Part shown: positions 1 to 48,565 of the stretch, in pieces
Numbering within the stretch: position 1 is the stretch's first letter
How the letters are laid out: every line of letters begins with the position of its first letter
Assembly: GCA_021804785.1 (NCBI GenBank)
Contig: JAJZGY010000012.1
Location: forward strand, 1 to 48,565
Direction: 5' to 3'
From: Pseudomonadota bacterium
Lineage (GTDB): Bacteria; Pseudomonadota; Alphaproteobacteria; Micropepsales; Micropepsaceae
DNA: 48,565 bases
Notes under the pieces: generated by a model
Told to the model about the DNA's origin: nothing
The model's database searches: none
The model's input: only the letters and a program-made list of their open reading frames with translations
Program-made: the position numbers and the translations under genes

Positions 1-166
1 GTGCCACAGCCACACCCCACATCCAGCACCCGCTCGCCCGCTGCCGGTGCAGCAAAGCTGAGGACCTGAGGAGTGATCTCGGCCATAGCCGCATCGAGCT
101 GCGGCTGAAAGCTCGCCCAGCGCTCACCCGCGATCCCGTTCCAGTATTCGATCTGCTGTGCGTTAT

Positions 167-170
<4 letters not shown>
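1..170 (-). CDS. Class I SAM-dependent methyltransferase (N-terminal 56 codons only)
   Basis: Only the first 56 codons lie in the window; the gene runs off the left edge. The frame reads from a GTG at 170 and opens with a [10 protein letters not shown] segment, then reaches VLDVGCGCG at residues 48-56. This is motif I, the SAM-binding glycine loop of class I methyltransferases of the type-11 sort. The substrate cannot be told from this part. The GTG start shares four bases (GTGA) with the argG stop codon, so the two genes are probably one transcript with coupled translation. The family is seen directly from the motif; the operon link is inferred from the overlap. Confidence 0.8.
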
Positions 171-1393
<1,223 letters not shown>

Positions 1394-1419
1394 ACACAGT
1401 CTCCATAACCAGGCGGGCG

Positions 1420-1447
1420 ACTATAGCCCGCGACAAACCGATGTCAT
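1420..1447 (-). promoter_or_regulatory. Predicted sigma70 promoter of argG
   Basis: On the minus strand, ATGACA (1447-1442, five of six to TTGACA) is followed after 16 bases by TATAGT (1425-1420, five of six to TATAAT). This would start transcription about 20 bases before the argG ATG. The -10 box sits in the loop of a perfect inverted repeat, GCGGGC (1413-1418) and GCCCGC (1426-1431). Predicted by eye only. Confidence 0.5.
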
Positions 1448-1550
1448 ACTACGAGCTCCCGAAATCGCCCCCCATGCCTTGACAGGCAGGCGGAACATCC
1501 TGACCTGATGCTGAGCGCCGAAAAGATAACTCCGACGATTCGCCAGCCAT

Positions 1551-2669
1551 TCACAAATCCAAGGGGGCCAGCTTCAGCTCCGCCTGGCGGGCGCGATCCT
1601 TGACCTTCAACTTCAGGCTCTCGCTCTTGAGCTGACCGCATGCTGCCATGATGTCACGACCACGAGGCGTGCGCACAGGACTTGCGTAGCCCGCGCGATT
1701 AACGATCTCGGCAAAGCGTTCAATCTGCTCCCAGTCCGAACAGGCGTAAGGCGAGTTGGGCCAGGGATTGAAGGGAATGAGGTTGATTTTGGCGGGCATG
1801 CCCTTGATCAGGGCCACCAGTTCGCGCGCCTCCGCAAGGCTGTCATTGACCCCCTTCAACATGACATACTCGAAGGTAATGCGCCGTGCATTGGATAGTC
1901 CGGGATAGGTACGGCAGGCGTCGAGCAGCTCGGCAATCTTGTATTTGCGATTCAAGGGTACGATCTCATCGCGAATATCATCGCGGACAGCGTGCAGGGA
2001 GATAGCAAGCGCACAGCCGATTTCGGCGCCCGCGCGCGCAATCATCGGCACGACCCCCGCAGTGGAGAGGGTGATGCGGCGCCTGGAGAGGGCCAGACCG
2101 TCGCCATCTTGGGCAATCAGAAGTGCCTGTTTAACATTCTCGAAATTATAGAGCGGCTCACCCATGCCCATCATGACGATGTTGGTGATGCGACGGTTCG
2201 GGCCGGTGGATGGCCAGTCACCGAGCCGGTCCCGCGCGACCATGATCTGCCCGACGATTTCGGCCGGTGTCAGATTGCGCACCAGGGCCTGGGTACCAGT
2301 ATGGCAAAAGCGGCAGTTTAGGGTGCAGCCGACCTGCGAAGACACGCACAGCGTGCCGCGATCGGCATCCGGTATGAATACGGTTTCAAATTCCTCTCCG
2401 CCGGCGCGCAACAGCCATTTGCACGTCCCGTCCTCAGAGACCTGCTCGCTGACGATCTTCGGCCGGGCCAGACTGAAATGCGTGGCCATGTCCGCCCGGA
2501 AGTCCTTGGCCAAATTGGACATGGCCGAAAAGTCAACGGCGCCGTGGACGTAGATCCAGTTCCACAGCTGACGGGTCCGCATGGGGAGCTGCTTCACACC
2601 GGTTCCGGTGCCGAGCAACGCCTGTTTGAGCCCGTCCGGGGCGAGGCCGATGAGATTGGTCGTGGTCAT
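1551..2669 (-). CDS. rlmN: Dual-specificity 23S rRNA/tRNA (adenine-C2) methyltransferase RlmN
   Basis: Radical-SAM enzyme that methylates C2 of A2503 in 23S rRNA and A37 of some tRNAs. The product is 372 residues from the ATG at 2669. It carries the cluster-binding cysteines in the [11 protein letters not shown] segment (CxxxCxxC), the GMGEPL motif, and a C-terminal AACGQL whose cysteine is the one methylated during catalysis. The frame stays open for 21 codons upstream, but that extension has no family counterpart. A -10-like TATATA ends six bases before the chosen ATG, so the message may be leaderless; I see no Shine-Dalgarno site. It is the next gene upstream of argG on the same strand, but argG has its own promoter. 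Confidence 0.95.
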
Positions 2670-2675
2670 GGGCGC

Positions 2676-2704
2676 TATATAGTGGACAGAGGGCCCGCTG
2701 TCGC
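2676..2704 (-). promoter_or_regulatory. Predicted promoter of rlmN giving a leaderless message
   Basis: On the minus strand, GCGACA (2704-2699, four of six to TTGACA) is followed after 17 bases by TATATA (2681-2676). Only six bases (GCGCCC) then separate the -10 box from the ATG at 2669, which places the expected start of transcription on or next to the A of the start codon. The same spacing is seen at the asparaginase gene. Confidence 0.4.
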
Positions 2705-2751
2705 GCCCCAAGCGAAGGGCGCCTGATACCACTGATGCGCGGCCCCCTACC

Positions 2752-3291
2752 CTACATGTGGCAGGCCCGATCGATCCTGTCGAGCGCCGCCGAAACCCCC
2801 GCGAGGGAATAGGTGTCAGTGGTCGTCGTCCCGCGTTCCGAAATTCCCTCGACGGTCATTTGAGAACCACGGCGCATGGCTGCCACCAGGCGCTTTTCGT
2901 CTGCCTTGACCTCGACCCAGGCCGCGCCGCTGCCGCCATCATTGCGGGTGAAGAAGCTGTAGCTTTGTGGGCCCACTTTGACCGTTACCGTGGCGCCATG
3001 CTTGTAGGGATAGCCGGGCACCACCTCGGTCTCCGCCTTGGCCTTTCGCTGCGGCCAGTCGCTCACGAGGAAATAGGGCTTGCCCCGATCGCCCAGGGTG
3101 GGTTCCTCCCGGACCGGCCGGGAGAGGGCATAACAGGTTTTGCCACTGCCCGTTCCCGTCTCATAGGCGGACCAGTTCTGATACACACCAAGCGGGGTTG
3201 GGGCAGCGGAGGCGGGAGCGAGCGGGACAAGGCTCAAGGCTACGGCAGCGCCGAGGGCCAGATACTCAAAGCGGGTACGAATGCCGAACAT
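2752..3291 (-). CDS. Invasion-associated locus B (IalB)-like secreted protein
   Basis: About 179 residues with a Sec signal peptide (hydrophobic stretch around residues 11-27 ending in an APASAA cleavage region), so periplasmic or outer-membrane associated. The mature part has the family pattern: a WSAYETG strand, a KTCYALSRP strand and a C-terminal helix ending in a cysteine (DRIDRACHM). IalB was named in Bartonella for erythrocyte entry, but homologues are common in non-pathogenic Alphaproteobacteria and their role is unclear. An upstream ATG at 3303 directly abuts AGGAGG and so cannot use it. The ATG at 3291 sits 12 bases after the same site and was preferred. A 15-base palindrome lies at 3334-3348. 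Confidence 0.75.
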
Positions 3292-3333
3292 CTCAGGGAT
3301 CATCCTCCTGGGCCAAGGCCCCGTGAAGCCCTA

Positions 3334-3348
3334 AAATTGCAGCAATTT
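3334..3348. promoter_or_regulatory. 15-base palindrome upstream of the IalB-like gene
   Basis: AAATTGC-A-GCAATTT is a perfect inverted repeat with seven-base arms and a one-base centre. It lies about 43 bases before the start at 3291 in an AT-rich patch of otherwise GC-rich DNA. The form fits a dimeric repressor operator. No T-run follows on either strand, so a terminator is unlikely. Confidence 0.4.
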
Positions 3349-3470
3349 CAGGACGGTTTGGCGTGATGAGCGGGCGGAGAATAATGACCAGCCGACAAAA
3401 GTCCATGCAAAGCGCGGAAATTTTATCAGTAAGTTGTTGAGCAATCGCAACGCGTGCGCATCCCCGACGG

Positions 3471-4082
3471 TCAGGACGTACGCAGCTGACGGTTGATTTC
3501 CTCCTCCACCTGGCCCAGGCGCTCCTTGCCGAAGAAGAGCTCATTTCCCACCATCAAGCTCGGACTGCCAAACATCCCGAGCTGGGCTGCCGCTTCGGTG
3601 TTGCGCTGCAATTGCGCCTTCACCTCGCTCCCGCTGATTGCCGTCAGGATCGCATCGGCTGGGAGTCGGGCAGTCTTGAGCGTTGCTGAGAAGATTTCCG
3701 GATCGGCCATATTGCGCGGCTCCTGCCACATGGCGATGAATATGGACCGGATGTAATCCTCGCCGCATCCCAGCTGCTGTGCTGCGATCGCACCACGCAT
3801 CAGGTTGAGCGTGTTGACCGGAAAGTACGGATTCATCTGGAACGCAATACCATGGCGCAGGCAAAAGCGATTGAACTCCAGCTGCTCATAGGCAAGTTTG
3901 CCCTTGATGTGGGCAAAGGCGGTCCCGGGCGCCTGATTACCGGTCAACTTGAAGAGACCACCAAGCAGAACGGGCACATAGGTCACCCCAACTCCGGTGC
4001 GGGCCTCAAGTGCAGGCAGGACACAATGCACGAGATAGGCATTGGGACTGCCAAAATCGTAGTAGAACGCGACATCCACCAT
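3471..4082 (-). CDS. 2-Hydroxychromene-2-carboxylate isomerase-like protein (DsbA-fold, kappa GST class)
   Basis: The 203-residue protein has the HCCA isomerase layout: a thioredoxin-type first strand with DFGSPNAYL (Ser12 at the active-site position), an inserted helical domain, and a C-terminal MFGSPSLMVGNELFFGKERL segment typical of the family. Known members isomerise 2-hydroxychromene-2-carboxylate with glutathione in naphthalene breakdown, or act as kappa-class glutathione transferases. No naphthalene genes are nearby, so the true substrate is unknown. Its ATG shares one base with the stop of the upstream SDR (TAATG), so the two are translationally coupled and probably act on the same pathway. 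Confidence 0.85.
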   Translation of the reverse strand: MVDVAFYYDFGSPNAYLVHCVLPALEARTGVGVTYVPVLLGGLFKLTGNQAPGTAFAHIKGKLAYEQLEFNRFCLRHGIAFQMNPYFPVNTLNLMRGAIAAQQLGCGEDYIRSIFIAMWQEPRNMADPEIFSATLKTARLPADAILTAISGSEVKAQLQRNTEAAAQLGMFGSPSLMVGNELFFGKERLGQVEEEINRQLRTS

Positions 4083-4819
4083 TACCAGGGTTCCATATAA
4101 GGCCGCAGATCAAGTTCGAAGGTCCAAGCATCGCGCGGCTGGGTATGAAGCTGCCAGTAGACCTCTGCCACCCTTTGCGGCCGCATCAATTGATCAGGTT
4201 GCAGTCCAGCCAGGGCCGCGTCGCCTCCGGTCGCGCGGATACGTTCGCGCACAAAAGCGGTATCGACTCCGGCATCGATCACCAGATGGGCGACATGGAT
4301 GCCCTCAGGACCGAGCTCACGGGCCATGGCCTGGGCCACACCACGCAGGCCAAATTTGGCTGCGGCAAAGGCCGCGTAGCCGCTGCTGCCACGCAGCGAA
4401 GCGGTAGCACCGGTAAAGAAAATCGATCCTTGGCCACGTGGACGCATCCATTTGGCCGCCTCCCGCCCACACAGAAAGCCGGCATAGCAGCCCATTTCCC
4501 AAACCTTGCGGAACACCCGTTCGCTGGTTTGTGCAAGCGGCAAGCGCACATTGCCGCCAACATTAAAAATGCAGGCGGCAATCGGCGCCGCGTCTTCCGC
4601 AGCAGCCAGGAAGGCGCAAACATCATCTTCCTTGCGTGCGTCAAGAGCCGCGGCCTCGCAACGCCCACCCTCTTCTCTGATGGCGTCCCTCAGCGGCGCC
4701 AGCTTGGACACATCACGCCGCCCGGCAAAAACGACATAACCTTCACGCGCGAAGCGGCGGCAGATCGCAGCACCGATGTAATCGCCGGCTCCAATCACCG
4801 CCACAGATGCGTCAGGCAT
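4082..4819 (-). CDS. Atypical short-chain dehydrogenase/reductase lacking the catalytic tyrosine
   Basis: A 245-residue Rossmann protein. The nucleotide-binding loop is GAGDYIG (residues 10-16), followed by AGRRD, which suggests NADP preference. The NAG-type motif is NVGGNV. In the active-site segment the YxxxK slot reads F151-A-A-A-K155, so the classical catalytic tyrosine is phenylalanine; the nearby Y148 is out of register. Other SDRs with a SLRG...AAF..AKF segment share this, so it looks like a subfamily trait and not an error. The start at 4819 is supported by AGGAGA six bases upstream and a promoter; the frame remains open to 4975 without support. The stop overlaps the ATG of the HCCA-isomerase-like gene. 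Confidence 0.85.
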   Translation of the reverse strand: MPDASVAVIGAGDYIGAAICRRFAREGYVVFAGRRDVSKLAPLRDAIREEGGRCEAAALDARKEDDVCAFLAAAEDAAPIAACIFNVGGNVRLPLAQTSERVFRKVWEMGCYAGFLCGREAAKWMRPRGQGSIFFTGATASLRGSSGYAAFAAAKFGLRGVAQAMARELGPEGIHVAHLVIDAGVDTAFVRERIRATGGDAALAGLQPDQLMRPQRVAEVYWQLHTQPRDAWTFELDLRPYMEPW

Positions 4820-4845
4820 ACCCTGTCTCCTGCCAGCCCTTATGG

Positions 4846-4875
4846 GTTCTAGGTTTGGGCAGTGACTGAAGTCAA
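4846..4875 (-). promoter_or_regulatory. Predicted sigma70 promoter of the SDR/HCCA-isomerase-like pair
   Basis: On the minus strand, TTGACT (4875-4870, five of six) is followed after 18 bases by TAGAAC (4851-4846, four of six). Initiation would fall about 20 bases before the ATG at 4819, and the Shine-Dalgarno AGGAGA (4831-4826) lies in between. Site and start support each other. Confidence 0.5.
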
Positions 4876-5004
4876 TCTCCGTCGTCCGCAAGCCCCCCCT
4901 CTGCAGCCAATCAGGAGCCCGGTCAAAACCGACAGCGGCCTGCCGCAAACGCCGAACCTGCTCCAACAACCCCACCCTCTGCCCGCAGTGTTCAGCCCAG
5001 GGGA

Positions 5005-5814
5005 TTATTCACGAAGACCATAGCCGCGGGCATAAAGTCGCCAAACTGTGAAAAAGAGTACGGCAGCGAGCACGATGGTGACCAAAGCGCCAAGCCCCGA
5101 CGGCGCTTCGGTGAAGCCGATCATCGACTGGCGCAGGCCGTTTATGAAATAGAAGAACGGATTGGCCCAGGCCATCCAGCGCAGCCATGGCGGCAACATC
5201 GAAACCGTGTTGAAGACCCCGCCAATGAACGAAAGCGGGGTGATGAAGAAGATATTCAGGATCGTCAGCTGCTCAAAATTTTCCGCCCACAACCCGACGA
5301 TCTGGCCGGCCAGGCCGAACACGATGGACACCATTATGATCCAGAACACGAAGGCGCCAAAGTCCGAGATCCGCGTGGCCCCAAAGATCAACGCAAACAA
5401 CAGGATTCCGACCGCGGTGATCAGCGCGCGGGCGATCACCACGGCAATGACGCCTGCAATCATCTCGGCATAGGTCAGAGGTGCGACCAGTGTTTCTTCC
5501 ACATAGCGCATGAAGCGCGCGAAATACACCTGACTCGATGATTGCAGGAAAGAGGCATTGACGACATTCAGCATCACGATGCCGGGAAGAACGAACTCGA
5601 TGTAGCGATGACCGGCAATCAGCGCGATGCGACTGCCGACAACGTATCCAAAGATGAAAATGAAGAGGAGCGCGGAAATCCAGGGCGCGACAAACGCCTG
5701 GATCGGCACGCGCATGAGCCGCTTGGCCTCGCGGCGAATGATGGTGAAAAGACCGATCCAGTTGACGCCATTGAAAGGCGGCATGGACTCCGGCTTCACA
5801 GCTTCCATGTTCAC
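5005..5814 (-). CDS. ABC-2 type transporter permease (YadH/DrrB type)
   Basis: A 269-residue inner-membrane protein with about six hydrophobic segments. It has the ABC-2 signature region FIGGVFNTVSMLPPWLR followed by NPFFYFINGLRQSMIG, characteristic of the YadH/NodJ/DrrB exporters. It would form the channel for the ATPase encoded directly upstream. The start is GTG at 5814 and overlaps the ATPase stop by four bases (GTGA); an ATG two codons later is an alternative. The exported substrate cannot be deduced; relatives move drugs, lipids or polysaccharide. It probably works with the 5811-6566 product as a dimer of dimers. Confidence 0.9.
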   Translation of the reverse strand: MNMEAVKPESMPPFNGVNWIGLFTIIRREAKRLMRVPIQAFVAPWISALLFIFIFGYVVGSRIALIAGHRYIEFVLPGIVMLNVVNASFLQSSSQVYFARFMRYVEETLVAPLTYAEMIAGVIAVVIARALITAVGILLFALIFGATRISDFGAFVFWIIMVSIVFGLAGQIVGLWAENFEQLTILNIFFITPLSFIGGVFNTVSMLPPWLRWMAWANPFFYFINGLRQSMIGFTEAPSGLGALVTIVLAAVLFFTVWRLYARGYGLRE

Positions 5815-6566
5815 GCTCCCGCCGCCGCAGCCAGGTGATCAGGCTTGGCTCCGGTCGCCTTCAGATAGGCTTCCTCAACCCCGCCGGCTTCACCAATGAA
5901 GTCACGCTTGGGCGCATTACGGACAATCCGGCCATGATTGACGATCGCGATCGTGCGGCACAGCCGTTCGATCTCCTCCAGATAATGGGAGGTGAGTACG
6001 ATGGTCTTGCCCTCGGCATTCAGCTCCTGCAGATACCGCCAAAGATCGAGACGCAGCTCGACATCGACCCCGGCAGTGGGTTCATCGAGGATGAGAAGCT
6101 TGGGATCGTGCATCAAAGCGCGCGCGAGAACGGCCCGGCGCTTCAGTCCACCCGAAAGTTGACGAAAGCGCTTTTTGGCATGCTGGCTGAGATCGAATTT
6201 TTCGATGAGGAGTTCGGCTCGGACCTTGCGCTGATGGGCATTGAGCCCAAAATATCCGCCGACAAAGTCGAGGATCTGGCTGACGGTGGCAAATTCATCG
6301 ACATTGAATTCCTGGGGGCTGAGCCCAACCAGACGGCGTGCGGCGCGATAATCCTTCACCGCGTCAACACCAAAAATCTTGATCGTTCCCGAGCTCGGGG
6401 TCGCAATGCCACAGATACAGTGGATTGTTGTCGACTTACCCGCCCCATTTGGCCCCAGAAAGCCAAAGAAGTCCCCTGGCGCAATGTCCAATGACAGGTC
6501 GTCGACGGCGACCGTGCCACCGCGATAGATCTTTCGTAGATGCGAAACTTCGAGTGCCGGATCCAT
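5811..6566 (-). CDS. ABC transporter ATP-binding protein (YadG/CcmA type)
   Basis: A 251-residue nucleotide-binding subunit. Walker A is GPNGAGKST (about residues 38-46), the signature is LSGGLKRRAVLARAL, Walker B is LLILDEPTAGVD, and the H-loop is TSHYLEE. The short C-terminal extension and the sequence class match the ATPases of ABC-2 exporters. It drives the permease whose gene overlaps its stop codon. A -10-like TATAGT (6598-6593) lies about 27 bases upstream of the ATG, but I could not find a convincing -35 box. The pair is likely a two-gene operon. Confidence 0.93.
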   Translation of the reverse strand: MDPALEVSHLRKIYRGGTVAVDDLSLDIAPGDFFGFLGPNGAGKSTTIHCICGIATPSSGTIKIFGVDAVKDYRAARRLVGLSPQEFNVDEFATVSQILDFVGGYFGLNAHQRKVRAELLIEKFDLSQHAKKRFRQLSGGLKRRAVLARALMHDPKLLILDEPTAGVDVELRLDLWRYLQELNAEGKTIVLTSHYLEEIERLCRTIAIVNHGRIVRNAPKRDFIGEAGGVEEAYLKATGAKPDHLAAAAGA

Positions 6567-6673
6567 GCTGATTCTTTGTTCTAACCGCGGGCACTATACA
6601 GATGCGCGGGGTAACGAAAAGCGCTCTGCCACACCTCCTTTATGCATCCCTTGCATAGCGCCCCTGCGCGCGC

Positions 6674-7216
6674 CTATCTCCCCTGCGCGCGGGCGATGCG
6701 CGCCAGCGGACGGCCCCATTCATGGGCTGGCGGCAGCAGGTCTGGTGTTCCACCAACCTTCACCGGGCGCTGGTAGCGTCCCGAGCTCATCAGCCGGTCG
6801 TAAAGCACGATGCCGCCCGCCATGCCCACATTGATCGAAAAGCGGGTCGGAATTTTCACAACAAAGTCGCAGGCTTCCAGCAAGGGGCCTGACAAGGACA
6901 GGCGTTCGGAGCCAAAAACATAGGCGGCCCGCGCCGGGTGACGAAACCGTGGCAGATCGATGGCCTCGTCGGTGATCTCCACCCCGACAAGGGTGCAGCC
7001 CACAGGCAAAAACAGATCCGCCGCGCTGGCGTAGCGGTAGACCGGCATCTGCCCGGCAGCATGGGATGTATCGGAACTTTCCACCTCCCGCATGCGCAGC
7101 TGGGCGTTGATAGTGAAAAAGAAACTCGCCCCGAAGGCATGGGCAATGCGCTGCAGATTGCCCACATTCATGGCCTTGGAGACCCCATCAATACCAACGC
7201 CAAAATATCCGCGCAT
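6674..7216 (-). CDS. TrmH/SpoU-family RNA 2'-O-methyltransferase
   Basis: A 180-residue SPOUT methyltransferase. It opens with MRGYFGVGIDGVSKAMNVGNL, close to the N30/GN motif of the class. It has YVFGSERLSLS as the second motif and KIPTRFSINVGMAGGIVLYDR as the knot-forming third motif that binds SAM. These proteins methylate ribose hydroxyls of tRNA or rRNA; the target base cannot be told here. The open frame reaches 7294, but homologues begin at the MRGYFG methionine, hence the start at 7216. It is divergently placed from the asparaginase gene. Confidence 0.87.
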   Translation of the reverse strand: MRGYFGVGIDGVSKAMNVGNLQRIAHAFGASFFFTINAQLRMREVESSDTSHAAGQMPVYRYASAADLFLPVGCTLVGVEITDEAIDLPRFRHPARAAYVFGSERLSLSGPLLEACDFVVKIPTRFSINVGMAGGIVLYDRLMSSGRYQRPVKVGGTPDLLPPAHEWGRPLARIARAQGR

Positions 7217-7323
7217 GCCGGGCTCATCCTGTTCCAGCGGCGGGGGTGGCGCCCGCCAACGCCCGGGCAAAGCGTCGCTGCCAGACCGGCGCAAACGCTA
7301 TCGCGTTTCCACCCGATGACAAG

Positions 7324-7329
7324 TATAGA
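7324..7329 (+). promoter_or_regulatory. -10 box abutting the asparaginase start
   Basis: TATAGA is followed by ACGCCC and then the ATG at 7336. The six-base gap equals that at rlmN (TATATA, GCGCCC, ATG). No Shine-Dalgarno site is visible, so a leaderless transcript is possible. The -35 region at the right distance (7301-7306) is a poor match, which lowers confidence. Confidence 0.35.
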
Positions 7330-7335
7330 ACGCCC

Positions 7336-8358
7336 ATGGGTACCGCCAATCCCGTTCTGATCGAGATTACCCGCGGCCAGCTTGTTGAAAGCAGTCACCG
7401 CGGAGCGATTGCCATCGCAGATGCCAGCGGCACGATCATGCTGGCGGTGGGCAATGTTGATCACCCCGTTTATCCCAGGTCCTCGCTCAAGCCGCTGCAG
7501 GCGCTTCCGCTGCTCGAATCAGGCGCTGCTGCTGCCTTCGGCCTCAGCGATGAGGACGTGGCTCTGGCCTGCGCCTCCCATTCCGGAGAGCCTATGCACA
7601 CGCAGCGGGTGGGCGCCTGGCTTGCTCGTCTGGGACTTTCCGTTGCCGATCTTGCCTGTGGACCACATCCGGTGCGCGACGAGCCGACACGCACAGCGAT
7701 GCTCTGCGCCCACGAAGACCCTACGGCCATCCATAATAATTGCTCCGGCAAGCACACCGGCTTTTTAACTCTGGCAAAGCATCTGGGTGCCCCTACGGCG
7801 GGCTATGTGGCTTTAGAGCATCCGGTGCAGCGCGCCGTGCATGCGGTGATTGCCGAATTGGGAGGGCTCGACGGCTCCCTGCCGTGGGGCGTCGATGGCT
7901 GCGCGGCACCCAATTTTGCCCTGCCACTTACTGCCTTCGCGCGCGCCCTTGCCTGCTTTACCGCCCCCACTCGTCAGAGCCCGGCGCGAGGGGCAGCGAT
8001 GCTGCGCATCCTCAAAGCGATGATGACCTATCCCGAACTCGTCTCCGGTACCGGAAGAGCCTGCGCAATCCTGATGCGTGCAGCAGCGGGACGCGCCGCT
8101 GTCAAAACTGGTGCCGAAGGCGTCTTTGCCGCGATCATTCCCCACAAACAGCTGGCAGTCGCCCTCAAGATCGATGACGGGGCCACCCGCGCCTCGGAAT
8201 CCACCATGGCCTATCTGCTCGAGCGCCTTGGCCTGCTTACTGCGGATGCGGCTGCACTGCGTCTTGCCCGCACCCCAATCCTGAATACCAGGGACATGGT
8301 GGTAGGTGAGTGCCGGGCAGCGCCGCTACTGGCCAGCCTTGACCTTGCGCGCCTGTGA
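7336..8358 (+). CDS. Zinc-type L-asparaginase (Rhizobium etli ReAII/ReAV family)
   Basis: Hydrolyses L-asparagine to aspartate and ammonia. The 340-residue protein belongs to the asparaginase II family of R. etli (PF06089), unrelated to the E. coli enzymes. The SxxK pair is S49-S50-L51-K52. A CASHSGE segment follows, and the metal ligands reported for the Rhizobium enzyme align with C136 and K139 (NNCSGKH) and C189 (GVDGCAAP). The protein has no signal peptide, so it is cytoplasmic. The start at 7336 matches family length; a longer frame to 7246 would overlap the divergent promoter region. Confidence 0.92.
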   Translation: MGTANPVLIEITRGQLVESSHRGAIAIADASGTIMLAVGNVDHPVYPRSSLKPLQALPLLESGAAAAFGLSDEDVALACASHSGEPMHTQRVGAWLARLGLSVADLACGPHPVRDEPTRTAMLCAHEDPTAIHNNCSGKHTGFLTLAKHLGAPTAGYVALEHPVQRAVHAVIAELGGLDGSLPWGVDGCAAPNFALPLTAFARALACFTAPTRQSPARGAAMLRILKAMMTYPELVSGTGRACAILMRAAAGRAAVKTGAEGVFAAIIPHKQLAVALKIDDGATRASESTMAYLLERLGLLTADAAALRLARTPILNTRDMVVGECRAAPLLASLDLARL

Positions 8359-8378
8359 CCAACACACAAACGCTGTTT

Positions 8379-8395
8379 ACGCCAATTAATGGCGT
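8379..8395. terminator. Hairpin between convergent genes, possible bidirectional terminator
   Basis: ACGCCA-ATTAA-TGGCGT, a six-base perfect stem, lies 20 bases after the asparaginase stop and spans the stop codon of the convergent DUF6491-like gene. There is no clear T-run on either strand, so intrinsic termination would be weak. Confidence 0.35.
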
Positions 8396-8769
8396 TGCTC
8401 GCCCAACGCCGCCACGCTGCGAATATAGCAGTGCTGAACCATGCCGTTATCGCGGTAGCTGATCACATCGCCGGTATTGAGACAGCTGAGCGCGGTGCCG
8501 TCGGGTGAGCGCAGCGCGATCGCCTGGGCAAAGCTGAAATTGGGACAGTACCCCATGAAATGGACCTGAAACTTGCGCTGCATGTCGCTCTCAAGCACCA
8601 GGGTGCGGTTGGCTCGGTGGAAGTTCCAGCTGTAAACCCGGCCGATCTCAAGGCAGCGCGCCTCCCTGTGCGTGAGAGGGGCATCGTGCGGGGCCCGCGC
8701 TGCCGCGTCCCCTGCCAGGGCGAGTGCCAGGCCGCCAGCTAGAAGTGTCAAAACGAGGTTGAACTTCAT
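8386..8769 (-). CDS. Small secreted protein, DUF6491-like
   Basis: A 127-residue protein with a signal peptide (MKFNLVLTLLAGGLALALAGDAAA). The mature part has four cysteines. One is in the REARCLEIGRVYSW opening, one in the FMGYCPNF strand, one in ALSCLNTGDVI and one in VQHCYIRSV. This spacing and the pattern of an RNA/ligand-like beta domain resemble the uncharacterised DUF6491 proteins of Proteobacteria. Function is unknown. The start at 8769 is supported by AAAGGAA about nine bases upstream. It is transcribed divergently from the quinone oxidoreductase gene and converges on the asparaginase gene. The family assignment is from memory of the pattern and is tentative. Confidence 0.65.
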   Translation of the reverse strand: MKFNLVLTLLAGGLALALAGDAAARAPHDAPLTHREARCLEIGRVYSWNFHRANRTLVLESDMQRKFQVHFMGYCPNFSFAQAIALRSPDGTALSCLNTGDVISYRDNGMVQHCYIRSVAALGEQRH

Positions 8770-8918
8770 CTCATCGGTTCCTTTCACGCGGTGAGCCTGC
8801 CCTCCACGATCGATAATTCCTTTGCGCCATCTTCGTTCACTTGCGAGGCAGCAATTGCCACCTGCCGGCACACTCCCCTAAGCTGACAAGCTATGGCATT
8901 GCTCACGCGGAGAGGTTC

Positions 8919-9920
8919 ATGAAATCACTGTTATGCAAAGCATTCGGCCCACCGGAAAACCTGGTACTGGAAGAGGTACCGGATCTGGTGGCCGGCAAGG
9001 GGCAGGTTGTCATCGCGGTGAAGGCCTGCGGCGTCAACTTTCCCGACGTTCTGATCATCGAGGACAAGTATCAGTTCAAGCCGCCCCTGCCCTTTGCCCC
9101 CGGCGCTGAAATTGCCGGGGTCGTCAAAGCGGTCGGAGCGGGCGTGGAGCGTCCGCGGGTCGGGGATCGTGTGATCGCCTCCTGTGGCTGGGGCGGCATG
9201 GCGGAACAGGTGCTCGCGGATGCGGCCAAGTGTATCCCCATGCCCGATGACATGGATTTTGCCACTGGCTCCGCGCTCGTCCTGACCTATGGCACCTCAC
9301 ACTATGCATTGAAGGATCGGGCCAAGCTGAGGCCAGGTGAAAACCTGGTGGTGCTGGGCGCCGCAGGCGGTGTTGGTCTGGCCGCTGTCGAACTGGGCAA
9401 GGTCATGGGGGCGACGGTCATCGCCGGTGCTTCAAACCAGGAAAAAGTGGATCTTGCCATTGCCCATGGCGCTGACCGGGGCTTCGTCTACCCTGCCGGC
9501 AGCCTTGACCGTAACCAGCAGAAGGAGCTGTCCGAGACCATCAAGCAACTGACCGATGGCAAGGGCGCCGATGTGCTCTACGATCCGGTGGGTGGCGATT
9601 ATGCCGAACCGGCCGTACGCGCCATGGCCTGGGAGGGACGCTATCTGGTAATCGGCTTTGCCGCCGGTGCAATCCCGCGCATTCCGCTCAACCTTACGCT
9701 GCTCAAAAGCTGCGACATCATGGGCGTTTTCTGGGGTGCCTTCACCGCGCGCAACCCCAAACGCAACCAGGAGCATCTGGCAGAAATCTCGCGCTGGGTG
9801 CGTGAGGGTAAACTTCATCCGCACATCAGTGCGCGCTTCGAGCTGGCGCGTGGTGGCCAGGCAATCCGCATGCTCGCCGATCGCAAGGCCAAGGGAAAAG
9901 TTGTTGTGACCATGGACTGA
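8919..9920 (+). CDS. NADPH:quinone oxidoreductase family protein (zinc-free MDR)
   Basis: A 333-residue medium-chain reductase. An N-terminal GroES-like domain (CGVNFPDVLIIEDKYQ, FAPGAEIAGVV, VGDRV) is followed by a Rossmann domain with the nucleotide loop GAAGGVGLAAVELGK. The structural and catalytic zinc cysteines of alcohol dehydrogenases are absent, as in quinone oxidoreductases. It is expected to reduce quinones or activated alkenes with NADPH in the cytosol. GGAGAGG lies five bases before the ATG at 8919 and fixes the start. It is a single gene bounded by a convergent Nramp-like gene with a nine-base inverted repeat in between. Confidence 0.9.
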   Translation: MKSLLCKAFGPPENLVLEEVPDLVAGKGQVVIAVKACGVNFPDVLIIEDKYQFKPPLPFAPGAEIAGVVKAVGAGVERPRVGDRVIASCGWGGMAEQVLADAAKCIPMPDDMDFATGSALVLTYGTSHYALKDRAKLRPGENLVVLGAAGGVGLAAVELGKVMGATVIAGASNQEKVDLAIAHGADRGFVYPAGSLDRNQQKELSETIKQLTDGKGADVLYDPVGGDYAEPAVRAMAWEGRYLVIGFAAGAIPRIPLNLTLLKSCDIMGVFWGAFTARNPKRNQEHLAEISRWVREGKLHPHISARFELARGGQAIRMLADRKAKGKVVVTMD

Positions 9921-9930
9921 GGCTCTGGCA

Positions 9931-9964
9931 CTGGGGCTGTAACGAAGAGCGTGTTCAGCCCCAG
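9931..9964. terminator. Inverted repeat between convergent genes, possible bidirectional terminator
   Basis: CTGGGGCTG (9931-9939) and CAGCCCCAG (9956-9964) form a perfect nine-base stem with a 16-base loop. It lies just after the quinone oxidoreductase stop and overlaps the last codons of the convergent Nramp-like gene. No T-run is present. The position between convergent genes favours a termination or RNA-stabilising role. Confidence 0.45.
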
Positions 9965-11241
9965 CTCTGCCAGATCATCCCAAGCACCGAAACCCCCATC
10001 AGCACGGCCGCAAGCCAACCCAGTACCACCAGCCAGCGTGGCAGGGTCAGTGCCGCCTTGTAGGGTGGCTTGCGGTGGCGTGCGGTCGCCGTCAACATGG
10101 TTGCAATAATGATTGGCACCGACACCACACCGTTGATCACCGCGGCCCAAAACAGCATCTTGATCGGATCAAGGCCAATCGCAACGAGCAGAAGGCCACC
10201 GAAGGTCGCAGCTGCGATAATGGCATAAAATCCCTTTGCCTTGCCCGCCGGCAATTCGAGGCTGCCGTGCAGACGAATGCCTTCCGCCACCGCATAGGCC
10301 GCAGATCCGGCCAGGACCGGAACCGCAAGCAGCCCCGTACCAATGATGCCAGCGGCAAAGAGCCCGAAAGTGAGATCACCGGCGATAGGCCGCAGCGCTT
10401 CGGCGGCCTGCGCCGCTGTCTGGATATTCACGATCCCGCTGGCGTGCAAGGTGGCGGCGGTGGTCACGAGGATAAACCAGGAAATGAGATTGGAGACGAT
10501 CATCCCCACCCAGGTATCAAAGACGATGCTGCGAAAAGCCTGCTTTTTGCCGATGCGGTAGCTGGCAAGATCTCGGCTGAAGCTGAGCCGCGACTCCTCG
10601 GCCTCCTGCGAAGCCTGCCAGTAGAACAGGTAGGGACTGATGGTGGTGCCGAACACTGCCACCACCGTCAGCATGTAATCACGCCTGAATGCGATGTGCG
10701 GCCACAGCGTGAGCAGCACCACATGACCAAATGGCACATGCACGCTGAAGGCTGCCCCGACATAGACGAACAGAACCAGCGTCAGAAACTTGAGGTAGCC
10801 CGCATAGCGATGATAAGCGACAAACACCTGGGCAACGAGGCAGAGCAGACCAAAGCCGGCCGCATAGACGAGCGCCGGTCCCGCCACCACCAGCCGCAGT
10901 GCATCGGCCATTGCCGCGAGGTCCGCAGCAATGTTGATGGTGTTGGCAACCGCCAGTAGCGCCACCAGCGTCAGCATCACGCTTTTAGGCTGATGCCGCG
11001 CAATATTGGCGGTCAGACCACGGCGCGACTGCCAGCCAATGAAGGCACTGATAATCTGGATCGCAACCATGAACGGCAGGGTCAGGAGCAAGGTCCAGGC
11101 AAGGCCATACCCAAACTGTGCGCCGGCCTGGGAATAGGTGGCGATGCCGCTCGGATCATCGTCCGCAGCACCGGTGATCAGCCCTGGGCCGAGCGCGCGC
11201 AAGACGCGCCGAATGCCATTTGGCATCGGTGCCTTCGCCAT
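9955..11241 (-). CDS. Nramp-family-like metal ion transporter with altered metal-site motifs
   Basis: A 428-residue inner-membrane carrier with about eleven helices and Nramp/SLC11 architecture. Helix 1 carries D27-D28-D29-P30-S31-G32 where classical Nramp proteins have DPGN. Helix 6 reads GTTISPY where the classical form has a methionine two residues before histidine (MPH). So the first aspartate is kept, but the asparagine and the soft methionine ligand are missing. Many soil bacteria carry this divergent subgroup. Transport of a harder ion, such as Mg2+ or Mn2+, is an inference. The ATG at 11241 lies two bases after the marC stop; the frame is open further, into marC. Confidence 0.85.
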   Translation of the reverse strand: MAKAPMPNGIRRVLRALGPGLITGAADDDPSGIATYSQAGAQFGYGLAWTLLLTLPFMVAIQIISAFIGWQSRRGLTANIARHQPKSVMLTLVALLAVANTINIAADLAAMADALRLVVAGPALVYAAGFGLLCLVAQVFVAYHRYAGYLKFLTLVLFVYVGAAFSVHVPFGHVVLLTLWPHIAFRRDYMLTVVAVFGTTISPYLFYWQASQEAEESRLSFSRDLASYRIGKKQAFRSIVFDTWVGMIVSNLISWFILVTTAATLHASGIVNIQTAAQAAEALRPIAGDLTFGLFAAGIIGTGLLAVPVLAGSAAYAVAEGIRLHGSLELPAGKAKGFYAIIAAATFGGLLLVAIGLDPIKMLFWAAVINGVVSVPIIIATMLTATARHRKPPYKAALTLPRWLVVLGWLAAVLMGVSVLGMIWQSWG

Positions 11242-11243
11242 CT

Positions 11244-11966
11244 TCACCCGCCATGGGGAAGGTGTGCCCAGCCATTCCAGATGATCTGGATGCCAATGCA
11301 CAGCATGATGAAGGCGGAAAGACGTGTGACCACCGCCGTCCCCGCTTTGCCGAGCCGGGCGGTGATGGCATCAGCGGAGCTATAGACAAGGTAAATCGTC
11401 AACGCCATGGCCATGAGGCTGACGATGGCAGTGCTGCCGAGAATGGCCAGTTGGGCAAGACCCACCACCTTGGGCCGCTGGCTGCCGAGCGTGACAGCCA
11501 CAGAAATCGCCCCCGGCCCGACTGTCAGCGGCATGCTGAGAGGGTAGAAGGCATCGATATTTTCCACCTCGCCATGCGCCGTTTCGGCATCCTGGTGAGA
11601 CGGGCGCAATTCGGCATTGAGCAGCCGCCAGGCAAAGGCCGTGACAACAAGGCCGCCGGCAATCCGCATGACCGCAAGATCGATGCCAAAGAATTCGAGA
11701 ATGTATGACCCGACGAAGAGGGCTCCAAACAGCAGAAAGAACGAATTGAAGGCCACACCGCGAGCAAGCACGCGCCGCTGCGCTTCGGTGGAGAATTGCG
11801 TCATGCCCAAAAAAATCGGGGCGCAGCCGATCGGATTGACGATCGGAAAGAGCCCCGCGTAAATGAGCAGGAAACTGTTCACAATCTCATTCGCCATGAA
11901 AACCCGGGGCGCGATCGCAGCAGTCAGCATAAGGATCAAGACCCAGCCTGGCCAGTGCCTTGACAT
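11244..11966 (-). CDS. MarC-family integral membrane protein
   Basis: About 240 residues with six hydrophobic helices. The family core is FPIVNPIGCAPIFLGMT near the N terminus and PLTVGPGAISVAVTLG in the middle. MarC proteins (UPF0056) were named from the E. coli mar locus, but a role in multiple antibiotic resistance was not upheld, and the transported compound is unknown. The ATG at 11966 has only a weak AGG site; an ATG at 11897 is an alternative that would remove a signal-like first helix. It is followed after two bases by the Nramp-like gene, so the two are probably co-transcribed. Confidence 0.88.
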   Translation of the reverse strand: MSRHWPGWVLILMLTAAIAPRVFMANEIVNSFLLIYAGLFPIVNPIGCAPIFLGMTQFSTEAQRRVLARGVAFNSFFLLFGALFVGSYILEFFGIDLAVMRIAGGLVVTAFAWRLLNAELRPSHQDAETAHGEVENIDAFYPLSMPLTVGPGAISVAVTLGSQRPKVVGLAQLAILGSTAIVSLMAMALTIYLVYSSADAITARLGKAGTAVVTRLSAFIMLCIGIQIIWNGWAHLPHGG

Positions 11967-12022
11967 GAACCTGACTCAAGATTTTCTCACTGTGTTCCTC
12001 ATGCCCGGTGCAGACGACAAAC

Positions 12023-13819
12023 TCAGCCTTCAAGCTCCTCGCGCAGCAGCTCCAGCTCAAGCCAGCGTTCTTCGGCCGCGTCGCGCTCCGCCTCAAGACT
12101 GGCAAGCGCCGTGCTGGCGACGGAAAAGCGTTGACTGTCTCGCGCATAAAGCCCTCCATCGGCCAGTTCATCCTGCAAAGCCGCGATTTCGCGCTCCAGG
12201 TTCGCGATGCGATCGGGTAGGGTTGCAAGGGCGTGCTTGTCCTTAAAGCTGAGCCTGGCTGGGACGCTGCGCGGTTTGCTGGCGGCAGATTTTTGCGGGC
12301 GCGCCGGGCTCTCAGCAGTCGCGCTTAGCCCGTACCCGCGCTGGACCAGCATGTCGCTGTAGCCACCAGCATATTCCGTGAAGCGGCCATCTCCTTCAGC
12401 CACCAGCGTTGCCGTCGCCACGCGATCAAGAAAGTCGCGGTCATGACTGACCACAAGAACCGTGCCCGGATAGCTCGCGAGCATGTCCTCCAAGAGATCG
12501 AGCGTCTCCAGATCAAGATCATTGGTGGGTTCGTCGAGCACCAGGAAGTTCGACGGCCTGGCAAGGGCCCGGGCAATGAGAAGGCGGGCGCGCTCGCCGC
12601 CGGACAATACCCGCACTGGCTGGCGCGCCTGCTCGGGTGCAAACAGAAAGTCCTGCATATAGGAGATGACGTGACGCATCTGGTCACCGACCGCCACATG
12701 CTCACCATGACCACCGGTCAGAACGTCCGCCAGGCTCGCATTTGGATCAAGATCCTGGCGGGTCTGATCCAGAACCGCCATGGCGAGACTGGTACCCAGG
12801 CGAACCTCGCCCCCATCAGCCGTGATCTGCTTGGTCAAAAGGCGGATCAGCGTGGTCTTACCACTGCCGTTGCGGCCAATGATGCCGATGCGGTCACGAC
12901 GCAGAATGCGCAGACTGACATCCTTCACCACGCTGCGCCCGTCATAGGTCTTGCTGAGATGGCGAGCATCCACAATAACCGAACCACTGCCGGAGGCTTC
13001 GACCGCCTCGAGGCGCACCGAGCCCACCGCTTGCACGGCAGCGCGCCGGGACTCACGCAGCGACGCTAGTTCGGCCACGCGCCGTACATTGCGCTTGCGC
13101 CGCGCGGTGACCCCGTAGCGCATCCAGTGTTCTTCGGCGGCGATCTTGCGCGTAAGCTTGTGTTGGGCGAGCTCTTCTTCCTCCAAGACCCGGTCACGCC
13201 AGTCTTCGAACGCCGCAAAACCCTGGTCCAGACGGCGTGTCGTACCGCGGTCGAGCCACAGCGTGGCCCTGGAGAGCGTCTGCAGAAAGCGGCGGTCATG
13301 GCTGATCAGAACCAAGGCTGAACGGCAATTGCGCAGATGCGCCTCCAGCCATTCTATGGCCGCAAGGTCCAGATGATTGGTCGGTTCATCGAGCAACAGG
13401 ATGTCCGGATCGGCAGCAAGCACCCGCACCAAGGCGGCACGGCGCGCTTCTCCTCCCGACAGCTGCTCTGGCACCTGTTCGGTGCTGAGCCCAAGCTTGC
13501 CCATCAGGCTAAAGGCACGCGTCACATCATCGCCCGGAGCAAGTCCGTCGGTCACATAGTCCTCGACGGTGGAAAAGCCGGCGAGCGATGGCTCCTGTCC
13601 GAGATAGCGGATGGTCGCGCCAGGCTGGGCAAAGCGGCTGCCCCGATCTGCTTCGATCAGGCCAGCCGCGATTCTCAGCAGTGTCGACTTGCCTGAACCA
13701 TTGCGTCCCACGAGCGCCAGACGCTCCTGCGCTCCGAGCTGCAGGTCCGCACCGGCAAGCAGCTGGGTGGCGCCAAAGCGCACATGAATATCGCCAAGAA
13801 GCAGGAGCGGCGGGGCCAT
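12023..13819 (-). CDS. uup: ABC-F family ATPase Uup
   Basis: A 598-residue soluble protein with two ABC cassettes in tandem and no membrane part. The first has GRNGSGKST, LSGGEARRAALVRVL and LLLDEPTNHLD. The second has GRNGSGKTT, LSGGERARLLIARAL and LVLDEPTNDLD. The inter-cassette linker is arginine-rich. After the second cassette a proline/alanine-rich tether leads to a C-terminal coiled coil (about residues 515-598), the mark of Uup within ABC-F. Members act on ribosomes; Uup also affects precise transposon excision and replication-fork events in E. coli. A CATAAT -10-like box lies about 40 bases upstream. Confidence 0.92.
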   Translation of the reverse strand: MAPPLLLLGDIHVRFGATQLLAGADLQLGAQERLALVGRNGSGKSTLLRIAAGLIEADRGSRFAQPGATIRYLGQEPSLAGFSTVEDYVTDGLAPGDDVTRAFSLMGKLGLSTEQVPEQLSGGEARRAALVRVLAADPDILLLDEPTNHLDLAAIEWLEAHLRNCRSALVLISHDRRFLQTLSRATLWLDRGTTRRLDQGFAAFEDWRDRVLEEEELAQHKLTRKIAAEEHWMRYGVTARRKRNVRRVAELASLRESRRAAVQAVGSVRLEAVEASGSGSVIVDARHLSKTYDGRSVVKDVSLRILRRDRIGIIGRNGSGKTTLIRLLTKQITADGGEVRLGTSLAMAVLDQTRQDLDPNASLADVLTGGHGEHVAVGDQMRHVISYMQDFLFAPEQARQPVRVLSGGERARLLIARALARPSNFLVLDEPTNDLDLETLDLLEDMLASYPGTVLVVSHDRDFLDRVATATLVAEGDGRFTEYAGGYSDMLVQRGYGLSATAESPARPQKSAASKPRSVPARLSFKDKHALATLPDRIANLEREIAALQDELADGGLYARDSQRFSVASTALASLEAERDAAEERWLELELLREELEG

Positions 13820-13929
13820 CGTGGCACGGTTCCCAAAAAGGAGGCTGTTAGAAGCTATTATGCCCAGAGCTGTCTAGTCCTGCGCGCCCTGCGCGTTGAC
13901 GGAGCCAGCGTCCCGCCGGATGGCCGCCG

Positions 13930-14820
13930 TCAGGCTTCGGATGGCGTCGGCTCAAGGCCAGCGGGATCTTGATGGATGATCACTTCGGCCCGCGGGAACG
14001 CCTCCATCAGGTCGGCTTCGACGGCATCGCTCACGGCGTGGGCACGGGTCAGGCTCATGGCCGGATCGAGCTCGACGTGCAACTGAATGAAGGTGTGAAC
14101 CCCAGCCATGCGGGTGCGCAGATCATGCAAATCGGTCACATCCTTGTGACGCATCACAATCTGCCGAATGCGGTCCCTCTCGTCATCGGGCAATTCGCGG
14201 TCCATCAGCTGATCATAGGACTGCCGAAATACATGCGCGGCACTCAGCGCGAGCAGAAGCGAGATAATCAGTCCAACCACCGGATCTGCTTTCTGCCAGC
14301 CAAAGCGGCTCGACAGCACCACACCCAGCACCACCCCGAGGTTACTGAGGAGATCGCCGACATAATGCATGCGATCCGCGCGGATGGCGATGGAGCCCGT
14401 ACGCCTGACCGTGATTTCCTGGGCCACCAGCAAGATGAGCAGCAGCACGATCGACACCCCGACTGCACCCAGGGCGATGTCGGGTGCAATAATAGCGTGC
14501 GGCTCAAGCAGACGGCTGACCGATTCGATCGCCAAAAACGCCACCGAGCCGGCAATGAAGGCCGCCTGCATCAGACCGGCCAGTGGCTCAGCCTTGCCGT
14601 GACCAAAGCGATGCTCGGCATCGGCTGGCATCAACGCCTGACGGATTGCGATCAGATTGATCGCGGAGGCAAATACATCGACAGCAGAATCGGCCAGTGA
14701 GGCCAGCATGGCGATCGAATCACTGACGAGGTAGGCCGCGAGTTTGATCAGTACAAGTACCAGAGCGACGATGATCGCCGCCCAGGCGGTACGCTGCATC
14801 AACGTGCCTTCGGTCGTCAT
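13930..14820 (-). CDS. Cation diffusion facilitator, FieF-like divalent metal exporter
   Basis: A 296-residue inner-membrane antiporter that exports Zn2+, Fe2+ or similar ions for protons. The paired aspartates of the transport site are D44 and D48 (SLADSAVD), matched by the HYVGD segment (HxxxD) of helix 5. The [13 protein letters not shown] loop is characteristic of the FieF group. The C-terminal cytoplasmic domain holds several histidines ([17 protein letters not shown]) for regulatory metal binding. The start at 14820 was chosen because its ATG overlaps the pdxH stop by four bases (ATGA); the frame is open eight codons further. Confidence 0.93.
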
Positions 14821-15443
14821 GGGAATAGGCGCTCCGTGCGCCACGCCTCACCCGGCGTATCACGGCGATAGACAAGCCGGTCATGCAGGCGGAAAGGACG
14901 ATCGCGCCAGAACTCTATTTCGCATGGAGTCACGCGAAATCCCGACCAGTGGGGTGGGCGCGGCACCTTGGTGAGCGCGAATTTTGCTGCATAGCGGGCA
15001 ATCTCCCGCTCGAACACGAAGCGCCCTTCCATGGTGCGTGACTGCGCCGACGCCCAGGCTCCGATCTGACTATCCTTGGGTCGGGTGGCAAAATAGGCGT
15101 CCGCCTCCGCAGCGCTGACCAGACTCACCTGCCCGCGTACCCGCACCTGACGCCGCAGCGTGCGCCAATGGAAGCACAATGCGGCCCGCGGCTGTGCCTG
15201 CAGTTCCTGTCCTTTGGCACTTTCCAGATTGGTATAGAAAACAAATCCGTCAGGATCTGCGTGTTTGAGCAGAACCATGCGGACATTGGGCAGGCCATTG
15301 GCATCAACGCTGGCCACCGCCATGGCATTGGGATCGTTGGGCTCGGTTTTGCCGGCTTCCTGGAGCCAGGCATGAAACAGGTCAAGCGGTTCATCTGCTG
15401 CGGCAATGCCGTCTGCATCACCAAACTCACGCGTTGTACTCAA
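14817..15443 (-). CDS. pdxH: Pyridoxamine/pyridoxine 5'-phosphate oxidase
   Basis: FMN enzyme that oxidises pyridoxine or pyridoxamine phosphate to pyridoxal 5'-phosphate. The 208-residue protein has the N-terminal PLDLFHAWL helix, NVRMVLLK, the FMN-binding [13 protein letters not shown] and [14 protein letters not shown] segments, and the C-terminal dimerisation part ending in RTERLFP. The start is TTG at 15443. An in-frame TAA lies only six codons upstream and the next ATG would delete conserved sequence, so TTG is the only reasonable start. It is followed by the metal exporter with an ATGA overlap and is divergent from the M28 peptidase gene. Confidence 0.95.
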
Positions 15444-15652
15444 AGTTCGCCACCAATCTTACTGCCCGCCTCCGCGCGGCGACGGTTCATCCTGCCTATA
15501 GCACGGGCGCATCGGGCGGGAGAACCTGCCCGCCACGGAGGCGGCCCGGTAGCGGCCTTTGATCACGTGTCAGGGTTTGCCGCAATCACCGTTTCGTGAC
15601 ATCTCTGCCTGGCTCAGGCTGGACTAGGCTTGACGCAAAATCATGTGGGGGC

Positions 15653-17935
15653 ATGAACATGAAAAACCGCTTTCCGTCTCTGACCCGCCTTCTGGGCGCA
15701 GCGGCCGGTTGTGCCATTGTGAGTCTGCCGGGACTGTCGGCGGCGCCCGCCAGTTCCACCCTGACCCAGACAGCGCTGTTCGCACGCTTCGATGCCATGA
15801 TCAGCGCGCCGCTGCAGCAGGCCTGGGACAAACAAATGGCCTCGAACCCCAACCAGGTAGGTTCACCTCACGACAAGGCCAATGCCCTGTGGGAACTGGG
15901 TGAATTCAAGAAGTTCGGGTGGGATGCGAACATTGAGGTCTTCGACGTCCTCTACCCTACGCCGCTCAAGGAAAAGCTCGAGATCCTGGGACCTCACCCC
16001 TTCCATGCGACACTTCAGGAGCCGGCGATCCCCGGTGACGGATCGGCCAGCGAGACTGAACCTGCGCTGCCAGCCTACCTGGCCTATCAGGGTGATGGCG
16101 ATGTCACCGCGCCCATCGTCTATGTGAACTATGGCATGAAAGCCGATTATGATGCGCTGGCGCGCATGGGTATCAGCGTCAAGGGCAAGATCGTGATCGC
16201 GCGCTATGGCCATGGCTGGCGCGGGCTCAAGGTGCTGTTGGCCCAGCAGCATGGCGCGCTGGGCTGCATCATCTATTCGGACCCGGCCGATGATGGCTAT
16301 GCCACCGACAGCGTCTATCCCAAGGGACCGCAGCGGCCGTCTTTCGGAATTCAGCGCGGCTCGGTCGAAGACACCTCAGTCATGAACGGTGATCCTTTGA
16401 CCCCTGGCTATGGCGCGGTTCCGGGAGCCAAGCGCATTCCCATCAAAGCTTCGCCGGCCATCCTCAAGATCCCGGCAATTCCGATATCCTACGCCGATGC
16501 CGAACACTTTCTGGCGCTGATGACCGGCGATGTCGTGCCGGCGGGCTGGCGTGGGGCGCTCCCACTGACCTACCGGGTCGGACCATCCAAAGTTGCGGTG
16601 CATCTTCTCGTCAAGTCAGATTGGAGTCTGAAGCCGATCTATGACGTCATCGCCAAGATCAAGGGCAGCGAATACCCCAACCAGTGGGTGATCCGCGGCA
16701 ATCATCATGACGGCTGGGTCGAGGGCGCTGCCGATCCTCTCTCAGGGCAGGTCGCGCTGCTCAATGAGGCCAAGGCCATTGGTGAGCTGGTCAAGAGTGG
16801 CTGGCGGCCCAAGCGTACCATCATCTACACCAGCTGGGATGGCGAGGAGCCAGGGCTTCTGGGTTCGGTCGAATGGACGGAGACCCATGCTGCGGCTCTT
16901 CGCGAGCATACCCTCGTCTATATCAATTCGGACACCAATGCCCGTGGCATCCTCTATATCAGCGGCAGCCAGGACTGGACCGCGTTTGCCGATCACCTCG
17001 ATTCCAAGGTGACTGATCCGGAGACCAAGGTTTCCGTCGAAGCAAGGCGCCGGGCCGCCCTGCGGGTGCGCGCCCTTACCCCTACGGCGGGTGCGCAGGC
17101 CAAGTTTGCCGCCCGCCTGGCCGCCAATCCGAAGGATAATGCACCACTTGGGCCGTTGGGCTCTGGCTCCGATTATGGCGGCTTTTACGATCACCTTGGT
17201 ATTGCTGCGCTCAATATCGGCTATGGCGGTGAAGGCCACACCGATGGTGTCTATCACTCGCGCTACGACACCTTCGCCCATCAGATGCGCTTTGGCGATC
17301 CGGACTTCGTCTATGGCACCGTGCTTGCCAAAACCATCGGCCACCTGGTGCTTGCTGCTGCGGACAGCACGCTGCCGCCGCAACATCCTTCGGATTTGGC
17401 CAAGGCAGTCGACTTCTTCGTCAAGGATATCCGCAAGGAAGAAAAGACACGCCGCAAGGCAGCCCTGCGACAGGCGGCGATGCTCCGCGATAACGTGTTC
17501 ACTCTTGCCGCCGATCCGACCCGTACCCATGGCAATCCGCCAGCGCTCAAGGCCGTGCCCCACATCGATCTCACACCCCTCGAGAGCGCGGCCGCGCATC
17601 TTGATCGCGCGGCAAAAGCCTATGATGCCGCCTTCGCGGCCAAGGGCACGCATCTGTCGACAGCGGCCCGTGCCCGGCTGTTCACGATCATGTTCCGCAT
17701 CGATGAGACGCTGTCCGATCCCAAGGGGCTGATCGGACGTGCCTGGTACAAAAACCTGGTCTCAGCTCCCGGACGCTATACCGGTTACGGGGCCAAGACG
17801 CTGCCAGGGGTGCGCGAAGCGATCGAAGAGGGCCGCTGGAGCGACGCTCACGCCTCGGCTATCCAAGCGGCTGCGGCCATCAATGCTTACTGCGCGCAAC
17901 TCAAGACGGCGACTGCGCTTCTGAAGCGCAGCTGA
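15653..17935 (+). CDS. Secreted M28 metallopeptidase, glutamate carboxypeptidase II-like
   Basis: A 760-residue exported zinc peptidase with a Sec signal peptide (residues 1-33). Domains in order are the N-terminal catalytic part, a PA insert (about 130-310), the M28 core and a C-terminal TfR-like dimerisation domain. The two-zinc site of human GCPII maps to H351, D361, E399, D427 and H535, with E398 of GEE as the general base; all are present. Such enzymes remove C-terminal residues from peptides in the periplasm or outside the cell. GGGG lies directly before the ATG at 15653. The S9 peptidase that follows on the same strand suggests a peptide-scavenging pair. Confidence 0.92.
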   Translation: MNMKNRFPSLTRLLGAAAGCAIVSLPGLSAAPASSTLTQTALFARFDAMISAPLQQAWDKQMASNPNQVGSPHDKANALWELGEFKKFGWDANIEVFDVLYPTPLKEKLEILGPHPFHATLQEPAIPGDGSASETEPALPAYLAYQGDGDVTAPIVYVNYGMKADYDALARMGISVKGKIVIARYGHGWRGLKVLLAQQHGALGCIIYSDPADDGYATDSVYPKGPQRPSFGIQRGSVEDTSVMNGDPLTPGYGAVPGAKRIPIKASPAILKIPAIPISYADAEHFLALMTGDVVPAGWRGALPLTYRVGPSKVAVHLLVKSDWSLKPIYDVIAKIKGSEYPNQWVIRGNHHDGWVEGAADPLSGQVALLNEAKAIGELVKSGWRPKRTIIYTSWDGEEPGLLGSVEWTETHAAALREHTLVYINSDTNARGILYISGSQDWTAFADHLDSKVTDPETKVSVEARRRAALRVRALTPTAGAQAKFAARLAANPKDNAPLGPLGSGSDYGGFYDHLGIAALNIGYGGEGHTDGVYHSRYDTFAHQMRFGDPDFVYGTVLAKTIGHLVLAAADSTLPPQHPSDLAKAVDFFVKDIRKEEKTRRKAALRQAAMLRDNVFTLAADPTRTHGNPPALKAVPHIDLTPLESAAAHLDRAAKAYDAAFAAKGTHLSTAARARLFTIMFRIDETLSDPKGLIGRAWYKNLVSAPGRYTGYGAKTLPGVREAIEEGRWSDAHASAIQAAAAINAYCAQLKTATALLKRS

Positions 17936-17944
17936 TTGCTTCGT

Positions 17945-17975
17945 GCGACCCGGTCTCTGCTGGCGGACGGGTCGC
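17945..17975 (+). other. Intergenic stem-loop between the two peptidase genes
   Basis: GCGACCCG (17945-17952) and CGGGTCGC (17968-17975) form a perfect eight-base stem with a 15-base loop. It lies ten bases after the M28 stop and 54 before the S9 start. With no T-run it is more likely an mRNA-stabilising or attenuating element than a strong terminator. Confidence 0.45.
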
Positions 17976-18029
17976 TGCGCAGTCAGCGGCGAGCAACCGA
18001 GCCCGATCCGGACAGCAAAGGGACTGACC

Positions 18030-20165
18030 ATGCGACGCGCACGTGTGATATTGCGAAGCCTCTGCATTTCAACCCTTTTGCCACTGGCTGCCCGGGCCCG
18101 TCCGCCGCTTCATGGGGCGGGATTTTCCCTGACGGATATACTCTCCTATCCTTTCGTGTCTGAACTAGTGTCGGCACCGCGCGCGAACGAAGTTGCCTTC
18201 GTGCGCGTGGTCAAAGGCGTGCGCAACATCTGGCTGGCACAAGGTCCCGACTTTGTTCCGCATCCGATTACCTTCTACCGCCACGACACGGGTCAGGAGC
18301 TGACACAGCTCACCTTCTCAGCCGACGGCCGCTACCTCGTCTATGTGCGCGGTGGCGATCATGATGCCAACTGGACGGTCAAAGTACCGCCGGATCCATC
18401 GAATTCACCTGTGAGGCAACAGGTGGCGATCTGGCGGGCTTCGCTGCGGGGTAAAGCCCCTGTCAAACTCGCCGAGGGCGATCATCCGGCCCTGTCTGCG
18501 CGCGATCAGCTTGTCTATGTCCATGCACACCAGGTGTGGACGGCGACGCTCACCGGAATGACTAAGCCCCATCAGCTTCTGTTCGATCGTGGTCATCCGC
18601 GCGCCCTAACCTTCTCTCCCGATGGCACGAAGCTCGCATTCGTATCGGCACGCGATCACGACGATCACAGCTTCATCGCCATCTATGATCTGATCAACCG
18701 GCGTCTTTCCTACCTGTCGCCATCGACCAATCGGGACAGCGCGCCACGCTGGTCCCCGCATGGACGGCGCATTGCCTTTGTACGCCGGCCAGGGCGCGGC
18801 GGGGCGCCTGAGCCGATCCTCAGGCGTGTGCCACATCCCTTTGCGCTGTGGGTCGGAAACGTCGCCACCACCAAGGCGCGGTGCATCTGGCGCTCACCCG
18901 ACACGCTTTTGGGCTCCTATCCGCAGACTGACGGTAACGTCAACCTGCACTGGGCCGCGGGCAATCGCCTCGTCTTTCTGAGCGATCTCGACAACTGGCG
19001 CCACCTTTATGTGATCAGCGCCGACGGCGGATCACCACAGCGGCTGACGAGCGGTCCCTTTCGGGTCGAGGACATTGTGATGAGCCGCAACCGTCGCACG
19101 CTCGTTTATGACGCCAATACTGGAACCACAGCCAGCGATGACGACCGACGCCACCTCTTTCGCGTCGGCCTCGAGGGTGGTGCTCCCATCGCGCTGACCG
19201 AAGGTCGCCGCCTGCAATGGTCACCGGTAATGGCGGGATGGCACGACGTTGTCTTCATTACCGCTGGTGCCAGGACACCGCCTGCGGTGGCACGCCTGTC
19301 ACTTGATGGAGGTGCGACAAGGCTGCTGCCCGCAGGAAAGGTACCGGCCGCGTTTCTGCGGGCTCATCTCGTTGTGCCCCGTGAGGTCCATTTCCGTGCG
19401 GCCGATGGTACCCTCATCGAAGGCCAGCTCTTTGACGCAGATCCCACTGGGGCAAGGACGCCGGGGATCGTATTCGTTCATGGCGGGCCATCGCGACAGA
19501 TGCTGCTGGGATGGCATCCGATGGATTATTACGCCAACAGCTACGCGCTGAACCAGTATCTGGCGGCGCGGGGCTACAAGGTTCTGAGCGTCAATTACCG
19601 GCTCAGCATCGGCTATGGGCACGCATTCCATTATCCCCCGCACGCAGGTCTTGCTGGTGCCAGCGAATATCAGGACGTGCTCGCTGCTGCGAAATATCTG
19701 CAACAGCGCAGCGATGTCGATGCCACCCGGATTGGGATCTGGGGCGGCTCCTATGGCGGCTACCTGACTGCGCTCGCCCTGGCCCGCAACTCCGACATCT
19801 TCAAGGCCGGTGTAGACATGCATGGCGTGCACGACTGGTCACTCGATATGCAGGACTATCTGAAGCGACCCTTGGGATATGAGAAGGGTGACTATGACGC
19901 GGCGCTGAAGGTTGCCTTTCAATCTTCGCCCGATGCGAGCATCGGGCAATGGCGATCCCCCGTCCTTCTCATCCAGGGCGACGACGATCACAATGTACGC
20001 TTCCTGCAGAGCATCGATCTGGCGAATCGCCTGGCCGCCCACCATGTGCCCTATGACGAGCTCATCATCCCCAATGAGATCCACGTCTTTCTGCGCTGGC
20101 ACTCCTGGCTACACGCCGATCGGGCCACTGCCGCCTTTTTTGTCCGCCACCTGAGCCCGCCATAG
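18030..20165 (+). CDS. Secreted S9 family prolyl oligopeptidase (acylaminoacyl/dipeptidyl-peptidase-like)
   Basis: A 711-residue serine peptidase with a likely signal peptide (arginine-rich start, hydrophobic stretch to about residue 23). An N-terminal beta-propeller of WD40/TolB-like blades (repeated [13 protein letters not shown] and [14 protein letters not shown]) is followed by an alpha/beta-hydrolase domain. The catalytic triad is S574 in GGSYGGY, D653 in QGDDDHNV and H685 in NEIHVF. The enzyme should cleave short peptides near the N terminus. AAAGGGA stands seven bases before the ATG at 18030. The gene follows the M28 peptidase by 94 bases that hold a hairpin. Confidence 0.9.
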
Positions 20166-20198
20166 CGGCTGGCCAATGCTCGTCCCGGCAGAAGGCCC

Positions 20199-20231
20199 CT
20201 TCACGGGACGGCAACTGTCTCCCTATATAGG
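20199..20231 (+). promoter_or_regulatory. Predicted RpoH (sigma32) promoter of the DnaJ-like gene
   Basis: CTTCAC (20199-20204) is followed after 17 bases by CCTATATAGG (20222-20231). This fits the heat-shock consensus reported for alphaproteobacterial RpoH, CTTGAC-N17-CYTATNTNNG, with one mismatch. The -10 element lies in the 12-base palindrome CCCTATATAGGG (20221-20232). Initiation would fall about 45 bases before the ATG at 20281. Confidence 0.55.
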
Positions 20232-20280
20232 GGACGCAATCTTGATGAGAACGTCGCCTGAGGCGGCGGCGAGAGGAGAC

Positions 20281-21192
20281 ATGCGCGATCCCTATGAGGT
20301 TCTGGGTGTGGCCAAAGGCGCCAGTGAGGCGGAAATCAAGAAGGCCTTTCGCAGCCTGGCCAAGAAATATCATCCCGACACCCGTGGCGGCGACGAGAAG
20401 ACTGCCAAGCGGTTTCAGGAGATTTCCGGTGCCTACGAGATTATCGGGGACAAGGAGAAACGGGCCAAATTCGACCGTGGGGAAATTGATGCCTCCGGCA
20501 ATCCCCGTGGCTTTGATCCGCGCGCGCAAGGCTTTGAGGGCAACCCCTTCGGGAACCGCGATTTCCATTTCGAATCCGGGGGGCCAGGCGGTACAGGTGG
20601 CTTCAATCCGGAAGAAATTTTCGCCGATCTCTTCGGCGGCCGCGCCGGTCGGCGCACAGCTCAACCCCGCCGTGGTGAGGATTTTGCCTTCGCCATGACA
20701 GTCAGCTTCGATGAGGCTGCGCGTGGGGGAACCAGGCGGCTGGCCCTCCCGGATGGACGGGAGATCGATGTCAGGATCCCGGCAGGGATCAAGGAAGGCC
20801 AGCAGATCCGCCTGCGCGGTCAGGGCGGGCCTGGCCCCAATGGCGGGCCTCCGGGTGACGTGCTGGCTACCATCAGCATCGCGTCCCATCCCTATCTCAG
20901 TCGCGACGGCAACAATCTGCGCATGGATCTGCCGATCACCCTTCACGAAGCTGTGCTTGGGGCCACCGTGACGGTACCAAGCCTGACCGGACCGATAGCC
21001 CTCAAGGTTCCCGCCGGCTCCAACAGCGGCGCGGTCCTGCGCCTGAAGGGCAAGGGCGCTGGCGGCGGCAACCAGGTGGGAGACCTTTACGTGCGTCTCG
21101 TCATCACCCTACCCGACGCCCCGGACGCCGCACTCAAGCGTTTCGTCGAGAGCTGGCGCACCAGCTACGATCCGCGCGCCAAAATGAAATAA
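20281..21192 (+). CDS. DnaJ/CbpA-type J-domain co-chaperone
   Basis: A 303-residue class II J protein that stimulates DnaK ATPase activity. The J domain occupies residues 1-70 with the HPD motif at 31-33. A Gly/Phe-rich linker ([19 protein letters not shown]) follows, then two beta-rich C-terminal substrate-binding domains ([34 protein letters not shown]). The zinc-finger cysteines of true DnaJ are absent, so it resembles CbpA. GAGAGGAG before the ATG at 20281 sets the start, although the frame is open to 20176. The upstream promoter looks RpoH-dependent. Its stop codon is immediately adjacent to that of the convergent sulfotransferase gene. Confidence 0.93.
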
Positions 21193-22671
21193 TCAGGCCG
21201 TCCTCGTCAGGAGCGGGCGCAGAGGAGCGAGCTGCTCTTCATAGTGCTGCGCGCGCCCCAAGGAGCTGCGGTAAAGCGGCTTGCGAACCTGCCAGACGCT
21301 GGCCGTGCGCACCACGTTTGCGGCGGCATGAAAGTCCATGCAGGCCTCGTCCCACGGTAGACCGCAATAAGCCAAGAGATCTTCAGTCGCGGTCCGTTGC
21401 GCGGTGACAAATTTGGCGTAATCAAAGCCATAGAGCTCGGAGCCGAAAAGCTCCTGCCAGTGCGCCATCAGACGCCGGTACTGCGTGTAATAGTGTACGA
21501 TATCAGCCAAATCATGGGCATAAGGTACCCGGTGATCCACATGCAGAAAAAAGATCGAAAGCGCGATATCGAGCGGATCTCTTTCGGTGTGGATGATCCG
21601 TGCTTCGGGAAACAACAGCTTGATCAGGCCGATGTGCAGAAAGTTCTCGGTCCGCTTGTCGCTGACCTGCCCGGCCTGTGGAAAGGCTGCAGCAAGACCG
21701 TCCTGATAGGCCCTGGCAAGCGTTCCCAAGCCAGCGCTGTCCAAGGCCTGAGGATAGTCGGGAAGCAAGCGGGCGATGAGATCGGGGAGCAATCCCAGCT
21801 CACCACCCATGGTAACAGCGGGATGACTGGCCAGTACCTGCTCACACAAAGTCGAGCCCGAACGAAACATACCACAGATGAAGATCGGCTGCGGTGACGC
21901 AGACGTCCCGATCTTCAGTTCCGAACGCAATTGGGCCAGGCGCGCAGGTGTAAAAAATGCAATCAGGGCTGCGATGCGCGCCTCCTGAGCGGCCCGATCA
22001 TAGCTGACGTCGAATCCGCCCTGGCGCAGGGCCTGACGGCTGGCGGCGTTGGCAGCTCGGGCGCAGGCAAAGGCCTCGCCATATTCGCCAACCGCATCCA
22101 GAAGTCGGGCGAGCGCGAAGCCAAGACTTGCCCGTTCCAGGGGATCGGCATTGGGCATGGCAAGAGCCCGGCGCAACCGATCGATTACCGGATCATTGAC
22201 GCCCCGAGGCTCATGCAGATTGGCGTAGCGGGCCAATGCCTCGAAAAACCAGGGTCGCAGCGAAAGCGCCCGTGTGTAGTAGCGCCGCGCCTGCTCACGG
22301 TCACCACGATCTTCGGCCAGATTGCCGAGGTTGATCAGCGCTGGAAGATATTCGGAATTGACCTGCAGAGCAGAAATGAGCTCCGCCTCCGCCAACTCGA
22401 AACGGCTCAGGCCATCGCTGAAAATGAGCGCACGATTGAGGAAAATCTGCTCCGGCGCCTCCGCGCCACGCGTCAGGGCCTCACCATAAGCGGCCAGCGC
22501 CGCCTCATGGCGCCCGGCATGGGCGCGCAGGCGTCCCAGATTGTACCAGCTGTTGGCAAGCTCGGGAGCAGCCTCAAGCAGGCGTTCATAGGCCGCAATA
22601 GCCTCATCGAGGGGGCCGGTGCGGCTCAGTTCCCGCGCCCGCACCAGCAGCTGTTCGACAGATTGGTTCAT
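21193..22671 (-). CDS. TPR-repeat sulfotransferase
   Basis: A 492-residue fusion. Residues 1 to about 200 are tetratricopeptide repeats (DEAIAAYERLLEAAPE, HEAALAAYGEAL, EQARRYYTRALSLRP). From about residue 262 there is a sulfotransferase domain. The 5'-phosphosulfate loop is ICGMFRSGSTLCEQVL and the 3'-phosphate motif is RIIHTERDPLDIALS, so it should use PAPS. The acceptor may be a protein, carbohydrate or lipid and is unknown; TPR arms in such proteins probably hold a protein partner. The ATG at 22671 begins the first helix; upstream frame to 22902 is low-complexity overlap with sppA. No PAPS synthesis genes are nearby. Confidence 0.87.
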   Translation of the reverse strand: MNQSVEQLLVRARELSRTGPLDEAIAAYERLLEAAPELANSWYNLGRLRAHAGRHEAALAAYGEALTRGAEAPEQIFLNRALIFSDGLSRFELAEAELISALQVNSEYLPALINLGNLAEDRGDREQARRYYTRALSLRPWFFEALARYANLHEPRGVNDPVIDRLRRALAMPNADPLERASLGFALARLLDAVGEYGEAFACARAANAASRQALRQGGFDVSYDRAAQEARIAALIAFFTPARLAQLRSELKIGTSASPQPIFICGMFRSGSTLCEQVLASHPAVTMGGELGLLPDLIARLLPDYPQALDSAGLGTLARAYQDGLAAAFPQAGQVSDKRTENFLHIGLIKLLFPEARIIHTERDPLDIALSIFFLHVDHRVPYAHDLADIVHYYTQYRRLMAHWQELFGSELYGFDYAKFVTAQRTATEDLLAYCGLPWDEACMDFHAAANVVRTASVWQVRKPLYRSSLGRAQHYEEQLAPLRPLLTRTA

Positions 22672-22777
22672 GACCAAGGCATAGCCCAAGGGGGAGGATC
22701 TTTGAAGGGTGGCGGCATCGCCGCCCCCACCCTCCATCGCGTCTGGTGCCGAGAGGCGCGCAGCAGCTTTTGATCCG

Positions 22778-24577
22778 TTACTGTGGTGCAAGGCTACTTG
22801 TAGGCAGTGGCAGATTGGCCGCCCGCATTTCGACCCCGCCCGCGGGGGCGATGCTGAGAGCCCCCACCGCAGCGCGCAGTAAGGGCGTCTGCGCCAGATC
22901 AACCAGCCCCTGCATGGCCTTCAGGCCGGTTTCGCCATCACCAAAGATCGAGCCCAGCTGATCAAAAAAGCCCTGACTGCGAGGGAAGCGCGCAAACACC
23001 ACACGCTGGTCAGCCGGAATGTGTGCGAGCTGCTTGGCTTCGGCCACTGCAGTCCAGAATCCACCCAGCGCATCGACGAGATCATGGGACTTGGCATCAA
23101 TGCCCGACCACACCCGGCCTTTGGCAATGGCGTCGACTTTGGCCAGAGGCATTTTGCGGCCTTCTGCCACTTTCTGCTTGAAGGCAAGATAGATGATATC
23201 CGCCTGCTTGTTCAGCGCGGCAAGTTGCGCCTTGCTGTAGGGGGTCAAAGAGGAATCGGCGAGTGCGTTCTTGCCCACTCCGATTTCGTCCGCGCCCACC
23301 CCAATGAGCGCCAGCGACTTGCCGAAACTGACCTTGCCCGTGAGCACGCCAATCGAGCCTGTGATAGTGCCAGGCTCCGCCACGATGCGGTTGGCCGAAC
23401 TCGAAATATAATAGCCGCCAGAGGCCGCAACGGCGCCCATGCTGACCACGACAGGTTTGCCCTTGGCCTGGGCAACACGCACCGCATGCAGGATCTGATC
23501 GGAGGCCAAAACCGAGCCGCCTGGCGAATCAATGCGCAGAATGATGGCCTTGATCGACTTCTCGTCGGCCGCAGCCAGGATGGCCTTGGAAAAGCTGTCT
23601 CCGGCAATCACCGAGGTTGCACTGAGAAGGCTGGGATGGGCGCTGCCATCGACGATATCGCCATCGCCTTCGATCAGGGCCACACGGCTGCCGCTGCCAA
23701 AGGAAGAGCCGGGCGCCGTAGCCACCGCATAACGGGCGAGTTTGACCGGCCTGCCCCCGCTACCGGCACGCTCAAGCGCCGCCTGAAGCGCGTCGCTGTC
23801 ATAGCCGATGCGATCGATCAGCCCCGCCTTCTTCACGTCTTGAGCAAAAGTCGGGCTCGCATCCATCACCGCGATCAGTTTGGCCCTGGAGATGCCACGG
23901 GCCTGCGCTGCAGCCCCAGTGGCACTGTCATACCAGCTCTGCAACAGCGCCGTGGTCTGCAAGCGATCTGCGGCGGTGTAATCCTTCTTCATGAACTCGT
24001 CGGCAGCGCTCTTGAACTGGGCGCGTTTGACCATCTGTGGAACGGCATCAATCTTGTCGAACAGACCGCGCAAAAAGATGGCGCCAGCGGAGGTGCCAGC
24101 CGGTTCGAACGGGCTTTGTGGCTGCATCCAGATCTGATTGGCGCTGGTGGCGAGAAGATAATCCCCGAGCCCCGTCGACAAGAAGCCCTGGGCGTCAGCG
24201 ATCACGAATTTTCCCTCCCGACGGAAGCGGGCAATGGCCGCAGACAATTCCTCGGCTTCTGGCACCGAAAGTCCACCACTGCCGAGCTTGAGGAACAGGC
24301 CTTTGACACGATGGTCGCGCCCCGCCCGATCCAGGGCCATGATGGCTTTCATGACCGTCAGCTGTGAAGGTGCAAACCAGGGTGTCTGCGGCCGAGAATC
24401 CGGCAGGTTGCCGCTCAGGTTCATGGTCAGCACCATGTTGCCGGGAAGTCCGTCCCCCTCGACCAGACCGGCGATCAACACTCCGGCGACGACGATGCCG
24501 ATGCCAAGCGCAAGCATCACAAGCCCATTCAATGTTCCAGTCACGATGTGACCGAGCCATTTCAAAAACGCGATCAT
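22778..24577 (-). CDS. sppA: Signal peptide peptidase SppA, 67 kDa type
   Basis: A 599-residue inner-membrane serine protease that digests cleaved signal peptides. An N-terminal transmembrane anchor (about residues 10-40) precedes two tandem SppA domains, as in the E. coli form. The catalytic dyad is K189 in the first repeat (RAQFKSAADEF) and S379 in the second (VVVSMGAVAASGG); both are present. The start at 24577 has GGAGGT just upstream (24588-24582 on the minus strand). A longer frame beginning at 24625 lacks such a site. The gene is divergent from the alpha/beta hydrolase. Confidence 0.94.
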   Translation of the reverse strand: MIAFLKWLGHIVTGTLNGLVMLALGIGIVVAGVLIAGLVEGDGLPGNMVLTMNLSGNLPDSRPQTPWFAPSQLTVMKAIMALDRAGRDHRVKGLFLKLGSGGLSVPEAEELSAAIARFRREGKFVIADAQGFLSTGLGDYLLATSANQIWMQPQSPFEPAGTSAGAIFLRGLFDKIDAVPQMVKRAQFKSAADEFMKKDYTAADRLQTTALLQSWYDSATGAAAQARGISRAKLIAVMDASPTFAQDVKKAGLIDRIGYDSDALQAALERAGSGGRPVKLARYAVATAPGSSFGSGSRVALIEGDGDIVDGSAHPSLLSATSVIAGDSFSKAILAAADEKSIKAIILRIDSPGGSVLASDQILHAVRVAQAKGKPVVVSMGAVAASGGYYISSSANRIVAEPGTITGSIGVLTGKVSFGKSLALIGVGADEIGVGKNALADSSLTPYSKAQLAALNKQADIIYLAFKQKVAEGRKMPLAKVDAIAKGRVWSGIDAKSHDLVDALGGFWTAVAEAKQLAHIPADQRVVFARFPRSQGFFDQLGSIFGDGETGLKAMQGLVDLAQTPLLRAAVGALSIAPAGGVEMRAANLPLPTSSLAPQ

Positions 24578-24954
24578 GCCACCTCCTCGGGGGCCCAGCG
24601 ACGCGGCGCGGATATGCTTGTTCATGTTAAAGAGAATTCGGTTTACGCGGGCCAGCGGCTCGGCACAATTTCCTCAAGCTGTGACCTATCAGCCGCGCCG
24701 AGGGCCAGTGGATGGCCTGGACGTCACTCCCACATGGGGAAAAGTGCAAGGCATCGCCAGCGCTACGCGGCAGCCCCTGCTGGCGGAAGATGGTCCCGCT
24801 GCCAGCGGGGCCCCGATCCGCGCTCCTTGTACCGCCACAGTGATGACAGAATGGTAATGATGCGCTGACGGGGGCCCCCTTGCGGACCTCGCCACGCTAC
24901 CAGGCCGGCGCGCTCTCCGTTGCGTCCATAAGCCCCATAGGCTACGCCAAGCAG
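24578..24954. other. Divergent intergenic region with strong inverted repeats
   Basis: The 377 bases between sppA and the hydrolase contain no supported gene. They hold a long stem-loop: GCCCCTGCTGGC (24773-24784) pairs with GCCAGCGGGGC (24801-24811) over 11 pairs with one bulged T. There is also a perfect ten-base palindrome GGGGGCCCCC (24870-24879). Both divergent promoters must lie here, but I found no convincing -35/-10 pair. An unannotated small RNA is possible but not shown. Confidence 0.4.
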
Positions 24955-25719
24955 ATGGCAGTCTTTGTCCGCGACGGTTTTACGCTTGGCTTCGACAACC
25001 TTGGCCCGGCCTCTGGCAGACCGGTGCTGCTGATCCACGGCTTTGCCACCAGCCGCAACGAGATGTGGCAGCGCCTGGGCTGGTACGGAGCGTTTGAACG
25101 CAAGGGCTACCGGCTGATCGCGCCAGACCTGCGCGGCCATGGTGATAGCAGCAAAGCCCATGATCCGTCTGCCTATGGCTCACAGGCACTCCTGGCAGAT
25201 CTCATCGGGCTCCTCGACCACCTCGACATCGCCCGCGCCGATATCCTCGGCTATTCGATGGGCGCGCGACTGGCCTTGATGCTGGCAAGTCGTTTTGCAG
25301 CGCGCGTCGACCATGTTGTGGCCGCCGGCGTGGGTGGACGGCTGCTTGCACCCCAGGAGGCACCAGGCGCCATGGCCGAAGCGATGGAGGCAAGCAATCC
25401 CGACAGTATCGGCGAGCCGATGCTGCGAAGCTTCCGACAGTTTGCCGATGAGCAGGGCGCCGATTGCAAAGCGCTTGCCGCCTTCAGCCGCAGCCCGTCT
25501 GAGCCTTTGACCCTGCAGGCTCTGGCACAGATCACCGCGCCCTGCCTGATCATCGCCGGGGCGCGCGATGCGCTGGCTGGTGATCCAGAGGAACTTGCCG
25601 CACAGATCCCCGGCGCAAAAGCCCGCCAGCTGCCGGGCTGCGATCATTTTTCCGCCATCGCCCATGGCCTGCTAAAGGCCAGCGTATTTGATTTTTTCTC
25701 AGACGAACTGGATCTTTGA
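24955..25719 (+). CDS. Alpha/beta-fold hydrolase
   Basis: A 254-residue cytoplasmic hydrolase of the esterase/haloperoxidase-like group. LLIHGFATSR gives the oxyanion strand turn, LGYSMGARLAL holds the nucleophile serine (GxSxG), DALAGDPEEL lies near the acid, and GCDHFSAI supplies the histidine. Substrate unknown. The ATG at 24955 starts the first strand (MAVFVRDGFTLGF); no Shine-Dalgarno site is visible there. A TTG-led frame from 24880 would add 25 residues without family support. The small His-rich gene follows 77 bases downstream. Confidence 0.88.
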   Translation: MAVFVRDGFTLGFDNLGPASGRPVLLIHGFATSRNEMWQRLGWYGAFERKGYRLIAPDLRGHGDSSKAHDPSAYGSQALLADLIGLLDHLDIARADILGYSMGARLALMLASRFAARVDHVVAAGVGGRLLAPQEAPGAMAEAMEASNPDSIGEPMLRSFRQFADEQGADCKALAAFSRSPSEPLTLQALAQITAPCLIIAGARDALAGDPEELAAQIPGAKARQLPGCDHFSAIAHGLLKASVFDFFSDELDL

Positions 25720-25755
25720 GCGATCCCCAGACGGTGATCAGACGTAAGCGACGGA

Positions 25756-25771
25756 GTTGAACCAATTCAAC
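25756..25771. promoter_or_regulatory. Palindrome upstream of the His/Cys-rich gene
   Basis: GTTGAA-CCAA-TTCAAC is a perfect inverted repeat with six-base arms and a four-base centre. It ends 25 bases before the ATG at 25797 and 11 bases before the GAGGAGG ribosome site. It could be an operator, or a small RNA hairpin after the hydrolase stop. No T-run follows. Confidence 0.4.
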
Positions 25772-25796
25772 GCTGCGCATTCGAGGAGGAAGCATC

Positions 25797-26204
25797 ATGA
25801 AGCACGAATTCATGCGTTATTTCGGAGCCGCCATGCTGGTTGCAGGACTGTCCGCAGCACCGGCCTTGGCGGCCGGAAATCTGGCCACGGAAATCCACAC
25901 CGCCGCCGTCCATGCCGGATTGTCCGCCAAATCCAGCACCCTGAAGATGGTGCATGCCCACATGCATCATGCCCTCAATTGCCTCGCCGGTCCCACCGGC
26001 AAAGGCTTTGACAGCGCCGCCCTTGACCCGTGCAAAAATGAGGGCAATGGCGCGATCAGCGATGCAACGAGCGCGGCGATGAAGCAGCGCCTCGAAGACG
26101 TGGCGCTGCTCCTGCAAAAAGGCCTGAGCGACAGGAACCTTCACGGTGCCCAGGCGATCGCTGCCAAGGCTGAGCAGGAATTGAACGGCATGGGCAAGAA
26201 ATAG
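25797..26204 (+). CDS. Small secreted His/Cys-rich protein, unknown function
   Basis: A 135-residue protein with a clear signal peptide ending at PALAA (about residue 26). The mature part has a histidine cluster, H34, H39, H53, H55, H57 and H58, followed by C62 (HHALNCLAGPTGKGFD) and C79 (DPCKNEGNGAI). A short amphipathic C-terminal helix pair completes it. The HxHxHH..NCLxGPxGxGFD...PCK pattern recalls uncharacterised exported proteins of other Proteobacteria, though I cannot name a family. Metal or haem binding is an inference from ligand clustering. GAGGAGG stands seven bases before the ATG. The stop is one base from that of the convergent dsbD-like gene. Confidence 0.75.
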   Translation: MKHEFMRYFGAAMLVAGLSAAPALAAGNLATEIHTAAVHAGLSAKSSTLKMVHAHMHHALNCLAGPTGKGFDSAALDPCKNEGNGAISDATSAAMKQRLEDVALLLQKGLSDRNLHGAQAIAAKAEQELNGMGKK

Positions 26205-26205
26205 C

Positions 26206-28290
26206 TCAACCAGGCTGCGCGGGTGGGCCCAGCAGCTGCAACAGGTCGTCTGGGGTCAGGATCTGCGGCAGCACCTTCGCCCGCGCAGCACCGGGAGCAT
26301 AATAGAGGTAAAGCGGAACACCGGCCCGCCCGTGGGCTCGCAGCAGTGATGTGATCTGGGCATTACGGCTCGTCCAGTCGGCGACCAGATAGACGACATG
26401 GTGGCGTTTGAACGCCTGCTGGACGGACGGTGCCTGCAGGGCCAGTTTTTCATTGACCATGCACGTAATGCACCACGCGGCAGTGGCATCAACAAAAACC
26501 GGCCGACCGGCCTCACGCAGTTGCGCGAGCCTTTGCGCTGTGTAGGGTTGCGCATTAAGTCCGGTGGCAATGACAGCTTTTACTGCTCCCGTCGCCCGCG
26601 CGTCTTGAGCGACAAGGCCAAGCGCGCTCAACGACGCCGCCACCGCGAGTGCGCTTGCGAGCCCACCGGCACGCCGCCAGAATTCACCGGCCGGTCGGCT
26701 TACTTTATAGGCCCATGCGGCAAAACCTACACCGATCATCGCCCCCAGACTGGCGATCAATGCAGTGCTTCCAGCCTCCGCGCTCAGCACCCAAAGTAGC
26801 CAGGCGCTCGCGCCATACATCGGAAAGGCCAATGCTTCACGCAGGCGCACCATCCAGACACCCGGTCGGGGCAGCCAACGGCGCCAGCGTGGCATCAGCG
26901 CGAGCAATACAAAGGGCGCGGCAAAGCCGATGCCAAGTGCGGTGAAGACGAGAATGGCCACCGCAGCACTTTGTGACAGCGCGTAGCCAAGCGCCGCAGC
27001 CATGAACGGCGCTGTGCAGGGGGCCGATACGGCAACCGCAAGCAAACCAGTGAAGAACGAACCCCACGCATCGGCGCGGTTGGTCAAACGCCCGCCACCA
27101 CCAAAATTCCTGCCCAGCTCGACCACACCTGAAAAATTCAGCCCCACTGTAAACAGGAGCAAGGCAAACACCGCGACAAAGAGGGGCTGCTGCAACTGAA
27201 AGCCCCAGCCGACCGCGATGCCGCCGGCACGCAGAAACACCGCCCCGGTTCCCAGGCCGACGAAGCCCAGAAGGACGCCGGCGCCATAGGCAAGCCCCTG
27301 GGCTGCGACGCGCGCGCGATGATGCTGTGCACTCTCGGCGATCGCGAGGATTTTGATGGCCAGAACCGGCAGCACGCAGGGCATCAGATTGAGGACAAGT
27401 CCGCCGCCAAGCGCCAGCAGGAGCACAAAGATCAGGCTCTGCGTTGCCCGTCGGGCAAAATCGACTTTGGGTACGGCCCCTTCTGGTGCATCTACGGTAA
27501 GCGCCGTGATCGTACCTTCCGCATCGCGCAATTCGAGCACGCCCTTCAGTGGTCCGTGCTGGTGGGGGCGGGCCTCCAGCTCAAGTGCGATGCCGCCGCG
27601 CAGGCGCCGCAGGTGCTGTACGACCGTGGGGTCAATCTGCCCGCCACTGAAGGGCGCATAAAGAGCGCTGGTGGGTCGGGCCGCAGCGAGCTCCTTGGAG
27701 GCGACAAAGAGGATGAGCTGCGTGCCATGCCGACCATAGCGGACCTGGTAGGGCGAGGGTATCGGCAGTCTGGCGCGGGCGGCCGCGAATTTAGCAGCGA
27801 TAGTCGCATAGGGCGCCGATGGTGCCGCACTGATGGCGACCGGAAGTGTCAGTCTGGCTGACTGGGGGATACAGATCTCTTTACAGACGAGCCACTGGGC
27901 ATCGGCATTGAGCGTGACCAGGGTGCCCGGGCGCACCCCGCGCGGAGCCACGAGGTCGGTCAGGAGCCAGACCTTGTGCTCGTAGCCGTAATCAATTAGC
28001 GGACCTGTCGCCAGGCGTTCCGGATAGGGCCACAAGAGGGGGCCGGCGCTCCAGCCTTTGGGCAAGCTCCAGGAGAGGGTGGTGGGGGTTCCCGCTGCAC
28101 CAGGATTGCGCCAATAGGTGTGCCAGCCTCTGGGGATATCCTGTTCAAAGGCGACACTGAGCCGGCCTCCAGGTGCCACGCTGGTGGTTTCGCTGACCAA
28201 CCGGACGCGGACGTCGGGCGCTCCGGCCATTGCCCCAAGAGGAGCCAGGGCAAAAAACAACAGCAGCAACAAAGCAAGACGGCGCGCCAT
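26206..28290 (-). CDS. Thiol:disulfide interchange protein, DsbD/ScsB-like, three-domain
   Basis: A 694-residue inner-membrane electron carrier that passes reducing power from cytoplasmic thioredoxin to the periplasm. A signal peptide (1-23) leads to a large N-terminal periplasmic domain with C136 and C140 (VCKEIC). Then comes a membrane core of about eight helices with the cysteines of NLMPCVLPV and SAPCTAPFM, and a C-terminal thioredoxin-like domain with AAWCITC. All three cysteine pairs are intact. The large N domain resembles ScsB, which in other bacteria is linked to copper tolerance. TATAGC ends five bases before the ATG, so a leaderless message is possible. Confidence 0.9.
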   Translation of the reverse strand: MARRLALLLLLFFALAPLGAMAGAPDVRVRLVSETTSVAPGGRLSVAFEQDIPRGWHTYWRNPGAAGTPTTLSWSLPKGWSAGPLLWPYPERLATGPLIDYGYEHKVWLLTDLVAPRGVRPGTLVTLNADAQWLVCKEICIPQSARLTLPVAISAAPSAPYATIAAKFAAARARLPIPSPYQVRYGRHGTQLILFVASKELAAARPTSALYAPFSGGQIDPTVVQHLRRLRGGIALELEARPHQHGPLKGVLELRDAEGTITALTVDAPEGAVPKVDFARRATQSLIFVLLLALGGGLVLNLMPCVLPVLAIKILAIAESAQHHRARVAAQGLAYGAGVLLGFVGLGTGAVFLRAGGIAVGWGFQLQQPLFVAVFALLLFTVGLNFSGVVELGRNFGGGGRLTNRADAWGSFFTGLLAVAVSAPCTAPFMAAALGYALSQSAAVAILVFTALGIGFAAPFVLLALMPRWRRWLPRPGVWMVRLREALAFPMYGASAWLLWVLSAEAGSTALIASLGAMIGVGFAAWAYKVSRPAGEFWRRAGGLASALAVAASLSALGLVAQDARATGAVKAVIATGLNAQPYTAQRLAQLREAGRPVFVDATAAWCITCMVNEKLALQAPSVQQAFKRHHVVYLVADWTSRNAQITSLLRAHGRAGVPLYLYYAPGAARAKVLPQILTPDDLLQLLGPPAQPG

Positions 28291-28404
28291 GGTTTGCTAT
28301 AACCCGGGCCGCCACGACTCGCCAGCGCCATCGCGCAGCCCTCGGCAAACCCCTCCGGCCTCGGCTAGAGGCTTTGGTCCAGAGCTCACACACAGGAGTG
28401 CCAC

Positions 28405-29414
<1,010 letters not shown>

Positions 29415-29415
<1 letters not shown>

Positions 29416-29996
29416 TGCGCATCACCGCAGGACGTTTCAGGGGCCGTACCTTGCATACCCCTCGGGATCAGCGCACCCGACCGACCTCGGACAAGCTGCG
29501 TCAGGCCGTGTTCAATATTCTCGCGCATGGCGAGATCGGTGCCGATTTTACGCTTGAGGGCGCGGCTGTCGTCGATATGTTTGCCGGCACCGGTGCGATG
29601 GGATTTGAGGCCATATCGCGCGGCGCCGGCTTTTGCCTCTTCGTCGAAGACGCCGCGGCCGCCATAGCCCTCATCCGCCAGAACATCGAGGCACTGGGAC
29701 TTTCCGGGATCACCAAAATCTGGCGGCGGGATGGCACTGCGCTCGGACCCAGAGATACGTCTGCCTGCGGCCCCTTCGGGCTCGCCATGCTCGACCCGCC
29801 CTATCGACGGGGCTTGCTTGCGCCGGCGCTGCGAGCACTGTCGGAAGGTGACTGGCTGCGTTCCGGGGCATTGGCCATCTGCGAGGCAGCAGTGGACGAC
29901 GACGTCGCTTTGCCGCCGGGATATGCGCTTCTCGAGGCACGCAGATATGGCGAAAGCAAAATCCTGATCCTGCGTGTTGTCCCCCAAACTGCTTAA
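29415..29996 (+). CDS. rsmD: 16S rRNA (guanine(966)-N2)-methyltransferase RsmD
   Basis: Methylates G966 of 16S rRNA during small-subunit assembly. The 193-residue protein opens with MRITAGRFRGRTL and RPTSDKLRQAVFNIL, the family signature. VVDMFAGTGAMGFEAISRGA is SAM motif I, and LDPPYRRGLL is the (N/D)PPY catalytic motif. The start overlaps the reductase stop by one base. Its TAA stop overlaps the TAA of the convergent MFS gene in the four bases TTAA (29993-29996), leaving no terminator between them. Confidence 0.94.
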
Positions 29997-31192
29997 GCAA
30001 CGCCCTGATCCACAGTCTCCGTCAGCGGTGTTACCGGGGGCACGGGCGTTGTGGGGTCTTTCGCACGGTAATGGTGGTACAGCAGCACGAAAGCGGCAAT
30101 GACCCCTGGCAGCGAGAGCAGAATGACTGTCCTTAACCCTTCGCCGGCATGCACGAGCACCGCCGCGGTAATGAGCGCGGTGCTGCCGCCAAGGTCCCAG
30201 CCCCCTTCTGTGGCAATGTGAAAGCGTGCGACGCAGGGCGAGGACTGGGATTTGTTGTAAACCACGGTCATCAGCGTGGGAACGTAAAGGCAGCTGACCA
30301 GCGCCCCGAGCGCGTTGGCAATGACCGCAAAGGTCGCATCGCCGATGCTGGCCGCCCGCACCAGGGTGACCGTTGCCAGAACGCAGAGCGCGATAAAGGC
30401 CGCGCGCCGGCCATGGCCATCATCGATCAAACGGCCCAGTACAAGTCCCCCAACGGCTCCTGCCAGTGCCGCCACCGCCATTGCCCCGCCATAGCTCTGG
30501 AAATTTTCGCCAAGCGACACGAACAGTGCCAGCTGCCAGCCAAAATAAAGCCCACAGGCAATCCAGCCATCGCAGACAAAGAGGAGAACCCCTGGTAGGG
30601 CGGCTCGCAGCGCCGCCGGCGCCTGGCGTTTCACCCTGATATTCGGCGTCCACAACAGGGGCGCGGCCGCACTGAAAAGCACGAAGGCCGTCGCTCCAAA
30701 GGCAATTTTGGGCCCAAACTGTGTCAGCGCCCAGCCCGCGAGCAGGGGCGCCGCAATGCCGATCAATGCCGCCATGGCTTCACGCACACCGACCTGCTGG
30801 CCGCGATGATGGGCGTCACCAAGTGAGGCAAAAACGGCGTGATAGCTCGTCCAATAAAGGCTGTCGCCGACCGCAGATACCCCGATCAGAAGATAGAGGT
30901 TTGGTCCGATGCCATGCACTGTGGCCAGTACCGGATACTGCAACGCCGAGACCATGGTGCCTGCGATCAGAATGGGCTTCAGACCAAAGCGCAGCGCCAG
31001 CGGCAGGAGCAGCGGGCGCATCAAGAAGCGCCCCAAAAGAACGGTCGCAAGCGAGACCAGCACCGCTGGCAATGGCAGTCCGGCCTTCAGCAGAAAGACG
31101 GTATAGAATGCACCGCTGCCGGTCAGTGCCAGGGAGTGGATGGCATAGTGCAAATTGAGCAGGTTGACGGCGCGGTTACGAAAATAAGCCAT
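29993..31192 (-). CDS. Major facilitator superfamily transporter
   Basis: A 399-residue inner-membrane protein with 12 predicted helices. The helix 2-3 region contains RFLMRPLLLPLALRFGLKPIL, and the loop RLIDDGHGRRAAFIAL in the second half is an MFS motif-A-like turn (GRLIDxGxGRR). The N-terminal half has histidines in HYAIHSL and the middle has YNKSQSSPCVARFHIATEGGWDLG. The substrate is unknown. The C-terminal tail is proline/threonine-rich and cytoplasmic. It lies between mutL and rsmD; its stop codon shares bases with that of rsmD. Confidence 0.85.
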   Translation of the reverse strand: MAYFRNRAVNLLNLHYAIHSLALTGSGAFYTVFLLKAGLPLPAVLVSLATVLLGRFLMRPLLLPLALRFGLKPILIAGTMVSALQYPVLATVHGIGPNLYLLIGVSAVGDSLYWTSYHAVFASLGDAHHRGQQVGVREAMAALIGIAAPLLAGWALTQFGPKIAFGATAFVLFSAAAPLLWTPNIRVKRQAPAALRAALPGVLLFVCDGWIACGLYFGWQLALFVSLGENFQSYGGAMAVAALAGAVGGLVLGRLIDDGHGRRAAFIALCVLATVTLVRAASIGDATFAVIANALGALVSCLYVPTLMTVVYNKSQSSPCVARFHIATEGGWDLGGSTALITAAVLVHAGEGLRTVILLSLPGVIAAFVLLYHHYRAKDPTTPVPPVTPLTETVDQGVA

Positions 31193-31251
31193 GATCGCAA
31201 ACCACCATCGCGGATGAAATGGAACCAGTGGTCTCGCGCAGCAAAATCACC

Positions 31252-33030
31252 TCAGCGCCGCCCAAACAGGCGCTCAATGTCAGCGAGCTTGAGCTCGACA
31301 TAGGTGGGACGACCGTGATTGCACTGGCCACTATGAGGCGTGGCTTCCATTTCCCGCAAGAGTGCATTCATTTCCTCGGCCGAAAGCCGCCTGCCCGCGC
31401 GCACTGACATGTGGCAGGCAAGTGTCCCCGCAACCTCCTCCAGCCGCTCCTTGAGCGTGAGTGCATGCGCATTTTCTGCAAGCTCATCGGCCAGATCGCG
31501 GATGAGCCCGGCGATATCAAGTTTACCCAGCATGGCTGGCGTTTGCCGCACCAAGACCGCATCCGGACCGAAGGCTTCCAGGATGAGGCCCAGTTCAGCA
31601 AATTCGCCAGCCTTTGAACAAAGCCGCGTCACATCTGCCGGATCGAGATTAACCACTTCGGGGATGAGCAAGGGCTGCGATGCAATCCCCCCCTGGGTCA
31701 TTGCCCGCTTCATGCGTTCGTAAACCAGGCGCTCATGGGCCGCATGCTGGTCAACGATGACGATGCCGTCCTGCGTCTGCGCCACCACATAGGTTTCATG
31801 AAGCTGGGCGCGAGCGAGCCCGAGGGGGTACCGGTTGAATTCACCCAAAGACGACGTCGGCGCGGCTGGCAAGGCCGGTGGCGCCTGCCACAACATATCC
31901 GCTTGCAGTGCTGTGGCAGAGGGCGCAACGGGAACAGACGCGTGAAAGGGGGCTGGATGTGGACGAAAGGCCGCGAGTGCGGCACCGGCAACGGTGGTAG
32001 CGGCGCGGTGACCGGCGCGATCCAGAGCGTGTTTCAACGCCGACACGATCAGCCCGCGTACCAGACCTGCATCACGAAAGCGCACTTCGGTCTTGGCCGG
32101 ATGCACATTGACGTCGACAAATGCCGGATCACAGGAAAGGAACAAAGCAAGTGCCGGATGACGGTCGCGCGCCAGAAAGTCCGCATAAGCCCCGCGCACC
32201 GCGCCGATCAGAAGCTTGTCACGGACCGGACGGCCATTGACGAAGAGAAATTGGGCCATGGCATTGGCGCGGTTATAGGTTGGAAGACCGGCATAGCCTT
32301 CGATATGAACCGCCTCGCGCACCGCATCAATCGCCACGGCATTTTCGGCAAAATCCTGCCCCATAATATGTGTGAGACGGGCCAGAGGGTCTTCCAGCGC
32401 CGGGACATCCAGGCCCTTGCGTCCATCGAGGGTGAGGGTGAACGCCGTCGAAGGCCGGGCCATGGCAAGGCGCTTGATGACATCGAGTGTCGCCAGATCT
32501 TCGCTGCGCGTTGATTTGAGAAATTTGAGCCGCGCCGGCGTGGCAAAGAACAGATCGCGGACTTCGACCCTGGTGCCGCTTTGGCCGCTGGCGCGAAAGC
32601 CGATCGGATAAGGTCCTTGCCGCTGCCCTCCAGCGAGCGCAATCGCATGGGCCTCGCTCGCCGCCGTGCGACTGGCCACAACAAGACGGGCAACCGCACC
32701 TATCGAGGGTAAAGCCTCACCGCGAAATCCCATCGTGGAAATCTGCGTTAGATCATCGGCGCCATCACGACGGGGCAGTTTGGAGGTGGCATGCCGCTCC
32801 ACCGCCAGTGTGAGCTCATCGGCGGCCATGCCTACGCCATCATCCTCCACGAGAATCAGGCCGGCACCGCCTTCGGCGACCGCGATCTCGATGCGTCGGG
32901 CGCCGGCATCAAGAGCGTTTTCGACCAGTTCCTTGACCGCACTGGCCGGTCGCTCGATGACCTCGCCAGCCGCGATACGGTTTACCGTGCCCTCGTCAAG
33001 CCGGCGGATCTTGGGTGAGTCGGACGCCAT
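31252..33030 (-). CDS. mutL: DNA mismatch repair protein MutL (endonuclease-type)
   Basis: Links MutS mismatch recognition to strand removal. The 592-residue protein has an N-terminal GHKL ATPase domain ([31 protein letters not shown]) and a C-terminal dimerisation domain. The C-terminal part carries the nicking endonuclease motif DQHA(x)2E(x)4E ([12 protein letters not shown], about residues 427-438), with ACHMSVRAG and CNHGRPTY completing the metal site. CxHGRP usually reads CPHGRP; here the proline is asparagine. Like other bacteria without MutH, this organism probably nicks with MutL itself. TAGGAT ends six bases before the ATG, so the start may be leaderless; a purine-rich GGGAGG is too far upstream. 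Confidence 0.96.
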
Positions 33031-33152
33031 GACCCGATCCTAGCAGAGCCTCCCGGGCCAGTGGCAGAGAGGGCGCGGGGCATTTGCGCGGGCGACTGTG
33101 GACAACCCACGCCATCAAATGGTCACGATTGCACCATCACCCCGCCTAGTTC

Positions 33153-33169
33153 GGGGGACATGTTCCCCC
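33153..33169. other. Near-perfect palindrome upstream of mutL
   Basis: GGGGGA-CATGT-TCCCCC forms a strong six-base stem in the 275 bases between mutL and the small membrane protein gene. Apart from this hairpin the region shows no gene. No T-run follows on either strand. Confidence 0.35.
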
Positions 33170-33305
33170 ACGTCGGCTGGTCGCACTGATCCCCTGGAAC
33201 GATTAACGCCCCCCAGCCCCCGAACCAGGCTTAGCGCCGGCCGGCCGACATCCCTCTCCCTCATCCCTCATCCCAGCGCACCCCAGAGCCGATCCTTGCG
33301 GCGAT

Positions 33306-33683
33306 TTAATAACCCATGGCGCGCAGGTTGGCGGCCATCTGCCCGAACACCCCCCCGACAGCGCCAACCAGAACCGCGATGGTGGTTCCGGTCGCGATAA
33401 AACTCGCATAGAGGTCCCCAATGGCAGCGGAAAAGCCAATGCCAACAAAGCCGCAGACACCTCCGGCGATGGCACCTGCTGTCGCACTCGCGAACCAGCC
33501 ATGACCCGTCACTACGGCGTAAATGTAGGCAGAGGTCGCAGAGATCATCATGCCGCCGAAGAAAAAGAGGTGCTGCGCCAGCCACGGAATAAAATGTCCC
33601 GTGACGTACATGGCAAGCTGCAGCACAATGCCAACGATGGTGGCCCGGATCAGTGGCACAGGCTCAATCACTGCTACCTCCAT
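33306..33683 (-). CDS. Small integral membrane protein, unknown function
   Basis: About 125 residues from the ATG at 33683, with four hydrophobic helices rich in glycine and alanine (IRATIVGIVLQLAMYV, FFFGGMMISATSAYIYAVV, GAIAGGVCGFVGIGFSAAIG, ATGTTIAVLVGAVGGVFGQ). Repeated GxxxG-like packing motifs suggest a compact helical bundle. I do not recognise the family. It lies between mutL and the divergent Gld-type ABC operon. An earlier ATG at 33731 is possible but would start inside a stretch with no hydrophobic logic. Confidence 0.6.
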   Translation of the reverse strand: MEVAVIEPVPLIRATIVGIVLQLAMYVTGHFIPWLAQHLFFFGGMMISATSAYIYAVVTGHGWFASATAGAIAGGVCGFVGIGFSAAIGDLYASFIATGTTIAVLVGAVGGVFGQMAANLRAMGY

Positions 33684-33830
33684 CCCAAAGGTGCCAGCCT
33701 GGGCTATTGTGGCGCAGCCCAAGCCACCCATTGCCGTTGAGGTTCACACGCATCTGGCGGCCAAAGGCGCTACCTTGATGTGATGACTGAAGCGTAACCT
33801 TTGTTAGCTTGCGATGCGCGGTGTTTTTTT

Positions 33831-33853
33831 CTAGACGGCTAGCGTCAAGCTAG
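33831..33853. repeat. Cluster of three CTAG sites upstream of the Gld-type operon
   Basis: CTAG occurs at 33831, 33839 and 33850 within 23 bases, just after a run of seven T. The middle copy is embedded in GACGGCTAGCGTC, which can pair GACG with CGTC. CTAG is rare in many bacterial genomes, so three copies before an operon may mark a protein-binding site. Confidence 0.35.
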
Positions 33854-33905
33854 GTAGTCGCGCTTGGCGCCAGTGCCTCACGAACGGGCAAATCCTCGTG
33901 TGCAG

Positions 33906-34880
33906 ATGATCGAAGTCGAAGGATTGACAAAGCAGTTTGGCCCGCTTGCGGCCGTCGCCGGTATCGACCTGCGCGTCGGGCGTGGCGAGGTATTGGGATT
34001 TCTAGGGCCTAACGGCGCTGGCAAATCCACCACCATGAAGATGATCACGGGCTATCTGTCAGCAAGCTCCGGTCGGGTGCGGATTTGCGGCCAGGACATC
34101 GAGAGCCAGACCATCGCCGCACAGCGCCAGATCGGGTATCTGCCCGAGGGTGCACCAGCCTATGGCGACATGACCCCGCGCAGTTTCCTGAACTTCATCG
34201 CCGAGGTTCGTGGTTTTTATGGTGCCACCGCCAAGAGCCACATCGAGCGGGCCATTGCCAACACCGAACTTGATCCGGTGCTCGAGCAACCTATCGAGAC
34301 CCTGTCCAAGGGCTTCAAGCGTCGCGTTGGTCTGGCGCAGGCTATCTTGCATGATCCGCCAGTGCTGATCATGGATGAGCCAACTGACGGGCTTGATCCC
34401 AACCAGAAACACGCAGTGCGGCGGCTGATCCGCGACATGGCTCCGAAAAAGGCCATTATCGTCTCGACCCATCTTTTGGAAGAAGTTGAAGCCATCTGCA
34501 CCCGCGCCGTGATCATTGACCGCGGACGCATCGTTGCCGACGGGACACCGTACGAGCTTCTGACCCGCTCGCGCCATCACAATGCCGTCAGCCTGCTGTT
34601 GCCGACCGTGCAAGCCGAGCTTGCCTGGGCCCGCCTCAAATCGATGAACGATGTGGTTTCGGTCGAGCAGAGCGCGCGGCCCGACGGGCTGACGATGCTG
34701 ACCGCCTTTCCCCGGCAGGGCGCTCTGCTCATAGAAGATGTCAGCGCGCTGGTCATGGCGGAACACTGGGATGTACGGGAGCTTTATGCCGAACCAGGTC
34801 GGCTGGAAGATGTATTTCGAGCCGTCACCACCCATGATGCGGCGCGTGCGCGTGCCCAGGCAAGCGGGGCAAACCCATGA
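33906..34880 (+). CDS. ABC transporter ATP-binding protein, GldA-like
   Basis: A 324-residue cytoplasmic ATPase. Walker A is GPNGAGKST (about residues 37-45), the signature is the variant LSKGFKRRVGLAQA, Walker B is VLIMDEPTDGLD, and the H-loop is VSTHLLEE. The extra C-terminal domain of about 100 residues is as in GldA, which in Bacteroidetes is part of an ABC complex needed for gliding. Alphaproteobacteria carry the same gene order with no known role. The ATG at 33906 has no good ribosome site; GTG at 33900 or TTG at 33864 are alternatives. Its stop overlaps the permease start by four bases (ATGA). Confidence 0.92.
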   Translation: MIEVEGLTKQFGPLAAVAGIDLRVGRGEVLGFLGPNGAGKSTTMKMITGYLSASSGRVRICGQDIESQTIAAQRQIGYLPEGAPAYGDMTPRSFLNFIAEVRGFYGATAKSHIERAIANTELDPVLEQPIETLSKGFKRRVGLAQAILHDPPVLIMDEPTDGLDPNQKHAVRRLIRDMAPKKAIIVSTHLLEEVEAICTRAVIIDRGRIVADGTPYELLTRSRHHNAVSLLLPTVQAELAWARLKSMNDVVSVEQSARPDGLTMLTAFPRQGALLIEDVSALVMAEHWDVRELYAEPGRLEDVFRAVTTHDAARARAQASGANP

Positions 34881-35611
34881 GCGGATTGTGGCCGATCTTC
34901 AAGCGCGAATTTGTGGCCTATTTCGCAACGCCCCTGGCCTATGTGTTCATCGTGATCTTCCTGTTCGCCATGGGTGCTTTCACGTTCTACATCGGCAATT
35001 TCTATCAGAATGGCGTTGCCGATCTGTCCGTCTTCTTCGCCTATCATCCCTGGCTTTATCTCTTTCTCGTGCCGGCCATAGCAATGCGCCTGTGGTCCGA
35101 AGAACGCCGCAGCGGCACCATTGAACTGCTGCTCACACTGCCTATCCCGGTATGGGCGAGCGTGATCGGCAAATATCTGGCGGCTTGGGCGTTTACCGGC
35201 GTGGCACTCGTGCTTACCTTCCCCATCTGGCTCACGGTTAATTATCTCGGCAATCCGGACAATGGTGTAATCCTTGCCGGTTATGTCGGCAGCTTCCTGA
35301 TGGCCGGTGGCTATCTTGCAATCGGCGCGGCGATTTCAGCGGCCACCAGCAATCAGGTGATTGCCTTTGTGGTTTCGGTGGTGGTCTGCTTTCTGTTTAC
35401 GGTCTCTGGCGCGCCCCTCGTGCTCGACTTTGTCCGCGTCATCGCACCACTACCGATCGTGACAGCGATCTCATCATTCAGCTTCCTCACGCATTTCGGG
35501 GCTATTTCGACCGGCGTGATCGACCTTCGTGACATCATTTTCTTCGTCTCGCTGATCGCCCTGTTTCTGGCGATCAACATCGTATTGATCGACCTGAAGA
35601 AGGCGAGCTGA
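34877..35611 (+). CDS. ABC transporter permease, GldF-like
   Basis: A 244-residue six-helix ABC-2 permease. The N-terminal FKREFVAYFATPLAYVFIVIF and the EERRSGTIELLLTLPIPVWASVIGKY segment are hallmark regions of the GldF/NosY-like group. NQVIAFVVSVVVCFLF is a later helix. It pairs with the upstream ATPase, whose stop overlaps this ATG by four bases. The following GldG-like gene starts three bases after its stop. The complex may handle a lipid, peptide or envelope component; the substrate is unknown. Confidence 0.9.
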   Translation: MSGLWPIFKREFVAYFATPLAYVFIVIFLFAMGAFTFYIGNFYQNGVADLSVFFAYHPWLYLFLVPAIAMRLWSEERRSGTIELLLTLPIPVWASVIGKYLAAWAFTGVALVLTFPIWLTVNYLGNPDNGVILAGYVGSFLMAGGYLAIGAAISAATSNQVIAFVVSVVVCFLFTVSGAPLVLDFVRVIAPLPIVTAISSFSFLTHFGAISTGVIDLRDIIFFVSLIALFLAINIVLIDLKKAS

Positions 35612-35614
35612 CCC

Positions 35615-37504
35615 ATGACCAAGCCGCTGTCCCGGCGCGTCTATGCGATCACCGCCCTCATCCTGGCGGCAGTCATCTTTGTAGCCATCAACATTGCCGC
35701 TGATGCCAGCCTGACCACCGAGCAGATCGATCTCACACAAAACGGCCTCTATACGATCTCCAAGGGCACCAAAGAGATCCTGCGCAACCTGAAAGAACCT
35801 ATCACTCTCAAATTTTATTACTCCAAGAAGGCCGCCGCCGATTACGCGCAGATCAATGCCTATGCGGCGCGCGTGCGCGATCTGCTGCAGCGTTATGCTG
35901 CGCTGTCTAACGGCAAAGTCATTGTCGAGGAGCTGGATCCGGCGCCCTATACCAGAGCCGAGGATCAGGCCAACGCAGCCGGATTGACCGGCGCCCAGAC
36001 CGATGATGGCCATGTCGTCTATTTCGGCCTTGTGGGTACCAACACCATCGATGGTACTCAGACGATTCCCTTCTTCAGCCTGAAGCGGGAGCCGTTTCTC
36101 GAATATGACATCACCTCGCTGATCTACCGGCTGTCGCAGCCGCAAAAACCGGTCATCGGGGTGTTGTCGTCGCTGCCCCTCAATGTCGGGGCTGGCGGCA
36201 TGATGGCCGCCCTGCAGGGACAGGCGCAACCTTATGTGGCCTGGGAGCAGCTGGCACAGAATTACAAGACGCGGATGATACCTGCCGACTTCAAGACCCT
36301 TCCCAAGGGCATCCGCGTACTGATGATTGTCCAGCCCAACAAACTGAACGCAATACAACGTTATGCTATTGACCAGTTCGTGCTGCGAGGCGGACATGCA
36401 CTGGTCTTTGTCGATCCGCGTTCAGATCTGGCGCTGGCCTCCGGTGATGGTGGTCAGCCGGTCGCCCCAGCCTCCTCGAACCTGCCGCAGCTGTTCAAAG
36501 CCTGGGGCATCGGGTTCAACCCCAACAAGGTGGTTCTGGACGGCCGTCTGGCCCAGCAGGTGGAAGTGCAGGACAATCCCCACGATCCCATCGTGCTCTA
36601 TCCCACCTGGCTCAGGATCGGCAGAGCGCAGATGAACCGCAAGGACCAGGTTACGGCCAATCTGTCCGATCTCAACCTGGCGACGGTCGGCGCGCTCTAC
36701 CCGGTCAAGGGGGCCACCACCCGTTTCATCCCACTGATCAGCTCCTCGGACGACGCCAGCCTGATCTCGACCACTCGCCTGCAACTGACCGCGCCGCAGG
36801 ATCTGCTCAACGCCATCCATCCGGTGGGCAAACCCTTTGTAATCGCGGCCCGCATTTCTGGCCCCGCCCATACCGCCTTTCCCAATGGGCCACCGACGGG
36901 TGTTCCCGCCAAGGGCCAGATCAAGTCCGCCAAGAGCGTCAATCTGATCGTCGTCGCCGATACCGATATCTTCGACGACCGCTTCTGGGTACGCCTGGAT
37001 CAGAGCTATGGCGGAAAAACCATTGCCGAGCCTTTCGCCGACAATGGCGCCTTCATCCTCAATGCGGTGGAGAATCTCACCGGATCGAATGCTCTGATCT
37101 CGCTGCGTACCCGCGCTGTGTCCACCCGTCCGTTTACAGTCGTCAAGGAATTGCAGGCCGAAGCTCAGGCAGAATTCCAGCAACAGGCGAATGATCTGCA
37201 GCAAAAATTGTCCGATACCGAGCACAAGCTGAGAACCCTCGAAAGCGGAGGCACCGCTGCTGCTGGCGGAGCCGTGCAGCTTTCGGCCAGGCAACAGCGC
37301 CAGATCGAGAACTTCAAACGTGAGCTGATCGATACCCGCCTTCAGCTGCGCAAAGTGCAGTTGAACCTGCGTAAGAGTGTCGATCAGCTGGGCAGCATCC
37401 TTGCGTTCCTCAATATCGCCTTCGTGCCTATTCTGGTGGCGCTGTTTGCGCTCGCTCTGGCCTGGTTGCGGCGGCGACGCCGCGCCCGCGCCGTGAACCT
37501 GTGA
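35615..37504 (+). CDS. GldG-like ABC transporter auxiliary protein (PF09822 type)
   Basis: A 629-residue membrane-anchored protein. One transmembrane helix near the N terminus (about residues 9-30) and one near the C terminus (about 598-620) flank a large extracytoplasmic domain. The region TISKGTKEILRNLKEPITLKFYYSK and the GHALVFVDPRSD segment are typical of the ABC-type transport auxiliary family. A coiled coil (about 515-590, rich in Q, E and L) precedes the second helix, and a basic RRRRRARA tail follows. It is the third gene of the operon and its stop overlaps an in-frame GTG of the next gene (GTGA). Confidence 0.88.
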   Translation: MTKPLSRRVYAITALILAAVIFVAINIAADASLTTEQIDLTQNGLYTISKGTKEILRNLKEPITLKFYYSKKAAADYAQINAYAARVRDLLQRYAALSNGKVIVEELDPAPYTRAEDQANAAGLTGAQTDDGHVVYFGLVGTNTIDGTQTIPFFSLKREPFLEYDITSLIYRLSQPQKPVIGVLSSLPLNVGAGGMMAALQGQAQPYVAWEQLAQNYKTRMIPADFKTLPKGIRVLMIVQPNKLNAIQRYAIDQFVLRGGHALVFVDPRSDLALASGDGGQPVAPASSNLPQLFKAWGIGFNPNKVVLDGRLAQQVEVQDNPHDPIVLYPTWLRIGRAQMNRKDQVTANLSDLNLATVGALYPVKGATTRFIPLISSSDDASLISTTRLQLTAPQDLLNAIHPVGKPFVIAARISGPAHTAFPNGPPTGVPAKGQIKSAKSVNLIVVADTDIFDDRFWVRLDQSYGGKTIAEPFADNGAFILNAVENLTGSNALISLRTRAVSTRPFTVVKELQAEAQAEFQQQANDLQQKLSDTEHKLRTLESGGTAAAGGAVQLSARQQRQIENFKRELIDTRLQLRKVQLNLRKSVDQLGSILAFLNIAFVPILVALFALALAWLRRRRRARAVNL

Positions 37505-37515
37505 CGGAGGCCGCA

Positions 37516-38592
37516 ATGTCCCTGGCAGCAGCGATCCTTCACGACCGGCGACGGCGCAATCTTCTGGTGCTGGCGATCGTGGCCGCGCTCAGCTCGATTC
37601 TTGCGGTGCTGGCACTTGACCATCAGGCCGCCTTGATGGCGCCAAAATACAAGCCGCATACATTTTTTCCCGGACTTGCCGACAGGGACCGGCACATCGC
37701 CAGCATCCGCATTACCTCAAAGGAATACGGGACTGTGGCGATCGATTTCGTTCCTGATCGCGGCTGGATCCTACCGGCTGAGCATGGTTTTCCTGCCAAT
37801 TATGATCTTGTCCGCAAGACCATTTATGGCATGGCCGGTCTTGAGGCGTTGGCCCCGGAAACCGCGCGACCCGAATGGCTGAAATATCTCGATCTCGACG
37901 CTCCGCCGAAGGGGCACGGCGTAAAAGTCACGCTTTACGATGACAAGGGACACGTCATCGCAGCTTTGATCGCGGGAAAGACCAAGACGCTGGGCGAGCT
38001 GGGACAGCTCGGCCTGTTCGTTCGCACCCCGACGAGCAACCAGAGCTGGCTCGCCCGCAGCGTATTTCAGCCAGATGCCAATCCTGCCGACTGGATGAAC
38101 AAGGACGTGCTCGATCTGGCGCGTTCAGAAATCAAATCGGTCACCGTCAAGCCCAATCATGGTCCGTCCTATACGGTGGCACGGACAGAACCCTCAGACC
38201 CGAATTTCAGCCTGAGCGGACTGCCGAAAGGCCGCACCCTCGCCTATCCCACCGCGCCCAATGGCCCGGCCTTTGGGCTGGTAGACTTTTCCTTCGACCA
38301 AGCGGTCCCGATTCAAACCGTCGATTTCAGCCACGCCACCCAGACCGAAACCACCACCTTTGACGGCCTCACTATAAACGCCCGCATTGCCGCGCAGGAC
38401 GGCAGCAGCTGGGTGGCGCTCGCCGCGCAGGCCAAGCCCGCCAACAAGATCGCCACGCTCAAAGCTCGCAAAATCAATAAGATCGCCGGCGCCTGGGCCT
38501 TTGAAATTCCCGCCTACAAGGCGGCCCAGCTGACCACCCCCTTGGACAATCTGCTCAAAGCCCACACGGCGCCGGCCACACACGGAAGGTGA
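37516..38592 (+). CDS. DUF4340 domain membrane-anchored protein
   Basis: A 358-residue protein with one N-terminal transmembrane helix (RRRNLLVLAIVAALSSILAVLAL) and an extracytoplasmic remainder. The repeated two-strand units (SIRITSKEYGTVAIDFV, SVTVKPNHGPSYTVARTE, GLVDFSFDQAVPIQTVDF) fit DUF4340. That domain is often found next to GldG-type proteins. The ATG at 37516 was chosen because GGAGG lies five bases upstream; a GTG at 37501 overlapping the previous stop is the alternative. As the fourth gene of a tightly packed operon it probably belongs to the same envelope complex. Function unknown. Confidence 0.85.
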   Translation: MSLAAAILHDRRRRNLLVLAIVAALSSILAVLALDHQAALMAPKYKPHTFFPGLADRDRHIASIRITSKEYGTVAIDFVPDRGWILPAEHGFPANYDLVRKTIYGMAGLEALAPETARPEWLKYLDLDAPPKGHGVKVTLYDDKGHVIAALIAGKTKTLGELGQLGLFVRTPTSNQSWLARSVFQPDANPADWMNKDVLDLARSEIKSVTVKPNHGPSYTVARTEPSDPNFSLSGLPKGRTLAYPTAPNGPAFGLVDFSFDQAVPIQTVDFSHATQTETTTFDGLTINARIAAQDGSSWVALAAQAKPANKIATLKARKINKIAGAWAFEIPAYKAAQLTTPLDNLLKAHTAPATHGR

Positions 38593-38644
38593 CAAATGCG
38601 GCGGCGCGCGCTAGTCGGGCAGGGATTGACCCCAGGGCCCGCAG

Positions 38645-39685
38645 ATGAGCAGCGACGAGGCGCCTTTACGCAACCTTTGGTACATGGCGGGTTTTGGCCG
38701 GAAGTTGGCTCGCGGTAGCCTCTGGCACAAACTTCTCCTGGGCGAGCCGGTGTTGATCGGCCGCACCCACGCCGGAACGCTCTTCGCCATGCGTGACATC
38801 TGTCCCCATCGCGGTGTGCCGTTGTCCGCTGGCCGGGCCACGTCCAACGGCGTTCAATGCCCTTATCATGGCTGGCAGTTCGGCACCGATGGCGTGTGTA
38901 CCCACATCCCCTCGCTCACCGACGCCCAGGACTTAGACCCCAGCCGGATCAAGGTCCGAACCTTTCCGGTGTGCGAGCAGGACGGACTGATCTGGATTTA
39001 CATGGCCGCAGAAGGCCATGAGACAATGGCGCCGACCCAGTTGCCGCCCAAAGTGCCGCTCGCCAACGCCCGCCCGCGCTGGTTTGAAAGCCAGACCTTC
39101 CAATGCCCCATCGACCATGCCGTCATCGGCCTGATGGACCCGGCCCATGCCCCCTTCGTTCACGGCCGCTGGTGGTGGCGGGTCAGGCCAAGACTGAAGG
39201 AAAAGGCCTATGGCCCGCTGCCCAATGGCTTCGTTATGAAACGCCACGCCCCCAGCAAGCCCGCCTATCGTCTGCTGGGCGCAGAGGTGTCCACCGAGAT
39301 CACCTTCGAACTGCCGTCGACCCGCTTTGAGATCGTGAAGGGACACCTGCTGGGGCGCCCGCTCGACGTGGTCGGATTGACCGTGTGCACGCCCATTGAT
39401 GCGCACAGCACGCAGGTCACCCAGATCCAGTACTGGCCGGCATGGCTAGGCTTCATCAAGCCGTTCTTCATGGCCATCGGGCCGACCTTTCTTGGCGACG
39501 ACCGCCGGATGGTGGAACTGCAGAAGGAAGGGCTGAAGTTCAATCCTCGGCTGATGCTGATCCAGGACGCCGACCAGCCTGCCATCTGGTATCACCGCAT
39601 CAAAAAATCCTGGAGCGAACACGTCGCGACCGGTGAGCCGTTCGTCAATCCCGTGGCGGAGCGCACCTTGCGCTGGCGCAGCTAG
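38645..39685 (+). CDS. Rieske non-heme iron oxygenase, alpha-subunit type
   Basis: A 346-residue oxygenase. The Rieske [2Fe-2S] ligands are C53 and H55 (CPHRG) and C72 and H75 (CPYHGW). The mononuclear iron site is D165-P-A-H168-APFV-H173, matching the usual DxxHx4H. The single-subunit length is that of ring- or side-chain-hydroxylating oxygenases that use separate reductase and ferredoxin, neither of which is nearby. The substrate is unknown. It lies 52 bases after the DUF4340 gene on the same strand and may be read from the same operon, but functional linkage is not implied. Confidence 0.9.
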   Translation: MSSDEAPLRNLWYMAGFGRKLARGSLWHKLLLGEPVLIGRTHAGTLFAMRDICPHRGVPLSAGRATSNGVQCPYHGWQFGTDGVCTHIPSLTDAQDLDPSRIKVRTFPVCEQDGLIWIYMAAEGHETMAPTQLPPKVPLANARPRWFESQTFQCPIDHAVIGLMDPAHAPFVHGRWWWRVRPRLKEKAYGPLPNGFVMKRHAPSKPAYRLLGAEVSTEITFELPSTRFEIVKGHLLGRPLDVVGLTVCTPIDAHSTQVTQIQYWPAWLGFIKPFFMAIGPTFLGDDRRMVELQKEGLKFNPRLMLIQDADQPAIWYHRIKKSWSEHVATGEPFVNPVAERTLRWRS

Positions 39686-39862
39686 ACCCCAAAGAGATGC
39701 CACGGAACGCCCGCCATGGCCGGCCCTGGGAAGATCTTGCGGCTGGCCCCGCCCCGAGCTTCTGACCATCAGAATTGCGCAGAGCACCAGCCCATCACGG
39801 GAACCGCGAACGAAGTTGTTGGGCAGTACGGATTCTCCGCCACCAAGGGTTGCTCTGTCCGC

Positions 39863-39896
39863 CTATCCGAGATAGACGGTCCACCTAACCTATAAT
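39863..39896 (+). promoter_or_regulatory. Predicted carB promoter with inverted repeat at -35
   Basis: A perfect -10 box, TATAAT, lies at 39891-39896. At the expected -35 position there is no TTGACA-like hexamer. Instead CTATC-CGA-GATAG (39863-39875) forms an inverted repeat covering that region. A poor -35 replaced by a palindrome suggests an activator-dependent or repressible promoter. Initiation is expected near 39903, about 50 bases before the ATG. Confidence 0.5.
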
Positions 39897-39918
39897 TCGA
39901 CCCGCCCAAAGCGCAGCG

Positions 39919-39946
39919 TCGCGCGCGCAAGTAGGCGCACGCGCGA
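39919..39946 (+). promoter_or_regulatory. Stem-loop in the carB leader
   Basis: TCGCGCG (39919-39925) pairs with CGCGCGA (39940-39946) around a 14-base loop, ending eight bases before the ATG at 39954. The 3' arm covers the only purine-rich (GCGAGA) candidate ribosome site. It could hold translation in check. Seen in sequence; the regulatory role is inference. Confidence 0.45.
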
Positions 39947-39953
39947 GAATGCT

Positions 39954-42900
39954 ATGCCCAAACGCCACGATATACACACCGTGCTCATCATCGGAGCCGG
40001 ACCCATCGTTATTGGCCAGGCATGCGAGTTCGACTATTCCGGCGCTCAGGCCTGCAAGGCCTTGAGAGCTGAAGGCTACCGGGTGGTCCTGGTCAATTCC
40101 AATCCAGCCACAATCATGACCGATCCGCAGCTGGCCGACGCCACCTATATCGAGCCCATCACGCCGGAATTTGTCGAAAAGATCATCGCCAAAGAGCGTG
40201 AACATGTGCCGCCCGGACGCGTTTTTGCGCTGTTGCCGACCATGGGAGGGCAGACTGCACTCAATACTGCGCTATCCCTGCGCAAGCGCGGCGTGCTTGA
40301 AAAGTACAATGTGGAGCTCATCGGTGCGTCGGCTGAAGCCATTGACAAGGCCGAAGATCGCGAGCTGTTCCGTCAGGCCATGATCCGCATCGGTCTGGAA
40401 GTACCACGTGGTCGCACGCTCAAGGGATATCTGCGGCACAAGAAGGACCGCGACGGAAATTTTCTTTACGACACCGAAAACAATCCGGTCATGGAGTTGT
40501 CACCGGAAGCCTTTGCCCATGCACTGCAGGCTCTTGATGATGTCGGCCTGCCGGCAGTGGTTCGCCCGTCCTTTACCCTTGGCGGCACCGGCGGAGGCAT
40601 TGCCTTCAACCGCGAGGAATTCTTCGAAATCGTTGAGCGCGGCCTGGATGCCTCACCAACCAATGAAGTGCTGATCGAAGAATCGGTGCTCGGCTGGAAA
40701 GAGTATGAAATGGAGGTCATACGTGATCGCGCCGACAACGCCATCATCGTCTGTTCGATCGAGAATGTTGATCCTATGGGCGTGCACACTGGCGATTCCA
40801 TGACCGTCGCTCCCGCTCTGACACTGACCGACAAGGAATATCAGCGCATGCGTTCGGCATCGCTGGCGGTGTTGCGCGAAATCGGTGTTGAGACTGGGGG
40901 CTCCAACGTGCAGTTTGCGGTCAACCCGGCGGACGGACACATGGTGGTGATCGAGATGAACCCGCGGGTGTCGCGGTCATCGGCACTAGCCTCCAAGGCC
41001 ACCGGCTTTCCCATCGCCAAGGTCGCGGCCAGACTTGCGGTCGGCTATACGCTCGACGAACTGGACAACGATATCACCAAGGCAACACCGGCGAGCTTTG
41101 AGCCCAGCATCGATTATGTTGTCACCAAAATTCCGCGCTTCACCTTTGAGAAATTCCCCGGTGCCGAACCCCTGCTGACCACCTCCATGAAGTCGGTGGG
41201 CGAGGCGATGGCGATCGGGCGCACCTTCCAGGAGTCGCTGCAAAAGGCCTTGCGCTCGCTTGAAACCGGCCTGACCGGACTGGACGAGATCGATCTGCAG
41301 GACGACGCAGATGCGATGCGGGCGGCACTCGCCCGTGCGACACCAGATCGGCTGCGCTACGCGGCTCAAGCCCTGAGGCAGGGCTTTTCGGTCAGCGATG
41401 TACACGACATCACGCAGTATGATCCCTGGTTTCTCGGCCAGATCGAAGGCATCGTTCAGGCTGAGGAAAATGTTCGCCGCCAAGGCCTTCCCCAGGACGC
41501 GAAGGGCCTGCGCGCGCTGAAAGCGATGGGCTTCTGCGATGCAAGGCTGGCCAAGCTGGCGGGCGTAGAAGAGAGCGACATCGCGGCGCTGCGCGCTGAA
41601 CTTAACATCCATCCGGTGTTCAAGCGGATTGATACCTGCGCCGCGGAATTCGAAGCTCTGACCCCTTACATGTACTCGACCTATGAGGCACCAGTGTCGG
41701 GTGCCAGCGAGTGCGAAAGCAATCCCACGGCAAAGACCAAGATCATCATACTTGGGGGGGGGCCGAACCGCATCGGCCAGGGTATCGAATTCGATTATTG
41801 CTGCTGCCATGCTGCGTTTTCGTTGTCGGCGCAGGGTTATGAAACCATCATGCTCAACTGTAATCCTGAAACCGTCTCCACCGATTACGACACCTCCGAT
41901 CGCCTCTACTTCGAGCCCCTGACTGCGGAGGATGTGCTTGAAGTGGTCCGCACCGAATCCAAGAACGGGCGGGTGGCCGGGGTGATCGTACAATTCGGCG
42001 GACAGACCCCGCTCAAGCTAGCCCATCGCTTGGTGGAGGAAGGTGTGCCCTTGCTTGGCACCTCTGCTACCTCGATTGATCTGGCGGAGGATCGCAAGCA
42101 TTTTCAGCGTCTGTTGGAGCGCCTTGGTCTCAAGCAGCCGCGCAACGCTACCGCCATGACCGCAGACGAAGCGATCGCAGCCGCGGCCAAAATTGGCTAT
42201 CCGGTCATGCTGCGGCCCTCTTACGTGCTGGGTGGCCGGGGTATGGTGGTCGTGCCCAACGAAACCTCGATGAAAGTCCAGTTGTCTTCGGGTGAGCTGT
42301 TCAAGATATCCGGTGACCATCCGGTCTTGATCGATGCCTTCCTTCATCATGCCATCGAGATCGACGTTGACGCGATCGCCGATGGCACAGGCGCGGTGTT
42401 TGTGGCCGGGATCATGGAGCATATCGAGGAGGCGGGCGTCCATTCGGGCGATTCGGCCTGCGCCCTGCCACCACATTCGCTGCCACAGTCCACAATCAAG
42501 GATATAGAGCAACAGACCATCGCCCTTGCCCGTGCCCTGGAGGTCAAGGGCCTGATGAACGTGCAGTATGCGGTGCAGAATTCGGAGATTTATGTTCTCG
42601 AAGTCAATCCGCGAGCCAGCCGGACGGTACCCTTCGTGGCCAAAGCCGTTGGAATACCGATCGCGGCCATTGCAGCCCGGGTAATGGCGGGCGAGAAGCT
42701 TGCCGACTTCGCTCTGAAACCTGCCCGTCATCATCACATCGCCGTCAAGGAAGCGGTGATGCCCTTCAACCGCTTTCCAGGTGTAGACACCATTCTTGGG
42801 CCGGAGATGCGCTCCACCGGTGAGGTGATGGGTCTTGATGTCAGTTTTGGACGTGCATTCGCCAAGAGTCAGATTGGCGCCGGTCTGAAATTACCTCTCT

Positions 42901-43292
42901 CCGGAACCGCCTTCATCTCTGTCAAAGATGCCGACAAGGAACTGGTTGTCGCTCCGGCACGTCAGCTTGTCGCCATGGGCTTTGAACTCGTCGCAACCCG
43001 CGGCACTGCAACCTATCTTGAGGAGCAGAACATCGCGGTCCGTCGGGTCAACAAGGTGCTTGAGGGTCGACCTCATATCGTCGACGCCATCAAGAACGGC
43101 GAAGTCCAGCTCGTGTTCAACACCACCGAAGGCAGCCAGTCCCTTTCCGACTCGCTATCGCTGCGCCGTACCACCTTGCAGATGAAGATACCTTACTACA
43201 CGACAGTTGCCGGCGCGGCTGCCGTAACCCAGGCGATTGCAGCCCTGCGTGAAGGCACTCTCGATGTCAGCTCTCTGCAAAGTTACGCCTGA
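39954..43292 (+). CDS. carB: Carbamoyl-phosphate synthase large subunit
   Basis: Makes carbamoyl phosphate from bicarbonate, ATP and ammonia supplied by CarA, for arginine and pyrimidine synthesis. The 1112-residue protein has two ATP-grasp halves. Each half has its own start ([22 protein letters not shown] near residue 12 and [21 protein letters not shown] near 600) and its [11 protein letters not shown] or [10 protein letters not shown] loop. The C-terminal MGS-like allosteric domain follows. An insert of about 27 residues at 152-180 ([15 protein letters not shown]) is absent from the E. coli enzyme (1073 residues). carA is not adjacent. Directly downstream lies a decayed ABC permease fragment. 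Confidence 0.97.
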
Positions 43293-43367
43293 GGAATTGC
43301 GTCTGCGACTGCAGGGCTTGAGCATGCGCGCAAAATCTCCGCCATCGACGCAGGAGCTGATGGATCA

Positions 43368-43898
43368 AGCGGAACGTTCCGGCCCCGGCGCCTGATCTTG
43401 GCGCAGTCAATCGCGAGGAACTCCTTCGAGATCATGGCGAGCAAGGTCTGGGCCACGGCAATAGTGGTGCTGTTGGCCGCTGTGCTTTCGCTTGTCGTCG
43501 TCGTCGAGCACATTCTTTCGGTGCCGATCGCAGGATCGCTTCTGTTGTTCCTCACTGGCGCCGCACTGAGCCTCTTTGCCACGACCGCGATGGGGATCCG
43601 GCTTGCCATCGTCGGCCGCTCAATGCCACAGTTTGGTCTGCTGCTGATACTCGTCATTCTGCCTCTGGAGATGCTGTCCGGAGGCATGACACCAGGTGAG
43701 AGCATGCGAGGAATCGTTCGTACGCTCATGGAAACTGCACCGACGACGCATTTTGTCGCGCTGGCGCAGGCTGTTCTGTACCGTGGCGCCGGCTTGAGCG
43801 TGGTGTGGCCCCAGCTGCTCGCGCCTGCGGTAATCGGGGTGACCCTGTTCGCCGGCTCGCTAATGCTCTTTCGCAGGCGTCTGCAGGCCCTCGGGTAA
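43368..43898 (+). pseudogene. Truncated ABC-2 permease remnant (C-terminal part of a YhhJ-like protein)
   Basis: About 166 codons from 43398 match the C-terminal half of YhhJ-type permeases: FEIMASKVWA, VPIAGSLLLFLTGAALSLF, GRSMPQFGLLLILVILPLEMLSGGMTP, THFVALAQAVLYRGAGLSVVWPQ. A full protein is about 370 residues; the N-terminal half is missing. The first residues (GTFRPRRLILAQSIARNS from 43368) look like a degraded version of the conserved segment that precedes FEIM. Only a TTG is available as start. The frame happens to be the same as carB and open from its stop. No ATPase partner is near. Best read as a 5'-deleted gene. Confidence 0.75.
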
Positions 43899-43909
43899 CG
43901 CCCCGCGCA

Positions 43910-43948
43910 CGCTGGCGCCAAGGCGGATGGCGCCCGGCCTCGCCAGCG
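43910..43948. terminator. Stem-loop after the permease remnant
   Basis: CGCTGGCG (43910-43917) and CGCCAGCG (43941-43948) form a perfect eight-base stem, with a nested GGCGCC repeat in the loop. It lies just after the remnant's stop codon. There is no T-run, so it may be a relic terminator or a stabilising hairpin. Confidence 0.4.
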
Positions 43949-43986
43949 CCATCTTGCCATAAGGCAGCCAAATGGTGGCCCAGAGC

Positions 43987-44015
43987 TTGAAGTCGCGGCC
44001 GGGCGGACCTATTAT
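43987..44015 (+). promoter_or_regulatory. Predicted sigma70 promoter of greA
   Basis: TTGAAG (43987-43992, four of six) is followed after exactly 17 bases by TATTAT (44010-44015, five of six). Initiation near 44022 would give a leader of about 137 bases before the greA ATG. The site lies after the permease remnant, so greA need not depend on carB transcription. Confidence 0.45.
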
Positions 44016-44158
44016 TTCCTTTCGACCGCTGCGGGACGCGTCTTAAGGACTTCAAGCGAAACAAAGGGTTAACAGAAATTGCAAGGCTTTCCAGGATTGC
44101 CGGGCGTGGGCACGGTGTCCCCGAGGGATGGCTTTACCAGTATCAGGACGACACGTTG

Positions 44159-44632
44159 ATGGAACGCTTACCCATGACGGCCGCGGGCTACAGGGCCCTT
44201 GAAGCTGAAATTAACCATCTGAAGTCGGTCGAGCGGCCCGAAGTCATCAGGGCTATCGCCGAGGCCCGCGCGCATGGTGACCTGTCGGAAAACGCCGAAT
44301 ATCACGCCGCCAAGGAACGTCAGGCCTTTATCGAGGGTCGGGTGATCGAACTGGAGGACATGATCGGGCGCGCCGATGTTATCGATGTCTCCAAACTTTC
44401 GGGAACTTCGGTCAAGTTTGGCGCCACAGTAACCTTGATTGATGTGGATACCGATGAGGAGCGCCACTATCAGATTGTCGGCGACATGGAAGCCGACGCC
44501 AAGCAGGGCCGCATTTCAATCTCCTCCCCCATCGCAAGGGCACTGATTGGCAAGAGCAAGGGGGATACGGTTGAGGTGGCTGCCCCTGGTGGTTCGCGTA
44601 GCTACGAGATCCTGAAGGTCGCGTTTGTCTAG
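44159..44632 (+). CDS. greA: Transcription elongation factor GreA
   Basis: Rescues backtracked RNA polymerase by promoting cleavage of the nascent 3' end. The 157-residue protein has the N-terminal coiled coil ([25 protein letters not shown]) with the acidic tip of [14 protein letters not shown], whose D and E residues coordinate the catalytic magnesium. The C-terminal FKBP-like domain ends in [21 protein letters not shown]. The ATG at 44159 is preceded by AGGA ten bases upstream; a TTG one codon earlier extends the frame but is unlikely. It stands between the carB region and the chvI cluster. Confidence 0.96.
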
Positions 44633-44849
44633 CAGCGGCTGACCTCGCCCGCACTCACCCCATGGGCGTAGCGCTAGCCTCCCATCTGCTGCAGCAGTCG
44701 GCAGGGCCATCGCCGCTTGCAGCAGCCTTTGGGTCTGCATCGCAACTAGCCTGAACGCTGCCCGGAGGTGGGGATCAGGGTGGCTGTCGCGAGGTTATTT
44801 CGTTTGCGGTTCAGCTTTCGTATTCTGGGCGAACCGAGAGGACAAAGTT
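44633..44849. other. Intergenic region between greA and chvI
   Basis: These 217 bases contain no supported gene. Several short GC palindromes (CTGCTGCAGCAG near 44690) are present. A GAGAGGA ribosome site precedes the chvI ATG by about eight bases. The chvI promoter must lie here, but I could not place it with confidence. Confidence 0.35.
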
Positions 44850-45557
44850 ATGGCAACGATCGCGCTCGTCGACGACGACAAGAACATCATCGCTTCGGTT
44901 AGCATGCTTCTGGAGCAGGAAGGCTATCATGTGCGTAGCTTTGGCGACGGCGCATCAGCCCTGACCGCGCTCACCGCCAATCCTCCGGATCTTGCCATCC
45001 TCGATATCAAGATGCCGAGGATGGATGGCTTGGAACTGCTACGCCGTCTCAAACAGATCTCCGATCTACCGGTCATTTTTCTGACCTCAAAGGACGAGGA
45101 AATCGACGAGTTGATGGGACTGAACGCAGGCGCTGATGATTATATTCGCAAGCCATTCTCCCAGCGCCTGTTGCTCGAGCGGGTCCGGGCGGTTCTGCGA
45201 CGGGCGGAAGGGCACAAACCAGGTGCCCAGACCAGTCCCGGCGAGGCAAAAAAAGAAGCCATGGTCCGCGGCAAGCTGGTTCTGGATCCCCAGCGTCATG
45301 AATGCACTTGGGACGGCAAGCCGGTACGCCTGACCGTCACCGAGTTCCTCATCCTGCAGTGTCTTACCCAGCGGCCGGGCTTCGTCAAAAGCCGAGACAA
45401 TCTGATGGACGCGGCCTATGACGACCAGGTGTATGTCGATGACCGTACCATCGACAGCCACATCAAGCGTCTGCGCAAGAAGTTCAAGGCCGTCGACGAC
45501 GATTTCGACGCCATCGAAACCCTTTATGGAGTCGGCTACCGATACAAGGAAAGCTGA
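44850..45557 (+). CDS. chvI: Response regulator ChvI
   Basis: OmpR-family transcription factor, 235 residues. The receiver domain has the acidic pocket D8-D9-D10, phospho-acceptor D52 ([13 protein letters not shown]) and the conserved FLTSKDEE and [10 protein letters not shown] segments. The winged-helix domain ([12 protein letters not shown] to GVGYRYKE) binds DNA. ChvI of Agrobacterium, Sinorhizobium and Brucella controls acid, envelope and virulence or symbiosis genes, usually under ExoR control of the kinase. The kinase gene starts 13 bases downstream. The identification rests on sequence type and the conserved gene order with hprK and PTS genes. Confidence 0.93.
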
Positions 45558-45570
45558 TTACGAGCCGGCC

Positions 45571-47235
45571 ATGACTGTGCCGCAGCCCATGAGTGAGCAA
45601 CGCCTGTTTCGGCCCTTGGCGCCACCGACGCCGATGCTGCGGCCACGACAGAAGCGTTCGCGCCAGCGCATGTCAGCGCTGACCCGACGTATCCTTTCCA
45701 TGAACGCGATCCTGCTCCTCTTTCTTCTCGGCGGGGTAATTTTTGTACAATCGACCCAGGAGGGGCTGGTCGACGAACGGCTGGCTGGGATCACGCACGA
45801 GGCTGAAATCGTAGCTTCGACCCTCGCTGAATACACCACCGATGACGCCAATCGCTCGATCCGAGTAGGCGAAGCCAAACCTCTGTTGCGCCAGCTGATC
45901 GCGCCCACCAATCTGCGTGCACGTCTTTACAATTCGCAGGGCAGTCTGGAAGCGGACACCCGCTTTTTGCTCGCCCGCAATGTGGTGCAGACCTATCCCC
46001 TGCCCGCACCTGGCTTCTGGAACAACATCTGGCAGGAGATCAAACGCCTTTATAATGGCCTTATGGGAGTTCGACCGTTCGAGCGACTCGATCCCTATTT
46101 TGAGGCAGGGACCAACGGCCGGGTCTATTCGGAGGTTGATACCGCACTGCGCGGGCGAGTCGGGACCAAGGAACGGGTCGACGAGCAGGATCGCCTGGTG
46201 CTGTCGGTTGCCGTCCCCATCCAGCGCTTCCGCGCCATCTACGGTGTTCTGCTGGTCTCAACCGAGGGCGGCGACATTGACGGGGTTCTGCGCGCCGAGC
46301 GTGAAAAGCTGCTCGAGGTGTTCCTCGTCGGCTTTGCGATCATGCTGTTTTCGTCGATCTATCTTGCACGCTTTCTCGCCGAGCCGATCAATCGTTTGGC
46401 CGCCGCCGCCGAGCGGGTTCGCAAGGGTCAGTCCGGACGCGAAGCCCTGCCGCGCATGGCCGAGCGCCATGATGAGATCGGAGCGCTTGCCGACGCCCTG
46501 TCGGCGATGACCCGCGCCCTCTATGATCGCATCGATGCCATCGAGAGCTTTGCTGCCGATGTTGCCCATGAACTCAAAAATCCGCTGACCTCGCTGAAGA
46601 CCGCCATCGACATGCTGGTGCGTACCGAGGATCCAATCAACCGCAACCGCCTGATCAGTATTGTCACCAACGACATCAAACGCATAGATCGGCTGATCAC
46701 CGACATCAGCCAGGCGTCGCGTCTGGACGCGGAGTTGTCGCGCGAGCCGTCTGAACCCGTCGACATTGCCGATCTTCTGACAACCATCACCGAAGTCTAT
46801 CGGCTCACCGGACTGCCGCGATCCGTCAAGCTGGAGCTCGGCCTGGACCTGGAGGGCAAGGCGATCGTCTCCGGCCGCAGTGAGCGGCTCGGGCAGATCT
46901 TTCGCAACCTGATCGACAACGCCATCTCCTTCAGCCCGGATGGCGGCACGGTTCGGGTTGAGGCGCAGCGTCGCCACCGCCTGGTGCGCATCGCCGTGCT
47001 CGATGAGGGTCCGGGCATCCCTCCCGACAATCTTGAGACCGTGTTTCAGCGCTTCTACACCGAACGCCCGCGCGAAAGCGACTTCGGGCAGAATTCCGGC
47101 CTTGGACTTTCTATCGCGCGCCAGATTGTCGAGGGCGCCGGCGGACGGATCTGGGCCGAAAACCGCGTCGGGCCGAGCCCCGAACGGCCCGCCGGTGCCC
47201 GCTTTATCGTTGAGCTGCCGCTCGACCATGGCTGA
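45571..47235 (+). CDS. chvG: Sensor histidine kinase ChvG (ExoS)
   Basis: A 554-residue inner-membrane kinase. Helix 1 (about residues 45-63) and helix 2 (about 248-270) bound a periplasmic sensing domain. A HAMP linker follows, then the dimerisation domain with phospho-acceptor H333 (ADVAHELKNPLTSLK). The ATP-binding domain has the N box NLIDNAISFSP, G1 DEGPGIPP and G2 SGLGLSIARQIVEGAGG. The ATG at 45571 starts 13 bases after chvI; the frame is open upstream only as overlap with chvI. It phosphorylates ChvI. The stop codon overlaps the hprK start by eight bases. Confidence 0.93.
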   Translation: MTVPQPMSEQRLFRPLAPPTPMLRPRQKRSRQRMSALTRRILSMNAILLLFLLGGVIFVQSTQEGLVDERLAGITHEAEIVASTLAEYTTDDANRSIRVGEAKPLLRQLIAPTNLRARLYNSQGSLEADTRFLLARNVVQTYPLPAPGFWNNIWQEIKRLYNGLMGVRPFERLDPYFEAGTNGRVYSEVDTALRGRVGTKERVDEQDRLVLSVAVPIQRFRAIYGVLLVSTEGGDIDGVLRAEREKLLEVFLVGFAIMLFSSIYLARFLAEPINRLAAAAERVRKGQSGREALPRMAERHDEIGALADALSAMTRALYDRIDAIESFAADVAHELKNPLTSLKTAIDMLVRTEDPINRNRLISIVTNDIKRIDRLITDISQASRLDAELSREPSEPVDIADLLTTITEVYRLTGLPRSVKLELGLDLEGKAIVSGRSERLGQIFRNLIDNAISFSPDGGTVRVEAQRRHRLVRIAVLDEGPGIPPDNLETVFQRFYTERPRESDFGQNSGLGLSIARQIVEGAGGRIWAENRVGPSPERPAGARFIVELPLDHG

Positions 47236-47707
47236 AATGAACCTGCATGCCAGCTGCGTTCTTCTCGCCCAGGCCGGCCCAAGGCTTGGCGCCCCGTCGG
47301 ATACAGGCGTACTGCTGCTTGGCGAAAGCGGCAGCGGCAAGTCCGATCTCGCCTTGCGCCTGATTGCCATGGGGGCACTGCTCGTAGCGGATGATCGGAC
47401 ACTGCTTTGGGTTGAGGACGGGGTCTTGTTAGGGCGGGCTCCCCCCTCCTTGCACGGACTGATCGAGGTTCGTGGGCTGGGAATCGTACCTCTGCCCACC
47501 GCCTCCAGGGCACCAATCCGACTGGCTGCAATTCTGGGTCACGAGGCGGACCGCTTGCCGGAACCCGAGCGCTGGCCCCTGCCCCTGGGTCTTGAAGGAG
47601 CCTCCGCGCCCCCCGTCCTCCGCCTCAATGCCTTCAGCGTGTCAGCGCCAGCCAGGATCGTCCTGGCTGCAGCTCAGCTTGGTCAGATCCCCGGCATGGG
47701 CAACTAA
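47228..47707 (+). CDS. hprK: HPr kinase/phosphorylase, short alphaproteobacterial form
   Basis: Phosphorylates HPr on a serine. The 159-residue protein corresponds to the C-terminal catalytic half of the 310-residue Firmicutes enzyme; the N-terminal domain is absent, as usual in Alphaproteobacteria. The P-loop is GESGSGKSD (residues 32-40), followed by LVADDR and the EVRGLGIV signature. The start at 47228 overlaps the end of chvG by eight bases; an ATG at 47237 is an alternative. Its likely target, S51 of HPr, is encoded two genes downstream. Linkage with ChvG/ChvI suggests that PTS state and envelope signalling are coordinated. Confidence 0.93.
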   Translation: MAEMNLHASCVLLAQAGPRLGAPSDTGVLLLGESGSGKSDLALRLIAMGALLVADDRTLLWVEDGVLLGRAPPSLHGLIEVRGLGIVPLPTASRAPIRLAAILGHEADRLPEPERWPLPLGLEGASAPPVLRLNAFSVSAPARIVLAAAQLGQIPGMGN

Positions 47708-47789
47708 GTCTCACATCAGACCCAGGTGAGGGGTTCCATCTCGCCCATACCTTGTTATCGTGCCCGCCGCCTCACACATAGCACCGATC

Positions 47790-48194
47790 ATGATTGGCAT
47801 TGTCATTGTTACCCATGGCCGCCTGGCCCAGGAAATCATTTCCGCGGTCGAGCATGTGGTGGGCCCGCAAACCCATCTGCGCGCCGTCTGCATTGGTCCT
47901 GAAGACGATATGGAACGCCGGCGACGTGAAATCGCTGCGGCCGCCAAGGCTGTCGATACCGGCGACGGCACCGTGATCGCCACCGACATGTATGGTGGGA
48001 CGCCCTGCAATCTTGCGCTGACGCTGCTGGAAAAGGGCAAGATCGAGGTTCTGGCAGGTGCCAATCTTCCCAGCCTGATCAAACTTTGCAATGTACGCTC
48101 CCGCCTGCCGCTTGAAGCTGCGGTAAAACAGGCGATCGAAGCGGGACGCAAATATATGCGCGCCGGTTCGGCAGATCTCGTCGGCGGAACCTGA
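47790..48194 (+). CDS. PTS system mannose-family EIIA component
   Basis: A 134-residue EIIA of the mannose family (ManX/EIIA-Man domain). The phosphorylated histidine is H9 in VTHGRLAQE, and DMYGGTPCNLAL is the second conserved loop. No EIIB, EIIC or EIID gene is near, so it probably has a regulatory and not a transport role, taking phosphate from HPr. The ATG at 47790 places H9 at the family position; a longer frame from 47760 adds ten residues without support. It lies 82 bases after hprK. Confidence 0.93.
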   Translation: MIGIVIVTHGRLAQEIISAVEHVVGPQTHLRAVCIGPEDDMERRRREIAAAAKAVDTGDGTVIATDMYGGTPCNLALTLLEKGKIEVLAGANLPSLIKLCNVRSRLPLEAAVKQAIEAGRKYMRAGSADLVGGT

Positions 48195-48196
48195 CC

Positions 48197-48478
48197 ATGG
48201 CGGACGGGCTGCCAATTAGGTCGGTGGCGACGATCATCAACAAGCGTGGCCTGCATGCGCGCGCGTCCGCCAAGCTTGTGGAAGCCGCAGCACGTTTCAA
48301 GTCTCAAATCACCGTGAGTAAAGACGGCACCAGCGTTGATGCACGCTCGATCATGGGGCTGATGATGATGGGCGCGGGGGTCGGCAGTCAGATTGAGCTC
48401 TGCGCCGAAGGTCCCGATGCCGAAGACGCGATGACCGCCATCCTGGCGTTGATCGCCGCGCGGTTCGGCGAAGACTGA
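48197..48478 (+). CDS. ptsH: PTS phosphocarrier protein HPr
   Basis: A 93-residue phosphocarrier. H20 (KRGLHARASAK) takes phosphate from Enzyme I, which is not in the window. S51 in ARSIMGLMMMGAG is the regulatory site phosphorylated by HprK; the serine and its surroundings are intact. It starts two bases after the EIIA stop. With hprK and EIIA it forms the regulatory PTS of Alphaproteobacteria, here encoded beside ChvG/ChvI. Confidence 0.95.
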   Translation: MADGLPIRSVATIINKRGLHARASAKLVEAAARFKSQITVSKDGTSVDARSIMGLMMMGAGVGSQIELCAEGPDAEDAMTAILALIAARFGED

Positions 48479-48502
48479 GGCACGCAGCCGAAGGACAGAC
48501 TT

Positions 48503-48531
48503 CCGACAGTTTGTCTTAAACTTCGTACAAT
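48503..48531 (+). promoter_or_regulatory. Predicted sigma70 promoter after ptsH, driving a gene beyond the window
   Basis: CCGACA (48503-48508, four of six) is followed after exactly 17 bases by TACAAT (48526-48531, five of six). It lies 25 bases after the ptsH stop and points out of the window. GACA and TGTC half-sites flank it (48494-48497 and 48511-48514). The gene served is not visible. Confidence 0.4.
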
Positions 48532-48565
48532 TGCCGCGCAGCGATGCAACACGCGGGCAAACCCT

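Follow-up and report, generated by a model that had tools for sequence, protein, structure and literature searches.

A Gld-like ABC-2 operon with a GIFT-domain protein and a DUF4340 protein recurs as a four-gene unit in Pseudomonadota

What does an ABC operon that resembles the gliding genes of Flavobacterium do in an alphaproteobacterium, and do its four genes form one machine? The question is raised by a quartet at 33906–38592 on the plus strand of the window, i.e. the whole stretch of 48,565 nucleotides analysed here, which encodes an ABC ATPase, an ABC-2 permease, a GldG-type GIFT protein and a DUF4340 protein. The genome consists of 171 contigs, is 96.29% complete and contains a single PF09822 match. 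The gene of the GldA-like ATPase (324 aa, 33906..34880) overlaps that of the GldF-like permease (244 aa, 34877..35611) by a four-base ATGA; a gap of three bases leads to the GldG-like auxiliary subunit (629 aa, 35615..37504), whose gene in turn shares a four-base GTGA with that of the DUF4340 subunit (363 aa, 37501..38592). Upstream of the ATG at 33906, the frame of the ATPase continues without a stop as far as a TTG at 33864, and there are two candidate starts for DUF4340, the GTG at 37501 or an ATG five codons downstream. A promoter scan found no candidate, and a scan for terminator-like sites gave 9 against 5.2 expected. A preliminary description of this DNA had identified the same four genes, with these coordinates and this packing, and open reading frames, Pfam scores and junctions agree with it. 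It had further read them as one compact unit that encodes membrane proteins and extracytoplasmic proteins, a view borne out by the junctions, the hydropathy anchors and the adjacency of the genes in relatives (see below).

The ATPase passes the Pfam gathering threshold of ABC_tran (PF00005, 100.7 bits) with intact motifs (Walker A GPNGAGKS, LSKG, Walker B LIMDEP and STH). For the permease, ABC2_membrane_3 (PF12698) is passed narrowly at 32.4 versus 31.6 bits, and the hydropathy profile displays seven peaks, two of which overlap. Motifs and both profiles together place the pair in the ABC-2 exporter class. In the PDB sequence search the top solved relatives of the ATPase were lipid transporters of the ABCA group, NosF and LptB ranking lower, and the sole match of the permease profile at E ≤ 0.1 was CcmB (E 4.5e-05). 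One conceivable assignment is a general efflux pump, similar to DrrAB or NodIJ but equipped with accessory domains, and the NCBIfam models of DrrA (206.7 bits) and NodI (164.6 bits) do match the ATPase. Both scores remain under the respective cut-offs (312.45 and 521) as well as under the GldA score (276.8 bits), and we know of no pump of this type with GIFT and DUF4340 subunits, which makes such an assignment improbable.

The best NCBIfam matches of the ATPase, the ABC-2 permease and the GIFT subunit are GldA, GldF and GldG, as known from Flavobacterium. Still, each falls below its equivalog cut-off: the GldA score compares with 402.6 bits required for TIGR03522, the permease reaches 181.3 of 288.5 bits for TIGR03518 (GldF), and the auxiliary subunit 105.1 of 389.85 bits for TIGR03521 (GldG). 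The term “Gld-type” used in the preliminary description is apt with respect to the closest models, but the missed cut-offs do not carry it further; judged by these profiles the quartet is Gld-like, not Gld, a matter of resemblance rather than membership. Gene arrangement differs as well. The ATPase gene lies within the operon and the DUF4340 gene follows that of GldG, whereas gldA of Flavobacterium is located apart and, to our knowledge, no DUF4340 protein accompanies GldAFG and no substrate is known for it. The position of gldG downstream of gldF, in turn, is described for Flavobacterium as it is found here (PMC5682007), and works cited in the same article have linked GldAFG to gliding since the early 2000s. 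That the quartet likewise serves gliding or type IX secretion is very doubtful. Such a role would agree with the identity of the best matches and with the observation that loss of gldG in F. psychrophilum reduces GldJ, GldK and GldN along with secretion (PMC5682007), but it conflicts with the missed cut-offs, and the same source describes homologues of most type IX secretion proteins in Bacteroidetes only. Models of GldL and SprA gave no match in the window's genome (96.29% complete), but they gave none in the control genomes either, which makes this a weak negative.

The GldG-like subunit passes Pfam gathering for both ABC_transp_aux (PF09822, 213.5 bits) and DUF7088 (PF23357, 84.0 bits). Hydropathy analysis locates an anchor at either end of the protein (residues 11–29 and 595–613) and one anchor in the DUF4340 protein (residues 21–39), in keeping with the double and single anchors previously ascribed to the two large extracytoplasmic proteins. 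The predicted model of the GldG-like protein (pLDDT 88.0, pTM 0.75) contains two folded domains, one thioredoxin-like and one of GIFT type, and a pair of long helices. The thioredoxin-like domain, which covers the DUF7088 region (residues 45–177, 35747..36145), matches the N-terminal domain of AhpF (Z 10.3, 110 aligned, rmsd 2.7) and is cysteine-free; cysteine is absent from the GldG and DUF4340 proteins altogether. For the predicted GIFT domain (residues 178–494, 36146..37096) the structural matches are OST48/DDOST (Z 20.1, 228 aligned, rmsd 3.1) and the N-domain of IFT52 (Z 18.3, 214 aligned, rmsd 2.9), followed by ThuA-like and glutamine-amidotransferase-like proteins at Z 10 to 14, and Foldseek returned an OST chain with E 3.6e-09. 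The C-terminal region (residues 506–629, 37130..37501) is modelled with lower confidence, in blocks of 56–91; its secondary structure shows helices at 506–545 and 558–628, the latter entering the C-terminal anchor. Profiles and predicted fold agree in assigning the subunit to the GIFT-domain family (PF09822 with DUF7088). PDB sequence searches with GldG and with its GIFT region yielded weak, chance-like hits alone, e.g. myoglobin. The similarity to OST48/Wbp1 and IFT52 is one of fold, to which the sequence search adds no link, and both belong to eukaryotic complexes without an ABC core. A relation between GldG, IFT52 and Wbp1 has been published, as noted in a review citing Beatson and Ponting 2004 (PMC7226087); the review also mentions the general proposal that GIFT domains bind sugars and describes the role of the OST48/Wbp1 subunits of OST as still unclear.

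The DUF4340 subunit, which combines an N-terminal anchor with a predicted periplasmic body, passes the gathering score of PF14238 (36.1 versus 25 bits). Its model is of high predicted quality (pLDDT 95.5, pTM 0.83), and Foldseek against the PDB gave no match at E ≤ 0.001 (best E 0.011), with a top Z of 4.8 over 103 residues in VIA. A PsbY chain was the best PDB sequence hit (E 0.006 over 41 residues) and was taken as chance. In a check for an internal repeat, comparison of the two halves of the protein by hhalign gave a probability of 14 over 26 columns, with an E of 0.002 that applies to a one-against-one comparison.

The association of the four genes was followed in a sample of 200 genomes of the phylum, using DUF4340 and PF09822 profile matches at E ≤ 0.001. 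DUF4340 occurs in 76 and PF09822 in 86 of these genomes, and every DUF4340 carrier also has PF09822, leaving ten genomes with PF09822 and no DUF4340. At the level of individual places, PF09822 lies within 2 kb of 76 of the 80 DUF4340 matches; the other four are on contigs without PF09822, in genomes that have it elsewhere. Of 41 relatives, counting the window's own genome, 23 carry DUF4340, each time with a PF09822 match next to it. The scattered homologues that would have spoken against a common unit in the preliminary description were not seen. A frame of at least 850 aa was found in 17 of the 76 PF09822 matches adjoining DUF4340, and permease and GldG are fused in one reading frame in 6 of 12 inspected loci, which were picked partly for long frames; four of the fused loci have an adjacent DUF4340 match and two do not. 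As 20 of the 96 PF09822 places have no DUF4340 inside 2 kb, and as two loci (L142 and L144) contain the trio with no DUF4340 profile match, the fourth subunit is not universal.

A search of named genomes with the permease gave more than 590 matches, the best 80 of which were analysed, a set biased to close relatives. Permease and GldG are labelled in all 80 loci, the ATPase in 79, DUF4340 in 70 and all four proteins in 69. Nine of the ten loci without DUF4340 have at most 108 bases of contig past the GldG frame, and the tenth (L098) has 688. Gaps of at most 30 bases separate ATPase and permease in 70 of 79 loci, permease and GldG in 70 of 74, and GldG and DUF4340 in 63 of 69, where the latter two figures assume the start codon closest to the stop of the preceding gene and hence favour short gaps. 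With 69 of 80 loci fully labelled, and with adjacency in genomes sampled regardless of gene order, the quartet is far beyond chance. Mirror-tree correlations between subunits (r 0.53 to 0.81 over 65 of the 80 loci, with permutations that ignore phylogeny) are to be expected for co-inherited genes and carry little weight. The best 80 loci are mostly titled Alpha- or Gammaproteobacteria, and the non-pathogenic Tepidicaulis marinus (L073) is among the carriers. Alphaproteobacteria prevail in the titles of the nearest named records, two of which (L056 and L061) are Rhizomicrobium, so that the window probably stems from a Rhizomicrobium-like alphaproteobacterium and hence from the phylum Pseudomonadota. 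Given this distribution and the presence of the quartet in P. aeruginosa, its occurrence outside gliders is nothing unusual. A tblastn search with GldG in 72,556 plasmid records gave one match. DUF4340 had no match in 14 control genomes, which may be why it has been little studied.

In P. aeruginosa (CP109682.1) the four genes stand in the same order, and Pfam agrees for all of them. They are annotated as ATP-binding protein, permease subunit, GldG family protein and DUF4340 protein, with 48, 52, 37 and 23% identity to their counterparts in the window; the last value extends over 155 residues and marks the DUF4340 protein as strongly diverged. Downstream follow a mandelate racemase family gene, the exonuclease VII small subunit, a polyprenyl synthetase and dxs. 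We take the quartet of strain PAO1 to be PA4037–PA4040, where the numbers besides PA4040 are our presumption. The DUF4340 gene PA4040 adjoins the mandelate racemase gene PA4041 according to PMC8088628, and single substitutions in PA4039 and PA4037 are listed for evolved isolates (PMC4918941, PMC7078477). In open-licence PubMed Central, no functional study of the P. aeruginosa quartet was found. Nor did a characterised transporter with the same four subunits turn up there, the existence of which the preliminary description would have counted against itself.

Within the genus, PF09822 scores above cut-off in 19 of 25 genomes, one copy (G008) being broken by a contig end, and members without the quartet block exist. 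Of the six genomes lacking PF09822 (completeness 82 to 100%), five were inspected at the site (L165 to L169, with G017 left out). Here the genes for Bax1-I, DUF2794, a small membrane protein and a Rieske oxygenase are consecutive with no quartet in between, and CarB comes next after the Rieske gene in L165 to L168, where the contig extends that far. PF09822 above cut-off and DUF4340 are absent from these five whole genomes; ATPase and permease were searched at the site only. The four empty-site species with usable CarB form one clade in the CarB tree (99/98), with G006 as sister (87/91, not starred). The site of G006 is empty too and its quartet is found on another contig; this copy and that of G008 branch inside the genus when ATPase, permease and GldG are used for the tree. 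Most simply, the block would have changed place first and later disappeared as a whole from one clade, and loss followed by regain from a close relative is a possible alternative. The same Bax1-I and DUF2794 genes also lie close to the quartet in two class-level loci (L041 and L048), so that its location here is probably the ancestral one.

The 3′ neighbour of the quartet in the window is the Rieske oxygenase gene (38645–39685). In 13 of 18 genus quartets, a count that omits the truncated G008 copy, it comes immediately after DUF4340, and in some of them the two frames overlap, which would be consistent with a five-gene operon exporting the oxygenase product. Conversely, the gene is present in 15 of 19 genus members with PF09822 versus 5 of 6 without, stays where the block is gone and follows none of five class-level quartets. 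This export proposal is largely refuted and we consider it barely credible; the candidacy of the Rieske oxygenase as fifth subunit or substrate clue was rejected, as the gene is kept without the block and occurs in members lacking PF09822. The Rieske gene is a feature of the locus and no component of the machine. Other neighbours in parts of the tree are Bax1-I, DUF2794, an FtsX-type permease, DUF1223, aconitase, HtpG, CarB and GreA, which read as inherited gene order. By similarity counts, supplemented by Pfam on ten sampled neighbours and ten window genes, no partner recurring across lineages was seen, and within the same scope no glycosyltransferase or other enzyme recurring beside the quartet.

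In summary, gene order, fusion and block-wise presence support the notion that the four proteins act together. A machine of an ABC-2 core with anchored extracytoplasmic subunits is well supported as a class, and the quartet most likely represents a single ABC-2 envelope complex of presumed assembly and stoichiometry. We give an even chance to one inner-membrane ABC-2 complex with a GIFT head that handles a glycan or lipid-linked glycan and with DUF4340 as fourth subunit. In such a complex the ATPase would drive the permease, to which GldG would be tied, as the fusions in some species suggest, while being anchored at both ends. The thioredoxin-like and GIFT domains would be held in the periplasm beside the helical hairpin, and the singly anchored DUF4340 protein would be a fourth, likewise periplasmic subunit. 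ATP binding and hydrolysis may shift these periplasmic parts, so that the GIFT head would take up or release a glycan or lipid-linked glycan leaving the inner membrane, the presumed direction of transport. It is solely the predicted GIFT fold that hints at a glycan or glycolipid substrate; because no enzyme was seen to recur beside the quartet, this idea draws on a fold common to many unrelated proteins, and the task of OST48/Wbp1 itself is described as unclear. Further points against the complex are the PF09822 places with no DUF4340 nearby, the trios L142 and L144, and the genus members that do without the block.

NosDFY and CcmABCD share the ABC-2 class ATPase and permease with the quartet but have other periplasmic subunits and known maturation tasks, and NosDFY and CcmAB are held to act by mechanotransmission. 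By analogy, the quartet might transport nothing, its ABC core instead spending ATP to move an arm in the periplasm by which a partner located there is remodelled or matured. The two large anchored extracytoplasmic subunits would suit such an arm, NosF is among the solved relatives of the ATPase, CcmB is the one protein of the PDB that the permease profile matched, and no substrate gene was seen to recur nearby. NosF and CcmB are, however, members of a broad class, ABC-2, and among lipid transporters those of the ABCA group give the ATPase a higher score. We regard mechanotransmission as the main rival of the glycan-handling complex, though as less likely than the latter.

Two further reports touch on the extracytoplasmic subunits. 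Archaeal arCOG01314 (DUF4350) is described as similar to GldG and is predicted to form, together with vWA and AAA+ genes, a complex for secretion or remodelling (PMC5898192); two Nitrospirota loci resemble it in that genes for BatD and vWA precede the quartet, whereas the description cited includes no ABC-2 pair. In Verrucomicrobium spinosum, the DUF4340 domain of one gene was termed essential (PMC12283558).

The ABC-2 core family and the GIFT domain have already been described; new are the partnership with DUF4340 and its distribution. It is a speculative and unlikely, if wider, proposition that diderms possess in the quartet a widespread envelope machine that has yet to be named, in which a GIFT head sharing its fold with OST48, an arm of the protein N-glycosylation apparatus, would pass a lipid-linked glycan from the ABC-2 core to a periplasmic DUF4340 protein with a fold not yet in the PDB; GldAFG of Bacteroidota would then be a specialised offshoot of an older machine. 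What can be stated is that the quartet is a real and common envelope module for which open-licence PubMed Central yielded no functional study, and that cores of this type, complemented by a fourth subunit, are common in the phylum, as judged by the 76 of 200 sampled genomes with DUF4340. The genus provides close relatives with and without the block, and hosts of the P. aeruginosa type could show what GIFT-type ABC machines do.

The quartet of ABC ATPase, ABC-2 permease, GldG-like (PF09822) and DUF4340 genes (window 33906-38592, forward strand) is bordered at its left edge by a gene for a small membrane protein (window 33306-33731, reverse strand), for which a Pfam search returned no match. This protein is also encoded, at low identity, at the empty sites, i.e. 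the genus loci that lack the quartet and retain the Rieske gene. On the other side lies a Rieske oxygenase gene (window 38645-39685), whose product has both iron-binding motifs; dicamba demethylase is one of its best solved relatives. In many genus members carB adjoins the Rieske gene, regardless of whether the quartet is present or absent. Elsewhere in the window, Pfam identifies a TPR protein with a sulfotransferase domain (21193-22902, reverse strand).

In five genus loci (L025, L026, L027, L028 and L029), other long frames of 530-757 aa match PF09822 weakly, below the cut-off, and possibly represent another protein with a related fold. Three DUF4340 matches from the sampled genomes of the phylum (G135:C13, G191:C24 and G099:C18), all of family f37, each contain one internal stop codon, which may reflect frame changes, split genes or decay.

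The quartet is also carried by a 424,881-base P. aeruginosa record labelled "plasmid" (CP109682.1, locus L164), together with dxs and further genes of expected chromosomal location; this record may be part of the chromosome or else a secondary replicon. In two Nitrospirota loci (L107 and L121), the quartet is immediately preceded by a BatD gene, with a vWA gene just past BatD, an arrangement reminiscent of the vWA and AAA+ genes described around GldG-like proteins of archaea (PMC5898192).
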